Of a stretch of 64,000 bases of DNA, positions 1 to 64,000 are shown one piece after another (positions within the stretch are counted from its first letter, which is position 1; each line of letters starts with the position of its first letter). A program made the translations under genes and the position numbers. Source of the DNA: Rhodospirillales bacterium (GTDB lineage: Bacteria > Pseudomonadota > Alphaproteobacteria > Rhodospirillales > JASLQF01); NCBI GenBank assembly GCA_030744625.1, contig JASLQF010000065.1:62001-126000 (forward strand), given 5' to 3'. The notes under the pieces were generated by a model. That model was given only the letters and a program-made list of their open reading frames with translations, was not told the origin of the DNA and searched no databases.

Positions 1-2
1 TC

Positions 3-590
3 GGCGTCCTGGCCGGCCTGAACGAAGATATCGTGACCTTCACCCCGCACGAGGATTTTCCCGAACTGCCGACCGTCAACGTCGGGCTCGTCAGTGGGGG
101 GGCCATGGCGTCGATGCTGGCGGCGCGCGCCGAGGCGATGATCGACGTTCGAACGGTGCCGGGAATGACCCCCGACAGCGTCCTCGACGATCTAACCAGC
201 CTGGTGGCGCGCCTGGCGGCGGAGGACCCGACGCTGGATGCGGACGTGGAGTTGCTCGGTGCGCCGGAGTTTATACAGCAGCACCCCTTCCAAATGTCGG
301 CCGACGAACCGGTCATCGACGCGGTGGCGGCGGCCCACGCCGCGTTGTGCGGCAGCCGCCCGTTTGTCGGCACGTTGTTTCCGCAGGTGTTTTTCGGTAC
401 CGACGCGTCGCACTTGGCGAGGGCGGGCATTCCGACCGCCATCTACGGCCCCGGAAAGGCATCGGACATCAACGTCGCCAACGAAAGCATGGCGATCGCC
501 GATCTGTTGCAGGCGTCCCGCGTTTACCTCAACAGTTCATTGATCATTTGCGGGAGTCGGGAAACCGCCGGTATCGGCAAGACGGAGTGA
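3..590 (+). CDS. M20 family metallopeptidase (ArgE/DapE-like), C-terminal part only
   Basis: The frame is open to the left edge of the window, so the gene begins upstream; the GTG listed in the ORF track is internal. The visible part covers the end of the dimerisation (lid) domain, with DVRTVPGM matching the DxRxxPG motif, and the C-terminal catalytic lobe with GTDASHLARAGIPTAIYGPG. Family members are zinc-dependent deacylases or peptidases such as acetylornithine or succinyl-diaminopimelate deacylases. Most members have a metal-ligand His just before the NE in the last conserved block (usually H-x-P-N-E). Here that block reads INVANES, with Asn where His is expected, so metal binding or activity may be altered. 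The substrate cannot be told from this fragment. The gene converges on the minus-strand operon that ends at 656. Confidence 0.85.
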   Translation, partial: GVLAGLNEDIVTFTPHEDFPELPTVNVGLVSGGAMASMLAARAEAMIDVRTVPGMTPDSVLDDLTSLVARLAAEDPTLDADVELLGAPEFIQQHPFQMSADEPVIDAVAAAHAALCGSRPFVGTLFPQVFFGTDASHLARAGIPTAIYGPGKASDINVANESMAIADLLQASRVYLNSSLIICGSRETAGIGKTE

Positions 591-655
591 CACGACAGCG
601 ACGTCGTCGCTGGACGCAGACCTCGATCGACTGGCCCGCCATGCGTTCTAGTGCC

Positions 656-1210
656 TTATTCAGGCCCGGCCAATTCCTCGAGCAGTTGCCGGAGCGCCCC
701 CTTGCGGGCCTTTTGGGCGATGATCTCGGGCGTTGATATCTCCAGGGCGTCCTTGGGGCATATCTCCACGCAGGCCGGCCCCTCGGCCCGGTCCTCGCAA
801 AGATCGCAGATGACGGCGAGCTTGGTATCGGGGTTGAGGGCGATGACGCCGAAAGGGCAGGCGTCGATGCAATGCGCACACCCGTCGCAATGGGTGTTTT
901 CGACCATGACCAGTCCATTTTCCGGATTGATGACCATGGCGCCGGGCTGTGGACAGATATCCACGCAGGCCGGCTCGGCGCAGGCGCGACAAGCGATGGA
1001 GACCATGAGGACCGGTTCCGTGCGCACCAGGCGGATGCGGGAGCGGAGGATATTGGCGGTCCCCTCCTTGACTATGGCGCAGGCGAACTCGCACATCTGG
1101 CAGCCGACGCACAGATCGCGTACGCACGTCACTAACTGGTACCGGGGCGGCCCCGACGGGTAAGGATCGGGCCCCACGGACGACCCTTCTCCGATGTTAC
1201 TCTCGCTCAT
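656..1210 (-). CDS. 4Fe-4S polyferredoxin, AOR electron-transfer subunit (copy 2)
   Basis: This 184-residue protein has four cysteine blocks: CVGCQMCEFAC near residue 35, CRACAEPACVDIC, CDGCAHCIDACP and CDLC-x8-CVEICP. That spacing predicts four [4Fe-4S] clusters, as in HycB/DmsB-type electron-transfer subunits and in AorA of Aromatoleum aldehyde oxidoreductase. It closely resembles the 173-residue protein at 3477-3998 over its whole length, so the two are paralogues within one operon. Its start overlaps the stop of the flavoprotein gene as ATGA, which indicates translational coupling. It is the last gene of the AOR operon. It probably carries electrons between the AOR active site and the flavoprotein or a soluble carrier; the exact partner is inferred. 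Confidence 0.9.
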   Translation of the reverse strand: MSESNIGEGSSVGPDPYPSGPPRYQLVTCVRDLCVGCQMCEFACAIVKEGTANILRSRIRLVRTEPVLMVSIACRACAEPACVDICPQPGAMVINPENGLVMVENTHCDGCAHCIDACPFGVIALNPDTKLAVICDLCEDRAEGPACVEICPKDALEISTPEIIAQKARKGALRQLLEELAGPE

Positions 1211-2979
1211 CGCTTCCTGCCGTATGCAACGATTTCCTTTTCCGGCGTTCTGTGCGCGAGATCTGCGTCGAAAAGAGTCGCCGTCATTTCCCCGTCAACG
1301 TTTCGCAGGCGAATGTTCTTCAGCCAGTCGACGTTGTCCTTTTGCGGAAAGTCGTAGCGATACAGCGAACCGCGGCTTTCCGTTCTCATCAAGCTTGCCC
1401 GGGCCAGCATCTCAAGGATGTCGACCATGTTCTCGTTCTCGAGCGCCATCATCCAATCGCGGTTGTAGACGCGCTCCTTGGTCCTCGTCGCCTGGTTGGG
1501 AATGTCCTCGCCGCGCATCGGCCCGATGCGTTCCAGGGCGTTCTCCAGCAACTCACCCTTGCGGACCACCCACACGTTTCCGTCCGCCTGGTGTTGAATT
1601 TCCTTCCGGAGTTCCACCGGCGTCGGGCCGTCCGAACGCTCGAGGGGGCCAAGCATCTTTTCGGCGAGCCGCTCGATCTCGTCTTTCCCGGGCTCGGGCG
1701 CTTTGTTCTTGCTGACGTATTCCGAGGCGAACCTTCCCGCCCTCGGTCCCCATACCTGGGTCATGGTCAGCGCGTTGCCCGATATCCGGTTGGCGCCGTG
1801 GATGCTCGCCGTCCCTTCGCCGGCGGCGTAGAGCCCCGGAATGTTGGTCTCGCAGCGTTCGTTGATGCGGATGCCGCCATTCCAGAAATGAGCGCAGGGT
1901 CCGGTCTCGATCGCCTCCTTCGTGGGGTCGGGCATATAGTCGCGCATGTCGAACCCCCCTTCCTTCCAATCGGCGTTGCACGGGGGGAACCACTTGGAGG
2001 AGAAGTCAATCAGGTTGTCCGGCAGGTGCTTGAAGGACAGGTAGGTGCCGCCGTGGGGACTGCCCCGTCCCTCGGTGACCTCGGCCGCCGCCGCGATGCA
2101 GTTGATGTCGCGGGTGCTCTCCTCCATTCGTTCGGGGTCCCATTTTGCCATGTAGCGCTGGCCCTGCCGGTTCAGCGCGTGGGAGTCGAGCATATAAGAC
2201 ATCATGTAGGGGAAGTAGTTGCCGGTGACGGCGGCGGGATGAATCATGCAGTAGGGCAGGAACATGGCAAACTCCATGTCCTGGAGCTCGGCGCCAGCCC
2301 GGTACGCGGCGGCCATGCCGTCGCCGGTGATCTCGTCGGGGGCGGTGATGAGCGAGTAGACCCTCATGGCACCGCCGGTGCACAGGATCACGGCATTCGC
2401 CCGAATGAAAAGAACTTCGCCGGTGGCGAGGCAGACACCCACCACCCCGGCCGCCTGGCCGTCGCTCACCACCACGTCGGTCATCATGAAGTGTTCGAGG
2501 AAGTCGATCTTCCTTTTCTTCATCTGGGCCACCAGCACCCGCGGGAACTCGGTCCCCTCTACCCATAACCCCCTGGGATACCGGTGCCCGGGGGCGTGGT
2601 GCATCTCGTCCACTTTGAGGCCCCAATCGACGAGATCCTTTACCCGCGCACTTGCCTCCTCGGCATGGATGGCGACGAGGCGCTGGTCGTTGATGTACTC
2701 CCCTTCGACCAGCATGTCCTCCATGAAGGTTTCCGGCGTATCGCGCACATCGCCGGGCAGGTCGAAGAGTTCGACGAGGCTGCGGCTGTCGACATCGATG
2801 TCGGCGCCGGCGGTCAGCGTGGCGCCGCTCTTTCCGGCATAGCCCTTGGTTACCACCAGGACCGTAATCCCGCGATCGGCGGCCTCGATGGCCGCGCGGG
2901 CGCCGGCCCCTTCGCTGCCGATGATGAGGAGATCGGTCTCCACCACCCTATCGACGAGGGAACTCGAAGGATTCGCCAT
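1207..2979 (-). CDS. FAD-dependent oxidoreductase, fumarate reductase/succinate dehydrogenase flavoprotein type
   Basis: This 590-residue flavoprotein starts with a dinucleotide-binding fold (LLIIGSEGAGARAAIEA at about residue 17). It has the FrdA/AprA-family block GKSGATLTAG, and near residues 375-400 the block NIPGLYAAGEGTASIHGANRISGNAL that closes the FAD site. The length suits fumarate reductase flavoprotein, aspartate oxidase or APS reductase alpha families. The start is supported by GGGAGG eight bases upstream. It sits between a 2Fe-2S protein and a polyferredoxin in the AOR operon, so it probably exchanges electrons with the AOR rather than acting as a true succinate dehydrogenase. No SdhC/D membrane anchors are present. 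The electron acceptor or substrate, such as NAD, an enoate or a quinone, cannot be read from the sequence. Confidence 0.88.
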   Translation of the reverse strand: MANPSSSLVDRVVETDLLIIGSEGAGARAAIEAADRGITVLVVTKGYAGKSGATLTAGADIDVDSRSLVELFDLPGDVRDTPETFMEDMLVEGEYINDQRLVAIHAEEASARVKDLVDWGLKVDEMHHAPGHRYPRGLWVEGTEFPRVLVAQMKKRKIDFLEHFMMTDVVVSDGQAAGVVGVCLATGEVLFIRANAVILCTGGAMRVYSLITAPDEITGDGMAAAYRAGAELQDMEFAMFLPYCMIHPAAVTGNYFPYMMSYMLDSHALNRQGQRYMAKWDPERMEESTRDINCIAAAAEVTEGRGSPHGGTYLSFKHLPDNLIDFSSKWFPPCNADWKEGGFDMRDYMPDPTKEAIETGPCAHFWNGGIRINERCETNIPGLYAAGEGTASIHGANRISGNALTMTQVWGPRAGRFASEYVSKNKAPEPGKDEIERLAEKMLGPLERSDGPTPVELRKEIQHQADGNVWVVRKGELLENALERIGPMRGEDIPNQATRTKERVYNRDWMMALENENMVDILEMLARASLMRTESRGSLYRYDFPQKDNVDWLKNIRLRNVDGEMTATLFDADLAHRTPEKEIVAYGRKR

Positions 2980-3039
2980 GTACCTGCCTCCCTACAACTC
3001 CGATCGATCCCGGTCGGACGGCCCGATCCGGCAAGACCT

Positions 3040-3402
3040 CTAACTTCCGAGGAGTTTCCCCATTTTCCTGCGTTTGGGCCTGGATGTGTCCACCACCAGG
3101 TCTCGGATGAGTACGGAACCTTCGACCGGCTCGATCGTCACGTCGCGCTCGAACTTGGCGATGCACGTCAGTTCGACCGCGCCGTCGATGAGCACGTCGC
3201 ACGCGTCACATTTGCCGATCCGGCACGAGCTGTAATAAGCGATGCTCGGGTCGAGGTGTTCGTGGATGTAGTTCAACGCGTTCATGATGGTCCAACCCTC
3301 CTGGCGCGGTACCTCGTACTCGTCGAACCGTGCCGCCTCCTCCGACAGGGAGCCGTCCCGCTTGATGCGCAGCCTTATGCTGTCTTTACCCGTTTTTTCC
3401 AT
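3040..3402 (-). CDS. 2Fe-2S ferredoxin-like protein, SdhB/FrdB N-terminal domain only
   Basis: The ORF track gives 180 residues, but the preferred start is the internal ATG at 3402 (MEKTGKDSIRLRIKR), preceded by GGGGG six bases upstream. This gives 120 residues, which is the size of only the N-terminal plant-ferredoxin-type domain of succinate dehydrogenase or fumarate reductase iron-sulfur subunits. The cluster motif SCRIGKCDACDVLIDG, followed by a fourth Cys in LTC, matches C-x4-C-x2-C-xn-C. The C-terminal 3Fe/4Fe domain of SdhB is missing. The neighbouring flavoprotein is FrdA-like, so the pair mimics the catalytic half of a fumarate reductase, with the adjacent polyferredoxins possibly replacing the lost domain (inference). 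Confidence 0.85.
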   Translation of the reverse strand: MEKTGKDSIRLRIKRDGSLSEEAARFDEYEVPRQEGWTIMNALNYIHEHLDPSIAYYSSCRIGKCDACDVLIDGAVELTCIAKFERDVTIEPVEGSVLIRDLVVDTSRPKRRKMGKLLGS

Positions 3403-3476
3403 GTATCCCCCAAAACACCGCGCTCGGAAGTGACTGACTGCTCTCGCGCCCGCGCCAAACCCGATGATGCCGTTCC

Positions 3477-3998
3477 CTAGGCGGGTTCGTCCAGTGCATC
3501 CATCAAGGTCCGCAAGGCGCTCTGGCTGACCTTGCCCGCCACCACCGCCGGCGTGGACACCTCCAAGGCGTCCTTGGAGCACATCTCGACACAGGCCGGT
3601 CCCGCGTCACGCCCCGCGCACAGATCGCAGATGATCACCCGCTTCGTTTCCGGGTCGAGGACGATGGCGCCGAAGGGACAGGCGTCGATGCACCACCCGC
3701 AGCCGTCGCACTTGTCGTTGTCGACGTCGATCAGGCTGTTGTCCGGGTTCACCGCCAGCGCACCGTCGCGCGGGCACACCTTCACGCAGACCGGATCCTC
3801 GCACCCTCGGCAGGCTATCGAGATCATCAGGATCGGCTCCTGACGCATGACCCTGATCCGCGAGCGCAGGATATTGGCGCTGTTGTCCTTCACCGAGGCG
3901 CAGGCGAACTCACACAACTGGCATCCGACGCAGAGGTCGGGATCGCACACCACGAGCCGGGCGTGGGGCGAGATCGGAACATGCGGCGAGGGGCTCAT
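3477..3998 (-). CDS. 4Fe-4S polyferredoxin, AOR electron-transfer subunit (copy 1)
   Basis: This 173-residue protein has four [4Fe-4S] motifs: CVGCQLCEFAC, CRGCEDPVCVKVC, CDGCGWCIDACP and CDLC-x8-CVEMC. In the last motif Ser replaces the usual Pro after the final Cys. It is a paralogue of the protein at 656-1210. Its ATG overlaps the AOR stop codon (ATGA), so it should be made together with AOR and is the most likely direct electron acceptor. AorA of Aromatoleum AOR is the closest known functional analogue. Why the operon has two such proteins is unknown; they may wire AOR and the flavoprotein in series. Confidence 0.9.
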   Translation of the reverse strand: MSPSPHVPISPHARLVVCDPDLCVGCQLCEFACASVKDNSANILRSRIRVMRQEPILMISIACRGCEDPVCVKVCPRDGALAVNPDNSLIDVDNDKCDGCGWCIDACPFGAIVLDPETKRVIICDLCAGRDAGPACVEMCSKDALEVSTPAVVAGKVSQSALRTLMDALDEPA

Positions 3999-5818
3999 GC
4001 CGTCTGGCCCGACAGCCCGAGGCGGTCCTGGGTCGCCGGCGCCACTTCTCCCTCGGCGGTCCAGCCGCGGGCTTCGTAGTAGTCCGAGACCAGCAGTTCG
4101 AGTTCCGCCGGTGGCAGCGAGACGCCTTTCCCGGGCCCGTCCGGGATGGGCTCTTGCATTAGTCGCGGCGGCAGGCTGTCAAGCTCGCGCGTCCACCCTT
4201 CGCGGACGTTGAACATCTTCTTGAGGTTGGAAATTCGCTCGCCCGCCTCAACGAGTTCCTGGGCGCTCACATCCCAGCCGGTCGCCTGGGAGTAGAGCCG
4301 GGCACCCTCCTCGTGCAGGTCCGTGAAGCATCCTCGCATGAACTTGCAGATGCCGAGCGAATCGAGGAGCACGGCGACATCCTCCTGGGCCATGGCTATC
4401 TGGCCGCGGCCTTTTTCCGCCTTGAAACGGTCGACCTTGCCCTTGAGATCCGGCTCGTAGGCCAGCGAACGGTTGTGGCATCCCCCGCGCGTGCCGACGG
4501 CGAGGCCGAGCGCGTACGTCTTCATGCCGCGCGGGTCGTAGCCCGGCAGCTCCAGCCCCTTTGAGTGTATCGCGAAGTAGTCGCTGTCCTTGCCCACCTC
4601 CTGGGCGGCCAGCCTCGATCCTTCCGCCAGGATCTCGCCGAGCCCCTCGCGCCGCGCGATCTTGAGGATCATCGCCACCATGGCATCGGCGTTGCCGAAG
4701 CGCAGGTCGACGCCGTCGTCGGGAGGAAGCAGTCCGCGCTCCGCCGCTTCCATCGCCCAGGCCAGGGTTACGCCCGTGCTGAGCGTGTCCATGCCGAGCG
4801 TGTCGCACAGCTCCGCGGCACGAATGACGGCGGGCAGGTCGTCGACGTCGCAACACGGACCGAGCGCGAACAGGGTCTCGTAGTCCACCGAGACCCGTGC
4901 CCCCGCATGAGACCCCTCGGCGACCTTCATGACCTGCTCGCAGGCGATGGGGCACGCCGCGCAGGCCACGGTCTTCTCATGGTGACGGCGGTGAAGGGTC
5001 TCGCCGGAGATGCCTTCGGCCTCGTCGAGCGCCGTCCTTTGAAAATTGCGCACCGGGAGGACCCCGAGGCGATTCAGGGTGAGGACGTTGCCGACCGTCC
5101 CCGGCTCGCGGTACTTGCCGGTCGCCGGACCCTGTGCTTGCGTGATCAAGTCGCAGGAGGTCTGGTAGACGGCGTCGTTGTCGGCGACCGCCACGGCGCC
5201 CGATCCGCGCACGGCGATCGCCTTGAGGTTTTTCGATCCCATGACCGCCCCCGGCCCGGTACGTCCGGCCTGTCGGCCCCGGTCGTTGCCGATGCACGCG
5301 AAACGCACGAGATTCTCGCCGGCCGTGCCGATGGCGGAGACCCGCACCGCCTCGTCCCCGAGTTCCTCGCGGATCGCTTCTTCGGTGGCGAAGCACTCCT
5401 GGCCCCACAGCGCCCGGGCATCACGGAAATACACCGTGTGATCGTCTATGAACACGTACACCGGCGTGTCGGCGCGCCCCAGTATCACCACCGCGTCGTA
5501 ACCGGCGCGCTTCAGGGTGTGGGAGAAGAAGCTCCCGGCCATGGCATCGCCCAGCATGCCCGTGAGGGGGGATTTGGTGGCGACGGAGTGCTTCGCCGCG
5601 GCGGGCACGATGGTGCCGGCAAACACGCCGCAAGCGAACACGATGACGTTGCCCGGCTCCAGGGGGTCCACCCCCGGCGCCAGGTGGTCGTAGAGCAGCC
5701 GCACGGCGAGCCCGGACCCTCCGAGGTAGGCGCGGAGCATGGACTGGGAAAGTTCAATTTCTTCCGATTTGCGTTCCGTGAGGTCAATGATCAGAGCTTT
5801 TCCGGTGTAACCGTTCAT
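3995..5818 (-). CDS. aor: Aldehyde:ferredoxin oxidoreductase, tungsten/molybdopterin family
   Basis: This 607-residue protein has the length and domain order of the AOR family. The N-terminal cofactor domain begins MNGYTGKALIIDLTERK and contains SPLTGMLGDAMAGSFF and AGRTGPGAVMGSKNLKAIAVRG. The cluster motif is CAACPIACEQ near residue 285, with a distal Cys in SLGICKFMRGC, which gives the expected C-x2-C-x3-C...C set for one [4Fe-4S] next to the bis-tungstopterin (occasionally Mo) cofactor. The family oxidises aldehydes to acids or reduces acids to aldehydes using low-potential electrons; BamB-type members reduce benzoyl-CoA. It is the second gene of a minus-strand operon, four bases after a MoaD-like gene and overlapping a polyferredoxin gene. 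The substrate is not evident; aromatic or aliphatic aldehydes are plausible given the acyl-CoA genes nearby. Confidence 0.95.
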   Translation of the reverse strand: MNGYTGKALIIDLTERKSEEIELSQSMLRAYLGGSGLAVRLLYDHLAPGVDPLEPGNVIVFACGVFAGTIVPAAAKHSVATKSPLTGMLGDAMAGSFFSHTLKRAGYDAVVILGRADTPVYVFIDDHTVYFRDARALWGQECFATEEAIREELGDEAVRVSAIGTAGENLVRFACIGNDRGRQAGRTGPGAVMGSKNLKAIAVRGSGAVAVADNDAVYQTSCDLITQAQGPATGKYREPGTVGNVLTLNRLGVLPVRNFQRTALDEAEGISGETLHRRHHEKTVACAACPIACEQVMKVAEGSHAGARVSVDYETLFALGPCCDVDDLPAVIRAAELCDTLGMDTLSTGVTLAWAMEAAERGLLPPDDGVDLRFGNADAMVAMILKIARREGLGEILAEGSRLAAQEVGKDSDYFAIHSKGLELPGYDPRGMKTYALGLAVGTRGGCHNRSLAYEPDLKGKVDRFKAEKGRGQIAMAQEDVAVLLDSLGICKFMRGCFTDLHEEGARLYSQATGWDVSAQELVEAGERISNLKKMFNVREGWTRELDSLPPRLMQEPIPDGPGKGVSLPPAELELLVSDYYEARGWTAEGEVAPATQDRLGLSGQTA

Positions 5819-5822
5819 CTGG

Positions 5823-6116
5823 CTATCCTCCGGCCAAGGCTGACATCAGGAGCACCCGGGCCCCAGGCTGGAGCTCGAGGTCGTAATTCTGAATGGTCTC
5901 CCTACCATCGAGATTCATGAGGATATAGGGCGCGGTCGACCAGCCCTCGGGGTCGATGATGGGGCCCTTCAGAGCCGGGTACGACGCCGCGAGGGCGCGC
6001 AGCAAGTCCCGGGCCGACGCCGTCGTCTCCAAATCCAGCTCGACCTCCGCGACCCCTGTGATCTCCCTTGCCGGGCCGAAAAACTCCGTAACCAGTTGCT
6101 TTATTCGTTTGCTCAT
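5823..6116 (-). CDS. MoaD/ThiS-family sulfur carrier linked to AOR
   Basis: The preferred start is the ATG at 6116 (MSKRIKQLVTEFFG), with GGGAAAG upstream, giving 97 residues; the ORF track starts at a GTG seven codons earlier. The protein has a beta-grasp profile and ends exactly in ...LLMSALAGG, the free diglycine that MoaD needs for thiocarboxylation before molybdopterin synthase acts. MoaD-like genes are often linked to AOR genes and are thought to serve tungstopterin synthesis. It is the first gene of the AOR operon and lies four bases before AOR. A close paralogue at 8144-8431 has two extra residues after its GG. Confidence 0.85.
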   Translation of the reverse strand: MSKRIKQLVTEFFGPAREITGVAEVELDLETTASARDLLRALAASYPALKGPIIDPEGWSTAPYILMNLDGRETIQNYDLELQPGARVLLMSALAGG

Positions 6117-6297
6117 GGACAGGTCTTTCCCAGCCACCAGGCAATAAACATAGTGAATTTGATACCGGACCAGGGTTATTAATCAACCTACGGAACACAG
6201 GAATTTGACATTTATTTATCCTATGAAACGACGTATAAAATGATCGAGCGTAGGTGATTGACGTCCATTCCAGGCCCAATGACATGTCTGCCTAATC
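6117..6297. promoter_or_regulatory. AT-rich divergent intergenic region between AOR operon and PucR-type regulator
   Basis: About 180 bases separate the divergent starts of the AOR operon and the GAF/PucR regulator. The stretch is clearly more AT-rich than its surroundings. Read on the minus strand it contains TTGATT followed about 16 bases later by TATCAA, a possible but weak sigma-70-like promoter for the AOR operon. The arrangement suggests that the regulator controls the AOR operon. No strong palindrome was found. Confidence 0.45.
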
Positions 6298-8106
6298 ATG
6301 CCCACGAAAATCGCCAGTCGCCTGAAAAGCCTTGGCCATATAGCTCAGTTGGTTAACGCCACCTCGGAACTCAGCGAGGTATTAAGTCAGATCACGGTAG
6401 CGGTATGCCATCGGTCGATATGGTCGAGCAGCGCGATCCAAGCTATCGATATTGAAACCGGATACTCCGTTTTATGCGCCCGACACGATCCATACTTCGA
6501 TCAGCCGGTTGCTCCCCAAGAGCAATGGTTGCTGAAGACCAGCCCGTCCCGGCAAGTGTTTGAAACGGGGCAGCCCGTTATCATCCCGGACATACAGCAG
6601 TCAGCCGAGTTTCCGGATTATCAAAGGGAAGCCTACGAGCGAGACTATCATACGGTTGTTCTCGTTCCGCTTCAGGCATTGGACGAAAAAGGTCGCTCGA
6701 TGGTCATGGGCGTCCACGCCCACGAGGTTCACGTAGTCAGCGAGGATGAGCTGGCGTTTCTACAGGTTGCGGCGCAGCTTACAGCTCTTGCCATAGAGAA
6801 GGCACATCGCCTGCAGATCGAGCATCAGCACGCGGTCGAACTTCGTCGCTCGATTGAAGTGCATACGGCGGCGATGGAGCACGTTCTATCGGGGGAGACG
6901 GTTACAAGCGTCGTCGACCATATCGCCGCCTCACTGCGGCATCCCTTTCTCGTTGTTGATCTCGCGATGAATCAAGTGATCGCGCGTCGGTCGCCTAAAC
7001 CTGAATTGATGTCGGATTCAGAATGGGAACGAAACGTATCACAAGCAGACATTCGGGAATTCGGTCATCTTATGGATACGGCACGGACGTCGCATTTTTC
7101 AGAACGCGAACATAAAGACTTTTCAGCCATTGGCGGGCCGGACAAAGTCGAGGTCGTTGTCGAACCTATAAACGGAGACAAAGTAACACTTGGGTATATT
7201 GCGATATTCACGGATGGTGTCGAGGTTCTCACCTACGATACGATGCTGGCCGACGAAGCGCGACTCGCACTAGCTGTTTTGTTTATGCGTGAACATGTGC
7301 GTTTCAGCACGAGAGTGGAGACGCATGGCGAATTCTTTAAACGTTTGTTCCAAGAAAAGTGGACGGACTCCGTAGAAATAATTGAACGTGGGCGGCAACT
7401 GGGTCTGCTTTTGGAGGGGCCGGCCCAGATTGTCGTATTGTCCCTTTCGAATGATTACGAGATGAATGCGCTGACACCGTCTAGCAGAGCGGATGTGCTG
7501 CGCAAATTACTCAGACACTGCAGCCCCTACACCGCGGGCGCCACCACGTTCATCGATGACGATTCATTTGTCGTATTCTTGCCCGAGAAATCGGATGCAA
7601 CCGTGTCATTCGAGGCGCTCGTCAGCCGCTTGCACGATGAGATGTTGTGGACGACAAGTGCAAAAGTAGTTGTGGCCGCAAGTGGTTTGTGCCGAAAATT
7701 GGAGGACTACCAGCCGGCTCGACAGAAGTGTGCTGAACTCATCGCAATTGCAAAGCGCCTCGGTATGGAGGGTTTTGTCCGGGAGGACGACTTCGGCCCG
7801 CTGGGACAGCTGCTCAGTGCGACCAATCAAGACGCGTTAAAAGGCTATGTCGCGGACATATTGGGTAGCGTCGAGGATTATGACGCAACGCACCAGTCGA
7901 ATCTGCTTCATACAGCCGAACTCTTCCTCAATGGGAATTGCCGGTATCAGTCTTGCGCCAATGCCTTGGGCATCCACGTGACAACCCTGCGCTACCGACT
8001 GAATAAGTTGGATACGATGTTCGGAATCGATCTAAGAATTCCAGAGACGCGGATAAGTCTGGAAGTTGCCTTGCGCGCTCGCGCCATTTTCTTGCCCCCC
8101 ACCTGA
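6298..8106 (+). CDS. GAF-domain transcriptional regulator with PucR-type C-terminal helix-turn-helix
   Basis: This 602-residue protein has an N-terminal GAF-like sensor at about residues 15-170, containing ALDEKGRSMVMGVHAHEVHVVSEDELAFLQ. A central GGDEF/CdaR-like region follows, and the PucR C-terminal helix-turn-helix is at about residues 540-600 (LLHTAELFLNGNC...LRYRLNKLDTMFGIDL). PucR/CdaR-type activators respond to small metabolites and often control adjacent catabolic operons. It is divergent from the AOR operon and lies between the two MoaD-like genes, so it is the probable regulator of both. The coding sequence is visibly less GC-rich than neighbouring genes, which suggests a separate origin. 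The start lacks a good Shine-Dalgarno sequence. Confidence 0.85.
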   Translation: MPTKIASRLKSLGHIAQLVNATSELSEVLSQITVAVCHRSIWSSSAIQAIDIETGYSVLCARHDPYFDQPVAPQEQWLLKTSPSRQVFETGQPVIIPDIQQSAEFPDYQREAYERDYHTVVLVPLQALDEKGRSMVMGVHAHEVHVVSEDELAFLQVAAQLTALAIEKAHRLQIEHQHAVELRRSIEVHTAAMEHVLSGETVTSVVDHIAASLRHPFLVVDLAMNQVIARRSPKPELMSDSEWERNVSQADIREFGHLMDTARTSHFSEREHKDFSAIGGPDKVEVVVEPINGDKVTLGYIAIFTDGVEVLTYDTMLADEARLALAVLFMREHVRFSTRVETHGEFFKRLFQEKWTDSVEIIERGRQLGLLLEGPAQIVVLSLSNDYEMNALTPSSRADVLRKLLRHCSPYTAGATTFIDDDSFVVFLPEKSDATVSFEALVSRLHDEMLWTTSAKVVVAASGLCRKLEDYQPARQKCAELIAIAKRLGMEGFVREDDFGPLGQLLSATNQDALKGYVADILGSVEDYDATHQSNLLHTAELFLNGNCRYQSCANALGIHVTTLRYRLNKLDTMFGIDLRIPETRISLEVALRARAIFLPPT

Positions 8107-8143
8107 TTATTTCATCGGGGGCTTGAGCCAGTAACGTGGCCGT

Positions 8144-8431
8144 TCACTTGCGTCCTCCAGCCAAGGTCGACATCAGGAGCACCCGGGCCCCGTGGGGGAG
8201 TTCGAGGTCGTCGTCATCGATGGTCTCCTTCCCGTCGAGATTCAAAAGGATATAGGGCCGCGCCGACCAACCCTCGGGATCGATGACGGGGCCCCGCAAG
8301 GCCGGATACGACGCCGCCAGGGCGCGCAGCATGTCCCTGACCGTCGCCGCCTCCTCCAGCTCCAATTCGACCTCCGCGACGCCGGCAATCCGCCTCGCCG
8401 AATCGAAAAGCTCCACCACCAGCCGCTTCAT
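8144..8431 (-). CDS. Second MoaD/ThiS-family sulfur carrier with residues after the diglycine
   Basis: This 95-residue protein is highly similar to the MoaD-like protein at 5823-6116; both share LRALAASYPAL, DPEGW and GARVLLMS. It ends ...LAGGRK, so the diglycine is followed by Arg-Lys. Canonical MoaD needs a terminal GG, so this copy would need trimming by a peptidase, or would not be activated. It lies immediately downstream of, and convergent with, the PucR-type regulator gene. Possible roles are a second sulfur carrier for tungstopterin or a decaying duplicate; the intact frame argues that it is still functional. Confidence 0.8.
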   Translation of the reverse strand: MKRLVVELFDSARRIAGVAEVELELEEAATVRDMLRALAASYPALRGPVIDPEGWSARPYILLNLDGKETIDDDDLELPHGARVLLMSTLAGGRK

Positions 8432-8933
8432 TGGCGTGCCCTCAACCGCTTCTCCACTGCCTGACCCAGCCCCACACCGATGGCGCTTGCCGGGAACGTT
8501 ACCAAAGCCTTCAGACGGTCCAAGAGATAACGTTTCCGGGCGTTTAGACCGTACAAGCTAGCCCCAGGGTCGTTACTTGATCGAAGTCAAGGGGGGGTAT
8601 ATCGAAGGGTGTTGCAAAAGGCTAGCGACCATTAGGGGAGGAACGGCAACGAGCAAGCACACATGTGGTTCGCACGTTGGGAAGGTCCTTGAGAAAGGGT
8701 TTTCGCGCCGGTCGTCTATCAAGGGCAGCGGCGGTGTGGGGCTGGTCCTGGCCGCGGGGATCGCGATGGCCTTGTCCGCGGGAATCAAGGATTTCAGGAA
8801 TCACAGCGATTTCCAACTGATCTTTCTTGACAGCCCCGTGGTCGTGCTTTAGATGCGGGGCAATTGGAACAATGTTATAGTAGACGCCTGTTCTGGCATA
8901 AAACCGATTACCGAAAAACCCGGCAGGGAAGGT
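8432..8933. other. Approximately 500-base intergenic region with no convincing gene
   Basis: This gap separates the minus-strand MoaD-like gene from the plus-strand DUF35/thiolase operon and should hold the divergent promoters. It contains an FNR-like inverted repeat at 8577-8590, annotated separately. A TTGACA at 8827-8832 could be a -35 element, but no good -10 follows at the usual spacing. The track ORF at 8577-8852 (91 residues) has no recognisable family, no ribosome-binding site and low-complexity composition, so I do not call it. Confidence 0.5.
8577..8590. promoter_or_regulatory. FNR/CRP-family-like binding site
   Basis: TTGATCGAAGTCAA matches the FNR consensus TTGAT-N4-ATCAA at nine of ten defined positions. 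It lies 146 bases upstream of the second MoaD-like gene and further upstream of the DUF35/thiolase operon. Two related sites occur at 28328 and 40944. This is a pattern match only. Confidence 0.5.
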
Positions 8934-9395
8934 ATGGATCGCGTCTTCGACCTGCGCCCGAACGACTATGTGATGCTCGTCCCCGGGGCCTTCCACGTCC
9001 CCGAGGGGCCCGATGACGAGGCCTATCTCATCGGCAGCCGCTGCCGCGCCTGCGGCGCCACGGTGCCCCACCCCATGGCCGTGTGCCCGGCCTGTGTCAG
9101 CGCCGACACCATGGAGCAGGTCGCCATCGGCCAGCGCGGGCGGCTTTACAGCTTCACCATCGCCAACGCCGCCCCGGTCGGCTTCACGGCGCCCTATTTC
9201 CAGGCCTACGTCGAGTTGCCCGAAGGCCCGCGCGTTTTCGCGCTGATCAGCGACGACGTACCGGTCGAGGCCGACGCCCTCGCCGACGGCATGGAGATGG
9301 AACTCGTCATCGAGCCGGTGCGCAAGGACGAACAGGGTCGCCCGGTGCTGACCTACAAGTACCGCCCGGTGGCGTCCAACGGAACCGGCGCATGA
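8934..9395 (+). CDS. DUF35/OB-fold zinc-ribbon protein, thiolase partner
   Basis: The ORF track begins at 8853, but the ATG at 8934 (MDRVFDLRPND) has AGGGAAGG just upstream and gives 153 residues, normal for the family. A rubredoxin-like zinc ribbon, CRACGATVPHPMAVCPAC (C-x2-C-x11-C-x2-C), is followed by an OB fold (GRLYSFTIANAAPVGF...). DUF35 proteins bind SCP2-type thiolases or related acyl-CoA enzymes and are thought to help hold the acyl-CoA. Its stop overlaps the thiolase start as ATGA, so the two are almost certainly co-translated and form a complex. Confidence 0.9.
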   Translation: MDRVFDLRPNDYVMLVPGAFHVPEGPDDEAYLIGSRCRACGATVPHPMAVCPACVSADTMEQVAIGQRGRLYSFTIANAAPVGFTAPYFQAYVELPEGPRVFALISDDVPVEADALADGMEMELVIEPVRKDEQGRPVLTYKYRPVASNGTGA

Positions 9396-10573
9396 GGGAC
9401 GTCGCCATCATCGGCGTCGGCGCCCACCCCGCCGGCAAGTTCGAGGACAAGCGCCTCAAGGACCTCGGCCGCGAGGCCGTGTGGAAGGCGCTCGGCGACG
9501 CCGGCGTCGGTGCCGCGGACGTCCAGGTCGCCTACTTCGGCAATTCGCTGGGCGGCTTGCTGACCGGCCAGGAGGGTATCCGCGGGCAGGTGGTGCTCCA
9601 GGAATCGGGCCTTGGCGGCATCCCCGTCGTCAACGTCGAGAACGCCTGCGCCAGCGGCGCCACGGCGCTGCGCGGGGCGTGGCTGGAGGTAGCGTCGGGC
9701 AACGCCGACATGGCGCTCGCCGTCGGCGCCGAGAAGATGTTCGTCGGCGACACCGCCAAGTCAATCAGCGCGCTGGCCGCCGATTCCGAGATCGAGCTGT
9801 CCCAGATGGGCATGCAGTTCTCGGCCGCTTACGCCATCCACCCCAAGACCAACCTCAAGGGCAAGATGAAGGAATACGGCTGGACGCCGGCCGACTTCGC
9901 CAAGGTGGTGGTGAAAAACAGCCACAACGGCTCCCTCAACCCCTATGCCCAGCACCGCAAGCCGCTCGCCGAGGAAGACGTGCTCACCTCGCGCATGATC
10001 GCCGATCCCCTGACGCTCTACATGTGCTCGTCGATCGCCGACGGCGCCGCCGCCGCCATCGTGTGCCCCGCCGAGGACGCCAAGCGCTACACCGACAAGC
10101 CGCCGGTCAGGATCGGCGCCATCGCCCTGACCTCGGGGCAATACCGGTTGGCCGGCGACACCAAGCCCGACATGGTGGCGATGACGGCGGGCCTGGCCTA
10201 CGAGGCGGCCGGGGTGGGGCCCGAGGACGTCGATATCGCCGAGGTCCACGACGCCATGGCCCCGGCGGAGCTTCTGATCTACGAAAGATTAGGCTTCTGT
10301 GGCCCCGGCGAGGGGCCGCGCCTCATCGACGACGGCGTGACGACCATCGGCGGCCGCCGTCCCGTCAATCCGAGCGGCGGCCTCGTCGCCCGTGGCCACC
10401 CGGTCGGCGCCACCGGGCTCCTGCAGGTGGCCGAACTCGTCTGGCAGCTGCGCGGCGAGGCCGGCGATCGCCAGGCGGGCAACAATCCCAAGGTGGCACT
10501 CACCCATAACCAGGGCGGTTTGCTCTTGGGCATGGATTCGGCGGCGTGCACGGTGTCCATCCTGCTCCGCTGA
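9392..10573 (+). CDS. SCP2-type thiolase / acetyl-CoA acetyltransferase family protein
   Basis: The ORF track extends upstream through the DUF35 gene; the real start is the ATG at 9392 (MRDVAIIGVGAHP), giving 393 residues. The nucleophile is in VENACASGATAL near residue 85, and the C-terminal active-site block is VARGHPVGATG. The second, acid/base Cys of classical biosynthetic thiolases is replaced by the HNQGG block, as in SCP2-type thiolases and lipid-transfer proteins. Such enzymes cleave 3-ketoacyl-CoA, often with branched, steroid-like or aromatic side chains. Coupling to a DUF35 protein is typical of this subgroup. A CoA-transferase-like pair and an aldehyde dehydrogenase follow on the same strand. 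Confidence 0.9.
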   Translation: MRDVAIIGVGAHPAGKFEDKRLKDLGREAVWKALGDAGVGAADVQVAYFGNSLGGLLTGQEGIRGQVVLQESGLGGIPVVNVENACASGATALRGAWLEVASGNADMALAVGAEKMFVGDTAKSISALAADSEIELSQMGMQFSAAYAIHPKTNLKGKMKEYGWTPADFAKVVVKNSHNGSLNPYAQHRKPLAEEDVLTSRMIADPLTLYMCSSIADGAAAAIVCPAEDAKRYTDKPPVRIGAIALTSGQYRLAGDTKPDMVAMTAGLAYEAAGVGPEDVDIAEVHDAMAPAELLIYERLGFCGPGEGPRLIDDGVTTIGGRRPVNPSGGLVARGHPVGATGLLQVAELVWQLRGEAGDRQAGNNPKVALTHNQGGLLLGMDSAACTVSILLR

Positions 10574-10624
10574 CGGGTTCAACAGCAAAAACCACGAAGT
10601 ACGCAACGTTCACTGGAGAACGGA

Positions 10625-11545
10625 ATGTCACAAAGTAAGAAACGCAAGGAGGTCATCCGAACGGTGGCCGAGGCCGTCGGCCGAATCGAGGACGGCATGA
10701 CCGTGGCCATCGGCGGCTTCGTCGCCGACAACCACCCCATGATCATGGTCCGCGAGATCATCAGGAAGGGCCTGAAGGACCTCACCATCGTCGGTTCGGC
10801 GACGGCGGGCCTCGACATCGACCTCCTGATCGGCGCCGGCTGCGCCCGAAAGGTGATCGCGCCCTACGTCGGGCTCGAGAAGTACTGCCCGATCGGCCAC
10901 AACTTCCGTAAGGCCGCCGAGGCCAAGGAGATCGAGATCTGGGAGTGCAGCGAGTACACGCTCTACGCGGCGCTGTTCGCCGGCTCGGCGGGCCAGGACT
11001 TCATGTCGTGGCGGGGCGGCATCGGTTCCAGCATCCCCGAGCTTAACCCCGACTTCAGGGAGTTCACCGACCCCATCGGCGGCAAGAAGAAGTACCTGGC
11101 GATCCCCGCCCTGCGGCCCGACGTGGCGATCATCCACGTCGGCTGGTCCGATCCCTACGGCAACGGTCAGCATTTCGGCGCCCCCTTCGGAGACCGCTGG
11201 ATCGCGCGCGCCTCGGACCGCATCATATTGGTCGCCGAGCACGTCGTGCCCAACGACCTGATCCGCAAGAACCCGTTCATGACCTCGGTGTCGTATGCGG
11301 ACGACGTCGTCGAGGCGCCCTACGGCGCCCATCCCTATGCCGCCCACGGCAGCTATCGGGAGGACCTCGACCACCTGCAGGAATACATCGCCGCCAGCGA
11401 GGCCAACCGCAAGGGCGACACCAAAACGTGGGAGAAGTACCTCGACACTTACATCCGCGAGCCCGAGGACCACGTGGCCTATCTGGAGCGCATCGGGCTG
11501 CGCAAGCTGCTGGGGCTCTACGTCGCCCCCATTGTCACCTGGTAG
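10625..11545 (+). CDS. CoA-transferase family protein, subunit A (IpdA/GctA-like)
   Basis: This 306-residue protein begins with the family I CoA-transferase alpha fold: residues 20-45 include RIEDGMTVAIGGF, followed by REIIRKGLKDLTIVGSATAGLDIDLLIGAG. The motif WECSEYTLYAALFAGSAGQDFMSW resembles glutaconate CoA-transferase A and the actinobacterial steroid-ring enzyme IpdA. The partner gene lies 17 bases downstream. Family members either transfer CoA between acids or, in IpdAB, cleave a carbon-carbon bond of a cyclic CoA thioester; the beta subunit here favours the second group (see findings). It belongs to the same operon as the thiolase. Confidence 0.88.
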   Translation: MSQSKKRKEVIRTVAEAVGRIEDGMTVAIGGFVADNHPMIMVREIIRKGLKDLTIVGSATAGLDIDLLIGAGCARKVIAPYVGLEKYCPIGHNFRKAAEAKEIEIWECSEYTLYAALFAGSAGQDFMSWRGGIGSSIPELNPDFREFTDPIGGKKKYLAIPALRPDVAIIHVGWSDPYGNGQHFGAPFGDRWIARASDRIILVAEHVVPNDLIRKNPFMTSVSYADDVVEAPYGAHPYAAHGSYREDLDHLQEYIAASEANRKGDTKTWEKYLDTYIREPEDHVAYLERIGLRKLLGLYVAPIVTW

Positions 11546-11562
11546 AACCGAGGAGCCGAACC

Positions 11563-12396
11563 ATGAGCGACTATACCTGGAAGGAAATGATGGCGGTCCT
11601 CTTTTGCCGGGAGATGGAGGACGGGGACCGGGTGACATCCGGTGCCAGCACCGAGATCTTCTTCGCCGCCACCATGCTGGCGCAGAAGACCCACGCGCCG
11701 AACATGAAACTGCAACTCGGCGGGACTTGTTTCCTGTGCAACGTCACGGACGTGGAGATCGACAAGCTGCCGGCGACGTCGTCGAGCTACGAGCTTCTCA
11801 AGTACGCCGAGACCGTGCACGACCACTCCGAGACGTTCCTGTTCTACTGCCCGCCGGGGCGCGAGAAATACTACGAGGACGGAAGCCCCTATCGCGACAC
11901 CAATCACTTCTGGTTCGCCGACAAGTTCTTCATCGGCGGTATCCAGGCCGACAAGTTCGGCAACGCCAACCTCATCGGCCTCGGCAAACCCGGCGACATC
12001 ACGTTCCGCGGCCCGGGCTCGGTGGGCATCAACGACGTCGTCAACTCGGTGCGTGACGGCTACGTCTTCCTCACCGCCCACGACAAGCGCCGGCTGGTCG
12101 AGAAGGTGGATTTCGTCTCCTACCCCGGCCGCAAGATTTGCAAGGAGGTGGAGCTTCTGGGCAACGGCCCGAAGTGGATCGTCACGCCCAAGGCCATCTT
12201 CGACTTCGACCCCGAGACCGACGAGGCGCGGCTGAAATCCGTGTTTCCCGGCGTCACCATCGAGGACGTGAAGGAGAACACGGGCTTCGAGGTCAAGACC
12301 ACGGACGAGGTCGAGACGGTGAAGGAGCCGACCAAGGAGGAACTGGACGTGTTGCGGGGCGAGGTCGACCGGACCGGCGTCCTGCGCCAGGATTGA
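11563..12396 (+). CDS. CoA-transferase family protein, subunit B (IpdB/GctB-like)
   Basis: The ORF track begins in the upstream gene; the ATG at 11563 (MSDYTWKEMMAV) follows GAGGAG at good spacing and gives 277 residues. The family I beta fold is seen in EDGDRVTSGASTEIFFAATMLAQKTHAPNMKL. At the position where transferring enzymes carry the catalytic Glu (ESG/ENG), this protein reads LQLGGT, with no Glu. Loss of that Glu is a mark of IpdB-type hydrolytic proteins. It should form a heteromer with the preceding subunit A. The C-terminus is rich in Glu and Lys and longer than in IpdB. Confidence 0.87.
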   Translation: MSDYTWKEMMAVLFCREMEDGDRVTSGASTEIFFAATMLAQKTHAPNMKLQLGGTCFLCNVTDVEIDKLPATSSSYELLKYAETVHDHSETFLFYCPPGREKYYEDGSPYRDTNHFWFADKFFIGGIQADKFGNANLIGLGKPGDITFRGPGSVGINDVVNSVRDGYVFLTAHDKRRLVEKVDFVSYPGRKICKEVELLGNGPKWIVTPKAIFDFDPETDEARLKSVFPGVTIEDVKENTGFEVKTTDEVETVKEPTKEELDVLRGEVDRTGVLRQD

Positions 12397-12426
12397 CGAG
12401 AGAGATAAAAGGAAGGGAGCGAGATC

Positions 12427-13899
12427 ATGGCGAAAACTGCAGCGAAATCGAGCGCCAATGTCCGCGAGTACAAGCTGTTCATCAACGGCGAGTTCGTGGA
12501 CGCCGCCGCCGGCGGCACTTTCGAGACCATCAACCCGGGCAACGGCGAGATCATCTCGCGCATCGCCGAGGGCACGGCCGAGGACATCGACAAGGCGGTA
12601 GCGGCGGCGACCGAGGCCTTCCCGGCATGGCGCCGGCGGGCGGCGGCGGCGCGCGCCAAGGCGCTGTTCAAATTGAGCCAGCTGGTCGAGGCCAACGCCG
12701 CCGAATTCGCCGAGCTCGAGTCGCTCGACGCCGGCAAGCCGATCCGCGATTCGTCCAAGATCGATGCCGTCACCGCCATCGATGCCCTCGAGTACTTCGC
12801 CGGCATGGCGACCAAGGTCGAGGGCACGTCCATCCCGGTGCCGGGGCCCTACTACAACTTCACGGCGCGCGAGCCCCTCGGCGTCATCGCCGGCATCATA
12901 CCGTGGAACTATCCGCTCCTGCAGGCGATCTGGAAGATCGCGCCGGCGGTGGCGGCGGGCAACACGGTCGTCATCAAGCCGGCCGAGCAGGCCTGCATGT
13001 CGGTCATGCGCCTCGCCGAACTCATCGCAGAGGTCGGGTTCCCGCCCGGCGTCATCAACATCGTGCCCGGCTTCGGGGAGACCGCGGGCGAGGCCCTGGT
13101 GCTGCACCCCGGCGTCGCCAAGGTCATGTTCACCGGAGAGACCAACACCGGCAAGATCATCGCCGCCAACGCCTCGAAAACCCTCAAGCCGGTGGGCCTC
13201 GAACTCGGCGGCAAGACGGCGGTCATCGTCTACGAGGACTCGCCGGAAGATTACGCGTCCACCATCGCGGCGATGGCCATCTTCGCCAACCAGGGCCAGA
13301 ACTGCACCGCGGGATCGCGGCTCCTGTTGCACGAATCGCTTCACGATGCCGTGCTCGACAAGGTGGTCGAGAAGGCCAAGGCGGTAAAGCTCGGCGATCA
13401 GATGGACAAGGAAAGCACCATGGGTCCGCTGATCTCAGAGGAGCAGCTGGCGCGCGTCCAGTCCTACGCCGACGCCGGCAAGAAGGACGCCAAACTCATC
13501 CTCGGCGGCGACCCGCCCGACGACCCCGACCTCAAGAACGGTTTCTACTTCTCGCCGACCATCTTCGACGAGGTCGACAACTCCATGAAGATCGCCCAGG
13601 AGGAGATCTTCGGCCCCGTGCTCTCGGTGCTGACGTTCAAGGAAGAGGCCGAGGCCATCGCCATCGCCAACGACAGCCCCTTCGGCCTGGCCGGCACCAT
13701 CCTGACCCGCGATGTCGGGCGCGCCATGCGCACGGCCCAGGCGCTCGAAGTCGGCAACGTCTGGATCAACACCTGGGGCGCGGTGACCTCCATGTCGCCC
13801 TACGGCGGCTACAAGAACAGCGGCTACGGCCGCGAGATGGGCTTCGCCGTCATGCAGGAGGTGACCCAGGAAAAGAACATCTGGGTGAACGTGAAATAG
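12427..13899 (+). CDS. NAD(P)-dependent aldehyde dehydrogenase
   Basis: This 490-residue protein covers the full ALDH superfamily fold. The catalytic Cys is in FANQGQNCTAGSRL and the general-base Glu in LELGGKTAVIV. The substrate-anchor block IIPWNYPLLQAIWKIAPA is present. Overall it most resembles betaine-aldehyde/phenylacetaldehyde-type class I enzymes. It is the last gene of the DUF35-thiolase-CoA-transferase operon and is followed by a strong terminator, so it may oxidise an aldehyde formed in the same pathway to the acid that the adjacent acyl-CoA ligase activates. The substrate is not determinable from the sequence. Confidence 0.93.
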   Translation: MAKTAAKSSANVREYKLFINGEFVDAAAGGTFETINPGNGEIISRIAEGTAEDIDKAVAAATEAFPAWRRRAAAARAKALFKLSQLVEANAAEFAELESLDAGKPIRDSSKIDAVTAIDALEYFAGMATKVEGTSIPVPGPYYNFTAREPLGVIAGIIPWNYPLLQAIWKIAPAVAAGNTVVIKPAEQACMSVMRLAELIAEVGFPPGVINIVPGFGETAGEALVLHPGVAKVMFTGETNTGKIIAANASKTLKPVGLELGGKTAVIVYEDSPEDYASTIAAMAIFANQGQNCTAGSRLLLHESLHDAVLDKVVEKAKAVKLGDQMDKESTMGPLISEEQLARVQSYADAGKKDAKLILGGDPPDDPDLKNGFYFSPTIFDEVDNSMKIAQEEIFGPVLSVLTFKEEAEAIAIANDSPFGLAGTILTRDVGRAMRTAQALEVGNVWINTWGAVTSMSPYGGYKNSGYGREMGFAVMQEVTQEKNIWVNVK

Positions 13900-13930
13900 A
13901 AGCCCGCGTATCCTCGCATACACAAAAATC

Positions 13931-13966
13931 GGGCGCCCGAATTTCGAATTCGGGCGCCCTTTTTTT
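13931..13966. terminator. Strong rho-independent terminator, probably bidirectional
   Basis: A perfect 13-base stem (GGGCGCCCGAATT / AATTCGGGCGCCC) with a TCG loop is followed by seven T on the plus strand; the minus strand reads GATTTTT after the stem. It lies between the convergent aldehyde dehydrogenase and acyl-CoA ligase genes and should end transcription from both sides. Confidence 0.93.
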
Positions 13967-13992
13967 GCAGGCCATCGCAGTCTGCCCGGCCC

Positions 13993-15618
13993 CTAAACCT
14001 CCTTGGCTTGCTCGCGCAGCTTGAACTTCTGGATCTTGCCGGTCGAGGTCTTGGGCAACTCGCCGAAGACGACGTTCTTGGGCGCCTTGAAGTGGGCCAT
14101 GTTGTCGCGGCAGTGCTCGATGATTTCGTCCTCGCCGGCGTTGGCGCCCGCCTTGAGTTCGACGAAGGCGCAGGGCGTCTCGCCCCACTTCTCGTCGGCC
14201 TTGGCGACGACGGCGGCGAGTGCCACCGAGGGGTGCTTGTAGAGGACCTCCTCGACTTCGATGGACGAGATGTTCTCGCCGCCGGAGATGATGATGTCCT
14301 TGGCCCGGTCCTTGATCTCGGCGTAGCCGTCCTCGTGCCAGACGCCGAGGTCGCCGGTGTGGAACCAGCCGCCGGCGAAGGCCTCGTCGGTGGTGTCCGG
14401 GTTCTTGAGGTAGCCGCGCATGACGGTGTTGCCGCGCAGCAGCACCTCGCCCATGGTCTCGCCGTCCTTGGGTGCCGGCTCCAGGGTATCGGGGTCGGCC
14501 ACCATCATGTCCTCCATGACCTGGTAGGGGACGCCCTGGCGCGCCTTGATCTCGGCCTGCTCCTCGATGGGCAGCTCGTTCCACTCCTCGTGCCAGGCGC
14601 AGATGGTGCCGGGGCCGTAGACCTCGGTGAGGCCATAGACGTGGTCGACGTCGAACCCCTGGCGCGCCATCTCGGCCAGCACCACGGCTGGCGGCGGGGC
14701 CGCCGCCGTCTGCATCTTGACCTTGTGGTCGAACGGCACGCGGTCCTCTTCGGGGGCGTTGGCGATCATCTGCATGACGATGGGGGCGCCGCACATGTGC
14801 GTCACCTTGTGCTCGGCGATGGCCTGGAAGATCGGCTTCGGCTCGACCCGGCGCAGGCAGACGTGGGTCCCCCCCATCGCCGTGATCGTCCACGGATAGC
14901 ACCAGCCGTTGGCGTGGAACATGGGCAGCGTCCAGAGATAGATGGGATGGAGCGGCATCCCCCACGCCATGACGTGGCCGACGGCGAGCATGTAGGTCCC
15001 GCGGTGGCTGGCGACGACCCCCTTGGGGTTGCCCGTCGTGCCCGAGGTGTAGTTGAGGGCGATGGCCTGCCACTCGTCGTCGGGGAGGGACCACTCGAAG
15101 TCCTCGTCGCCCTCGGCCAGCAGCGCCTCGTAGTCGACCTCGCCGAGGAGCTCGCCGCCGGCGGCGGCGGGGTCGTCGATGTCGATGACCATGATGTCCC
15201 GGCCGAGCAGGTCGAGGGCCGCCTTGATGGTGGGCGAGAACTCCTTGTCGGTGATCAGGGCCTTGGCGCCGCCGTGGTCGAGGCTGAATGCGATCGTGGC
15301 GGCGTCCAGGCGGACGTTGAAGTTGTTGAGGATGGCGCCCAGCATGGGCACGCCGTAGTGGGCCTCGAACAGCTCGGGCACGTTGGGGGCCATCACCGAG
15401 ACCACGTCGCCCTTGCCGATGCCGCGCCGGGAGAGGGCCGAGGCGAGCCTGAGACACCGGCCTTGGATTTCGCGCCACGTGCGGCGTTGGTCGCCGTGGA
15501 TGATCGCCGTGCGCTCGGGGTGGGCTCTCGCCGCCCAGGACAGAAAGCTCACCGGCGACAACGGCACGTAGTTGGCCGGGTTCTTGTCGAGATGGTCTTC
15601 AAACGGATTCTTGGCCAT
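13993..15618 (-). CDS. AMP-forming acyl-CoA synthetase (fatty-acid-type CoA ligase)
   Basis: This is a member of the adenylate-forming superfamily. The P-loop-like motif is YTSGTTGNPKGVV near residue 180, the A5 motif is VYGLTEVYG, and A7-A8 is WFHTGDLGVWHEDGYAEIKDRAKD. The catalytic Lys of A10 lies near the end in PKTSTGKIQKF. The ORF track starts at 15627, but GGGAG sits nine bases before the second ATG (15618, MAKNPFEDH), so 541 residues is preferred. It resembles medium-chain or branched acyl-CoA ligases (AlkK/FadD3-like groups). It makes acyl-CoA for the thiolase operon on the other side of the terminator. A TetR gene lies upstream in the same orientation. Confidence 0.92.
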   Translation of the reverse strand: MAKNPFEDHLDKNPANYVPLSPVSFLSWAARAHPERTAIIHGDQRRTWREIQGRCLRLASALSRRGIGKGDVVSVMAPNVPELFEAHYGVPMLGAILNNFNVRLDAATIAFSLDHGGAKALITDKEFSPTIKAALDLLGRDIMVIDIDDPAAAGGELLGEVDYEALLAEGDEDFEWSLPDDEWQAIALNYTSGTTGNPKGVVASHRGTYMLAVGHVMAWGMPLHPIYLWTLPMFHANGWCYPWTITAMGGTHVCLRRVEPKPIFQAIAEHKVTHMCGAPIVMQMIANAPEEDRVPFDHKVKMQTAAAPPPAVVLAEMARQGFDVDHVYGLTEVYGPGTICAWHEEWNELPIEEQAEIKARQGVPYQVMEDMMVADPDTLEPAPKDGETMGEVLLRGNTVMRGYLKNPDTTDEAFAGGWFHTGDLGVWHEDGYAEIKDRAKDIIISGGENISSIEVEEVLYKHPSVALAAVVAKADEKWGETPCAFVELKAGANAGEDEIIEHCRDNMAHFKAPKNVVFGELPKTSTGKIQKFKLREQAKEV

Positions 15619-15751
15619 CGGTATCATCTCCCATCGGTAATTCGTGATCTCCTCTCCCGCGCCGGCATCACCAGGTCACGTCGTGGATGCCGATTTGGCG
15701 CTCGCGGAACGTCGCGGGGCTGGGCGGGGTGCGCGGCATGAGCCGGTCGTC

Positions 15752-16384
15752 CTACCAACGGCTCCCTTCGGGCACCAGACCGCGTAGCAGGAAGTCGGTC
15801 TGCTCGTCGATGAAACGGTCGATGGTGACGAAGCGCTTCAGGGTCCAGCTCTTGAGCGCCCACATGTGGGCGAGGAAGCCGGCGCTGTGGGCGGCGAGGC
15901 GGGCGTCGACCTGGCGAAAGGCGCCGGTGCGCACGCCCTCGAGGATGATCTTTTCGAACACGTCGGTGACCGCGGCATCGGACCGCAGCACCACCTGCTG
16001 GCGGTCCTTGGGCAGCACGTCGAGTTCCCGGTAGAGCAGCTTCACGTGCTGGCGGTGGCGGTGGACGATCTGGCAATAGCGGCTGAAGGCGTCCTTGAAC
16101 GCCTCCACCGGGTCGTCGCCGCCGGGCGCCACCTCGGCGAGCCCCCGGGCCTTCTCCTCCATCAGGTGCTGGGCGACGAGGAAGAGGATGTCCTCCTTCG
16201 ACGACACGTACATGTAGAGGCTGGCCAGGTTGAACGGACAGGCCTCGGCGATGTCGCGGATCGAGGTCTTGTGGAAGCCCTGTTCGAGGAACATGTGGGT
16301 CGCCACGTCGACGATCTCGGCGCGCCGCTGGGCGACGAGGTCGGGGTCCTTGATCGTGGTCCGGATATTCTTCTGCTGCGCCAT
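15752..16384 (-). CDS. TetR/AcrR-family transcriptional regulator
   Basis: The ATG at 16384 (MAQQKNIRTT) gives 210 residues; the track start at 16483 adds an unlikely Arg-rich leader. The N-terminal helix-turn-helix is at about residues 20-65 (AEIVDVATHMFLEQGFHKTSIRDIAEACPFNLASLYMYV). A helical ligand-binding domain follows, with DAFSRYCQIVHRHRQHVKLLYREL resembling FadR/KstR2-type regulators of acyl-CoA degradation. It lies upstream of the acyl-CoA ligase in the same direction and divergent from the transhydroxylase-like genes, so either may be its target. Confidence 0.88.
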   Translation of the reverse strand: MAQQKNIRTTIKDPDLVAQRRAEIVDVATHMFLEQGFHKTSIRDIAEACPFNLASLYMYVSSKEDILFLVAQHLMEEKARGLAEVAPGGDDPVEAFKDAFSRYCQIVHRHRQHVKLLYRELDVLPKDRQQVVLRSDAAVTDVFEKIILEGVRTGAFRQVDARLAAHSAGFLAHMWALKSWTLKRFVTIDRFIDEQTDFLLRGLVPEGSRW

Positions 16385-16701
16385 GGTTTCCGTTTCCGCG
16401 TTGGCGGCCCGACGAAGGGGGCCTGTGTCGCGGCGAACTGTAACAGGATTCCACCGTCGCGCCAACGCATCGGAACGGTCCAAATCACCTACGGAAAAAG
16501 CGCGCCCATGTGCGAGGCCCCGCCGCCGCCTCGGGCGCCATCCGGCGCGGCCCCGGCAACGACACGGGCGCCTGGGTGGTGATGTTCGGCTACGGCCTCG
16601 ACCATGCGGTCGATACGGGCTCTTCCCGCGCGCCCTTTTCGATTAAGATGACGACGCCGGTCACCGGGTTGCCGGCCACGAACAAGCTGGGGATGTGATC
16701 C
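16385..16701. other. Divergent intergenic region, possible gene remnant
   Basis: About 317 bases separate the TetR gene from the molybdoenzyme large subunit. The stretch stays GC-rich and codon-like, and short frames cross it on both strands, but none has a ribosome-binding site or a recognisable domain. It may hold a decayed gene fragment as well as the two promoters. I see no clear operator palindrome. Confidence 0.4.
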
Positions 16702-19281
16702 ATGTCCGACCATCAAGAGCACAGGGTGGTTTATGTTTCTCACCCGGCGAGCGGCCTGGCGAGGTCTAATTTCCCCCTGGAATGTCACGTCGAGGGCTCC
16801 AGGATCGTCAGGTCGCTTCCCTTCTATATTCCCGAAGACGTCAGGCTCTACGAGATCAAGACGTCACGGGGCGTCTTCACGCGACCCAGAAAAGAAGTGC
16901 AGATGCCTTTGGCATTTGCCGCGAAGCGGAGGGTTCACTCGGCGACGCGCGTAAAATATCCGCTGTTGCGGGATGACTGGAGCCCCGACAACCCGAATGC
17001 GGAGCAGCGCGGCAAGAGCGGCTATTCCCGGATCAGCTGGGAGCAGGCCCTGGATGTCATTGTCGGCCAGTTGAATCGAATTCATGAGAAATATGGGTCG
17101 ATGGAACCCGTTCTCGTTCAAGCCGACGGGCACGGCCATAGCGGATACATGCAGTCCCTACATTTCTGGGGGCACTATCTCTTTGACATGATCCGCGAAC
17201 ACCTTGGATGGGGATGGTGGACCCAGCAGGTGCGGAACCCCGACAGTTGGGAAGGTTACTACTGGGGCGCCAAGCACGTCTGGGGCTTCGATGACACCCT
17301 GGGAGAGCCCTACCAGGATGCCGTCTGGGACGACGTGCTCGAGCATGCGGAAATGGTGATTTTCTCGGGTAACGATCCAGAGGCGACGGGCTTTGGCATG
17401 TCGGGATCGATCGCCCTGGAGATGCCCAAATGGCTGAAGCGAGCCGGCATCAAGGTCGTCGCCATCTCGCCGGACCTCAACCACGCGGCGGCGGTTCACG
17501 CCGACAAGTGGATCCCCATCAAGCCGAATTCGGATGGGGCGCTCTATCTCGCGGTGGCGCATACATGGATCGTCGAGGGAAGCTATGACAAGGAATACGT
17601 AAGAACGCACACGGTCGGCTTCGAGGAGTTCAGGCGCCATGCGATGGGCGAAGACGGCGGCGTGGCGAAGACGCCGGCGTGGGCGGAGAAGATAACGGGC
17701 GTGCCGGCACACACGATTCGGGCCCTGGCCAGGGAGTGGGCGGCCAAGAAGACCACGCTCTCGGTCTACTTCGGGGGCCCGAAGATCAGAGGGACCCTAT
17801 CGCATGTGGCCGCAAGGCTGGAGGCCTACGTGTTGGCGATGCAGGGCATTGGCCGCCCGGGAAGACAGTTCCTGAGGACAGGGGCGCCTTCCTTCTACAA
17901 GAAATCGTTGGCACAGGTGCCTCGTTATCCCGAGGTCGATCATCACGGGATCGCCCTCAATCCGATGATCGAGTATGCGATCGGGCATGGGCCGAAGTCG
18001 CCGGTGTTCATCCCCAGGACCCTTGCCGCCGAAGCCATTCAATGCCCGTCCATCGAATGGAGAGGCACCACCGCCTCTTTGGCGAAGACGGAGGACCAAT
18101 TCAACCACTACCGCTTTCCCCCCAACGACGGTCATCCCGGCATTCGTATGGTGTGGAACGAGAATGGCAGTCAGCCGGGAAGCTGGGGCCACGGCTGGAA
18201 CTGGCTGGAGGCGCTGGCAAATCCACGAATTGAATTCGTCGTCGGGGTGCATCCCTGGCTCGAGAACGACATCCCGTTCTCGGATCTGATATTGCCCGCG
18301 CAGACCAACTACGAGCATGAAGATCTGGTGACGGTGCAACGGAGCGATGTCCTGGCCATGTTCTACCAGGACCAGGCCATCGAGCCGGTCGGCGAGTCGA
18401 AGAGTGACTACGAGATACACCGCATGATCGGCCAGCGACTGGGATTGGACGACGTGTTTCCGCCCGCCGAGCAATGGTTGAAAGCGGCCTACGGGGGAAC
18501 GCTGGCTTCGACGAAGCATGGAACCACTTGGGAAGAGTTCAAGGAGAAGAAGCACTTCGTCTACGATTGCCCGACATGGGACGAATGGGTGGAAATCAAG
18601 AAGGAGCACGGTTTTGGGCCGAATGAAGGCGGGCTCCACTGGTTCTGGTCGGCGGGTGACGGACTGGAAACGCCTTCGGGAAAGATCGAATTCGTTTCGT
18701 CCCGGATTGCCGAGCTTGATCCCGATAATACGGAACGGCCGCCGCTGGCAAGGTGGGTGCCGCATGGCGAACTGCGGGACTCGCCCAAGGGGCGGGAGTA
18801 TCCCCTATCGGTGATGTCGAATCACCCAAGATTCAGGTTCCACGTCCAAGGCGACGATGTCGACTGGATCAGAGAGATAGCCAAGGTCCGCGGCCCGGAC
18901 GGTTACATGTACGAACCGTGTTGGATCCATCCGACCGACTCCGACGTCAGAGGCATCGCGGACGGCGATATCATCATGGTGCACAACGAACGTGGTGCCT
19001 TGCTTGTCGGCGCCGTGGTGACTGAAAGAATTATTCCCGGTGCCTTGTCCATCGACCATGGCGCCAAGATCGACCTTGCGATGCTCAACAACACGCTCAT
19101 CGACCGGGGTGGCTGTATCAACCTGATCGCACCGACGCCGCAGGAAAAATATGGAGCCGGAGCGGAGATCGCCATCCCGGAAATGAACGTCAGCGGCTTC
19201 CTGGCACAGGCCGCCAAGATAGACGTATCAGACATCGTGGCGAGTACGGGCTTAGGCCACGGAGCCACGGTGCCGGGTTGA
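16702..19281 (+). CDS. Molybdopterin oxidoreductase large subunit, pyrogallol transhydroxylase-like
   Basis: This 859-residue protein belongs to the DMSO reductase superfamily: bis-MGD binding is shown by SWEQALDVIVGQLNRIHEKYG, the middle domain, and a C-terminal MopB_CT region (EPCWIHPTDSDVRGIADGDIIMVHNERG). It has no N-terminal cysteine cluster and no Tat signal. A NPDSWEGYYWGA block near residue 180 gives Asp-Ser-Trp at about 181-183, and HGHSGY lies near 144. In the Pelobacter transhydroxylase structure a Ser (about 175) ligates Mo beside Asp174 and His144, so the spacing fits well. The length (859 versus about 875) also fits. The partner subunit seven bases downstream has the C-terminal beta domain typical of that enzyme. 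Function as a polyhydroxybenzene hydroxyltransferase is inferred; other arrangements of the superfamily remain possible. Confidence 0.85.
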   Translation: MSDHQEHRVVYVSHPASGLARSNFPLECHVEGSRIVRSLPFYIPEDVRLYEIKTSRGVFTRPRKEVQMPLAFAAKRRVHSATRVKYPLLRDDWSPDNPNAEQRGKSGYSRISWEQALDVIVGQLNRIHEKYGSMEPVLVQADGHGHSGYMQSLHFWGHYLFDMIREHLGWGWWTQQVRNPDSWEGYYWGAKHVWGFDDTLGEPYQDAVWDDVLEHAEMVIFSGNDPEATGFGMSGSIALEMPKWLKRAGIKVVAISPDLNHAAAVHADKWIPIKPNSDGALYLAVAHTWIVEGSYDKEYVRTHTVGFEEFRRHAMGEDGGVAKTPAWAEKITGVPAHTIRALAREWAAKKTTLSVYFGGPKIRGTLSHVAARLEAYVLAMQGIGRPGRQFLRTGAPSFYKKSLAQVPRYPEVDHHGIALNPMIEYAIGHGPKSPVFIPRTLAAEAIQCPSIEWRGTTASLAKTEDQFNHYRFPPNDGHPGIRMVWNENGSQPGSWGHGWNWLEALANPRIEFVVGVHPWLENDIPFSDLILPAQTNYEHEDLVTVQRSDVLAMFYQDQAIEPVGESKSDYEIHRMIGQRLGLDDVFPPAEQWLKAAYGGTLASTKHGTTWEEFKEKKHFVYDCPTWDEWVEIKKEHGFGPNEGGLHWFWSAGDGLETPSGKIEFVSSRIAELDPDNTERPPLARWVPHGELRDSPKGREYPLSVMSNHPRFRFHVQGDDVDWIREIAKVRGPDGYMYEPCWIHPTDSDVRGIADGDIIMVHNERGALLVGAVVTERIIPGALSIDHGAKIDLAMLNNTLIDRGGCINLIAPTPQEKYGAGAEIAIPEMNVSGFLAQAAKIDVSDIVASTGLGHGATVPG

Positions 19282-19288
19282 TCGAGCA

Positions 19289-20098
19289 ATGGACAAGAAG
19301 ACATTCCTGATCGATGTCGACAAGTGCTCCGGCTGCAGGCTGTGCATGATCGTCTGCAAGGACGAGCACGTTGGAAGCGGCTATTCACCCTGGACCAAGC
19401 CTCAGCCCGACACCGGGCAGTTCTGGATCGATGTCCATTCGCTGGAAAGGGGGCGGATCCCCAGAGTTCGGATGTCGTATCTGCCTGTTCTTTGCCAGCA
19501 CTGTGAAAATGCACCCTGCGTCAAGGCGTGCGCCGAGGCAGCCATCAAGACCAGGAGCGATGGTCTGGTATGGATAGACCCCGCGCCATGCACGGGCTGC
19601 GGGCTCTGTCAAACGGCGTGCCCTTACGACGTTATCTATATGAACGGTGATCTGAAGATTGCCCAGAAGTGCACGGGCTGCGCACACCGCGTAGACGAAG
19701 GGGCCTTGCCGAGATGTGCCGAGGTCTGTCCGCACGACGTCATCGTCTTCGGTGACGTTGAAAACGGCAAGACCCTGAAAGTCTATCACCCTGAATACCA
19801 AACCGGGCCGAGGGTCTATTGGAAGGGCCTGCCAAAGCCGTGGATCGCGGGTACGGTGATAGACGCGCTCAGCGACGAGGTGATTTCGGGCGTGGCGATC
19901 ACTTCGGTGGATCTATTCGAGGACGCATCGGTCACCGTCCTTTCGGACGAGTTCGGTGACTTCTGGATAAGGGGCATGGAGAAAGACCGAAAGTACCGGG
20001 TCGAGATCAGAAAGGAAGGCTACCAGGACTTCCTTTCAATCGTCACCACGGATGGCGATCAGGACGTGGGGACCGTCGGTCTGAAAAGGACACCGTGA
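19289..20098 (+). CDS. 4Fe-4S subunit with C-terminal CnaB-like domain, transhydroxylase small subunit-like
   Basis: This 269-residue protein has four cysteine blocks: CSGCRLCMIVC, CQHCENAPCVKAC, CTGCGLCQTACP and CTGC-x11-CAEVCP. They are followed from about residue 190 by a beta-rich domain (WIAGTVIDALSDEVISGVAI...YRVEIRKEGYQDF) of the carboxypeptidase-regulatory/CnaB type. A ferredoxin subunit with this extra barrel is the hallmark of pyrogallol-phloroglucinol transhydroxylase beta (about 274 residues). The sequence shows Cys for four clusters; I recall three reported for the Pelobacter enzyme, so cluster content may differ. It overlaps no gene and follows the large subunit by seven bases. 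Confidence 0.85.
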   Translation: MDKKTFLIDVDKCSGCRLCMIVCKDEHVGSGYSPWTKPQPDTGQFWIDVHSLERGRIPRVRMSYLPVLCQHCENAPCVKACAEAAIKTRSDGLVWIDPAPCTGCGLCQTACPYDVIYMNGDLKIAQKCTGCAHRVDEGALPRCAEVCPHDVIVFGDVENGKTLKVYHPEYQTGPRVYWKGLPKPWIAGTVIDALSDEVISGVAITSVDLFEDASVTVLSDEFGDFWIRGMEKDRKYRVEIRKEGYQDFLSIVTTDGDQDVGTVGLKRTP

Positions 20099-20148
20099 GC
20101 CAGCCGATGGGACAAAGCCGGCCCCGCTTGCTCCCGTAATCGACGACC

Positions 20149-21264
20149 TCAGTGACCGGCCCGCGCCGCCCGCGCCAGGGCGCGTATGTTTTCGGCCGGC
20201 GCCTTGAAAGGAATTTCGCACCCCGTACTGAGCACGAAGGGCGCGCCGCGGGCGCTCTCGATACAGGCGCGCGCTTCACGGAACACTTCCTCGGGACTCG
20301 CCCCCAGGAGCACCTGGGTATTGTCGACGTTGCCGACCCAGGCAACGGCGCGGGCCGTGTCGCGAGGACGCAGGCAGTATCGATCCAGGCAGGCGTTGGC
20401 CGAGGTGTGCTTCGCATGGCAGTCCCAGCCGTGCTCGGCGCCGATGGCGCGAACGTCACCGTAGGCAAAGCTGATGGCATCGATATCGAGTTCGAGGATC
20501 TCTTCAAGGTAGGGGGTGTTGGAGCAGTTGTGCTCGATGAGGAACACCTCCGGTGCCTCCCGGCGGGCCGTCTCGAGGAGGCGCCTGTGATAGGGCAACA
20601 CGAAACGATCCAGATGATGAGGCCCCATCAGCTCGCGGCAGACACCCGGGTTCTCGAAGAGCACCGCGTCACAGGCACCGGTGCGCAGGATGGCCAGCAA
20701 GTAACGTTCCGTGCCTTCGGTGACGCGCTGGAAAAGGGATTCGACGTACGGGGGATCATTGATGAAGTCCGTCAACAGCTTCGCCATGCCGCGCAGCTCG
20801 CAGGCAACCAGGAACGGGGACACGACCAGGGCCACGATGAACAGGTCGTCGCCCGAGCGTTGACGCAACCGGCTCAGGGCATCGAGGACCAGCGGCATGC
20901 GTCCGCTGCTCGACGGATCCGGGTCGGACAGGCGAGCCAGGTTGCGGTCTTCCTCCAGGGGGCGCCCGGTCACGCGAGGGTAGTAATCTTCCAGCTTCTC
21001 GATACGGCAGCCGAAGGCCTCCGCTTCGACCGTGAGACATCCCCACGGAACCATGGCGCTGTCGTGCTCGAACAATTCGGCCGCCGCCGCCTGTGTCGCG
21101 GCCATCAGGTGCGGATCGCCATAGGCCTCGTTCATGCGCCTTCCCACATGCCCGAGCACGTGCCGTGCTCCGCCCAGGAACAGGTAGGCAAGCGCCGGGC
21201 GATCCGTTGGCTGGCCCCGCAAGGCGCGCCTCATGCGCTCCCTTGAAGTCAAGTTTCCCGGCAT
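20149..21264 (-). CDS. UroD-family (MtaA/CmuA-like) methyltransferase or uroporphyrinogen decarboxylase-like protein
   Basis: This 371-residue TIM-barrel protein belongs to the URO-D superfamily. Zinc-site residues typical of the cobamide methyltransferase branch are visible: EHNCSNT (H-x-C) near residue 250 and STGCEIP near 345, giving His-Cys...Cys. True haem-pathway HemE lacks this set, so a methyltransferase role is favoured. It is the last gene of the corrinoid operon, 29 bases after the activator gene. It may transfer methyl groups from a second substrate, or between the corrinoid protein and an acceptor. The other UroD-like protein of the operon is at 26368-27531. Confidence 0.85.
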   Translation of the reverse strand: MPGNLTSRERMRRALRGQPTDRPALAYLFLGGARHVLGHVGRRMNEAYGDPHLMAATQAAAAELFEHDSAMVPWGCLTVEAEAFGCRIEKLEDYYPRVTGRPLEEDRNLARLSDPDPSSSGRMPLVLDALSRLRQRSGDDLFIVALVVSPFLVACELRGMAKLLTDFINDPPYVESLFQRVTEGTERYLLAILRTGACDAVLFENPGVCRELMGPHHLDRFVLPYHRRLLETARREAPEVFLIEHNCSNTPYLEEILELDIDAISFAYGDVRAIGAEHGWDCHAKHTSANACLDRYCLRPRDTARAVAWVGNVDNTQVLLGASPEEVFREARACIESARGAPFVLSTGCEIPFKAPAENIRALARAARAGH

Positions 21265-21292
21265 CGGTGTTCTCCAGTTATTCGAATAGGCT

Positions 21293-23275
21293 CTACGGGT
21301 CGATGGGGGCGCTCGACGCGGGCCGGGGCTCCGGAATATCGACGACCGAGGCGAGACTGGGGAATGGGTCCAAGCCGTGGGGGATCGCCATGGCCGTCAC
21401 GAAATATTCTTGGAACTGCTTGTCGGCCGCGGTTTCCACCTTTTCGACGCGCCGCACCAGTGCTTCGATCTCGTCCCGCGCCCGACGGCTCACGAGGGCG
21501 ATTCGGGCGCCGGTGCCGGCGGCGTTGCCGGCCGAACTCACCCTGGCAAGATCGCAGTCGGGGATCATCCCCAGCACCATGGCGTGCATGGGGTCGATGG
21601 TGCTGCCGAAAGCACCCGCCAAGACGATGCGGTGGACCGCCTCCACCCCCATCCGGTCCATGAGAAGGCGCGCCCCGGCATAGAGCGCGCCCTTGGCAAG
21701 CTGAATGTTGCGGACATCGGTCTGGGTAATCCTCAGTTCGGGAGGGCCGGCATGGAGGCGATAGGCGAAGGCACGGCCGTCGCCGACAACGTGCGGACCG
21801 CGCTCGGCGCAGCCACCGTCGATCAGGCCGCTGGCGGAGATGATTCCGGCGAGGAACATTTCCGCCACCGCCTCGATGATGCCCGAGCCGCAGACGCCGG
21901 TCACACCGACATCGGGGATGGCTTCGTCGAAGCCGGGCTGGTCCGACCACTTGTCGCATCCGATCACCTTGAAGCGCGGGGCCAGGGTCTCCGGGTCGAT
22001 GCGGACCCGCTCGATGGCGCCCGGCGCGCCGCGTTGACCACAACTGATCTGCGCCCCTTCGAAAGCCGGACCGGTGGGGCTCGAACAGGCGAGCAGACGT
22101 TCGCGGTTGCCGAGGATGATCTCGGCATTGGTGCCGACGTCGACGATCAGCATCAGTTCCTCGGATTCATGCGGCGCTTCGGAAAGCAGCACGGCGGCGG
22201 TGTCGGCGCCGACATGCCCGGCGATACAGGGGAGAAAATAGGCCCGGGCCGCCGGATGGAGGTCGAGGTCGAGCTCCGCGGCCTCGATCGTCACCGAGGT
22301 GTCGACGACCAGGGGAAAGGGCGCCCGGCCCAGTTGCAAGGGATCTATCCCGAGCACGATGTGATGCATGATCGGATTGCCGACGAAGGTGGCCTCGACC
22401 AGGTCGGCGCATTCGATTCCCGCCGCGCGCGCCGTCTCGGCGGCCAGCTGTCCGATCGCCTGGCGCACCATGGCGGTCAGCTGGGCGGCGGTACCGGGGT
22501 TGAGCTGAACATAGGAAACGCGGCTTATCACATCCTCGCCGAAGCGGATCTGCGGGTTCATCGTCCCGGCGGCGGCGATCACGTCGCCGGTCGTCAAATC
22601 GCAGAGATGGGCGGCGATGGTTGACGTTCCCACGTCGACGGCCAACCCGAAAACGCGGTCGCGGAATCCGGGCCAGACGCCGAGCAGGCGGCTCCCTTCG
22701 TGGAGCGCCACGGTGACCTTCCAGTCCCCCTGCCTGAGCGCCTTCGGCAGCTCACGCAGGAAGCCGGCGTCATAGTCCAGTCCGGTGATGTGCCATTGTT
22801 CTCCGAGCCCCCGTTGAAGACGCCCGAGGTCGCTCTCCTGGTCGTCGATGGTGGGTTCGGTGAGTTCGACGTAATGAAGCCGCACCACCGGGTCGACTTT
22901 GACGGCGCGGATTTCGGGGCGTTTGCGGACGATCTGCTTGTGGAGTTGACTTTCCGTCGGCACGTCGATGACCGCGTCACCCATGATCCGCGCCGCGCAA
23001 CTCAAGCGGCGGCCGGCGGCGAGACCTTCGAGCCGGGCATAGCTCGCCTCGACCTCGCCGATGGGCGTCAGGTGGCTTTCCCTCGAGGTGATCCCCAACT
23101 TGGCGTGCTCGCCGGTCGCCAGGGTCACCTGACAACGGCCGCAGATGCCGCGGCCGCCACAGACGGAATCGATGTCCACGCCGAGGCTGCGCGCCGCCGC
23201 CAAGACCGATGTGCCGACGGGAAACCGGCGCCGCCGACCAGACGGCATAAAGACGATCAAGGCATCATCAGGCAC
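21293..23275 (-). CDS. Corrinoid protein reductive activator, RACo/RamA-like ASKHA ATPase with N-terminal 2Fe-2S domain
   Basis: I chose the GTG at 23275 (VPDDALIVFMPSG) with AGG upstream and a small overlap with the preceding gene; this gives 660 residues, right for the family. The N-terminal 2Fe-2S motif is SVCGGRGICGRCQVTL with a later Cys in LSCAAR. The C-terminal DUF4445/ASKHA ATPase begins at FGLAVDVGTSTIAAHLCD and includes VDVGTNAEIILG and GVCGSGIIEAVAEM. Proteins of this type (RACo, acetogen O-demethylase AE, RamA) use ATP and low-potential electrons to return inactive Co(II) corrinoid to Co(I). It is the activating enzyme of this methyltransferase operon. Confidence 0.92.
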   Translation of the reverse strand: MPDDALIVFMPSGRRRRFPVGTSVLAAARSLGVDIDSVCGGRGICGRCQVTLATGEHAKLGITSRESHLTPIGEVEASYARLEGLAAGRRLSCAARIMGDAVIDVPTESQLHKQIVRKRPEIRAVKVDPVVRLHYVELTEPTIDDQESDLGRLQRGLGEQWHITGLDYDAGFLRELPKALRQGDWKVTVALHEGSRLLGVWPGFRDRVFGLAVDVGTSTIAAHLCDLTTGDVIAAAGTMNPQIRFGEDVISRVSYVQLNPGTAAQLTAMVRQAIGQLAAETARAAGIECADLVEATFVGNPIMHHIVLGIDPLQLGRAPFPLVVDTSVTIEAAELDLDLHPAARAYFLPCIAGHVGADTAAVLLSEAPHESEELMLIVDVGTNAEIILGNRERLLACSSPTGPAFEGAQISCGQRGAPGAIERVRIDPETLAPRFKVIGCDKWSDQPGFDEAIPDVGVTGVCGSGIIEAVAEMFLAGIISASGLIDGGCAERGPHVVGDGRAFAYRLHAGPPELRITQTDVRNIQLAKGALYAGARLLMDRMGVEAVHRIVLAGAFGSTIDPMHAMVLGMIPDCDLARVSSAGNAAGTGARIALVSRRARDEIEALVRRVEKVETAADKQFQEYFVTAMAIPHGLDPFPSLASVVDIPEPRPASSAPIDP

Positions 23276-24167
23276 TTTCGACCTGCCGGCCGGCGGCGTT
23301 CCGGGCACGTGCCGCGGACAATCGCCGCGACCTTTTGATCCATCGTTTGCACATGGGGTCCAGGGTGCAAATGACCTCGGCGCCCATGATGCCGGCGATG
23401 GTGTCTTCATGGAGCGGGTTGACAATTGCCGATGTCAGGCCGGCGCCGATCAGCATGGACAGGAAGGCACTGTTGAGGCTCGTTCGTTCAGGCAGGCCGA
23501 AACTGACGTTGGAAGCCCCGCAGGTGGTGTTGAGTTCGAGCTCCTCGTGGACCCTTCGCACCACCGTCAAGGCGGATTTGCCGGCCGCGTTGACGGCGCC
23601 GACGGGCATTACCAGCGGGTCGATGACCACGTCCGAGGCGGGGATGCCGTGATCGGCGGCGCGTTCGACGATCTTCTTGGCCACGGCGAACCGCTCGTCG
23701 GGGTTCTCGGAAATGCCGGCCTCGTCGTTGCAAATGGCGACGACCGCGGCGCCGTGCTTCTTGACCAATGGCAGCACGCTCTCCAGCCGCTCCTCCTCCC
23801 CGGTGACGGAATTGACCAGGGCCTTGCCGTCATAGACCGAGAGTCCGGCGGCCAGCGCCGCCGGGTCGGACGAATCGATGCACAGCGGCACGTCGGTGAC
23901 CGACAGCACCAATTCGACGACCTCCTTCATGACCTTGGGTTCGTCGGCCATGGGAACGCCGGCGTTGACGTCGAGCACATGGGCACCGGCCTCAACCTGC
24001 GCCAGCGCATCCGCTTGGACGCGGCTGTAATCTCCAGCCGCCATCTCTTCGGCGAGCTTTTTCCGCCCCGTGGGATTAATACGCTCCCCCACGATGACGA
24101 AAGGATGGGCCGGTCCGATGATCACTTCCTTGGTGGCGGAGCTCAGAAGGGTTTCCGTCATTGTCAT
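23268..24167 (-). CDS. Pterin-binding methyltransferase (methyl-corrinoid:tetrahydrofolate, MT II / AcsE-like)
   Basis: Start chosen at 24167, where ATGA overlaps the stop of the MetF-like gene; 299 residues. The DHPS-like TIM barrel is clear: FVIVGERINPTGRKKLAEEM at the N-terminus, ADALAQVEAGAHVLDVNAGVP, LCIDSSDPAALAAG, and NTTCGASNVSFGLPER for folate binding. It is the size of AcsE and of the MT II component (OdmD/VdmD) of acetogen O-demethylases, which moves methyl from the corrinoid protein to tetrahydrofolate. Gene neighbours (corrinoid protein, MT I, activator, MetF) support that role. The alternative, a MtgA-like enzyme of a betaine system, is chemically equivalent. Confidence 0.92.
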   Translation of the reverse strand: MTMTETLLSSATKEVIIGPAHPFVIVGERINPTGRKKLAEEMAAGDYSRVQADALAQVEAGAHVLDVNAGVPMADEPKVMKEVVELVLSVTDVPLCIDSSDPAALAAGLSVYDGKALVNSVTGEEERLESVLPLVKKHGAAVVAICNDEAGISENPDERFAVAKKIVERAADHGIPASDVVIDPLVMPVGAVNAAGKSALTVVRRVHEELELNTTCGASNVSFGLPERTSLNSAFLSMLIGAGLTSAIVNPLHEDTIAGIMGAEVICTLDPMCKRWIKRSRRLSAARARNAAGRQVESA

Positions 24168-25168
24168 TCCTTTCCCTCGGTGGATCTTTGCAAGGGGCGC
24201 CGTGAGCCGCGGGTCTTGAGGACGCCGGACGCCCTGATGATCTCGGAGACCAGTTCTTCCTGGCGATATGCCATAACGTGGACCCCGGCGACGCCCTTTA
24301 TTTCGGAGATCCGCTGGATGAGTTCGATGCAGATGTTCTTGCCTTCGAGCCTCTGGTCCTTGGCCCCCTCGAGACGGGAAATGGTCGCGTCCGGAATGTG
24401 GACGCCGGGCACCTTTGAACGCATCCACCGGGCTCCCCGCGCCGACGCCAGCGGCCCCACGCCGACCAGGATGAAACAGCGCTCGTCGAGGCCCAGGTGG
24501 CGGACCCTTTCCATGTAGCGTTCCAGGATCGGGACATCGAAACAGTACTGGGTCTGCACGAACTGCGCCCCCGCCGCGATTTTTTTGGCGAGCCGCTGCG
24601 GCCGCCACTCGTAAGGCGGGGCGAAGGGGTTGGCGGCGGCCCCGATAAAAAGCTCCGGCGCCTCCGTAATCTTGCGCCCTGACAGAAAGCAGCTCTCGTC
24701 GCGCATGGTCCTGATCGTTTTCAGCAATGACATGCAGTCCAGATCAAACACCGGCTTGGCATTCGGCTGATCGCCGACCTCGACGCCATCGCCGCTCAGG
24801 CAAAGGATGCTGTGGACACCCATGGCCGCCGCCGCCAGCACGTCACCCTGGATGGCGATCCGATTGCGATCGCGGCACGAAATCTGCATCACCGTGGAGT
24901 ACCCGGCACGGGTGAGCAACGCGCATATCCCCAGGCTCGACATGTGGCAGTTGGCGCCCGACGCATCCGTGGCGTTGACCGCGTCGCAGACCTGGGAAAG
25001 CACCAGGGCCCGCCTGTAGGTTTCTTCCGGGTCGGCGGAATCCGGCGGGTTGAGTTCGGCGGTCAGGGCAAATCTGCCGGACCGCAGGACCCTCTCCAGC
25101 CGCCCGCGCGAGGAGTGCCCCGGCAAAACGGGGTAGGACGCCGGGGTATCGTTCGTATAGGCGCTCAT
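24164..25168 (-). CDS. metF: Methylenetetrahydrofolate reductase, MetF family (MetV-partnered type)
   Basis: This 334-residue TIM-barrel flavoprotein has FALTAELNPPDSADPEETYRR near the N-terminus, the folate/FAD block DRNRIAIQGDVLAAAAMGVHSILCLSGDG, and AGAQFVQTQYCFD. It overlaps both neighbours by four bases, with MetV upstream and the methyltransferase downstream. In acetogens MetF works with MetV to interconvert methyl- and methylene-THF. Here the enzyme would oxidise methyl-THF made by the demethylation system. It differs from the biosynthetic-type MetF at 55637-56581 in this same window, so each copy probably has a separate role. Confidence 0.92.
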   Translation of the reverse strand: MSAYTNDTPASYPVLPGHSSRGRLERVLRSGRFALTAELNPPDSADPEETYRRALVLSQVCDAVNATDASGANCHMSSLGICALLTRAGYSTVMQISCRDRNRIAIQGDVLAAAAMGVHSILCLSGDGVEVGDQPNAKPVFDLDCMSLLKTIRTMRDESCFLSGRKITEAPELFIGAAANPFAPPYEWRPQRLAKKIAAGAQFVQTQYCFDVPILERYMERVRHLGLDERCFILVGVGPLASARGARWMRSKVPGVHIPDATISRLEGAKDQRLEGKNICIELIQRISEIKGVAGVHVMAYRQEELVSEIIRASGVLKTRGSRRPLQRSTEGKE

Positions 25169-25647
25169 TCCCGGCCTTCGCCACCGTTAGCGGCCGTCGC
25201 CGCGAGCATCTTCTCGCGGCTCAGCCGCAACCACGAAGACGAACCCTGGTGGCGGTGGTCGACCGGTCCTTGGAACTTCATGATCGCCTCGCCGTCGCCC
25301 ATTCTCCGGCTGCCCGCCCAGGCCTCGACCCAAACGCACCGCATATCCGGTTCGACCTCGCAGGTGCCGTCCGGGCGAACCCCGCCGCAAGGTCCGTTGC
25401 GCAGGGATTTGGGGCAGTTCATCGGGCAGGTCATGCCGGTGGCGACGAGGATGCAGTGGCCGCACATCCGGCAATCGAAAAGGGCTCCCTTGAACCACGC
25501 CTCGAGCGCCGCTACGGGCTTCTCGAGGCGCCCATGGCCGATCCGCCGCCATAGAGGGTCCAGCGCCTGGAATATGCGGAGAAAGACGGTGTAGACGGCC
25601 TCAAGCGCGCCGGCTCTTCGCGTCGCCCAAAGCCGCACGACATACAT
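25165..25647 (-). CDS. metV: MetV-like cysteine-rich partner of methylenetetrahydrofolate reductase
   Basis: The ATG at 25647 (MYVVRLWATRR) has GGAGG nine bases upstream and gives 160 residues; the track start 48 bases earlier lacks this. The core is DCRMCGHCILVATGMTCP followed by NCPKSLRNGPCGGV and a further CEVEPDMRCVW. This is the MTHFR C-terminal zinc/cysteine domain of MetV, the small subunit of acetogen MetFV. It overlaps the MetF start as ATGA. Its presence indicates an anaerobic-type, possibly ferredoxin- or complex-linked, MetF. Confidence 0.88.
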   Translation of the reverse strand: MYVVRLWATRRAGALEAVYTVFLRIFQALDPLWRRIGHGRLEKPVAALEAWFKGALFDCRMCGHCILVATGMTCPMNCPKSLRNGPCGGVRPDGTCEVEPDMRCVWVEAWAGSRRMGDGEAIMKFQGPVDHRHQGSSSWLRLSREKMLAATAANGGEGRE

Positions 25648-25728
25648 GAATTCAGCCTCCCAGGCTCGTGCCGCGGCACCGCCCGCGGCTTCCATGCGAA
25701 ACGATCGGGCACACCAATTCTTCCGGCC

Positions 25729-26349
25729 CTACCGTCTTTGCTCCCGGAGAAACTTTTCGAAGTCACCGTAGCCCGTGAAGCGCATTTCGAATTCGAGACC
25801 CAAGGTCTCGGCGGCCGCTTCCGCCTTGGCCTTGAGGGCGAGATCGTCGCTTTGGGCCAGATAGACGAGCTTCTTGTACTTGCCGAAATACGTCGAGCGA
25901 AGTTCGGGGTAGCGGTCGAGCCCCAATCCCTTGACCACCAGCCGTTCGAAGTGCTGGGTCAGGAAATCGGTGAGGATGAAGGATCCGGGCTCGGCCTTCA
26001 TCATGGCCGCGAACGTGTCGGCGCCGGCAAACACCTCGTAACAATGCGCGCCCTTGATGCTTTCGACGCCTTCCTCATTCAGCATGTCCTCCAGCTGGCC
26101 ACCGGTGCCGCAGTCGCTGTACAGCACGACGATGCGCTCGCAGAGGTCACGGTTGGCCCGGATTTTCCGCCGCACGCCTTCGGGAATGCGTCCCGGGTCG
26201 TTGTGCAGATGGGCCGGCAGGCAATCGACGCGCATGTCGTCCCAGCCGTTGGCATCGATCATCGCGATGATTTCCCGGGCCACGGCCCCACAGCAGATGA
26301 TCAATGTGCCTGTCTTGTCGCCCGGCTTTTGGCGTGCCATTTGGCCCAT
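25729..26349 (-). CDS. DUF1638 family protein linked to corrinoid methyltransferases
   Basis: This 206-residue protein matches DUF1638: ...LIICCGAVAREIIAMI near the start, VDCLPAHLHNDPGRIPEGV, and VVLYSDCGTGGQLEDML. Conserved Cys and His residues suggest metal or corrinoid contact, but no function is established. DUF1638 genes often sit beside methylotrophic corrinoid methyltransferase genes, as here between the UroD-type methyltransferase and MetV. A second in-frame ATG lies nine bases inside; the first is used. Confidence 0.82.
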   Translation of the reverse strand: MGQMARQKPGDKTGTLIICCGAVAREIIAMIDANGWDDMRVDCLPAHLHNDPGRIPEGVRRKIRANRDLCERIVVLYSDCGTGGQLEDMLNEEGVESIKGAHCYEVFAGADTFAAMMKAEPGSFILTDFLTQHFERLVVKGLGLDRYPELRSTYFGKYKKLVYLAQSDDLALKAKAEAAAETLGLEFEMRFTGYGDFEKFLREQRR

Positions 26350-26367
26350 GTTGCGCGGTCTTCCCGG

Positions 26368-27531
26368 TTACGCGGCCTTGCCATAGGAATGGCTCAGGCC
26401 CTCGTCGAACATGGCGACGATGTTTTCCGGCGGCACCTCGGGCTGGATGTTGTGCACGGTGTTCAGAATGTAGCCGCCACCCTTGCCCAGCACGTCGATG
26501 ATGCGGCGCGTCTCGGCGCGAACCTCTTCCGGCGTTCCGAAGGGCAGGATCTGCTGGGTGTTGATGCCGCCCCAGAACGTCATGCGGTCGCCGAAGGCCT
26601 CCTTCAGGCCTGCCGGCTCCATGTCCCTGGCCGTCACCTGGACCGGGTTGAGGGCATCGATCCCGATGTCGATCAGGTGTTCGATGAAGGGGTAGGCCGA
26701 CCCGCAACAGTGATAGCAGATCTTGACGTCGGCTCGCGACTTGACGGTCTCGACCATGCGCCGGTGCCGCGGCTTGATGTACTTGGCGTAAATGTTCTCG
26801 GGATCGAACATGCATCCTTCCTGGGTGCCCAGATCCTCGCCGAAATACACGATGTCGATGTTTTCCGGACCGGCGGCTTCGATCATCCTCTCCGCCGTGC
26901 CCACCCAGAAGTCGGTGAGCTTGTCCATGAGAAGGCACCAGGCCTCGCGATTCTTGTATAGGTCCTTGAGATAGGGCTCGAAACCCCGCATGGCATAGCC
27001 GCGGTGAACGACGCCGCCGGGAAGGTAAAGGCAGACCGCGTGGTCACCCTGTTCCATGATTTCCTGGACCCGTTCCTTGACCCCTTTGACGAGTCCCGGG
27101 TTGTCGGGATCGGGCCAGTCGAAGGCTTCGATCGCCTCGATGGTCATCACGCCCTCGTAGAAAGGTCCGTCCTTGTGAAGGAAATGCTGGTCGATGGACC
27201 TCTCCGTGCGCTTCCACAGGACGTCGAATATGTCGACGTACGTGTTGGTGTCGATCCATTCCTGGTGTCCGCCCTCGTATCCCCCGGGCTGTACGTTGCG
27301 GGTGTCGACATCGAAGCGCCGCAACATCTCCTCGTGGGGGTGCGCGACCGAGTGAATGATCGACATGACCTCGGTTTCATGGTCGATGCCGAGGTGTTTC
27401 TTGAGTCTCTCGTAGGCGGGAAGGGTGATCGAGGTGAATTCCGCGCCGCCGAAATCGATGGGAACGCGATCCGGTTCCTCATGGTTCAGGGCGGCCATTA
27501 TGCGGTCCCTGTGCGTCCAAGCCATTGTCAT
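26368..27531 (-). CDS. UroD-family corrinoid methyltransferase (substrate-specific MT I, O-demethylase-like)
   Basis: The ORF track starts at 27672, but the natural start is the ATG at 27531 (MTMAWTHRDRIMAALNHEEPDRVPIDFG) after GGAAGG; 387 residues. The RIMAALNHEEPDRVP opening is typical of cobamide UroD-type methyltransferases. The zinc site reads CYHCCGSAYPFI near residue 285, and the usual third Cys near the end is replaced by His in LNTVHNIQPEVPPEN, a pattern I associate with the VdmB/OdmB-like subgroup. This is the component that would demethylate the substrate and methylate the corrinoid protein. Neighbouring genes supply every other component of the system. Confidence 0.88.
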   Translation of the reverse strand: MTMAWTHRDRIMAALNHEEPDRVPIDFGGAEFTSITLPAYERLKKHLGIDHETEVMSIIHSVAHPHEEMLRRFDVDTRNVQPGGYEGGHQEWIDTNTYVDIFDVLWKRTERSIDQHFLHKDGPFYEGVMTIEAIEAFDWPDPDNPGLVKGVKERVQEIMEQGDHAVCLYLPGGVVHRGYAMRGFEPYLKDLYKNREAWCLLMDKLTDFWVGTAERMIEAAGPENIDIVYFGEDLGTQEGCMFDPENIYAKYIKPRHRRMVETVKSRADVKICYHCCGSAYPFIEHLIDIGIDALNPVQVTARDMEPAGLKEAFGDRMTFWGGINTQQILPFGTPEEVRAETRRIIDVLGKGGGYILNTVHNIQPEVPPENIVAMFDEGLSHSYGKAA

Positions 27532-27604
27532 GTTCCTTCCACATCTGTGCCGGTCAGGTCGGCCGGGATCATTACGCTCCGCGTGCCGGCGGCGGCACCG
27601 AGGT

Positions 27605-28243
27605 TCAGTCCCCGACCAAGGTCCGCGCCAGGGCGACCGCGCCGGGGGCATCGAGGCCGTACCCGTGGGCACCGATTTTATCGGCGTAATTCTGGTTTAT
27701 GGGTGGACCGCCGACCATCACCTTGATGTTCAGGTTGCGGTTCTCATTGGCCTCGCTAATCGCCGCCACGGCCTTTTCCATCTCCGGCATGGAGGTGGTG
27801 AGCAGGCTCGACAAGGCGATGATGTCGGCCTCGTTCTCCTGGGCGGTGGTGATGAAGGTCTCGGCATCCACGTCGACGCCCAGGTCGACGACACGGAAAC
27901 CCCCACCCTCGAGCATCAACCCCACCAGGTTCTTGCCGATGTCGTGAAGGTCGCCCCTGACGGTTCCGAGGACGACCGTGCCCGCCGGTTTGGTCCCGGT
28001 GCCGACGAGATGGGGCCGGAGGACATCGAGCCCGGCCTGCACGGCTTCCGCCGCCATCAGCATTTCCGGGACGAAAAGCGTGCCGCCGCTGAACTGCTTG
28101 CCGATCATGTCCATGGCGGCGATCATTCCCTCGTCGAGGATGGTCTTGACATCGGTTCCCGCGTCAAGCTCCTGATTTATGAGTTCGACGACCCTCGTGT
28201 CGTCGTACTCCATGACCGCATCATAAATTTCCTGGATTGCCAT
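27605..28243 (-). CDS. Methyltransferase corrinoid protein (MtaC/MtbC/OdmA-like)
   Basis: The ATG at 28243 (MAIQEIYDAVMEYDD) follows GAAGGGA and gives 212 residues; the longer track ORF is not needed. Residues 1-85 form the helical cap domain and about 90-212 the cobalamin-binding domain. The lower-ligand motif RGDLHDIGKNLV (DxHxxG) is intact, with ALSSLLTTSM and VMVGGPPIN completing the site. It is the first gene of an eight-gene minus-strand operon and should accept methyl from the UroD-type enzyme and pass it to tetrahydrofolate through the pterin-binding methyltransferase. Confidence 0.95.
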   Translation of the reverse strand: MAIQEIYDAVMEYDDTRVVELINQELDAGTDVKTILDEGMIAAMDMIGKQFSGGTLFVPEMLMAAEAVQAGLDVLRPHLVGTGTKPAGTVVLGTVRGDLHDIGKNLVGLMLEGGGFRVVDLGVDVDAETFITTAQENEADIIALSSLLTTSMPEMEKAVAAISEANENRNLNIKVMVGGPPINQNYADKIGAHGYGLDAPGAVALARTLVGD

Positions 28244-28327
28244 TTCATTCCCTTCTTTCGGCCCTGCTGGCGGGGCCACGGGCACCGAGAGCGCGCGCAG
28301 TATACCCTTTCCAAGAACCCCCCGTTT

Positions 28328-28341
28328 TTGACATAAGTCAA
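28328..28341. promoter_or_regulatory. FNR/CRP-family-like inverted repeat between corrinoid operon and BisC-like gene
   Basis: TTGACATAAGTCAA is a perfect inverted repeat (TTGAC-N4-GTCAA), matching the FNR consensus TTGAT-N4-ATCAA at eight of ten positions. It lies about 82-85 bases from each of two divergent start codons and could control both. The surrounding run of T and A residues suggests an open, promoter-like segment. Confidence 0.6.
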
Positions 28342-28422
28342 AAAGAATTTGTTGCATCACCCGCACCAATCGCCGTTGGGCTTCAACCGCCACAATGCGT
28401 AAAACCGAAACGGAGCGTCGTC

Positions 28423-30723
28423 ATGAGCAAAGGGGAGTCGCAATTCAGCACACTCTCGCATTGGGGAGCCTACACGGTCACCGTCCGCGGCGGACAAGTG
28501 GTCGGCGTTGCACCATTCGTCAAGGACCCCGACCCTTCACCGATTATCGAGGCCTTGCCCAGCGCCCTGCACGACAAGAGCCGCATTCTCCATCCGATGG
28601 TCCGCAAGGGGTTCCTGGAAGATCGGCAAGCGAGCGATCGTACGAAGCGGGGCGCCGACCCGTTTGTCGCGGTTTCCTGGGATGAGGCGTTGGATCTGGT
28701 CGCCGAGGAGTTGGATCGCGTGCAATCCGCCCATGGCAACGAAGCGATTTACGGCAGCTCCGGTTGGTCGAGCGCCGGTCAATTTCACCAAGCGGAATCC
28801 CAGCTCAAGCGGTTCCTGAACGCATTGGGCGGCTTCGTCGACCAGGTCACCAACTTCAGCTTCGGCGCCGCGTCCGTCATCGTGCCGCGCGTCACCGGGT
28901 CGATGGAGCCCGTGCTGACGCCGACCATGTGGCCGGTGATCGTCGAAAACACAAGGTTGATGGTCTTGTTTGGGGGCTTGCCGCAAAAGAACAGCCAGGT
29001 GACCAAGGCCGGGCTGGGCGCCCACAGCATGATGGGGTGGTTGCGCAAGGCAAGGGCCGCCGGTGTCGAGTTCGTGTCGATCAGCCCGAGACGGGACGAC
29101 ATGCCTGATTTTCTCGAGGCGGAATGGCTGCCCGCCCGCCCCAATACCGACGTCGCCTTGATGCTGGGCCTCGCCCATACGTTGGTCGCCGAAGACCTGC
29201 ACGATAGCCAATTCCTGGATCGCTACTGCGTCGGTTTCGAGCGCTTCCTCCCCTACCTGACCGGCCAGGTGGACGGCGTCCCGAAGGACGCCGAATGGGC
29301 GGCGGCAATCACCGAGATCGACGCCGAGACCATCCGCGAACTGGCGCGGCGCATGGCGGCGACACGGTGCATGGTGGCGGCGAGCTGGTCTGTTCAGCGC
29401 TCGGACCATGGCGAGCAGCCCTTCTGGATGGCCGTTGCCCTGGCCGCCATGCTGGGCCAGATCGGACTTCCCGGTGGCGGTTTCGGCTTCGGCTATGGCG
29501 CCATGAACAGCATCGGCGACGCGGTCTCGAGGATACCGGTTCCGTCATTACCCAGGGGCCGGAATTCCGTGCAAGCGTTCATCCCCGTTGCCCGCGTCGC
29601 CGACATGCTGCTGAACCCGGGCGGGCAGATCGACTTCAATGGGGAGAAAATCACTTATCCCGACATTCGGCTGATCTATTGGTGTGGCGGAAACCCGTTC
29701 CATAAACAGCAGGACATCAACCGCCTGCTGCTGGCCTGGCAAAAGCCCGAGACCATCATCATCCACGAACCGTGGTGGACACCGGCGGCGCGCCGCGCCG
29801 ACATCGTTCTCCCCTGTACGACGACCCTCGAACGAAACGATATCGGGGCATCGGATAGAGATCGGTTCTTCATGGCGATGCCCAAGGCGGTCGAGCCGGT
29901 TGGCGAGTCGCGGAGCGACTACGACATATTCTCCGGGTTGTCGAAGCGCCTGGGTTGCCACGAGCACTACACCGAGGGCCGTGACGAAATGGGCTGGCTG
30001 CGCCACATGTACGACGTCGCCCGGCAAGGTGCGTCGCGCGCCGGCCATGAACTGCCGTCATTCGACGACTTCTGGGAAAAAGGCCATCTTGAATTTCCCG
30101 CGAGCAAGGACCCCAAGGTATTGTTCGACGCTTTTCGCGGCGATCCGGGCGGCAGTCCCCTGAAGACTCCGTCGGGGAAAATTGAAATCTATTCGCAAAC
30201 GATCGCCGGGTTTGAATACGATGATTGCCCGGGCCACCCGATGTGGATGGAGCCCATCGAATGGCTGGGTTCGCAAAAAGCCGTAGCTTTCCCGCTGCAT
30301 CTGATTTCGAACGCGCCGGCGCACCGGTTGCACAGCCAGCTCGATTGCGGCGCGGTCAGCCGCGCCGCCAAGGTCGGCGGGCGCGAGCCGGTGTGGATGC
30401 ATCCGCGCGATGCCGGGGCACGGGCCATTGGCGACGGCGATATCGTTCGGGTTTTCAACGGGCGCGGCGCTTGTCTGGCGGGGGCCGTCGTCACCGACTC
30501 GATTCGCCCCGGCGTGATCCAGCTGGCGACCGGTGCCTGGTATGACCCGACGGAGCCGGGCACCATCGGTTCGCTGGATAAACATGGCAATCCCAACGTA
30601 CTGACGCTGGACAAGGGCGCATCGAAGCTAACGCAAACGTGTGCCGCCCTGTCGGCGCTCGTCGAAATCGAGCTCTACGAAGGCGAACCGCCAGCGGTCT
30701 CGGCGTTCGAACCGCCATCGTGA
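28423..30723 (+). CDS. Molybdopterin oxidoreductase, BisC/TorA/DorA family (cytoplasmic)
   Basis: The ATG at 28423 (MSKGESQFSTLSHWGAY) follows GGAG and gives 766 residues; the track ORF's leader is not needed. THWGAY-type N-terminus, SWDEALDLVAEELDRV and the C-terminal MopB_CT domain mark the DMSO/TMAO/biotin sulfoxide reductase branch, which lacks the N-terminal Fe-S motif. The Mo ligand should be Ser146 in TNFSFGAASVIVP, equivalent to Ser in DorA's DYSTGAA. There is no Tat signal, as in BisC, so it acts in the cytoplasm. No membrane or cytochrome partner gene is near. It probably reduces an S- or N-oxide or catalyses an unusual hydroxylation; it is divergent from the corrinoid operon and may share its promoter region. 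Confidence 0.9.
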   Translation: MSKGESQFSTLSHWGAYTVTVRGGQVVGVAPFVKDPDPSPIIEALPSALHDKSRILHPMVRKGFLEDRQASDRTKRGADPFVAVSWDEALDLVAEELDRVQSAHGNEAIYGSSGWSSAGQFHQAESQLKRFLNALGGFVDQVTNFSFGAASVIVPRVTGSMEPVLTPTMWPVIVENTRLMVLFGGLPQKNSQVTKAGLGAHSMMGWLRKARAAGVEFVSISPRRDDMPDFLEAEWLPARPNTDVALMLGLAHTLVAEDLHDSQFLDRYCVGFERFLPYLTGQVDGVPKDAEWAAAITEIDAETIRELARRMAATRCMVAASWSVQRSDHGEQPFWMAVALAAMLGQIGLPGGGFGFGYGAMNSIGDAVSRIPVPSLPRGRNSVQAFIPVARVADMLLNPGGQIDFNGEKITYPDIRLIYWCGGNPFHKQQDINRLLLAWQKPETIIIHEPWWTPAARRADIVLPCTTTLERNDIGASDRDRFFMAMPKAVEPVGESRSDYDIFSGLSKRLGCHEHYTEGRDEMGWLRHMYDVARQGASRAGHELPSFDDFWEKGHLEFPASKDPKVLFDAFRGDPGGSPLKTPSGKIEIYSQTIAGFEYDDCPGHPMWMEPIEWLGSQKAVAFPLHLISNAPAHRLHSQLDCGAVSRAAKVGGREPVWMHPRDAGARAIGDGDIVRVFNGRGACLAGAVVTDSIRPGVIQLATGAWYDPTEPGTIGSLDKHGNPNVLTLDKGASKLTQTCAALSALVEIELYEGEPPAVSAFEPPS

Positions 30724-30790
30724 GGATTACGGTATGGCGAGCATGTTTCGTCGTCGTCAAACTTCGTGACGACGCCAGGAGAACAAGTCC

Positions 30791-32197
30791 GTGAACAGGG
30801 AAGATTTGTGTTTCTTGTCGGCCGCCCAAATGGCCGAGGCCGTGCGTCGGAAGGAACTCTCGCCCCGCGAAATCGTGGAGACGGTACTGGAGCGCATCGA
30901 CACCCTCAATCCGAAGCTCAACGCCTTTTACACGATCACCGCGGAGACAGCCATCGAGGAGGCCAAGCGCGCCGAGCAAGCCGTGGCCAAGGGTGAGCCG
31001 CTGGGGGCGCTGCACGGCGTTCCGGTGTCTTTCAAGGATACGATGATCACCAAGGATGTGCGAACCACCCTGGGTTCGAAGATCTTCGAGAACAACGTCC
31101 CCCGGGAGGACGCGCCCCTCGTCGAACGGCTCAAGGGGGCGGGTGCCGTCATGTTGGGGAAGACCACCATGCCGGAATTCGCCTGGAAGGGGATGACCGA
31201 TTCCCCCTTGCACGGCATTGCTCGCAATCCATGGAATCCCGATTACACGCCAGGCGGCTCGAGCGGCGGCGCCAGCGCCCAGGTGGCGGCGGGCATGGGT
31301 CCGCTGGCGGCGGGGACGGACGGCGCCGGCTCGATACGGATTCCGGCCGCCTTCACCAACCTGTATGGCATCAAGCCGACGTTCGGTCGCGTACCCGTCT
31401 ACCCATCGAGCGCCTTCGATGCCTTGTCCCATGCCGGCCCGATCACCCGAACGGTCGAGGACGCGGCCCTGATGCTCTCAGTGATGGCCGGGCCCCATCC
31501 TGCCGACCGCCTGTCCCTGGAAGCCCCGCCCGCCGATTACGCGGCCGGCCTGGGGAAAGGCATAAAGGGGCTTCGTGTCGCCTGGAGTCCGGACCTCGGT
31601 TCCGCCGAGGTGGATCCCGAAGTCAAGGAAGTCACGGCCCGGGCGGCGGCGGCCTTCACGGAGCTCGGCTGTTCCGTCGAGGAGGCGGCGCCGGACTTCG
31701 GTGACGTGTCCGAGGTCTACCGGACTTATTTCCGTGTCGGTGTCGCAACCTCCATCGCCGATGTCGTCGATGAATGGGAGCCGCACATGGACCCCGGGCT
31801 GGTCAATATCGGCAGGGAGGGGTTCAAGGTCACGGCGGTCGAGTTCGCCAAGGCACAAGTGCGGCGCCACGCCTTGTTCGATGGTGTGCGGCGCTTCTTC
31901 GAGAGCTTCGACCTGTTGTTGACGCCGAGCGTGGCGGTGCCGCCCTTCAAGGCGGGCGCGCCGTCGCCGGCGCCCGAGCACGGTCACGGGGAGGACTGGT
32001 TCAACTGGTCGCCGTTCACCTATCCCTTCAATCTGACGCAGCTTCCGGCGGCCTCGGTGCCCGCCGGTTTTTCCGAAGAGGGGCTCCCCATCGGGCTTCA
32101 GATCGTCGGGCGGCGCTTCGCCGATCTGACCGTCCTTCAAGCCTCGGCGGCCTACGAAACGGCGCGGCCGTGGGCGGACAGGCGGCCAGCCGTTTAG
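30791..32197 (+). CDS. Amidase signature family hydrolase
   Basis: This 468-residue protein carries the full amidase signature: Lys in PVSFKDTM near residue 80, the cis-Ser and nucleophile block PGGSSGGASAQVAAGMGPLAAGTDGAGSIRIP near 155-185, giving the Lys-cisSer-Ser triad. The N-terminus (SAAQMAEAVRRKELSPREIVE) is typical of the GatA-like family. It is not part of a gatCAB operon, so it is likely a catabolic amidase. It follows the BisC-like gene by about 70 bases in the same direction. The substrate is unknown. Confidence 0.92.
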   Translation: MNREDLCFLSAAQMAEAVRRKELSPREIVETVLERIDTLNPKLNAFYTITAETAIEEAKRAEQAVAKGEPLGALHGVPVSFKDTMITKDVRTTLGSKIFENNVPREDAPLVERLKGAGAVMLGKTTMPEFAWKGMTDSPLHGIARNPWNPDYTPGGSSGGASAQVAAGMGPLAAGTDGAGSIRIPAAFTNLYGIKPTFGRVPVYPSSAFDALSHAGPITRTVEDAALMLSVMAGPHPADRLSLEAPPADYAAGLGKGIKGLRVAWSPDLGSAEVDPEVKEVTARAAAAFTELGCSVEEAAPDFGDVSEVYRTYFRVGVATSIADVVDEWEPHMDPGLVNIGREGFKVTAVEFAKAQVRRHALFDGVRRFFESFDLLLTPSVAVPPFKAGAPSPAPEHGHGEDWFNWSPFTYPFNLTQLPAASVPAGFSEEGLPIGLQIVGRRFADLTVLQASAAYETARPWADRRPAV

Positions 32198-32294
32198 ACG
32201 GGGCCGCCGCCGGCGCTTCATGTTTCGGTGCCGGCCCGGGGAAGCGGCTGCACCGTCTGCGCATTTGACATCGCCGGGGAAGGCCTTCACAGTG

Positions 32295-32314
32295 ATGACT
32301 GAATGCTCAGTCAT
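32295..32314. promoter_or_regulatory. Perfect palindromic operator, probable TetR-type site
   Basis: ATGACTGAATGCTCAGTCAT consists of two perfect eight-base arms around a four-base centre. TGACTGA...TCAGTCA-like sites are common TetR-family operators. It lies about 87 bases before the start of the hotdog-TetR fusion gene at 32401, which suggests autoregulation, and 98 bases after the amidase stop. Confidence 0.75.
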
Positions 32315-32400
32315 ATCACCGGCGATCGAAATGAAACACGGTTTCCGCGTGATTTCGCGCCGCCGGCGTTGCGGCGCGTGGTGCGCTACGGGAAAGTAGG

Positions 32401-33510
32401 ATGGTCAGTGTAGGAAAAGAAAAATCCGCCGGGACGGCGAGCCATGCGCCGAGCGGTTTCCTGGATATCGATGTCCGGTCGTCGAGCAGGGATCTGGTGG
32501 TGGGGAGTTTGCGCCTTTTTCCACATCACTTCACGGCGGACGGCGTTGTCGACGGCGGTGTCGTCATGGCCCTCGGGAACTACGTGGCGAGCCATGGGGC
32601 GTCCTTGGATCTGCCGCCCGGATGCAAGAGCACGACCATCGATTCCAATACGAGCTTCCTTAGTCCCCGCGCGACGGACCATCTCGTGGCCAAGGCAAGG
32701 CCGCTGAGCAGGCACCCTCATGTTTCGGTGTGGCGCACGATCGTTTGCGGTGCCGACGAAGAGGTTGTCGCCGAGGTCACTCAAACCGAATCGATCGGTC
32801 CCCAAACCGGGAAACCGGACGATCCCGCCGAAATCCCGTCTGTTGCGAAAGCACGGAAAAACGTGCTGAAAATTTACGGTTCCGACCACGAAGAGGGAAC
32901 CAAACTCAGCGATGTCGCGGTCGAAAGGCGCAAACAGATTTTTCGCGGCGCCTGCGATGTCATCGCCGAGAAGGGATTCGCCAACGCCGCCGTACGCGAC
33001 ATCGCGGCGGCGGCTGGTATGCCGGTGCCCACCATGTACCAATACATCAATGGCAAGGAAGACCTGCTGGCCCTCATTTACGAGGCTTACCTGGGGGAAA
33101 TCAACGCCCGGGTGGAGGCCAGCATCTCGCAAGACATGTCGGCGACAAATAAACTGAAAGCCGCCATCCGCGCCGACATTGAAAGCAACGACGTCCACCA
33201 CCGCTATGTAAAGTTGCTGTTCCAGGAAACCCGGTCGCTTAACGCCGAGGGGCGCGCCCGGGTCAACACTCTCGACGGCACTCACATTGCGATGCTGCGT
33301 GAAATCCTTGAAGAAGGGGTTGCCTCGGGTGAGCTTGACGTCGACGACACGGAACTCGCGGCGAACTTCATATTCTTCCTGTGTGCGATCTGGACGCTGC
33401 GTTATTGGAGCATCGGCGACCACGGTGTCGACGCCATAATCGACAGCATCGTTCATTTCGTGTTGCGCGCCGTCGCCACCGAGGGGCGGGCGGCGTCGAG
33501 GGGCGCGTGA
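32401..33510 (+). CDS. Fusion regulator: PaaI-like hotdog domain plus TetR DNA-binding domain
   Basis: This 369-residue protein has two parts. Residues about 35-135 fit a PaaI/4-hydroxybenzoyl-CoA thioesterase-like hotdog fold (VDGGVVMALGNYVASHGASL, STTIDSNTSFLSPRATDHLVAKARPL). Residues about 170-365 are a complete TetR/AcrR regulator (RRKQIFRGACDVIAEKGFANAAVRDIAAAAGMPVPTMYQYI). In active PaaI-type thioesterases the motif is HGGxxxxLxD; here it is DGGVVMALGN, so both the His and the catalytic Asp are changed. The hotdog domain therefore probably binds an acyl-CoA or related ligand instead of cleaving it. The gene lies directly after a palindromic operator and just before an LLM oxidoreductase, VOC protein, enoyl-CoA hydratase and thioesterase, which it may regulate. 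Confidence 0.88.
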   Translation: MVSVGKEKSAGTASHAPSGFLDIDVRSSSRDLVVGSLRLFPHHFTADGVVDGGVVMALGNYVASHGASLDLPPGCKSTTIDSNTSFLSPRATDHLVAKARPLSRHPHVSVWRTIVCGADEEVVAEVTQTESIGPQTGKPDDPAEIPSVAKARKNVLKIYGSDHEEGTKLSDVAVERRKQIFRGACDVIAEKGFANAAVRDIAAAAGMPVPTMYQYINGKEDLLALIYEAYLGEINARVEASISQDMSATNKLKAAIRADIESNDVHHRYVKLLFQETRSLNAEGRARVNTLDGTHIAMLREILEEGVASGELDVDDTELAANFIFFLCAIWTLRYWSIGDHGVDAIIDSIVHFVLRAVATEGRAASRGA

Positions 33511-33582
33511 GTGGTGGCCGGTGCGACGTACGTCACGTTTCTGACGCTGCGATGAAGGACCAGTGAAAGGGAGAGCCGTCAC

Positions 33583-34746
33583 ATGAAGTTCATGTTTTTC
33601 TCGGAGAACGACACGCAGCCCGGCGAAACCCACGAAAGGCGCTATTGGGACCTGGTCGATCAGGTGCTCGCCGCCGAGAAGTGGGGCTTCGACCTGTTCG
33701 GGGTCTCGGAGCAGCTTTTCTCGATCGGCGGCGCCACGACGTCGTCCCCCGATGTGCTCTACGCCTACCTGTTCCCGTTGACCAGCCGTCTCCGTTTCCG
33801 CCACGCCATCACGCTGTTGCCCAAGAACATCAATCATCCCCTGCGCATCGCCTCGCGCACGGCGGTGCAGGATATTCTCTCCCACGGGCGCATCGAGCTC
33901 GGCACCGGGCGCGGCAATACGACCCTGGCCTTGCGCGCCTTCGAGGTCGACCCCAAGACCAACAAGTCGGAATGGGCCGAGGGCATGGAGGTGCTGGTCA
34001 AGGCGTTCACCGAGGACCCCTTCATGCACTACGGCGAGCACTACAAGATCCCGCCGCGCTCGTTGGTGCCGAAAACCATCCAGAAACCCTATCCGCCGCT
34101 TTCCAGCGCCGCGACCAGCGTCGAATCGCACGCCGTCTGCGGCGGCATGGGCATGGGCATCATGAGCTGGTCGAGCTACCTTGGATGGGAAGAGATCGAA
34201 ACCAACTTGGCCGCCTTCGACAAGGGACAGGCCGAGGCCAGGGCCGCCGGCAAGCACATCAACGAGACCCGCGGCGTGCTCGTCCAGGCCTACTGCTCGG
34301 AGACCGACGCCAAGGCCAAGGAAGAGGCCGGCGAAGGCAACGTCGCCTGGCTCAAGCTGGCCATCGACGGTTATCCCAAGCTTGCCAAGCTTTCCAAGGA
34401 CTACGCCTACATGGGCAAGATCAACGACGTCGCCGACAAGTACGACGACTTCGATTACTTCCTCAACGAGTCCGGCGGCGCCGTCTTCGGTTCGCCCGAG
34501 ACCTGCATCAAGCAAATCGAGCGGTTCCGCGAGATCGGCTTCAACGAGGTCATCCTGCGCATGGACTCTACATCGCACCAAAACATCATGAAGTCGGTGG
34601 AGCTGTTCGGCCGCTACGTGATCCCCCACTTCAAGTATCCCGAGAACGTGGTCGAGCCGGCCTCCGAAGTGGTGGCCAGGATGAAGGTATTGCGGGACAA
34701 GGCGAAAGCGGACGGCGTCTACGAGACCCTCAAGGAAGTGTCGTGA
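33583..34746 (+). CDS. LLM-class flavin-dependent oxidoreductase (luciferase-like)
   Basis: This 387-residue protein has the bacterial-luciferase TIM-barrel features: WDLVDQVLAAEKWGFDLFGVSEQ near the start, RLRFRHAITLLPKNINHPLRIASRTAVQDILSHGRIELGTGRG in the middle. Good ribosome-binding sequence AAAGGGAGAG precedes the ATG. These enzymes use FMNH2 or F420 to oxygenate or reduce substrates; the Pro/Gly pattern does not settle which cofactor. It starts a plus-strand catabolic group with VOC, enoyl-CoA hydratase and thioesterase genes after the fusion regulator. Confidence 0.9.
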   Translation: MKFMFFSENDTQPGETHERRYWDLVDQVLAAEKWGFDLFGVSEQLFSIGGATTSSPDVLYAYLFPLTSRLRFRHAITLLPKNINHPLRIASRTAVQDILSHGRIELGTGRGNTTLALRAFEVDPKTNKSEWAEGMEVLVKAFTEDPFMHYGEHYKIPPRSLVPKTIQKPYPPLSSAATSVESHAVCGGMGMGIMSWSSYLGWEEIETNLAAFDKGQAEARAAGKHINETRGVLVQAYCSETDAKAKEEAGEGNVAWLKLAIDGYPKLAKLSKDYAYMGKINDVADKYDDFDYFLNESGGAVFGSPETCIKQIERFREIGFNEVILRMDSTSHQNIMKSVELFGRYVIPHFKYPENVVEPASEVVARMKVLRDKAKADGVYETLKEVS

Positions 34747-34774
34747 GCAAGGGCGGCCGGCAGGGAGGTCGAAG

Positions 34775-35245
34775 ATGGCGCGAATTCTCGAGTTCCTGAC
34801 CATCAACCTGGCGGTCAGCGATCTGGACTCGACGGTCGACAAGTACCGGGCGATGGGCCTGAAGCCCCATCCCCCCAGCCGCATGCCGGAGCCGCCGGCC
34901 CAGATCACCGACGTTTCCGTACCGCTCGGTTCGGTCGGCCACGTGTCCATCATCTCGCCGACCGACCCTTCCTCGACCGTGGCGCGCTTCATCGAGAAGC
35001 GCGGCGAGGGGGCGTACTCGATCGCGCTTCGGGTCGATAACCTGCTCGAAATCATGGAGGAATGGCGCGCCGTCGGTATCGAGTGGATCTTGCCCGAGCC
35101 CTACGAGTTCCCGCCGGGCTCACCGTGCGTGCAGTATCTGCCGGACAAGCTGATCGCCAATTGGGTAAAGCCGTCGTCCATGAACGGCGTGCTTTTCGAG
35201 GCTTTCGAGCTTCAGGGAAACATCCGTCCCTTCGGGGAGGAATGA
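34775..35245 (+). CDS. VOC-superfamily (glyoxalase/bleomycin resistance-like) protein
   Basis: This 156-residue protein fits the vicinal-oxygen-chelate fold: FLTINLAVSDLDSTVDKYRAMGLKPHPPS forms the first beta-alpha-beta unit, and RVDNLLEIMEEWRAVGIEWILPEPYEFPPG the second. It is similar in layout to methylmalonyl-CoA epimerase/glyoxalase I-type members, but the metal-ligand pattern is not clear enough to name a reaction. It follows the LLM oxidoreductase by 28 bases and precedes an enoyl-CoA hydratase, so it may act on the same CoA-linked or aromatic intermediate. Confidence 0.78.
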   Translation: MARILEFLTINLAVSDLDSTVDKYRAMGLKPHPPSRMPEPPAQITDVSVPLGSVGHVSIISPTDPSSTVARFIEKRGEGAYSIALRVDNLLEIMEEWRAVGIEWILPEPYEFPPGSPCVQYLPDKLIANWVKPSSMNGVLFEAFELQGNIRPFGEE

Positions 35246-35333
35246 CTAACACCGAGTAAAGCGGGCGCCGCGCCCGATGCCGCCCCGCCGGCGCGAATAT
35301 CGGGCAAGGGGCGTGCGCCAGGGAGATAGACCC

Positions 35334-36128
35334 ATGTCCAATCGTTATGCCGCCTACAAGGAACTGCTCGTCGAGCCCAAGGAGAACGGCGTTCTCTTGA
35401 TCACCCTCAACCGGCCCAAGGTCTTGAACGCCATGACCTACGCCATGCACACCGAGCTTTCGAACATCTGGGATGACGTGGCGCGCGATCCCAAGACCAA
35501 GGTCGCGGTGATCACCGGCGCCGGGCGCGCCTTCTGCTCCGGCAACGACCTCAACAATCCCGACCCGGACCTCGACATGGTCCGCGAGATCATGTCGGAC
35601 GCGGTCAGGATCGTGCGCGGCATGATCGAATGCGACAAGCCGGTGGTCTCGGCCATCAACGGCGTCGCCGTCGGCGCCGGCCTGGCCATCGCCGTCCTCG
35701 CCGACATCAGCGTCGCCGCCGAGGACGCCAAGTTGATCGATGCCCACACCACGGTCGGCACCGTCGCCGGCGACCACGGCTGCCTGTTGTGGCCGATGCT
35801 GTGCGGGCTCGCCAAGGCCAAGTTCTACATGTTCAACATGGAGCCGCTGACCGGCAAGGAAGCGGAGCGCATCGGCGTCGTCACCAAGGCGGTGCCCACC
35901 GACCAAGTACTGCCATTGGCCATGGAATTTGCCGGGCGCCTGGCCGACATGGCGCAACACGCCATCCGCGGAACCAAGCGCTCGATGAACGGCTGGCTGC
36001 GCCAGGCCATGCCCATCTTCGAGCACTCGGTGGCGCTCGAGATGGTGGATTTTCTCGATGCCGATATATTAGAGGCGCGCCAGGCCTTCCGCGAGAAGCG
36101 GAAGCCCAGGTACCCCTCCGCGCAATAG
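35334..36128 (+). CDS. Enoyl-CoA hydratase/isomerase (crotonase) family protein
   Basis: The ATG at 35334 (MSNRYAAYKELLVEP) follows GGGAGATAG, giving 264 residues; the track start is 57 bases earlier. The oxyanion-hole motifs are VITGAGRAFCSGND and AINGVAVGAGLAIAVLAD. The usual position for a catalytic Glu reads HTTVGTVAGDHG, so the hydratase Glu may be replaced by another residue, as in isomerases, dehydratases and lyases of the family. It is in a plus-strand group with an LLM oxidoreductase, VOC protein and a thioesterase. Confidence 0.9.
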   Translation: MSNRYAAYKELLVEPKENGVLLITLNRPKVLNAMTYAMHTELSNIWDDVARDPKTKVAVITGAGRAFCSGNDLNNPDPDLDMVREIMSDAVRIVRGMIECDKPVVSAINGVAVGAGLAIAVLADISVAAEDAKLIDAHTTVGTVAGDHGCLLWPMLCGLAKAKFYMFNMEPLTGKEAERIGVVTKAVPTDQVLPLAMEFAGRLADMAQHAIRGTKRSMNGWLRQAMPIFEHSVALEMVDFLDADILEARQAFREKRKPRYPSAQ

Positions 36129-36179
36129 GCGGGCGGCACGCGCCCGGCGGCGCGATCCCGAACAGCAAGCGAGGCATCC

Positions 36180-36563
36180 TTGAGAGCACCCGAAATCGGC
36201 GAAAGCGCCACCCAGACCTTCGACACCTCCTATGACCATACGGCGGAGGCCAGCGGCAATCCGGGCGTCGTCGTGGTCTCGACGTGGAGCCTCGTGGTGT
36301 GGCTGGAGGTGGTCGCCGAGAGCATCATCCGAGGGAACTACGAGGATGGCGAGATGTCGGTGGGCGCCGCGGTCTGCGTTCGCCACCTGGCGCCGTCGCC
36401 GGTGGGCCGGCCGGTGGCGATCACCGCGACCGTCACCGGCGCCCGCAAGAACATCGTCGATTTCGACGTCAAGGTGCGCGACGGCGAGAAGGTGCTGATG
36501 ACCGGCACCCACACCCGCGCCGTCATCGACCTCGAAGCCTTCCTCGATCAGTTGAAGGATTAG
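36180..36563 (+). CDS. Hotdog thioesterase-like protein (FlK-type)
   Basis: This 127-residue protein starts with TTG at 36180 after AGCGAGG. A hotdog fold similar to fluoroacetyl-CoA thioesterase-like proteins is seen in VVSTWSLVVWLEVVAESIIRGNYEDGEMSVG and LMTGTHTRAVIDLEAF, where the GTHxRxVxD block is family-typical. It would hydrolyse an acyl-CoA formed by the preceding enoyl-CoA hydratase. The hotdog domain fused to the local TetR regulator is a distinct, PaaI-like type. Confidence 0.82.
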   Translation: MRAPEIGESATQTFDTSYDHTAEASGNPGVVVVSTWSLVVWLEVVAESIIRGNYEDGEMSVGAAVCVRHLAPSPVGRPVAITATVTGARKNIVDFDVKVRDGEKVLMTGTHTRAVIDLEAFLDQLKD

Positions 36564-36606
36564 CGCGTTGTCCGGCCGGGTGGGGGTGGCAACGACACGA
36601 TTCCAA

Positions 36607-36624
36607 CTGATCCAGGACACTAGC
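36607..36624. repeat. Copy 1 of an exact 18-base dispersed repeat
   Basis: CTGATCCAGGACACTAGC occurs here, overlapping the stop codon of the receiver gene, and again at 51067-51084 upstream of ettA. Such a long exact match is unlikely by chance in a 64 kb window. No mobile-element features flank it. Confidence 0.6.
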
Positions 36625-36991
36625 CCGGCGCCAGACAATGATCGACCTTGGCCAGCAACTCGCTTGGTGAAAACGGCTTGGCGATCTGCTCCGTGGCCCC
36701 CAGCAACACGGCGGCGTCGAGAACGTCGAGGTAACCGGACTTGCCGCCGCCGGAGATGACCATGATCTTCTGGTCGGGGTGGATTTTCCTTATCTCCCTG
36801 AGGGTCTCCAGCCCCTCGACCTCGGGCATGAAAATGTCGGTAATGACGAGGTCCAGCTCCTCGGACTTGCTGATCTCGATGCCTTGACCGCCGTCAGCCG
36901 CCTCGAGGACTTCGTGCCCGGCGGTGTCGAGGATGCGCCGCAACACATAGCGGACGTTTTCTTCATCGTCGATGATGAGTATGCGCGCCAT
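36620..36991 (-). CDS. Stand-alone response regulator receiver (CheY-like)
   Basis: This 123-residue protein is a bare REC domain with acidic pair IDDEE at the N-terminus, phospho-acceptor Asp in VITDIFMP, Ser in VISGGG and Lys in IAKPFSP. No output domain is attached, so it may pass a phosphate on or act by binding another protein. It lies 24 bases after the histidine kinase on the same strand, forming an NtrB-like kinase and receiver pair. Confidence 0.92.
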   Translation of the reverse strand: MARILIIDDEENVRYVLRRILDTAGHEVLEAADGGQGIEISKSEELDLVITDIFMPEVEGLETLREIRKIHPDQKIMVISGGGKSGYLDVLDAAVLLGATEQIAKPFSPSELLAKVDHCLAPG

Positions 36992-37015
36992 TTGGCCTCC
37001 TTTTTCTATCCGGGC

Positions 37016-39688
37016 TCAGTGGAGCGCGCGCGGCTCGCTGAGCGGCAGATAGACTCTGAACCGCGACCCCTCGCCGGGCGTACTGGCGACCCGGATGGAC
37101 CCGCCGTGCTGGGTGATAATGCCGTAGGCCGAGGAAAGGCCGAGGCCGGATCCCTCGCCGATGTCCTTGGTCGTGAAGAACGGCTCGAAAACGTGTTCCA
37201 GGATTTCGGTGTCCATGCCGCGCCCGTTGTCGGCGACCGAAAGCCTCGCGTAGCGGCCCGCCTTGAGCCGCGACCCGGCCTCGACGTCCGTATCGCCGAC
37301 ATCGACCGCCGAGAGGGAAATCTCGAGCTCGCCGGTCCTTCCCTCCATCGCGTCGACGGCGTTGAGTATCAGGTTCATGACGACAGTCTGGATCTGATCG
37401 GCGTCCCCGAACACCATGCCCGTATCGGGATCGAGGTGGATATGCGGCTTGACCGTCGGCGGCACGATGGTGGGCAGCAGATCGAGGGCGTCGCCGACGG
37501 TCGCGCAGACATTGATGTTTTGCCGCACGAGCCAGTCGCCGCGGCCGAACTGCAATATGCGGCCGACCAGTTCCTTGGCGCTTTTGCTGGAGCGCACGAC
37601 CCTTCTCATGTCTTCGCGCAACGGGCTTGCCTTGGGGAATTCCTCCAGGGCCATCTCGCTCAGGGCCTGGATGGGCAGCAGCAGGTTGTTGAGGTTGTGG
37701 GCGATGCCGCCTGCCATGTTGCCAAGCGCCGTCAGCCTCTGCTCGCGGCGCCGTTCCTCCTCGGTCCGCTTGCGTTCGGTGATGTCGATGATGAGGGCAA
37801 AGAATCCGATAACGCTCCCCGAATCGTCGAAGTGAGGAATGTAGGTAGCATCCTGGTAAATGAGGTTCCCCTGCGTGTCCACGACCTCGTTCTCGAAGGT
37901 CACTACCTCTCCCTCGAGGACGGCGGAACGATAAGGAAGGATTTTCTTGTACAATTCCTCGCCGATGACTTCGCTGACGTGCTTGCCGACGATTTCCTCC
38001 GGTTTGGCGCCATGCAGATGCCCATAGTGCTTGTTGACGAACCGGTAGCGATGTGTGGAATCGATGTAGCCGATGAAGGCGGGCACGGAGTCCGTTATGA
38101 CGCGCATCTGTTCCTCGCTGTCGCGCAGCGCTTCCTCGATTCGCTTGCGGTCGGTGACGTCCTGAATCTGGCCGAAGGCGTAGAGGGGCTGGTCGTCGGC
38201 GTCGCGCACCATCGATATGCTCATCTCGCCCCATAGCGTCTCGCCATCCTTGCGGCGAAAGCGGCGCACGGTCCGCACGCTTTCCACCTCGCCCTCCCAA
38301 AGCCGGCGGAAATCGCGCGCCGCAACTTTCTTGTCCTCGGGATGAATAATGTCGATGCGGTCGACGCGTAGGAGTTCGTCTTCCGTATAGCCCAGCATTC
38401 CGCAGAGCGTGGGGTTGACCGAGATGTAGCATCCTTTCCGGTCGATCATGGCCATTCCGGCGGAGGCGTACTGGAAACCGCTTCTGAAGCGCTCCTCACT
38501 CTCGCGAAGCGCCTTCTCGGCGCGCTTGCGCTCGGTGATGTCGTGAACCAGGGCAAAGTACCCGGTGACCTCGCCCGACTGCCCGTGTTCAGGAATATAG
38601 GTGGCATCCCAATGCCGGAGGCGCCCGCTCGCGTCCGGACGACTGCCATCGAAACGAACAGTTTCTCCCCCCAGAACCACGTCTCTCGCCGCACGGGTTT
38701 GGTCGTGCACATGCTTGCCGAGAACCTCTCGGGCGTGCAGGCCGATAATCTTTTCGGGGTCTTTTCCGAACCAATCCCTGTACGCGCGATTGGCGAAGCG
38801 GTAGCGATGATCTTTGTCTAACGACACGACGAGCGCTGGCAGATTGTCGGCCATGAGACGCATGCGCTCCTCGCTTTCGCGCAGCGCCGATTCGGTCTGG
38901 CGCAGCTCGGAGAGCGTCCCCGTCAGCTCCCGGGTGCGCTCGAAGACGCGCAGCTCGAGGTCGTCATGGGCCTTGCGCAATGCCTCCTCGGCGCGCTTGC
39001 GCTCGGTGACGTCGGTGACGACGGAGAGGGAGCGGAACGGCTTTCCCGCTTCGTCCATCTCCATGGCCGCGGAGAGCAGGACATCGATGACCTCGCCGTT
39101 CTTCTTAACGAACTGGTAGGGAACGTCGGCGATGCGGCCCGTCTCCATCAGCGCCGGCAACACCGTCTCCAGGGCTCGGCGGCGGGACTCCTCGGACAAG
39201 AACTCCACGATCTTGCGCCCGATCACCTCGCCCCGTTCGTAGCCCATTACGCCGAGCCAATAGTCGCTGACGCCGACCAGCCGGCCCTCGGCGTCAAGGG
39301 AGTGCAGCATGGTCGGGGTGTCATGGTAGAGTTTGCGGTAGCGCTCTCCGCTCTCCTGCATGGACTCCTGTGTCTTCTTCGCCAGGGCGAGGGGGATGGC
39401 CGTCCCCCAGATGGCCAGCAACGCCAGCCCGCGGTTGGCCATTACCATCCACGGGATCCCGCCTTGCGGGGAATACAGGTAGCCGACGGCGGTGAGAACG
39501 GTGGCGGTTCCGGCCAGGACGAAAATGGCGCCGCGTTTCGGGAAGCTCCACCCAAGGAACACCAGGAGCACGTAAGGAACGCCGCCGGCCACGCCGAGGG
39601 GCAGCCACAGGTCGGCGAAAAAGACCGCTACCGCCAGAACCGCCGCGAGGGGAACCAACCACGGCTTGAGATGTCGCGCCACGTTCAC
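37016..39688 (-). CDS. Membrane PAS-domain sensor histidine kinase (NtrB-like)
   Basis: I prefer the GTG at 39688 ([13 protein letters not shown]), preceded by AGGAAAGGA; the track start is 45 bases earlier. The N-terminus has several hydrophobic helices ([29 protein letters not shown] and others), followed by four PAS domains with PAC motifs (for example [28 protein letters not shown]). The kinase core has H-box [16 protein letters not shown]-box [12 protein letters not shown]1 DNGRGM and G2 GSGLGLS. No receiver is fused; a separate one is next door. The multiple PAS domains suggest sensing of redox state or small molecules. Confidence 0.92.
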
Positions 39689-39947
39689 CGCATGTCCTTT
39701 CCTGCCCTTGCATGTCCCAGTCGGTGGCCGCATGGGCTGGGATTCATATGAGGATTGGGGTGCCGAATTTAAACGTCTTTGGCGGTTTCCACCATCGTGG
39801 CCGCGGCGCGTCTATTCATGGCCGTGGCAAGAGGGTACAATCGGTGGCGTCCCCCATACCGCCCCGGAAAATTTTGGCCCACGACATGCCGGCTCAAAGA
39901 TAAACCCGGCCGCGAACTCCTCCGTGCCGGACGTCAATTCATCATCG

Positions 39948-40829
39948 ATGCGAGCCAGCGACGCCATGTCGCGTGGCGCGGCGCTGATTTGCCTGGCGGT
40001 AATCGCCTTCGTCATCATGAAGGGCTCGGTCCGCTATCTGGGCCGCGCCGGGTATCCGGTGCCCGAGATCGTCTGGGCGCGCTATACCTTCCACCTGGTC
40101 TTCATCATGGCGTTCTTCCCGCGGCGCGTCCCCACCCTCCTCGTCAGCACGCGCATGGGCATGCAGGTATTGCGCTCGGTGCTGATGCTGGGGGCCACGG
40201 TGTGCATGTTCTTCGCGCTCAGGGCGATGCCTCTGGCCGACGCCGCCGCCATTGGCTTCATCACCCCCCTCTTGGTGGTCGGGCTATCGGTGGCCATCCT
40301 CAAGGAAAGGGTCGGCGTCCGCCGGTGGTCGGCGGTGACCGCCGGTTTCGTGGGCATGTTGATCATTATCCGGCCGGGGGCGGGAGCCATGCAGTGGGCG
40401 GCCCTGCTGCCGGTCGCCATGGCCGTTTTCTATGCCTTCTACCTGATCGTCACGCGCCTGATCCGCGATTCCGCGGACCCGTTGAACGCGCTTTTCTATA
40501 CGGCGCTGGTGGGCGCGCTGGCGGCGTCGCTGGTGTTGCCGTTCCATTGGCGGACTCCGACGCCCGTCGACGGCCTGTTGATGGCCGGCACCGGCCTCTT
40601 CGGCGCCATCGGCCACTACGCGGTGATCAAGGCCTACGAAATCGTCGAGGTTTCGGCGGTCGCCCCCTTCTCCTACACGGAACTGATCTGGGCGACGCTG
40701 GTGGGCTATCTGGGATTCGGCGATTTCCCGGATGCCTGGACGTTCGTCGGTGCCGCAATCATCATCGGCGCCGGCCTCTACGTCATCCGTCGCGAGCGGC
40801 GCCTGGGCGCTGTCGCCGCGCCAAAATAG
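39948..40829 (+). CDS. DMT-superfamily transporter (EamA domain)
   Basis: The ATG at 39948 (MRASDAMSRGAALICLAV) gives 293 residues; a second ATG at 39966 is possible. The sequence shows about ten hydrophobic segments in two EamA repeats, with LADAAAIGFITPLLVVGLSVAILKERVGVRRW closing the first and APFSYTELIWATLVGYLGFGD the second. Members export metabolites, amino acids or sugars. It is divergent from the kinase gene across a 215-base gap with no other gene. Confidence 0.88.
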   Translation: MRASDAMSRGAALICLAVIAFVIMKGSVRYLGRAGYPVPEIVWARYTFHLVFIMAFFPRRVPTLLVSTRMGMQVLRSVLMLGATVCMFFALRAMPLADAAAIGFITPLLVVGLSVAILKERVGVRRWSAVTAGFVGMLIIIRPGAGAMQWAALLPVAMAVFYAFYLIVTRLIRDSADPLNALFYTALVGALAASLVLPFHWRTPTPVDGLLMAGTGLFGAIGHYAVIKAYEIVEVSAVAPFSYTELIWATLVGYLGFGDFPDAWTFVGAAIIIGAGLYVIRRERRLGAVAAPK

Positions 40830-40836
40830 GAGGTGC

Positions 40837-40939
40837 CGCCGGTTCCCGGTGTCGTTTTGCGTCGCCGCCCATGGCGTCTATAGCGCCCTTGGCGCCCTCG
40901 GTGTCCCTCCTCCTCGGCGCGAGGAGCCGGGAACCGGCG
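40837..40939. repeat. Inverted repeat with 13-base arms upstream of a small membrane ORF
   Basis: CGCCGGTTCCCGG at 40837-40849 pairs exactly with CCGGGAACCGGCG at 40927-40939, 77 bases apart. A T-run is lacking, so it is not an obvious terminator of the DMT gene. It stands just before the FNR-like site at 40944 and may act as an operator or a structured RNA. Confidence 0.5.
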
Positions 40940-40943
40940 CCAT

Positions 40944-40957
40944 TTGACTTCGGTCAA
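40944..40957. promoter_or_regulatory. FNR/CRP-family-like inverted repeat upstream of a 32-residue ORF
   Basis: TTGACTTCGGTCAA is a perfect TTGAC-N4-GTCAA repeat. Its centre is about 61 bases before the ATG at 41012, a plausible activating position for an FNR/CRP-type regulator. It resembles the sites at 8577 and 28328. Confidence 0.55.
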
Positions 40958-41011
40958 GGCGCCGCGCCGCGCCATCCCCAAATCTTGGTGCCTTGACGAG
41001 GAGAAAGGCGC

Positions 41012-41110
41012 ATGACGGGAGGAGAAGTGGCGTACCTGACCATGGCCATCACGGCGGCGGTGGTGTTCACCGCGGTCATGGCCTGGGTGTGCGCCAAGAC
41101 GAGCAAGTAG
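41012..41110 (+). CDS. Small single-span membrane protein (32 residues)
   Basis: This frame is too short for the ORF track. ATG at 41012 follows AGGAGAAAG at good spacing and encodes MTGGEVAYLTMAITAAVVFT plus AVMAWVCAKTSK, one hydrophobic helix with a Lys-containing tail. An FNR-like repeat lies about 55 bases upstream. The family is not recognised; small oxidase or membrane-enzyme subunits have similar shape. The strong ribosome-binding site and the coherent hydrophobic segment support a real gene. Confidence 0.6.
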   Translation: MTGGEVAYLTMAITAAVVFTAVMAWVCAKTSK

Positions 41111-41135
41111 AGGCACCGCGGGACCTTGGTCGCTC

Positions 41136-41699
41136 TCAGGCGTTGAGGCGGCGCGTCCAAGCGGCGAGGGCGGACAACAGGTCGCCGACGAACCCCCGGG
41201 TCGTCTCGTCGACGAGGCGGCCCTCGGAATCGAACGCCTCGGCGGCGCCCCCAATCATTACCTCGGGCTTGTTGAGGACGTGCATGTTGAGGAACACGCA
41301 CATCTGACGCAGGTGGTATTGGGCACGCGCCGTTCCGATCTTTCCCGGGCTGGCGCCCATGATGGCGGCGGGCTTTCCGTCGAATGGCTGATCGGGCGGC
41401 CGCGAGGCCCAGTCGATGGCGTTCTTGAGGACGCCCGGAATGGAGTAGTTGTATTCCGGCGTGGCGAACAGAAGCGCATCGGCGCCGGCAATCGCGTCGC
41501 GCAATTCCTCGACGCTTGGCGGCAAACCGGTGGCCCGGACATCATCGTTGTAAAGGGGGATGGTGGCGAGGTCGAAGGTCTCGAGGGTCATGCCGTCCGG
41601 CGCCAGCTCTTGTGCGGCGCCGAGCGCCGCCGTGTTGTACGAGGCGACGCGTAGACTGCCCGAAATCCCGAGAACCTTGATTGGGCGCGTATCGTTCAT
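41136..41699 (-). CDS. NADPH-dependent FMN reductase (flavodoxin-like fold)
   Basis: This 187-residue protein has the flavin-phosphate loop GISGSLRVASYNTA near residue 12, the flavin-ring block FATPEYNYSIPGVLKNAIDWASRP, and ends of the family fold in KPAAIMGASPGKIGTARAQYHLRQMC. It belongs to the ChrR/NfsB-unlike NADPH:quinone or azo-dye reductase group. It converges with the 32-residue ORF and lies divergent from the Rieske oxygenase, for which it could supply reducing power only indirectly (inference). Confidence 0.92.
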   Translation of the reverse strand: MNDTRPIKVLGISGSLRVASYNTAALGAAQELAPDGMTLETFDLATIPLYNDDVRATGLPPSVEELRDAIAGADALLFATPEYNYSIPGVLKNAIDWASRPPDQPFDGKPAAIMGASPGKIGTARAQYHLRQMCVFLNMHVLNKPEVMIGGAAEAFDSEGRLVDETTRGFVGDLLSALAAWTRRLNA

Positions 41700-41821
41700 G
41701 AGGTGTCTCCCTTTTCTCCCGTGCGTTTACTGCCGAGCCGGCACCTCGAATAGCGCCTAGCCGGGTGCCCATTCGGCCCCCAGAGACGAGCCGCCCGCGA
41801 AATCACGTTTTGTCGGCGGGC

Positions 41822-41851
41822 TTGGCCGCTAGTATAAAGAATTAGTATAAT
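41822..41851 (+). promoter_or_regulatory. Sigma-70-like promoter for the Rieske oxygenase
   Basis: TTGGCC at 41822-41827 and a perfect TATAAT at 41846-41851 are separated by 18 bases. The segment is locally AT-rich with a repeated AGTATAA. It lies about 57 bases before the ATG at 41908. Confidence 0.6.
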
Positions 41852-41907
41852 GTAACGGAAGCGGGGGCGGGTGTCCCACGCCAGGCGACGGGGACGAGGC
41901 AGGGATC

Positions 41908-42972
41908 ATGTTCTTGAAAAACTATTGGTATGTCGGGGCGTATGGCCACGAGGTGGGGCGGACGCTGCTTGCGCGCACCATAGTGAGTGAAAAGATCGTT
42001 TTCTACCGCACCGAGGACGGCACGCCCGTGGCCATGGAGAACCGCTGCTGTCACCGGCGGGCGCCGCTTTCCCGCGGCCAGCTTGTCGGTGACGACGTGG
42101 AGTGCGGCTACCATGGGCTGACCTTCGACCCGTCCGGCGCGTGCGTGCGCGTGCCGGGACAGAAAAAGATCCCCGAGAGGGCGCGGGTGAGGACCTATCC
42201 CGTGGTCGAGCGCTGGCGGTTCATTTGGATCTGGATGGGGGATCCGGCGCTGGCTGATCCGTCACTGATCCCCGATCATCTTTACCGCTACAACGAGGAC
42301 CCGGATTGGACCGCGGTCACCGGCTATCTCCATCTCAAGGCTCACTATCAGCTGCTCGTAGACAACCTGATGGATCTAAGCCACGAGACCTATCTGCACA
42401 TGAAGACCATCGGTACGGTGCACGTGGCGGAGACGCCGCTCACCAAGGTGGAGCGCGACGACGACGGCGTCACCGTCACGCGCTGGATGCTGGATCGTCC
42501 GCCACCCCCCATCTACGACAAGAGCGGCGGCTTCAGCGAGCGCGGGGAGACCGTCGACCGCTGGCAGATCATCCGCTTCGAGCCTCCGTCGCATTGCTGT
42601 TTGGACGTCGGCGTGGCGACGGCGGGCAGCGGCGCGCCCGAGGGAGACCGCAGCAAGGGCATTTCCATGCGCTCGTTGAATGCGTTGACCCCGGAGACCG
42701 AGGGATCGACCCATTATTTCTGGACGTTTCCCAGAGACTACAAGCTGGACGACGGGGATACCTCGGACCTCCACGCCAAGGGGTTCCACAACACCTTTAT
42801 GGAAGACGTGGTGATGCTCGAGGCCCAGCAGGAAATCATCGAATTGGACCGGGGTACGCCCACCGTCGACATCAACGCCGACGGATCGACGATCCCCGTA
42901 CGCCGCCTGATCCAGAGCCTTCTCGACGCGGAAGGTGCGGCGAAGGACCCATCGCGGGCAGCGGCGGAATAG
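41908..42972 (+). CDS. Rieske aromatic ring-hydroxylating/O-demethylating oxygenase (VanA-like)
   Basis: This 354-residue protein has the Rieske [2Fe-2S] motif RCCHRRAPLSRGQLV...CGYHG (C-x-H and C-x2-H) near residue 47. The mononuclear iron site is in LLVDNLMDLSHETYLH near residue 155. Size and layout fit vanillate O-demethylase oxygenase VanA and related carnitine or dicamba O-demethylase families. No VanB-type reductase is adjacent, so electrons must come from elsewhere. It could be the aerobic counterpart of the corrinoid system in the same window; the substrate is not determinable. Confidence 0.92.
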   Translation: MFLKNYWYVGAYGHEVGRTLLARTIVSEKIVFYRTEDGTPVAMENRCCHRRAPLSRGQLVGDDVECGYHGLTFDPSGACVRVPGQKKIPERARVRTYPVVERWRFIWIWMGDPALADPSLIPDHLYRYNEDPDWTAVTGYLHLKAHYQLLVDNLMDLSHETYLHMKTIGTVHVAETPLTKVERDDDGVTVTRWMLDRPPPPIYDKSGGFSERGETVDRWQIIRFEPPSHCCLDVGVATAGSGAPEGDRSKGISMRSLNALTPETEGSTHYFWTFPRDYKLDDGDTSDLHAKGFHNTFMEDVVMLEAQQEIIELDRGTPTVDINADGSTIPVRRLIQSLLDAEGAAKDPSRAAAE

Positions 42973-43107
42973 GGTGTTCGGTGGGGATCCGCCAAAGAAT
43001 TGCCACGTTTCGCCGCTAAACGAATTGTGAAGGGCGAGGTCGGAAATATGGGCTAGAATCCCGCCCGAGCGAACGAAACGCTCCCCGAGGAAGGGCCTTG
43101 ATACGCC

Positions 43108-43650
43108 ATGACCTTGATTCAAACCCTGCTCAAGCCTGATCGCGAAGAGCTCGAGATGAAGGAGCGGCTGGTCGTCATTTCCGCGGCCAACACGCTGCAG
43201 GTTGGCGAGTTCCAGCTTTTGCAGCTGGCCTACCGGGAGTGGTTCAACGAGGATCTGCCCGAGGCCCTCGTCGCCCGGCTGTTTACCGCCTACATGCTGA
43301 GGAACGAGGTGCCGCACTGGGCGCGCCATTACGCGCGGCGAATCGTCGAACTGGACGGGCTCGGCAAGCTCGACGAGCAGGAGCCCTCGTACCACCGCTA
43401 CGACGTGGATTATCGGACGTATGCGCCAAAGGGGCTGCAGCGGTTCTGCGTCGCGGTGGCCATGGTGATCCTGACCATCGGTGGCAGTATCCTGGTCGCC
43501 AACAAACTGGTTGGTTCATCGGCGTCGGTCTTGCCGCCCTACTTCGACGAAAGGGAACTGAAAGCGCCGACGGCCAACTTGATATGGGGGCGCGCCGACA
43601 GCCTCCCACGACCCGGCGCCGCCGATATCGAAGAGAACGGAATGGACTAG
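43108..43650 (+). CDS. Uncharacterised membrane-anchored protein (180 residues)
   Basis: I do not recognise the family. Residues 1-115 are soluble and charged (LEMKERLVVISAANTLQVGEFQLLQLAYREWF). One transmembrane helix is at about residues 118-136 (AVAMVILTIGGSILVANKL). A short, proline-rich tail follows. A possible SD (AGGAAGGG) lies about 10 bases before the ATG. It is followed by another small membrane protein at 43720. Confidence 0.7.
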   Translation: MTLIQTLLKPDREELEMKERLVVISAANTLQVGEFQLLQLAYREWFNEDLPEALVARLFTAYMLRNEVPHWARHYARRIVELDGLGKLDEQEPSYHRYDVDYRTYAPKGLQRFCVAVAMVILTIGGSILVANKLVGSSASVLPPYFDERELKAPTANLIWGRADSLPRPGAADIEENGMD

Positions 43651-43719
43651 CGGGCCGCGCACCGGGTATGAATTGCGTCACTGACCGTTCACCCGTCCGC
43701 CAAAGGCCGATGTCACGCC

Positions 43720-43920
43720 ATGTTTGAGTTCGCCGGGGAGCTCGAGCCCCTTGTCAATCTGGTCTTCCTGGTCGTGACCTTTCTGGTGGCGTGGCACGGC
43801 ATCAGCTTCCGCGACGACGAAGGCAAGACCGATTTCGTGCGACTGCTGTTCGGCTGCATCGCCGCGATGTTCTTCTTTATGGTGCTGTTCCAGGACGTGC
43901 TCGGACTCGTCCAGTTCTAG
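43720..43920 (+). CDS. Small two-span membrane protein
   Basis: This 66-residue protein has two hydrophobic helices (LVNLVFLVVTFLVAWHGI and LLFGCIAAMFFFMVLF) separated by a charged loop (SFRDDEGKTDFVR). It lies 69 bases after the 180-residue membrane-anchored protein on the same strand. No family is recognised. Confidence 0.6.
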   Translation: MFEFAGELEPLVNLVFLVVTFLVAWHGISFRDDEGKTDFVRLLFGCIAAMFFFMVLFQDVLGLVQF

Positions 43921-43976
43921 GGACGCCGAACGACGGCGCGGCGGTCATTCGATGGCGCCGCGATCACCTCTTGCAT

Positions 43977-44519
43977 TCACCTCTTGCATTCTCCGGCGGA
44001 ACCGCCCTTGCAGACGGTCTTGCCGTCGGTCCAGGTGGCCCCGGAAAACATCGTCTCGTCGAGCCTCGCGCCCTTCAGGTTGGCGCCGGTGAGGTCCGCG
44101 TTTTCGAGGTTGGCATTTTTCAGATTGGCACCACTCAGATCGGCATTCTTCAGGATCGCGTACTGCATTTTCGCCTTCGAAAGCTTGGCTCTTTTCAGGT
44201 TGGCGCCCGTCAGGTCGGTGTATTGCAGATCCGCTTCGTAGAGATTCGCTTTTTCGAGGTTGACCCCCTTCAGCGAGGAATGGTGGAGAACGATGGTCTC
44301 GAGAGTACCACCCTTGAGATTTGCACCGTCCAAGCCTTTTGACTTGCACCATTTGACCCGACGTTCCTTCTTCGGGTCGTCGCATATTCTTTTGAATTCA
44401 CATTTTGCCCAAACCACGTAGGCCCCCGGCGGGTCGTAACACTCCGCCGCTGCCGGCGCCGATACCATAGTCCCCATCGCCACCAATGCCACGAGGATCG
44501 GATAGATACGTTTTTCCAT
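43977..44519 (-). CDS. Secreted pentapeptide-repeat protein
   Basis: This 180-residue protein begins with a signal peptide (MEKRIYPILVALVAMGTMVSAPAAAEC, cleavage likely after AAA). Residues about 60-165 are pentapeptide repeats of the A(D/N)LxX type (GANLKGGTLETIVL, ADLSGANLKNANLENADLTG), predicting a right-handed quadrilateral beta helix. Cys residues in the N- and C-terminal flanks may form disulfides. The role of such exported repeat proteins is unknown. Confidence 0.88.
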   Translation of the reverse strand: MEKRIYPILVALVAMGTMVSAPAAAECYDPPGAYVVWAKCEFKRICDDPKKERRVKWCKSKGLDGANLKGGTLETIVLHHSSLKGVNLEKANLYEADLQYTDLTGANLKRAKLSKAKMQYAILKNADLSGANLKNANLENADLTGANLKGARLDETMFSGATWTDGKTVCKGGSAGECKR

Positions 44520-44608
44520 TACCTTACCACCGCGTTATCGATGTGCCGATATGCCGCGTGCCAGGTTCTATCCGCACCAAACCGGAAGCACGGCAGACTT
44601 CGCGATCG

Positions 44609-44731
44609 TCAGCCCATCATTTGCGTCAGGAAGAAACCTCCGCCCAGAAGGACAAGAATAATTCCAACGATTATAACCAACGCTACCATCTGCTGTTTGC
44701 CGGACGGGCCGGACGGTTGTTCTTCCCCCAT
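44609..44731 (-). CDS. Small single-span membrane protein (40 residues)
   Basis: This frame is missing from the ORF track, which lists a different frame here. The ATG at 44731 follows GGAGAG and encodes MGEEQPSGPSGKQQM followed by VALVIIVGIILVLLGGGFF and a short LTQMMG tail: a soluble Pro/Gly-rich start and one clear transmembrane helix. An ATG four codons earlier (44743) is possible. The family is unknown. It lies just upstream of, and in the same direction as, the pentapeptide-repeat gene. Confidence 0.6.
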   Translation of the reverse strand: MGEEQPSGPSGKQQMVALVIIVGIILVLLGGGFFLTQMMG

Positions 44732-44850
44732 AAAACTCTCCATCTTTCATTGTCAACTTCTGTCAAACAGGGACGTTCCATTCGCCCTCAACCCGTTTGA
44801 CACGCCGGATAATGACATCTTGTGAGTTTTTTGCCAACATTACTGTGCCG

Positions 44851-45477
44851 CTAGAACGGTTTGTACATCCGGTGCTCGGCATCCTTTTCCGGGACGCGCA
44901 TGAGGCGTTGGTCCTCGGGCAGGGCGAGCTGCTTTTGCAGGTAGATGGCACGGTCGCGGACCAGCGCCGGGCGCGGTGTCCCGTAGATGACCTTTTCGAG
45001 GAGATTCGGTCCCTCGAGGGCCTCTTCGTCGATCTTCAAGGCCTCGATGTAATCGGCGAGCGCCTTCTCGTAGCGGCCCGTGCGATCGTAGAGTATGCCG
45101 CGGTTGGTGTGGGCGGCGGCGAGCACGGCGAAACCGGTGCCGTCGTCGGTTTCCAGAGTCTTTTCGAGGAAATCGATCAGATAGGTGAATTCGGCCTCGG
45201 CCTCGGCGTGGCGCTCTGTCTGCAGATACACCAGCGCCCGCCCCATGAGCGCCCCGCGGTGATCGGGCGACGCCTCGAGGGCCGCCGTAAAACGCTCGAG
45301 GGCTTTTTCGTAGACGCCGTCGCCGAGCAGGATGTCCCCCTCGCGCACCTCGAAATCGCCGGGTGGGGCGCTGCCGTAATTCCTGACCACCGCCCAGAAC
45401 GAGAACATGACGAAGGTGGCGACGGTCATCAGGATGATGAACCGGCGCACGACCCGCTGTTTGGTCGGCCCTTTCAT
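44851..45477 (-). CDS. Membrane-anchored TPR protein
   Basis: The ATG at 45477 (MKGPTKQRVVRR) overlaps the preceding stop as ATGA and gives 208 residues. One transmembrane helix near residue 15 (FIILMTVATFVMFSFWAV) is followed by tetratricopeptide-like repeats (GVYEKALERFTAALEASPDHRGALMGRALVYL, AHTNRGILYDRTGRYEKALADYIEAL). It probably mediates protein contacts on the periplasmic side of the membrane. It is co-translated with the 81-residue membrane protein. Confidence 0.82.
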   Translation of the reverse strand: MKGPTKQRVVRRFIILMTVATFVMFSFWAVVRNYGSAPPGDFEVREGDILLGDGVYEKALERFTAALEASPDHRGALMGRALVYLQTERHAEAEAEFTYLIDFLEKTLETDDGTGFAVLAAAHTNRGILYDRTGRYEKALADYIEALKIDEEALEGPNLLEKVIYGTPRPALVRDRAIYLQKQLALPEDQRLMRVPEKDAEHRMYKPF

Positions 45478-45719
45478 CGAGGGTCCGCGAACAGGATGGC
45501 CACGTAGGTCGTCGCGAAGACCAGGCACAGTAGTGCCGACGTGGCTACGGACCGGCGCTTCAGGGAAAAGCGGGTTTCTTCATCGGCCTCCTTGCCGGTG
45601 CGGCGCTCGTGGCGGCGCACGGACAAGACCCAGATGAGCTGGCGCACGGGGAAGAACAGCATGATCCCGAGAACCACGGTCCACAGCCACCGGTATTCGG
45701 ACGTAAATAGCGTTTCCAT
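45474..45719 (-). CDS. Small two-span membrane protein downstream of the symporter
   Basis: This 81-residue protein has two hydrophobic helices (WLWTVVLGIMLFFPVRQLIWVL and ATSALLCLVFATTYVAILF) and an Arg-rich middle loop. It lies downstream of the symporter terminator and overlaps the TPR gene by four bases, so it forms a small operon with it. Family not recognised with certainty. Confidence 0.7.
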   Translation of the reverse strand: METLFTSEYRWLWTVVLGIMLFFPVRQLIWVLSVRRHERRTGKEADEETRFSLKRRSVATSALLCLVFATTYVAILFADPR

Positions 45720-45770
45720 GGGATATGCCGGTCACATCGGGTCGTTGGCGCGTGAGATCGAGATATTACT

Positions 45771-45806
45771 AAAAATAGGGGGGAAGGGCGACGCCCTTCC
45801 CCCCCC
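45771..45806 (-). terminator. Rho-independent terminator of the symporter gene
   Basis: Read on the minus strand, a GC-rich hairpin (GGGGGGAAGGG arms around CGTCG) is followed by TATTTTTAG. It lies about 25 bases after the symporter stop codon. Confidence 0.85.
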
Positions 45807-45828
45807 GAAAGGTGGGTATGGTGTTCGG

Positions 45829-47820
45829 CTAGACTCTCTGAGCCTGTTCCTCGGCCGTATCGCCGATGTCTTCCACCAAGGCTTCGATTTCCGTTTCCGG
45901 GATGGTCGACATCTCCATCTTGTAGGCCAGGAACCACATCATGCCGACTCCCAGCAGCCAGAAGAGGACCTGCCATGCCCAGATGGAGGGCATGCCGAAG
46001 GTCCAGCCATCGACGCCGGCATTCGGCGCGCCGAAGATGTCGTTGCCGATGACGGCGCCCGGCCCGATGCCGAAGAACATCCACACGATGGTGATGATCC
46101 AGGCGACGGGGACCAGTCCCCGCTTGCCGGGCGACAGGCTGGCGTGTTCTTGCAGGAAGCTGTGATACTTCATGCGATGGGCCAGTTGCTGTTCGTCCTG
46201 GGTCATGATCGAGGCGATAATGCACACGGACGCATTGAGAATCATGCCCCAACCGGCCGAGTGGATGGTCCACGGCCAGCGGCCCCAGAAATCGATACCC
46301 ATGTCGGTGAGGATCCCGATGCCGAACTTCTCGGTGAAGATCACGCCGATGATGCCCGCCAGGAGGCCGTAGGTGGCGCCCTGTCGGGTAATCCACGGGA
46401 TCCAGCACACCGCGGCCAACGGCACCCACATCTGGAAGCCGAAGGCCACCGCCAGTCCGCCCAGCAGCACCAGGGCGTCACGAGAATACGTGGCGACCAG
46501 GAGGGCGGATACGACGATGAAGCCAACACCCATGCGCCCGGCCAGCTTCTGCATGTTGTGCGTTGAAGCCGGGTTCAGATAGCGCTTGTAGAGGTCCCGG
46601 GTCAGGATGCCGCCGGCCGTCGACATGTAGGCCGCGCCCGTCGACTGCATGGCAGCCAAGGCGCAGACGGCCAACAGGCCGATCAGCCACGGAGCCGCAT
46701 CCGTCATCAGGTTCATGTAGTGCGCTACCAGCGAATCGGGCTTCGCCGCGATGGAGCCCGGGAGCACGGTGGATATCGTCAACCCCGCATCCGTCACCGC
46801 CGGGTTGGCGCCCAGGAGATGCGCGCCCATGCCCGTGAAGGCGGTGAAGAAGAAGAGGATGAAGCCGATCCCCAAGGAAGACGCCCACACCTGCTGCGGT
46901 GCGAAGGGCCGGGGGTCGGTGTTGGAGAACGACCACATGGTGAACGCCGGGGCCGACTGAATGCCCATCAGCGCGAACATGTAGGTCAGGCACATGATGC
47001 CCGTCCACAGACCGCCCACCGGCGTTTCCTTGCCGAGGCCAGCCGTGAACTGGATCACGCCCGGGATGGCGAAGTAGGCGTTGTAGTCGCCGCCTCCGTA
47101 TCCCTTGGTGGTCCCCCACTTGCCAACGTCCGAGGCGGCCAGCTTGGCCAACCCATCCTGCAAGGAGTCCCATCCGCCGGCGTAGCTCAGAGCGATCGAT
47201 CCGTAGATGATGATGCCGGCAGCCAGCAGGATGCACTGCAGGGTGTCCACGTAGGCCACCGCCCGGAGGCCACCCGCCGCCACGTAAATGAACACGATGA
47301 TCGACAGAATCCACATGCCGACGTTCTGCGTGAACATGCCGTCCGGGAAGGCGTCCGTCACCGTGATGACGTTGAAGAGATACCCAGAAGCACCCAACTG
47401 CACGCCGAGATAGGGGATCGAGTACAACAACGCCACGATCACCGTCAGGATGCGGATGAGGTCACCCTGGAAATAGGTCCCCAGCATCTCGCCCGGTGTC
47501 ACGAAGCCGAAGCGTTTGCCCAGCATCCACTGGCGCTTCAGGAAGATCACCCCGGTGAACGGGATGGTGATGGTATAGAACGACGCGTAGGCGTATTGGA
47601 ATCCGTCGCGGTACACCAGCCCCGGGTGTCCCATGAAGGTCCAGCCCGAGAACGACGTTGCCGTTGCGGCCAACACGAATACCCACAATGACAAACGACG
47701 GCCAGCGATGAAGTAGTCACTGGCCGTTTTGGCCATCAGGGCACTGCGCCAGCCCCAATAGATACAGTAAGCCCAATAGAGCAGCACGAATAAGAAAAGC
47801 CAGACTATTTTTGCTTCCAA
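45829..47820 (-). CDS. Sodium:solute symporter family transporter
   Basis: This transporter of the SSS family has about 13 hydrophobic helices; the family signature is seen in DYFIAGRRLSLWVFVLAATATSFSGWTF and AVCALAAMQSTGAAYMSTAGGILTRD. The track start is a GTG at 47859 without a ribosome-binding site; GGGAG lies nine bases before a TTG at 47820 (LEAKIVWLFLFV), which I prefer (663 residues). Likely substrates are small organic acids, as in the acetate/proline/pantothenate branches. A DUF294/CBS protein and a DEDDh exonuclease across the divergent gap recall acetate-transporter gene neighbourhoods in other Proteobacteria. Confidence 0.9.
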   Translation of the reverse strand: MEAKIVWLFLFVLLYWAYCIYWGWRSALMAKTASDYFIAGRRLSLWVFVLAATATSFSGWTFMGHPGLVYRDGFQYAYASFYTITIPFTGVIFLKRQWMLGKRFGFVTPGEMLGTYFQGDLIRILTVIVALLYSIPYLGVQLGASGYLFNVITVTDAFPDGMFTQNVGMWILSIIVFIYVAAGGLRAVAYVDTLQCILLAAGIIIYGSIALSYAGGWDSLQDGLAKLAASDVGKWGTTKGYGGGDYNAYFAIPGVIQFTAGLGKETPVGGLWTGIMCLTYMFALMGIQSAPAFTMWSFSNTDPRPFAPQQVWASSLGIGFILFFFTAFTGMGAHLLGANPAVTDAGLTISTVLPGSIAAKPDSLVAHYMNLMTDAAPWLIGLLAVCALAAMQSTGAAYMSTAGGILTRDLYKRYLNPASTHNMQKLAGRMGVGFIVVSALLVATYSRDALVLLGGLAVAFGFQMWVPLAAVCWIPWITRQGATYGLLAGIIGVIFTEKFGIGILTDMGIDFWGRWPWTIHSAGWGMILNASVCIIASIMTQDEQQLAHRMKYHSFLQEHASLSPGKRGLVPVAWIITIVWMFFGIGPGAVIGNDIFGAPNAGVDGWTFGMPSIWAWQVLFWLLGVGMMWFLAYKMEMSTIPETEIEALVEDIGDTAEEQAQRV

Positions 47821-47859
47821 GGTCAGGTACTCCCTTTTCTGCCGGTCCCCTTTAGACAC

Positions 47860-48460
47860 TTGCGGAGACGAGTCCCGCCATCACGAAAACTCGGCCGGAC
47901 ACGCAAACCCAACGACCGGCGCCCTTCGTTCGGTTGCCGCCGCCGGGTCTCGAAGTTCGAGGTCAATCTAATGAAAGCCGATCTCCCCCACTTCCCTCCA
48001 CACACCCCTCGTTCCGATCGACAAGCGGATCGAAGCCGATAGGGCCGTCTGAAAAAGAGAGAGTTCCCCCTCTCCCCTAGTGCGCGAATGCTTCCCAGCG
48101 TGCTTGTCGCTATTATTGTCCGGCACCGCAGGGACCTTTAACCACGGTGCCGGAATTGGCTATTCCATATCATTTTCAGCCGGCGCGCACAATAGCCGAT
48201 AAAATGCCAAAATGACCGCTACGAATCGGATTAATATATTGAAGTCATTGGGTAAAGATTTTGCGAGACGGCCGTTTTCCGGCGGTTATGTGCTTGAAAG
48301 CATTCGGATTCGGTGCTTTTGTCCGGCATCGCGGCACGCTCCGAATACTCGACGTTTGCGGGACATCCGCCTGGGGTTCCCGTGAATTCTCACGAATTCT
48401 TGACGACGCGGCGGGCCGCTTGACAATGGATCACGGTGCCGCGCAAGGGGTGGGGGTCCG
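47860..48460. promoter_or_regulatory. 600-base divergent regulatory region between symporter and DUF294 gene
   Basis: This gap holds the divergent promoters of the symporter and the DUF294/CBS gene. Its centre (about 48100-48290) is AT-richer than the rest. I see no gene in it. A ten-base inverted repeat at 48119-48154 is annotated separately. Short track ORFs here have no family or ribosome-binding site. Confidence 0.5.
48119..48154. repeat. Perfect ten-base inverted repeat in the symporter/DUF294 intergenic region
   Basis: TCCGGCACCG at 48119-48128 pairs exactly with CGGTGCCGGA at 48145-48154 across a 16-base loop. It lacks a T-run. A role as operator or leader RNA hairpin is possible. Confidence 0.6.
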
Positions 48461-49930
48461 GTGCAGTCTCAAACGGCGATATTCAGCAAACTGGTCAAGG
48501 ATTTCATGCGTCGGGTGCCCCTGGCGGTAGAGACCGGCGTCCCCTGCGCGCGGCTGATCGAGCGCCTCGCCGCGGAAGACGCCTCCAGCGCCACGGTGAC
48601 GGACGGCCAGGGACGGCCGCTCGGCATTATCACCGAACAGGACATAACCCGGCGCGTCGCGTTGCGGGCACTTCCGGAGACGCCGGTGGAAGACGTCATG
48701 ACGGCGCCGGTGATGACCATCCCCGCCGACGAATACCTTTACTTCGCCATCGCGCGCATGCGCCGCCACGGCCTTCGCCACATGCCGGTGGTGGACGCCG
48801 GCGGCGGGCTCGTCGGGATGCTGGACCTGCACGACGCGCTGGCCGTCGCGGCGGAGCGCCTGGTCGGCCAGATCGACATTCTCACCCGCGACGACAGCCT
48901 CGACGGCCTCAAGCAGATCAAGGCGGCGCAGGTCGAGTTGGCCGCCCAGCTTCTCGAAGACAACCTGCCGGCGCCCGAAATCCAGGCCCTGCTCACCCAC
49001 GTCAATCGCGACATTTACCGTCGCCTTGTCGACCTCTCTCTCTTGGCCATGGAGGCGGAAGGACATGGGCCGCCGCCGGTGGGATTCTGTGTCGTCGTCA
49101 TGGGATCGGGCGGGCGTGGGGAAAATTTCCTGTACCCCGACCAGGACAACGGTTTCATCCTCGGCGATTACCCCGACGACCGGCATACGGAGATCGATTC
49201 CTGGTTCATCGAGCTGGCCGAGCGCCTGACCGGCGACCTCGACGCCGTCGGCATACCGTTGTGTCACGGGCATGTGATGGCGACCAATCCGCTGTGGCGC
49301 AAGACCCTGACCCAATGGAAGGAGCAGATCGCCCTGTGGAGCCGCAAGCGCAATCCGACGGCACTCAGACTGTGCGACATCTTCTTCGATTTCCGCAGCG
49401 CCTGGGGCGACGCGGCGATGGCCGAGGAGCTGCGCGCCGTGGTCACCCGCGTCACCAGTGCCAACCCGGTGTTCCTGCGGGACATGTACGCCGACGACGC
49501 CGAGCACGGAGTAGCGCTGGGATTTTTCAGGCGCTTCATCACCGAGCGCAAGGACAAGGAACACAAGGGCAAGATCAACCTCAAGCACACCGGGACCCTG
49601 CCTCTTGTGGAATCGGTGCGCCTGCTGGCCCTCTCCGAGGGCGTCGAGAATTTATCGACCCTTGGGCGCATGCGTGTCCTGCACGAGAGCGGATTTCTCG
49701 GCGTCGACGAGTACGACTACCTGTTCGGCGCCTATACCTTGATCACCCGGCTCTTGCTGCGCCAGCAGGTCGCCGACTTCAAGGCCGGAGTCCCGGTGTC
49801 GAACTATGTCGATCCCAAATTCCTGACCGAGCGCGAGCGCGACATGCTGGTCGATTCCTTCAAGGCCATCCGCGCCCTGAGGGGCCGCGTCAAGGACGAG
49901 TTCTCGGTCGAGGTCCTCGGCACTCCATGA
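48461..49930 (+). CDS. DUF294/CBS-domain putative nucleotidyltransferase
   Basis: GTG start at 48461; 489 residues. Two CBS repeats occupy residues about 10-130 (SSATVTDGQGRPLGIITEQDIT, HMPVVDAGGGLVGMLDLHDAL), followed by the DUF294 nucleotidyltransferase-like domain (VVVMGSGGRGENFLYPDQDNG) and the DUF294 C-terminal substrate domain. These proteins are linked to acetate/propionate metabolism and are thought to be signal-transducing nucleotidyltransferases. It precedes a convergent exonuclease gene by 19 bases, an arrangement common with acetate symporters. Confidence 0.9.
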   Translation: MQSQTAIFSKLVKDFMRRVPLAVETGVPCARLIERLAAEDASSATVTDGQGRPLGIITEQDITRRVALRALPETPVEDVMTAPVMTIPADEYLYFAIARMRRHGLRHMPVVDAGGGLVGMLDLHDALAVAAERLVGQIDILTRDDSLDGLKQIKAAQVELAAQLLEDNLPAPEIQALLTHVNRDIYRRLVDLSLLAMEAEGHGPPPVGFCVVVMGSGGRGENFLYPDQDNGFILGDYPDDRHTEIDSWFIELAERLTGDLDAVGIPLCHGHVMATNPLWRKTLTQWKEQIALWSRKRNPTALRLCDIFFDFRSAWGDAAMAEELRAVVTRVTSANPVFLRDMYADDAEHGVALGFFRRFITERKDKEHKGKINLKHTGTLPLVESVRLLALSEGVENLSTLGRMRVLHESGFLGVDEYDYLFGAYTLITRLLLRQQVADFKAGVPVSNYVDPKFLTERERDMLVDSFKAIRALRGRVKDEFSVEVLGTP

Positions 49931-49949
49931 TCCGCTTCCGCGCCGGGGC

Positions 49950-50879
49950 CTAGAAGCGTTCCTGCATCTTGCGGATTTCGACCATGTTCTTGGAGATGGC
50001 GTGCGCCTTGTAGAGGCTGTCGATGCCGCGCGCCTGCAGCATGTCGAGCATGCGCAAGAAGACGCCGGCGGTGGCCAGCGCGTCGCCGATGGCGGTGTGG
50101 CGCCCCTCCACCTCGACATCATAGCGATCGGTGATGGCATCCAGGGTGTGTTCCGGCGTGTGGCTGTCGAGGAACACGGAAAGGAGCAGGGTATCGAGCA
50201 CGACATGGTCGAAAGTGACGCCGCATTGCGCTTCCTTGAGGCTCAGGAATTTCATGTCGAAGGCGGCGTTGTGGGCGACCAGCACGGCGTCGCCGATGAA
50301 TTCTTGGAAGCCGGGCAGCGCTTCGCAAATGGGCGGTGCTTCGGCGACCATATCGTCGGTAATGCCGTGAAATCGGATCGAGGCCCGCGGGATGTGGCGG
50401 CCCGGATTGACGAGGACGGAATAGGCGTCGTCCTTGAGGATGCGGCCGTCTTCTATGCGCACCCCGGCGATGGAAATGATCTCGTCTCCCCGGGACGGCC
50501 GGAGGCCGGTGGTCTCCGTGTCGAAGACCACATAATTCAGGGATTTAAGGCTGCGCCCCTCGAACTCATGCAGGTGCATGGGCTGATTTAAAAAGTCGAA
50601 GTCGTAGAACTCGGGCCGCGGCGGAAGGCTCCGGTCGAAGTGCTGGCGGGCGGTAAGCGTGCGGTCGATCACCCCCCAGGCGGCGGCCACGGCAACGGCG
50701 GCGGCGGCGATGGCGAGCCCGAGCATCCACGGCAATTGCCGCGCCGCTTCGGCGGCGCTCCCCGACAATACGCCGGCGAGAAGCCAGCCGAGGACGCCCA
50801 GGACCGCCGCCACGGCGAGGGCGAGCAGGGCCAGGGTCAGGCGGACGACGGCGCGGGTGCTCAGGGTCTTGACGCGCAT
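49950..50879 (-). CDS. Membrane-anchored DEDDh 3'-5' exonuclease (DnaQ-like)
   Basis: Start at ATG 50879 (MRVKTLSTRAVVR), with AAGGAAG upstream; 309 residues. Two N-terminal transmembrane helices (LTLALLALAVAAVLGVLGWLL, LGLAIAAAAVAVAAAWGV) precede a DnaQ-type exonuclease domain. The catalytic residues appear in YVVFDTETTGL (DxE), VAHNAAFDMKF and HTAIGDALATA (H...D). Membrane anchoring distinguishes it from the polymerase III epsilon subunit. It is convergent with the DUF294/CBS gene. Confidence 0.9.
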   Translation of the reverse strand: MRVKTLSTRAVVRLTLALLALAVAAVLGVLGWLLAGVLSGSAAEAARQLPWMLGLAIAAAAVAVAAAWGVIDRTLTARQHFDRSLPPRPEFYDFDFLNQPMHLHEFEGRSLKSLNYVVFDTETTGLRPSRGDEIISIAGVRIEDGRILKDDAYSVLVNPGRHIPRASIRFHGITDDMVAEAPPICEALPGFQEFIGDAVLVAHNAAFDMKFLSLKEAQCGVTFDHVVLDTLLLSVFLDSHTPEHTLDAITDRYDVEVEGRHTAIGDALATAGVFLRMLDMLQARGIDSLYKAHAISKNMVEIRKMQERF

Positions 50880-51066
50880 GCGTTCTTCCTTGCCAAAACG
50901 TCCCCATACGCTCCCCTGCCGCCCGTGAAAGGGAGCCACGGGGATTGAGCATCGGCGGGCGTGCCCGGCCATCGTACCATGGCGTGCCGCCGGGTTTCAC
51001 GCCCCGGTGCCGTGGGGCGGTCACGGCCGCGTTGCGGACGCTCCGGCCTTTGCGCTACAAAGCCTT

Positions 51067-51084
51067 CTGATCCAGGACACTAGC
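51067..51084. repeat. Copy 2 of an exact 18-base dispersed repeat
   Basis: CTGATCCAGGACACTAGC is identical to the copy at 36607-36624. Here it lies about 27 bases before the ettA start codon. Confidence 0.6.
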
Positions 51085-51110
51085 ACCGCCGCCCTTTACC
51101 GGAGACGACC

Positions 51111-52793
51111 ATGGCCTCCTATCAATACGTCTATGTCATGCAGGGCCTCACCAAGGTCTTTCCCGGAAGGCGTGAGATCCTCAAGGGCATATCGCTTTCG
51201 TTCCTGCCCAACGTCAAGATCGGCGTGCTTGGCGTCAACGGCGCCGGCAAGACCACGCTGTTGCGGATCATGGCCGGGCTCGATGGGGACTTCGGCGGCG
51301 AGGCGCGGGCCGCCGACGGCGTCGACGCGGGATTCCTGCCCCAGGAGCCCGAGCTCGATCCCTCCAAGGACGTGGAGGGAAACATCATGGAGGGACTGGG
51401 CGAGACGAAGACGCTTCTCGACCGCTTCGAGGAGATCAGCGCGCGCTTCGCCGAGCCCATGGACGACGACGAGATGAACGCGCTCCTGGCCGAACAGGGA
51501 GAGGTGCAGGAAAAGATCGACGCGGCCAACGGTTGGGAGCTGGAGCGCACCATCGAGATTGCCATGGACGCGCTGCGCTGTCCGCCGGGGGACGCCGATG
51601 TGACCACGATCTCGGGTGGCGAGCGTCGCCGCGTCGCCCTCTGCCGGCTCCTGCTGCGGCGTCCCGACCTCCTCCTTTTGGACGAGCCCACCAACCACCT
51701 GGACGCCGAATCGGTGGCCTGGCTGGAACGGTTTCTCGCCGATTACGAGGGCACCGTGATGATCGTCACCCACGACCGCTACTTCCTCGACAACGTGACC
51801 GGGTGGATCCTGGAGCTCGACCGCGGCAGCGGCATTCCCTACGAGGGCAACTACTCTTCCTGGCTCGAACAGAAGCAAAAGCGCCTGCAGCACGAGGAAA
51901 AGCAGGAATCGTCGCGCCAGCGCACCCTGAAGAGCGAGCTGGAATGGATACGTTCCTCGCCGCGTGCCCGCCAGGCCAAGGGCAAGGCCCGCATCACGGC
52001 ATACGAGAATCTCTTCGCCGAGGCCGCCGAGCGCCAAGTTGGCCGCGCCCAGATCACCATTCCGCCGGGACCCAGGCTCGGCGATCTGGTGATCGAGGCC
52101 AAGGGCCTCAGCAAGGGATACGGCGAGCGGCTGCTTATCGAGGACCTCGATTTCCGCCTGCCGCCGGGCGGCATCGTCGGCGTTATCGGACCCAACGGCG
52201 CCGGCAAGACGACGCTGTTCCGCATGATCACCGGCGAGGAGAAGCCGGACGGCGGAACCTTGCGCATCGGCGAGACGGTGGAACTCGGCTACATCGATCA
52301 GTCGCGCCACTCGCTGGATGCCGCCAAGACCGTGTGGGAGGAGATCACCGGCGGCCTCGACGAGGTGCAACTGGGCAAGCGCACCATGCAAAGCCGCGCC
52401 TACGTCGCCCAGTTCAACTTCAAGGGCGGCGACCAGCAGGCCAAGGTGGGGCAGCTTTCGGGCGGCGAACGCAACCGGGTGCACCTGGCCAAGATGCTGA
52501 AATCGGGCGCCAACGTGCTGCTCCTCGACGAACCCACCAACGACCTCGACGTGGAGACCCTGCGCGCCCTCGAGGAAGGACTGACGGAATTCGCCGGCTG
52601 CGCCATGGTGATCAGCCACGACCGCTGGTTCCTGGACCGTATCGCCACCCACATGATCGCCTTCGAGGGCGACAGTCAGGTGGTGTGGTTCGAGGGCAAC
52701 TACGCCGATTACGAGGCCGACCGCCACCGCCGGCTCGGCGCCGAGGCCGACCAGCCGCACCGTATCAAATACAAGCCCCTGAAGCGGGCGTGA
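51111..52793 (+). CDS. ettA: Energy-dependent translational throttle protein EttA (ABC-F)
   Basis: This 560-residue protein has two ABC ATPase domains: Walker A motifs [11 protein letters not shown] and [11 protein letters not shown], signature motifs [11 protein letters not shown] and [11 protein letters not shown], and Walker [15 protein letters not shown] and [14 protein letters not shown]. There are no membrane segments. The linker with [20 protein letters not shown] fits the P-site tRNA interaction motif region of EttA. EttA binds the ribosomal E site and regulates translation in response to ATP. The ATG follows GGAG. Confidence 0.96.
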
Positions 52794-52811
52794 GGCGTCC
52801 GGGGAGCGCGG

Positions 52812-53444
52812 CTAAAGCGTCTTCTTGAGGCTTTCGGTCTTCTTGCGCAGCACGTCGATGAGGCCGGCGACCTTGCCGCCGTTACGCCGGATGATGGAGC
52901 CGAAGTCGGAGCGCAGCGTCGTGCTCATGCTGGTCCCCTCGACGATCACGTCGACGATCTTGTGGGTCTGGTCCTTGACGCCGACCCGCCAATCGACGCG
53001 GATCGGCGGCCCGCCCGCCGGGCGGATGATCTCGGAAAAGACGATGACGGCGCCGTCGCCCGTCGGCACGGTCTTGGTGATGGTCAGCCTTTCGCCGGCG
53101 TACTCCGTAAAGCGGTCCACGTAGGAAGCCACCATCAGGTCCTCGAAGAGCGCCAGATACTCGTCGCGCTGGCGCGCCGTCGCCTTGCGCCAATAGCGGC
53201 CCAATATCCATCGCCCGATGCCGGCGACCGCGAAATTCTCGTTGAACAGATGGCGGAACCGCTCGATGCGCTCGCGGCGCGGGACCTCCTGCTTGGTCAG
53301 GGCCTGGATCGCCTTGTCGGCGAGGGATTCGATGAACTTTCGCGCCGCTTCCTCGATCCCTGCCGCCTGCCCCGCGACGGGACCCGCGAAAAACAACGTG
53401 GCCGAAGCCAAGGCCCCGGCGAGAAAGCTTCGGCGATCAGACAT
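52812..53444 (-). CDS. mlaC: Periplasmic phospholipid-binding protein MlaC (ABC substrate-binding)
   Basis: Start at ATG 53444 (MSDRRSFLAGALASATLFFAGP); 210 residues with an N-terminal signal peptide bearing an RR motif. The MlaC/Ttg2D domain is shown by FIESLADKAIQALTKQEVPRRERIERFRHLFNENFAVAGIGRWILGRYWRKAT and a typical C-terminus. MlaC carries phospholipids between MlaA in the outer membrane and the MlaFEDB complex. It lies two bases after mlaA on the same strand; mlaFEDB are not in the window. Confidence 0.93.
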   Translation of the reverse strand: MSDRRSFLAGALASATLFFAGPVAGQAAGIEEAARKFIESLADKAIQALTKQEVPRRERIERFRHLFNENFAVAGIGRWILGRYWRKATARQRDEYLALFEDLMVASYVDRFTEYAGERLTITKTVPTGDGAVIVFSEIIRPAGGPPIRVDWRVGVKDQTHKIVDVIVEGTSMSTTLRSDFGSIIRRNGGKVAGLIDVLRKKTESLKKTL

Positions 53445-53446
53445 TG

Positions 53447-54277
53447 TCACTCGTCCCGCGACGCCTCCTCGCCGTCCCATGGAGTCGGGGAGATCGAGTT
53501 CTTGCTGAGGCCCGGCGCCGGCATATTGGCCGAGCCCTTGCCCTGGTTGATTTCGTCGGCCCGGCGCTGGCGGTAGAGGCTGCGGATGGCGGCGTAGAAA
53601 TCGAGGGACGATTCCTCCATATCCTGCAGGGCGTCATAGTGGCGGGCCCGCTGATCGACGGCGCGCAGGCCGGTGCGCGCGAAGATGAATTCGTCGCGGT
53701 TGGTGTTGGCGAGCCACAGGTTCAAGGGGTCGAGCAGAAAATCGACCGCCAAGCCGACGGCGTCGCGCGGGTTGGAAGGGCCGAGGATGGGCAACATCAC
53801 GTAGGGCCCTTCGGGCATCCCCCACTTGGCGAGGGTCTGGCCGAAATCCTCGTTATGGTATTCGAGATCCCACTTCGCCGCCTGGTCGTGGAGGCCGCCA
53901 ATACCGATCGTCGAATTGATCACGAAGCGCAGGAGGGTGGTGCCGGCGCGCTTGAACTCACCCTGCAGCACGTCGTTAAAGAATATGATGGGCGAGCGCA
54001 GGTTGTTGAGCAGGCTGTTGATGGAACTCTGCACGAAGTCGGGCAGGTATTCTTTGTAGGCAAACGCGATGGGCTTGAGGATCACCTTGTCGAGGGCGAG
54101 GTTGATTTCGAAGAAGGCCCGATTGGTGGGCTCGGCCGGATCGTTGACCTCCTCGTACTCGGCGACGGCATCGGCGTCTTTCGGATCCGGTGCCGCGGCG
54201 CAACCGGCCAACATAAAGGCCACAATCAGGGTGGCGCCCAGCCGGGAAAGGGTCGCTACGGTGGGAAAGGCTGTCAT
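53447..54277 (-). CDS. mlaA: Outer-membrane lipoprotein MlaA (VacJ)
   Basis: Start taken as ATG 54277 (MTAFPTVATLSRLGAT); 276 residues; a GTG 27 bases earlier is possible. The signal peptide ends in a lipobox LAGC (FMLAGCAAAPD). The VacJ domain is clear (EEVNDPAEPTNRAFFEINLALD, DFGQTLAKWGMPEGPYVMLPILGPSNPRDAVGLAVD). MlaA removes phospholipids from the outer leaflet of the outer membrane and works with MlaC encoded just downstream. Confidence 0.95.
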   Translation of the reverse strand: MTAFPTVATLSRLGATLIVAFMLAGCAAAPDPKDADAVAEYEEVNDPAEPTNRAFFEINLALDKVILKPIAFAYKEYLPDFVQSSINSLLNNLRSPIIFFNDVLQGEFKRAGTTLLRFVINSTIGIGGLHDQAAKWDLEYHNEDFGQTLAKWGMPEGPYVMLPILGPSNPRDAVGLAVDFLLDPLNLWLANTNRDEFIFARTGLRAVDQRARHYDALQDMEESSLDFYAAIRSLYRQRRADEINQGKGSANMPAPGLSKNSISPTPWDGEEASRDE

Positions 54278-54513
54278 ATGAATGGCCAGACTTTCTCTTT
54301 TCACGCTCCCGGGCGCTCAAGCCGCTCCGGGAGCCACACCCCAAAAACACTACGCATTGAGCCTGAAAAGCAATTACCACACAATATGTAGCAACACCAT
54401 CCTACAAGCCCAAAACCGCACCGGCACCGTCACCGACCGGACAGCCTCTTTATGTCAGGTAGCATGCCCTCCACCAAAAAACCAGTGGAGTCGGTCACGG
54501 ATGGTGCGGGAGG

Positions 54514-54552
54514 GGCCAAGGATGTTGCAAAATTGCAACATCCGCCTTGGCC
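54514..54552 (+). other. Bulged 16-base-pair hairpin upstream of the ArsR-methyltransferase gene
   Basis: GGCCAAGGATGTTGCA pairs with TGCAACATCC-(gcc bulge)-TTGGCC around an AAAT loop. It has no T-run and lies before the likely promoter, so it may be an upstream regulatory element or a terminator-like structure of unknown kind. I could not fit it to a known riboswitch. Confidence 0.6.
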
Positions 54553-54598
54553 TGTCGCCTGGTGCCGTGGAAAACCGTGGACAGCACATTTAAATTAT

Positions 54599-54618
54599 AT
54601 ATAAAGACATCTTTATAT
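54599..54618. promoter_or_regulatory. Palindromic operator of the ArsR-methyltransferase / metF / metH operon
   Basis: ATATAAAGACATCTTTATAT has two perfect nine-base arms around CA. It ends 18 bases before the start codon of the ArsR-family regulator, so it overlaps the promoter. This position and symmetry suit an ArsR-family dimer, giving autoregulation of the operon. Confidence 0.8.
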
Positions 54619-54636
54619 CGTTAACTCTGTTGATCC

Positions 54637-55635
54637 ATGTACGATTCAGAACGTCAAACCAGGACCGTCGAGACCGTGCTGGCGGCCTTGCGCGCGGCGG
54701 CCGAGCCGACGCGCCTGCGCATTCTGTCGCTGTGCGCCGGCGGCGAGCTTACGGTGAGCGAACTGGTGCGCATTCTGGGGCAGAGCCAGCCTCGGGTCTC
54801 GCGCCACCTCAAGCTTCTTGTCGGCGCCGGTTTGCTCGATCGCGTCCGGGAAGGCAGTTGGGTCTTCCATCGCCTCGCCCACGACGACCCCGGGGGCGCC
54901 ATGGCGCGCCAATTGATCGCGCTCCTGCCCGACGGCGCCGCGGCGGCGCCCCTGGACATGGACCGCCTTGCCGAGGTCAAGCACGAACGCGCCGAGGCGG
55001 CGGCCGCCTATTTCCGCCGCAACGCGGCGCGCTGGGACGACGTGCGTTCTCTCTACGTCGAGGAGGTGGTGGTGGAGGCGGTGTTGCGCCGCCTGTTGCC
55101 ACGCCGCGGAGTGCGCGACCTTCTGGATATCGGCACCGGCACGGGGCGCATGCTCGAGGTGTTCGCGTCCCGGGCCGGTCGCGTCCAGGGCATCGACTTG
55201 TCGCCCGCGATGTTGGCCGTCGCCCGCACCAACATGGAGCGAGCCGGCATCGCCAACGGCCAGGTGCGCAAGGCCGATATGTATCGGCTTCCGTTCGCTT
55301 CGGAATCCTTTGACGCCGCGACCATCCACCAGGTTCTTCACTTCGCCGACGACCCGGGCAAGGCCATCGCCGAGGCCGCACGCGTGCTGCGCCCGTCGGC
55401 GCGGTTGCTGGTCGCCGACTTCGCGCCCCACGACCTCGAGTTCCTGCGCGACGAGCACGAACATCGCCGTCTCGGTTTCAGCGATTCAGAAGTAGCGGCG
55501 TGGTTCAAGAGTGCCCATCTCAAGGTCAAGGATACCGTTCACCTGCCGGGCGATCCCTTGACGGTGACCGTGTGGATGGGCGTAAAGCCCGGGCGCCGTG
55601 CCGCCGCCGGGCGCCGGCAGGCCGGGAAGAATTGA
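54637..55635 (+). CDS. ArsR-family regulator fused to a SAM-dependent methyltransferase domain
   Basis: This 332-residue protein has a winged helix at residues about 20-85 (AAAEPTRLRILSLCAGGELTVSELVRILGQSQPRVSRHLKLL). A class I methyltransferase domain follows at about 140-300 (LLDIGTGTGRMLEVFASRAGRVQGIDLSPAMLAVART, ADMYRLPFASESFDAATIHQVLHF). Such fusions in Alphaproteobacteria sit before metF/metH and are thought to sense S-adenosylmethionine or S-adenosylhomocysteine through the methyltransferase domain. The metF gene starts two bases after its stop. Confidence 0.92.
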   Translation: MYDSERQTRTVETVLAALRAAAEPTRLRILSLCAGGELTVSELVRILGQSQPRVSRHLKLLVGAGLLDRVREGSWVFHRLAHDDPGGAMARQLIALLPDGAAAAPLDMDRLAEVKHERAEAAAAYFRRNAARWDDVRSLYVEEVVVEAVLRRLLPRRGVRDLLDIGTGTGRMLEVFASRAGRVQGIDLSPAMLAVARTNMERAGIANGQVRKADMYRLPFASESFDAATIHQVLHFADDPGKAIAEAARVLRPSARLLVADFAPHDLEFLRDEHEHRRLGFSDSEVAAWFKSAHLKVKDTVHLPGDPLTVTVWMGVKPGRRAAAGRRQAGKN

Positions 55636-55636
55636 T

Positions 55637-56577
55637 ATGGACGCAAGGAACGATTCACGGCACGGCGCTGCGCGAAGTCCCGCCACGGTCCTGGCGGTGG
55701 CGGCGCCGTTGCCGCGCGATGTCGAAGTGTCGTTTGAGTTCTTTCCGCCGAGGACGGAAGACAGCGAACGGACCCTGTGGGCCAGCATCCAGCGCCTGGC
55801 ACCGATTCGTCCCGCCTACGTGTCGGTCACCTATGGTGCCGGCGGCTCGACGCGCCAACGCACCCACGCCACGGTCATGCGGATGCTGCGCGAAACCGAC
55901 CTCATCCCGGCCGCCCATCTTACCTGCGTAGGCCACTCGCGCGGCGAGATCGAGGCCATCGCCACCAGCTACTGGGAGGGCGGGGTGCGCCACATCGTCG
56001 CCCTGCGCGGAGACGCGCCCGAAATGGGGTCGGCGTGGGAAGCGCACCCGGACGGTTACGCGCACGCCAGCGAACTGGTTGTGGCCCTGAAGAAGGTGGC
56101 GGACTTCGAGATCAGCGTCGCCGCCTATCCGGAAAAGCACCCGGAAGCCGCCAGCCTGGACGCCGACATCGATTTCCTGAAACACAAGATAGACGCCGGC
56201 GCCACCCGCGCCATCACCCAGTATTTCTTCGACGTCGACGTCTATCTGCGCTTCGTCGAGCGCGCCCGGGCGCGCGGCGTCGAGGTGCCCATCGTGCCCG
56301 GCATCCTGCCGGTGACAAACTTCAACACGGTCGTCCAATTCAGCAAGATGAACGGCGTCAGCGTCCCCGCCTGGTTGGCCGACCTCTTCGACGGGCTCGA
56401 CGAGGAGCCGGCGACGCGCAAGCTTGTCGCGGCCAGCGTTGCCGCCGAGCAGTGCCGCGCCCTTCACGCCAACGGCGTCGAGCAGTTCCACTTCTACACG
56501 CTGAACCGCGCCGATCTGGCCTACGCCATCTGCCACGTGCTCGGCGTCAGGGTGCCCAAGACCCAGCGGGACGAGAC

Positions 56578-56581
<4 letters not shown>
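55637..56581 (+). CDS. metF: 5,10-methylenetetrahydrofolate reductase, biosynthetic type
   Basis: Start at ATG 55637 ([15 protein letters not shown]), 314 residues. MetF motifs are [50 protein letters not shown] and THQYFFD-like [13 protein letters not shown]. It makes methyl-THF for MetH and overlaps metH as GTGA, so the pair is co-translated. The catabolic MetF at 24164 differs in lacking the FFPP block and in having MetV. Confidence 0.95.
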
Positions 56582-60269
<3,688 letters not shown>

Positions 60270-60273
<4 letters not shown>

Positions 60274-60653
60274 CCGAGTTCAGGTTCCGGGTGTGGGAGT
60301 TCGTGCGCGTCATGGTGCGGCTCGAAAGCGCGCCGGCGCGGCGCACCGGAAAGTCCGGGCCGAGCTTCTACCGGGTCCATCGCGAAGCCTGGGAAAAGCT
60401 CGACCGCCGTCTCGGCCGTCTCGCCGAGAGCGACGCCGAGGCGTTCTCCGATCTGATGATGAACCAGCACGTCACGGCCGCCTTCGAGACGCCGCGCCAG
60501 ATGCGCGAGGTGAGCGCCGCGCTGGACGGTGTCGTCGCCGAGATGAGCCGGGAAATCGACAAGGGTGGCGACGCCGAACACCTGGCCAGCCTGGACAATG
60601 AAATAAAGGGCCTCGGCGCCCTCAAGCGCCGGCTGAACGCCCAGCGGCCCTAA
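60270..60653 (+). CDS. Small conserved-looking protein of unknown function after metH
   Basis: Start at ATG 60270 overlaps the metH stop (ATGA); 127 residues. The sequence is charged and helical ([53 protein letters not shown]). I do not recognise it. Translational coupling suggests a function linked to metH or simply operon membership. Confidence 0.7.
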
Positions 60654-60665
60654 GCACTCGCGGCC

Positions 60666-60851
60666 CTAGTGGTTGGTGTCGATCGGGGCCAGGACGACGC
60701 CCAGCTTGTGGCTGGCGTCGATGAGCGTGGCTTCGGCCTTGAGACGCAATTCCCTGCTTTCCTCGCCCTGGGCCTCCTCGGCGATGGCCATGAGGCGTTG
60801 GGCCCACCGGAACTGCTCGCTTACGTAGCCGCTCCAGTCGATTGTGGTCAT
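60666..60851 (-). CDS. Small acidic protein of unknown function (61 residues)
   Basis: GGGAGG is placed nine bases before the ATG at 60851, a strong ribosome-binding site. The protein is helical (MTTIDWSGYVSEQFRWAQRLMA, EAQGEESRELRLKAEATLID) and ends IDTNH. No family is recognised. It converges with the preceding gene. Confidence 0.6.
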   Translation of the reverse strand: MTTIDWSGYVSEQFRWAQRLMAIAEEAQGEESRELRLKAEATLIDASHKLGVVLAPIDTNH

Positions 60852-60967
60852 CGAATCCTCCCGCCTGAAATCGCTTCAGTACGACCATTTTAGGGCCAAG
60901 GAATTAACCCATTATGACTCGGAGGCAGGGTGATCGCGGAACAAAAGCGGAAGGGGCGTGACGGGTG

Positions 60968-61792
60968 TCACATTCCCGTTGTTTTTCCGCCGTCGCCGGC
61001 CTGTGCCAGGCGGTCGAGGCGCAGACGGTGGCGGTCGTCGGTGAGGCGCCACGCCGCCGCGAAGACGGCGGCCAGGACGCCGATGCCGGTGGCCCCGGCG
61101 AGCAGGAACATGATCAGGATCTGGTACTTCACCGCCTCGACGGGGGCGACGCCGGCCAGGATCTGCCCGGTCATCATGCCGGGCAGGGAGACCAGCCCCG
61201 CCGCCGACATGGCGTTGACGATGTGCATCATGCCGGCGCGGCAGGCGTCGCGGACCAGGTGACTGAGGGCGCGCCTCCGGTCATGGCCGAGCGCCAGGCG
61301 CGCCTCGATGGCGGCGCGCTCGCGCGCCGCCGCCGTCAGCAGGCGGTCGAGGCCGATACTGACGCCGTTCATGGTGTTGCCCAGCACCATGCCCAGGATG
61401 GGCAGCGCGTAACGCGGGTCGAACCAGGGATCGGGGCGGATTTGCGTGGTCAGGGCGAGCCCGGTGATCACCGTGCCGGCCAGCATCAGGCTCGCCGTGC
61501 CCAGGCCGTAGGTCCAGGCGCCGCCAAGCCCGCGTTTCTGGCGCGCCATCACCTCGCGCCCGGCGAACAGCACCATGGCCAGTGCCGCCGTCCCCGTCCA
61601 CCAGGGCGAGACTAGGGCGAACAGGGTCTTGAGCACCAGCCCGACCAACGTCAGCTGCACCACCATGCGCGCCGCCGCCACCGCGAGATTGCGCTCCAGG
61701 CCGAGGCCGAGGACGACGGAGAGTGCGCCCGCGAAGAGCAGCAGGAGCGAGGCGAGGACCAGGTCGGCGTAGCTCAGCGTGATGAAGCTCAT
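60968..61792 (-). CDS. fetB: ABC transporter permease, FetB/UPF0014 family
   Basis: Start at ATG 61792 (MSFITLSYADLVLASLLLLFAGAL), 274 residues; the 507-residue track ORF reads on through a non-coding frame of the ATPase gene. Six to seven transmembrane helices; family blocks RMVVQLTLVGLVLKTLF, LPILGMVLGNTMNGVSIGLDRLL and GLVSLPGMMTGQILAGVAPVEAVKYQIL. The E. coli FetAB system exports iron under oxidative stress. It overlaps the ATPase gene as ATGA. Confidence 0.92.
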   Translation of the reverse strand: MSFITLSYADLVLASLLLLFAGALSVVLGLGLERNLAVAAARMVVQLTLVGLVLKTLFALVSPWWTGTAALAMVLFAGREVMARQKRGLGGAWTYGLGTASLMLAGTVITGLALTTQIRPDPWFDPRYALPILGMVLGNTMNGVSIGLDRLLTAAARERAAIEARLALGHDRRRALSHLVRDACRAGMMHIVNAMSAAGLVSLPGMMTGQILAGVAPVEAVKYQILIMFLLAGATGIGVLAAVFAAAWRLTDDRHRLRLDRLAQAGDGGKTTGM

Positions 61793-62385
61793 GGCGCCGC
61801 CTCGGTGATCGCTCCGCCCTCGATGACCAGGCGCCGTGCCGCCAGACGCCGCGCCTGCGCGTCGTCGTGGGTGACGACGAGGATTGCGGCGCCGGCGGCG
61901 CGGCGCTCCTCGATCATCGCCTCGACGCGCCCGGCATTGTCGGCGTCGAGGGACGAGGTGGGCTCGTCGAGCAGCATCGCAGAAGGCTCCAGAACGAGGG
62001 CGCGCAGCAAGGCCAAGCGCTGGCGCTCGCTGGTGGAGAGCAGCGCCACCTGTTTTTCCAGCACGGCGTCGTCGAGGCCGAGGCCGGCGAGGGCGTGGCG
62101 CGCCGCATCCGCGTCGTCGAAGTGGTCGCCGGCCATGTCGCTCCACCACGCCGCCTCGGCGGCGACGTAGGCAACCCGCCGGCGCCACTCGGGACCCGGC
62201 ATGTCGTCGCGGGCGACGCCGTTCAGTGTCATGCGGCCGGCCGCCGGGTCGAGGTCGGCGAGGGCGTGCAGGAGGAGCGTCTTGCCGGTCCCCGAGGGGC
62301 CGGACAGCACCACGCATTCGCCGTCCGCGATTTCGAGGTCGATGGGCCCGAGACCGGGGCGGGTGAGGCCGCGAACGGTCAACAT
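61789..62385 (-). CDS. fetA: ABC transporter ATP-binding protein, FetA-like
   Basis: Start at ATG 62385 (MLTVRGLTRPGLGPIDL), 198 residues; the track start at 62472 adds a non-conserved Pro/Arg-rich leader. Walker A GPSGTGKTLLLHAL, signature LLSTSERQRLALLRAL (the usual LSGGE is LSTSE), Walker B AMLLDEPTSSLDADN, and switch His in VVTHDD. Pairs with the downstream permease. Confidence 0.9.
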   Translation of the reverse strand: MLTVRGLTRPGLGPIDLEIADGECVVLSGPSGTGKTLLLHALADLDPAAGRMTLNGVARDDMPGPEWRRRVAYVAAEAAWWSDMAGDHFDDADAARHALAGLGLDDAVLEKQVALLSTSERQRLALLRALVLEPSAMLLDEPTSSLDADNAGRVEAMIEERRAAGAAILVVTHDDAQARRLAARRLVIEGGAITEAAP

Positions 62386-62509
62386 GGTCGGGACGACACC
62401 TCGCCGGTGAGGAGGAGGACAAGCCATAGCACCCGGGTGGCAGCGGGGGAAGGGCGCCCGGCGGGGGTGCAATTTGGCTGACGCGGGCCACTAGGCCCTA
62501 TACTGCCCC

Positions 62510-64000
62510 ATGGACCACACCCCGGAAACCGGCCCGGGCGTATTCCTGCCCAGCGCCCCCGCCGTGGCGGCGGGGGCGCGCGGCGCCGTGTGGCTGACCC
62601 CCGACGGCGAGGTGGAGAGCATCGCCCTCGCCGAGGCGGCGCGCCGCGTCGGCGAGGGCGCCATGCCCATGGTCTGTCACGGACGGGCCGCGGCGCGGCG
62701 CCTCGACACGGCGCCATTCGCCGCCTTCGACGTGCTCGAGCTCTATGCCTTCGCGCACCCGGCGCGTTTCTGCCTGCCCACCGTCCGCGGCCTGGCCGAG
62801 GCCCTCGGCCTGCCCTTGCCGGGGAGCCTCGAGGAGGAAGCGGAGTCCCTCTACGCCGCCGCCCATGCGTTGCTCACCCGTCTCGCCGATCCCGTCCCCG
62901 CGCCCGATTGCGACGCCCTGCCCATCGCCCGGGCCATGGCCCATGGCGGCTGGCCGTGGGGCGCCGCCGTGATCGCGGCACTGGCGGCGGGCTCAGGGAA
63001 GGACGCGGGGACGGCGTCCAAGCCTTTCGGCGGCCTCAAGGTCTGGCAGCGCCTCGAGGAATGGGAGGAACCGGCCCCCGACGCGCCGCCCGGCAACCGC
63101 CCGGTGGGGCCTGAGGAGGCGCGGGCGCGGCTCGTCCGCGTGCTCGGCTCGGGCGCCGAGGAAAGGCCGGGCCAGGCCGACTACGCGGCCGGCGTTGCCG
63201 CCGCCTTCGCGCCACGCGAGCACGAAGGCGAGCCCCGCTTCGTGCTCGCCGAGGCCGGCACCGGGGTCGGCAAGACCCTGGGCTATCTGTCGCCGGCCAG
63301 CGTCTGGGCCGAGAAGAACCGGGGCCCGGTATGGATCAGCACCTATACCCGCAACCTGCAGCGCCAGCTCGACGGCGAACTCGACCGGGTGTTCGTCGAC
63401 CCGGCCGAGAAGGATGAGAAAGTGGTCGTGCGCAAGGGCCGCGAGAACTACCTTTGCCTCCTCAACATGGAAGAGGCGGTGGCGCGGTTGCCCGGGGGCG
63501 CCGGCGGGAATGCCGTGGCCCTGGGCCTGATGGGGCGCTGGGCGCTGGCCAGCCGCGACGGGGACATGGTGGGCGGCGACTTTCCGGCCTGGCTGTCCCA
63601 CCTGGTGGGACGCCGGCTGACCTTGGACCTCACCGATACCCGGGGCGAGTGCATCTATTCGGCGTGCGCCCACTACCGCAAGTGCTTCATCGAACGCTCC
63701 ATCCGCCGAGCCCGGCGCGCCGACATCGTCGTCGCCAACCATGCGCTGGTCATGATCCAGGCGGCCCTCGGCGGGGCCGAGGAAGGACGGCTCCCCACGC
63801 GCTACGTATTCGACGAGGGACACCACCTGTTCGGCGCCGCCGACGCGGCGTTTTCCGCCCACTTCACGGGCCTCGAGGCGGCCGAACTCAGGCGTTGGTT
63901 CCGGGGTGCCGAGGAACAGCGGCGCTCGCGGGCGCGCGGCCTCAGGGGGCGCGTCGAGGACCTCGTGGAGGGCGACGAGCGGGGCGCGGCGGCCCTCGCC
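62510..64000 (+). CDS. dinG: DinG/Rad3-type ATP-dependent DNA helicase, N-terminal part (runs off the window)
   Basis: Not in the ORF track because the frame is open to the window end. It starts at ATG 62510 (MDHTPETGPGVFLPSAPAV). The helicase core begins at about residue 230: Walker A VLAEAGTGVGKTLGYL, motif Ia ISTYTRNLQRQL, four-Cys Fe-S region (NYLCLLNM, ECIYSACAHYRKCF) and DEAH-like box FDEGHHLF. The N-terminal 200 residues are a less conserved lobe of this family. At least 497 residues are visible. DinG-type helicases unwind R-loops and damaged forks. Confidence 0.93.
   Translation, partial: MDHTPETGPGVFLPSAPAVAAGARGAVWLTPDGEVESIALAEAARRVGEGAMPMVCHGRAAARRLDTAPFAAFDVLELYAFAHPARFCLPTVRGLAEALGLPLPGSLEEEAESLYAAAHALLTRLADPVPAPDCDALPIARAMAHGGWPWGAAVIAALAAGSGKDAGTASKPFGGLKVWQRLEEWEEPAPDAPPGNRPVGPEEARARLVRVLGSGAEERPGQADYAAGVAAAFAPREHEGEPRFVLAEAGTGVGKTLGYLSPASVWAEKNRGPVWISTYTRNLQRQLDGELDRVFVDPAEKDEKVVVRKGRENYLCLLNMEEAVARLPGGAGGNAVALGLMGRWALASRDGDMVGGDFPAWLSHLVGRRLTLDLTDTRGECIYSACAHYRKCFIERSIRRARRADIVVANHALVMIQAALGGAEEGRLPTRYVFDEGHHLFGAADAAFSAHFTGLEAAELRRWFRGAEEQRRSRARGLRGRVEDLVEGDERGAAALA

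Follow-up and report, generated by a model that had tools for sequence, protein, structure and literature searches.

A predicted two-subunit Mo (or W) enzyme of a Rhodospirillales bacterium in a sister clade of pyrogallol transhydroxylase

The gene pair and its closest matches

The window analysed here is a 64,000-nt stretch of a Rhodospirillales genome. It contains two plus-strand genes, separated by 7 bases, for a large and a small subunit of a putative molybdoenzyme, and a divergent regulator gene lies 218 bp from the large-subunit gene. The features are as follows.

15752..16483, minus strand: TetR-type regulator, assigned from its sequence and from weak similarity to RefZ, an HTH protein
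16702..19281, plus strand: large subunit (ThL-like), 859 aa, predicted Mo/W-bisPGD enzyme without an Fe-S motif and without an evident Tat signal
17131..17133, plus strand: His144 codon of the large subunit, aligned with Pelobacter His144 and invariant in 72 of 72 compared sequences
17242..17250, plus strand: Asp181-Ser182-Trp183 (DSW) codons, aligned with Pelobacter Asp174-Ser175-Trp176; Ser182 is the predicted metal ligand
19289..20098, plus strand: small subunit (ThS-like), 269 aa, ferredoxin-type electron-transfer subunit
19325..19729, plus strand: Fe-S part of the small subunit (residues 13-147), with 16 cysteines in four groups, sufficient for four [4Fe-4S] clusters
19844..20062, plus strand: C-terminal CnaB-like (CarboxypepD_reg) domain of the small subunit, from Pfam (residues 186-258)

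A Pfam search of the large subunit returned Molybdopterin and Molydop_binding and no Fe-S domain, in agreement with the first-pass annotation; the protein is a cytoplasmic-type molybdoenzyme without an Fe-S motif of its own. The small subunit returned Fer4 domains and, at residues 186-258, CarboxypepD_reg. Compared by sequence with solved structures, the large subunit matched 4v4c_A best (389 bits; runner-up 212 bits) and the small subunit matched 4v4c_B (129 bits), with the alignment extending through the C-terminal domain; 4v4c is the Pelobacter pyrogallol transhydroxylase, which shifts hydroxyl groups on pyrogallol rings. The same entry was ranked first by Foldseek (E 7.6e-65, TM 0.80) for a predicted model of the large subunit, in which the active-site loops are partly modelled with low confidence. 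Large-subunit identity to the Pelobacter acidigallici enzyme (PgtLS, or AthLS) was ~34% over 774 aligned positions, and the two pairs share the overall fold, His144, the Ser ligand within D-S-W-E-G, a large subunit without Fe-S and a ferredoxin-type small subunit with a C-terminal CnaB-like domain. As the pair is closest to PgtL, has the D-S-W block, lacks large-subunit Fe-S and includes a CnaB-tailed ferredoxin subunit, it is assigned to the Ser-ligated transhydroxylase/resorcinol-hydroxylase (PgtL/RhL) superclade. The C-terminal domain had been proposed as a rare trait of the transhydroxylase; it is present, but it is common to close and distant relatives and is thus not transhydroxylase-specific.

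The small subunit has 16 cluster cysteines compared to 12 in PgtS, four versus three clusters' worth. The additional CxxCxxC...C set was kept in the readable window-clade small subunits and lost in PgtS and in the readable PgtL/RhL-type small subunits of the compared set. Resorcinol hydroxylase was represented by an RhL-like protein (L149) located beside 2-oxoacid-dehydrogenase-like genes, which was assigned by this context and not from a named sequence. Its small subunit, being RhL-like, is presumably the partner of a redox enzyme, and it has still fewer cysteines, so the cysteine count does not prove net redox chemistry. We therefore dropped the fourth cluster as such proof and regard this cysteine set, as far as the compared sequences indicate, as a clade marker only.

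Phylogenetic placement and active-site residues

The window clade was separated from the PgtL/RhL-like clade with a support of 100/99 in a careful tree, and the same split received 98 and 99 in a larger quick tree. Forcing the window pair together with PgtL was rejected (p-AU 1.8e-6). The pair, which the first-pass annotation had read as a transhydroxylase, thus falls outside the PgtL clade, and the trees place it in a separate and well-conserved sister clade of pyrogallol transhydroxylase; the earlier reading stands at the level of the superfamily only. This branch is apparently unstudied, as the literature covered contained no biochemistry for it. Orthologues with 70-84% identity were found in Alpha-, Beta- and Gammaproteobacteria, one Rokubacterium and one Thermoplasmata MAG, and such identity across such varied lineages suggests strong purifying selection on these genes. 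A plasmid search returned relatives at 31-33% identity only. The contig L089, from an actinomycete, encodes a genuine PgtL with 80% identity to that of Pelobacter, and this gene adjoins a member of the sister group, a set of relatives with ~40% identity.

In the alignment, His144, Asp181, Ser182 and Trp183 correspond to His144, Asp174, Ser175 and Trp176 of Pelobacter, and all four were invariant in 23 window-clade and 11 sister-group sequences. The proposed match to the Pelobacter Mo site therefore stands for the DSW block and His144. It does not extend to the spacing, since His and Asp are 37 residues apart in the window protein versus 30 in Pelobacter, nor to His146, a position at which the orthologues have either His or Gln. 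The tyrosine positions were lost: all 23 window-clade sequences have Ser in place of Tyr152, and the alignment gave no equivalent of Tyr404 or Tyr560 in any of them, although an alternative pairwise alignment puts Tyr, Phe or His at the Tyr404 position. Nearly all PgtL/RhL-type relatives have retained the positions of Tyr152 and Tyr404 as well as the loop with Tyr560. We assume that Tyr404 forms the PgtL substrate pocket together with Tyr152, Arg153, Cys557 and Tyr560, and that Tyr404, His144 and Asp174 have active-site roles in the Pelobacter enzyme. At the level of motifs, SHHxWGNVGY of PgtLS/AthLS is replaced by DGHGxSGY in the window protein, and the PGYAEGG (Tyr404) and SGY (Tyr560) segments are missing. 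As judged from these alignments, the window clade has kept the metal-site residues and lost most substrate-pocket residues.

The resorcinol hydroxylase RhLS of Azoarcus anaerobius is similar in its Ser-ligated branch, its large and CnaB-type small subunits and its aromatic context. Unlike the window pair, RhL-like proteins carry an N-terminal extension of ~150 aa, keep SHHxWGN and PGYAEGG, have fewer cluster cysteines and group with PgtL. The extension, both motifs and bqdLMS-like neighbours were found with L149 and were absent from the window protein and its neighbourhood.

Gene neighbourhood and the phloroglucinol route

The TetR-type regulator is a possible controller of the pair; a search for an operator in the region between the regulator and large-subunit genes gave short imperfect palindromes only, nothing convincing. 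On the other side, a corrinoid methyltransferase operon adjoins the pair on the opposite strand, convergent at 20098/20149. This O-demethylase-like operon is real, as had been described, but a functional link to it is unsupported because the flanks available for 22 orthologous loci contained none of its genes. Conservation of methyltransferase, CoA-transferase and thiolase neighbours was likewise looked for at orthologous loci and not found. A flavin or Rieske oxygenase or UbiD (counted as FAD_binding_3, HpaB, class D flavin, Rieske oxygenase and UbiD decarboxylase) lay within 6 kb at 12 of 21 orthologue loci compared to 3 of 40 regions picked at random from these genomes, a comparison in which the reference proteins were drawn from the tested loci themselves and L015, L017, L022 and L024 are one related group. 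Within the 64,000 nt of the window, no homologue of these oxygenases or of UbiD was found at the threshold used. The neighbours of the orthologues vary by lineage, and hence no single pathway is implied. The host is an oxidase-bearing bacterium, and its genome also contains a separate BisC-type enzyme (28237-30723).

The first-pass annotation had also suggested a route from methoxylated aromatics to a phloroglucinol-type isomer. The known anaerobic phloroglucinol pathway comprises PGR, DPGC, TfD and TAL (PMC10470551). The TAL family (NF053538, the triacetate-cleaving enzyme) was not found in the host assembly, which is 88% complete, and the route is unsupported for this genome; one PF04199 cyclase was present, a family not specific to the pathway. 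TAL occurred in 9 of 22 orthologue genomes versus 61 of 198 background genomes of the host's order, and we dropped this co-occurrence as evidence because it is close to the background rate. At one locus (L026), the gene adjoining the orthologue is itself a strong TAL match: its score for 3,5-dioxohexanoate:acetyl-CoA acetone transferase was 542 bits against a cut-off of 430, and this enzyme acts downstream of phloroglucinol ring opening (PMC10470551).

Proposed function and significance

We give about even credence to the reading that this pair, from a sister clade of its own within the Ser-ligated branch, is a so far uncharacterised hydroxylase or hydroxyl-transferase that uses Mo (or W) and acts on hydroxylated aromatics. 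It would be a cytoplasmic two-subunit enzyme. In its large subunit, Ser182 would ligate the metal, a hydroxylated aromatic ring would bind there, and Asp181 and His144 would act as acid/base residues. The ring would gain (or lose) an oxygen without the involvement of O2, and the small subunit, whose cysteines suffice for four [4Fe-4S] clusters, would exchange electrons with a soluble partner in one direction or the other. Its substrate is probably aromatic or heteroaromatic, differs from the pyrogallol/tetrahydroxybenzene pair and arises as an intermediate in a pathway of acid decarboxylation or ring oxidation. The family, the clade, the conserved and lost residues, the cysteine sets and the gene context are observed, and from them we infer the metal, chemistry, substrate, direction and electron partner.

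The pair could instead work in the reductive direction, as a dehydroxylase or another reductase that takes oxygen off the ring of catechol- or pyrogallol-type compounds, fed with electrons through the four-cluster small subunit. The full 16 cluster cysteines, as in the reductase subunits NrfC/PhsB/DmsB, and the many sister-group copies in one actinomycete MAG, reminiscent of gut catechol dehydroxylases, are consistent with this reading, which we nevertheless consider rather unlikely, as the window-clade neighbours are oxidative catabolic enzymes. The known catechol dehydroxylases (Eggerthella, Gordonibacter) are also bis-MGD enzymes acting on hydroxylated rings, but they are reported to cluster with acetylene hydratase, apart from transhydroxylase (PMC7028382), which also speaks against this reading.

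A true pyrogallol:phloroglucinol-type transhydroxylase, making a phloroglucinol-type isomer from polyhydroxybenzenes freed by O-demethylation, would agree with the top PDB match, the conserved Ser, Asp and His and the acetone transferase beside the L026 orthologue. It is improbable given the separate clade and rejected union with PgtL, the lost Tyr152, Tyr404 and Tyr560 positions, the demethylase genes not conserved nearby, and TAL being absent from the host assembly and near background in orthologue genomes. S-/N-oxide reductases of the DMSO/TMAO type (DorA, TorA, BisC), for which we know of no CnaB-tailed ferredoxin partner, were second-best by sequence and fold. They also have a Ser-ligated bis-PGD large subunit without Fe-S (PMC10100899). 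A relative of these enzymes with no aromatic role is very unlikely, however: the window protein is clearly nearer PgtL in bits, the D-S-W-E-G block and CnaB-type small subunit are common to the window pair and PgtLS, the orthologue contexts are aromatic-catabolic, and the genome has its own BisC-type enzyme. Least probable is that the pair hydroxylates or rearranges the phenol remaining after O-demethylation by the adjoining operon, a tie suggested by physical adjacency in the host genome and opposed by the opposite strands and by the lack of operon genes at the orthologous loci within reach of the flanks.

The existence of this clade calls for caution with automatic "pyrogallol transhydroxylase" annotation of such pairs, since genomes have been credited with pyrogallol degradation on the basis of that label (e.g. 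PMC3971608, PMC4959651). More tentatively, the activity may be new: O2-independent hydroxylation or hydroxyl transfer by a Mo (or W) enzyme on an aromatic or heteroaromatic substrate so far unrecognised. Such an enzyme would operate within otherwise oxygen-dependent catabolic islands of environmental Proteobacteria and would have evolved apart from both pyrogallol transhydroxylase and resorcinol hydroxylase. To our knowledge, the characterised members of the Ser-ligated branch are limited to pyrogallol transhydroxylase and enzymes of the resorcinol hydroxylase type, with close kin such as dihydroxybenzoate hydroxylase, and all of them belong to anaerobic metabolism. A strongly conserved sister clade beside flavin monooxygenases and UbiD decarboxylases, in bacteria some of which have oxidases, as the host does, would widen the known Mo ring chemistry to further substrates and perhaps to aerobic conditions.

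A transhydroxylase-type molybdoenzyme pair

The pair consists of two open frames, the second ATG lying 7 bases past the first stop:
16702..19281, +, large subunit (859 residues)
19289..20098, +, small subunit (269 residues)

Domain searches assigned the 859-residue frame to the molybdopterin oxidoreductases, with no Fe-S domain in it, and the 269-residue frame combines 4Fe-4S domains with a CarboxypepD_reg (CnaB-like) domain at its C-terminus; among the matches listed, no curated NCBIfam model reached its cut-off for either. In the Protein Data Bank, the top matches were the large (PgtL; 389 bits, runner-up 212) and small (PgtS; 129 bits, runner-up 103) subunits of the Pelobacter acidigallici pyrogallol transhydroxylase, which was also the first structural match (E 7.6e-65, TM 0.80) when the large subunit as predicted by AlphaFold (mean pLDDT 76.7, pTM 0.83) was searched by fold. 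The first-pass annotation of a transhydroxylase-like pair, with an Fe-S-free large subunit and a CnaB-like domain in the small one, is therefore sound. Neither the fold nor the metal site nor the subunit plan is new, and metagenome studies label related genes pyrogallol hydroxytransferase (PMC3971608, PMC4959651).

Phylogeny, active site and cluster cysteines

Close orthologues (70-84% identity) were found on 22 contigs from Alpha-, Beta- and Gammaproteobacteria, a Rokubacterium and a Thermoplasmata MAG; in the tree, a long stem leads to this group. Its sister group (~37-42% identity) comes from Deltaproteobacteria, an actinomycete and a Clostridiales MAG; the other clade contains PgtL, an 80% identical actinomycete enzyme and proteins of ~1000 residues that carry an N-terminal extension. 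Support for the split between window clade plus sister group and the PgtL-containing clade was high in a 70-row tree (SH-aLRT 98 and 99) and in a careful 34-row tree that included three sequences resembling the resorcinol hydroxylase large subunit, RhL (100/99). Uniting the window clade and the PgtL group by constraint gave a tree 195 log units worse (p-AU 1.8e-6), and the suggested placement inside the transhydroxylase clade thus gives way to a distinct clade, uncharacterised within the literature searchable here. The RhL-like label of locus L149 was assigned by gene context, not by a named RhL sequence: the gene adjoins 2-oxoacid-dehydrogenase E1- and E3-like frames, which we take to be the Azoarcus context of resorcinol hydroxylase and benzoquinone dehydrogenase.

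Of 199 genomes sampled from the host's order, the window genome apart, 29 encode PgtL/RhL-type relatives, often several each (L057-L065, L076-L094, L097-L103, L147-L157), and most of these proteins are ~1000 residues long with an N-terminal extension. Within 9 kb (L089:435-9162), an actinomycete MAG carries both a large subunit sharing 80% identity with Pelobacter PgtL and a sister-group large subunit, each with its small subunit; this genome has 14 matches of the enzyme type.

When 73 large subunits were aligned with MAFFT, the Pelobacter one having been reconstructed from its pairwise PDB-search alignment, window H144, D181, S182 and W183 fall on Pelobacter H144, D174, S175 and W176 and are invariant in 23 window-clade sequences and 11 further sister-group members. 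The proposed correspondence with the Pelobacter Mo site holds for Ser, His and Asp in this alignment but not for the tyrosines. The remainder of the Pelobacter pocket is lost: in the SHHxWGNVGY motif, the window clade has Gly for His145 and Ser for Trp147; Tyr152 is replaced by Ser; and the PGYAEGG (Tyr404) and SGY (Tyr560) segments are missing from it in the MAFFT alignment; among 38 PgtL/RhL-type sequences, Tyr404 is invariant and Tyr152 and Tyr560 are found in 36 and 33, respectively. HMMER pairwise alignment places a window Tyr opposite Tyr404, but orthologues carry Tyr, Phe or His there. Because the pocket differs from that of Pelobacter, its sequence argues for a substrate other than pyrogallol and tetrahydroxybenzene.

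Readable window-clade small subunits retain 16 cluster cysteines, among them a CTGCGLC...C group. Where this group would stand, PgtS reads KAKGKKELL...C, a replacement that recurs with small variations in those PgtL/RhL-type small subunits of the set that could be read; as an exception, sister-group L034 also lacks the group. The full set marks the clade in these sequences and suggests an intact electron path. It was rejected as proof of net redox because one RhL-like small subunit has fewer cysteines still.

Gene neighbourhood and host context

Within the available flanks, the orthologues have no conserved counterpart of any window neighbour (corrinoid methyltransferases, RACo, MTHFR, CoA-transferases, thiolase, ALDH); the sole matches are remote and belong to common families. 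That the pair adjoins the demethylase operon thus seems incidental, and the functional tie read into this position is not supported.

Families found at orthologue loci (number of loci)
FAD_binding_3 monooxygenases: 6
HpaB monooxygenases: 5
UbiD decarboxylases: 4
FAD_binding_2 and D-2-hydroxyacid dehydrogenase pair, near the genes: 4
Cupin: 4
TRZ/ATZ-type amidohydrolase: 3

Counted jointly, oxygenases and UbiD occur at 12 of 21 orthologue loci; for 40 regions picked at random from the same genomes, covering twice the sequence of the tested loci, the figure is 3. This count is biased, since the tested loci supplied the reference proteins and include four closely related ones. A conserved small cupin (~160 aa), with no match in an NCBIfam search, adjoins the orthologous pair in L010, L013, L014 and L027, three times together with the TRZ/ATZ-type amidohydrolase; L027 is the genome of Rhodospirillaceae bacterium SI036_bin45, of the host's order.

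The known phloroglucinol route comprises PGR, DPGC (cyclase family), TfD and TAL (beta-keto acid cleavage family) (PMC10470551). The NCBIfam model for the TAL step, NF053538, had no match in the 88%-complete host assembly, and for this genome the phloroglucinol-type route suggested initially is not supported at that step. Among orthologue genomes, 9 of 22 have a match, a rate near that of the order as a whole (61 of 198). The host has one PF04199 cyclase, a family not diagnostic of the route. On a betaproteobacterial contig, an NF053538-type gene (L026:8810-9841, -; 3,5-dioxohexanoate:acetyl-CoA acetone transferase, 542 bits, cut-off 430) stands next to the window pair's orthologue, in divergent orientation.

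The 3.2 Mb host assembly contains 8 UbiD-family decarboxylase genes, one 68% identical to a UbiD on the L029 contig. Its four matches to the heme-copper-oxidase family indicate that the host is probably able to use oxygen. Further genes in the window are:
1207-2979, -, FAD_binding_2/fumarate-reductase-like flavoprotein, found with the next protein
3995-5818, -, tungsten-type aldehyde:ferredoxin oxidoreductase family protein
28237-30723, +, BisC-type S/N-oxide reductase (TIGR00509, 1054 bits, over cut-off), whose TTG start is probably too far upstream because the frame overlaps the corrinoid-protein ORF
41908-42972, +, Rieske oxygenase with a VanA_C domain (oxygen-dependent vanillate O-demethylase type), sharing the window with the corrinoid methyltransferase operon

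Superfamily, clade, residues kept or lost, cysteine sets and context are direct observations. In the mechanism we propose, a hydroxylated ring would bind at the metal held by Ser182, Asp181 and His144 would serve as acid/base, and oxygen would be moved onto or off the ring without O2 (oxidative hydroxylation or reductive dehydroxylation), with the small subunit conducting electrons. The UbiD, HpaB and FAD monooxygenase neighbours argue for a substrate formed as an intermediate when aromatic or heteroaromatic acids are degraded.
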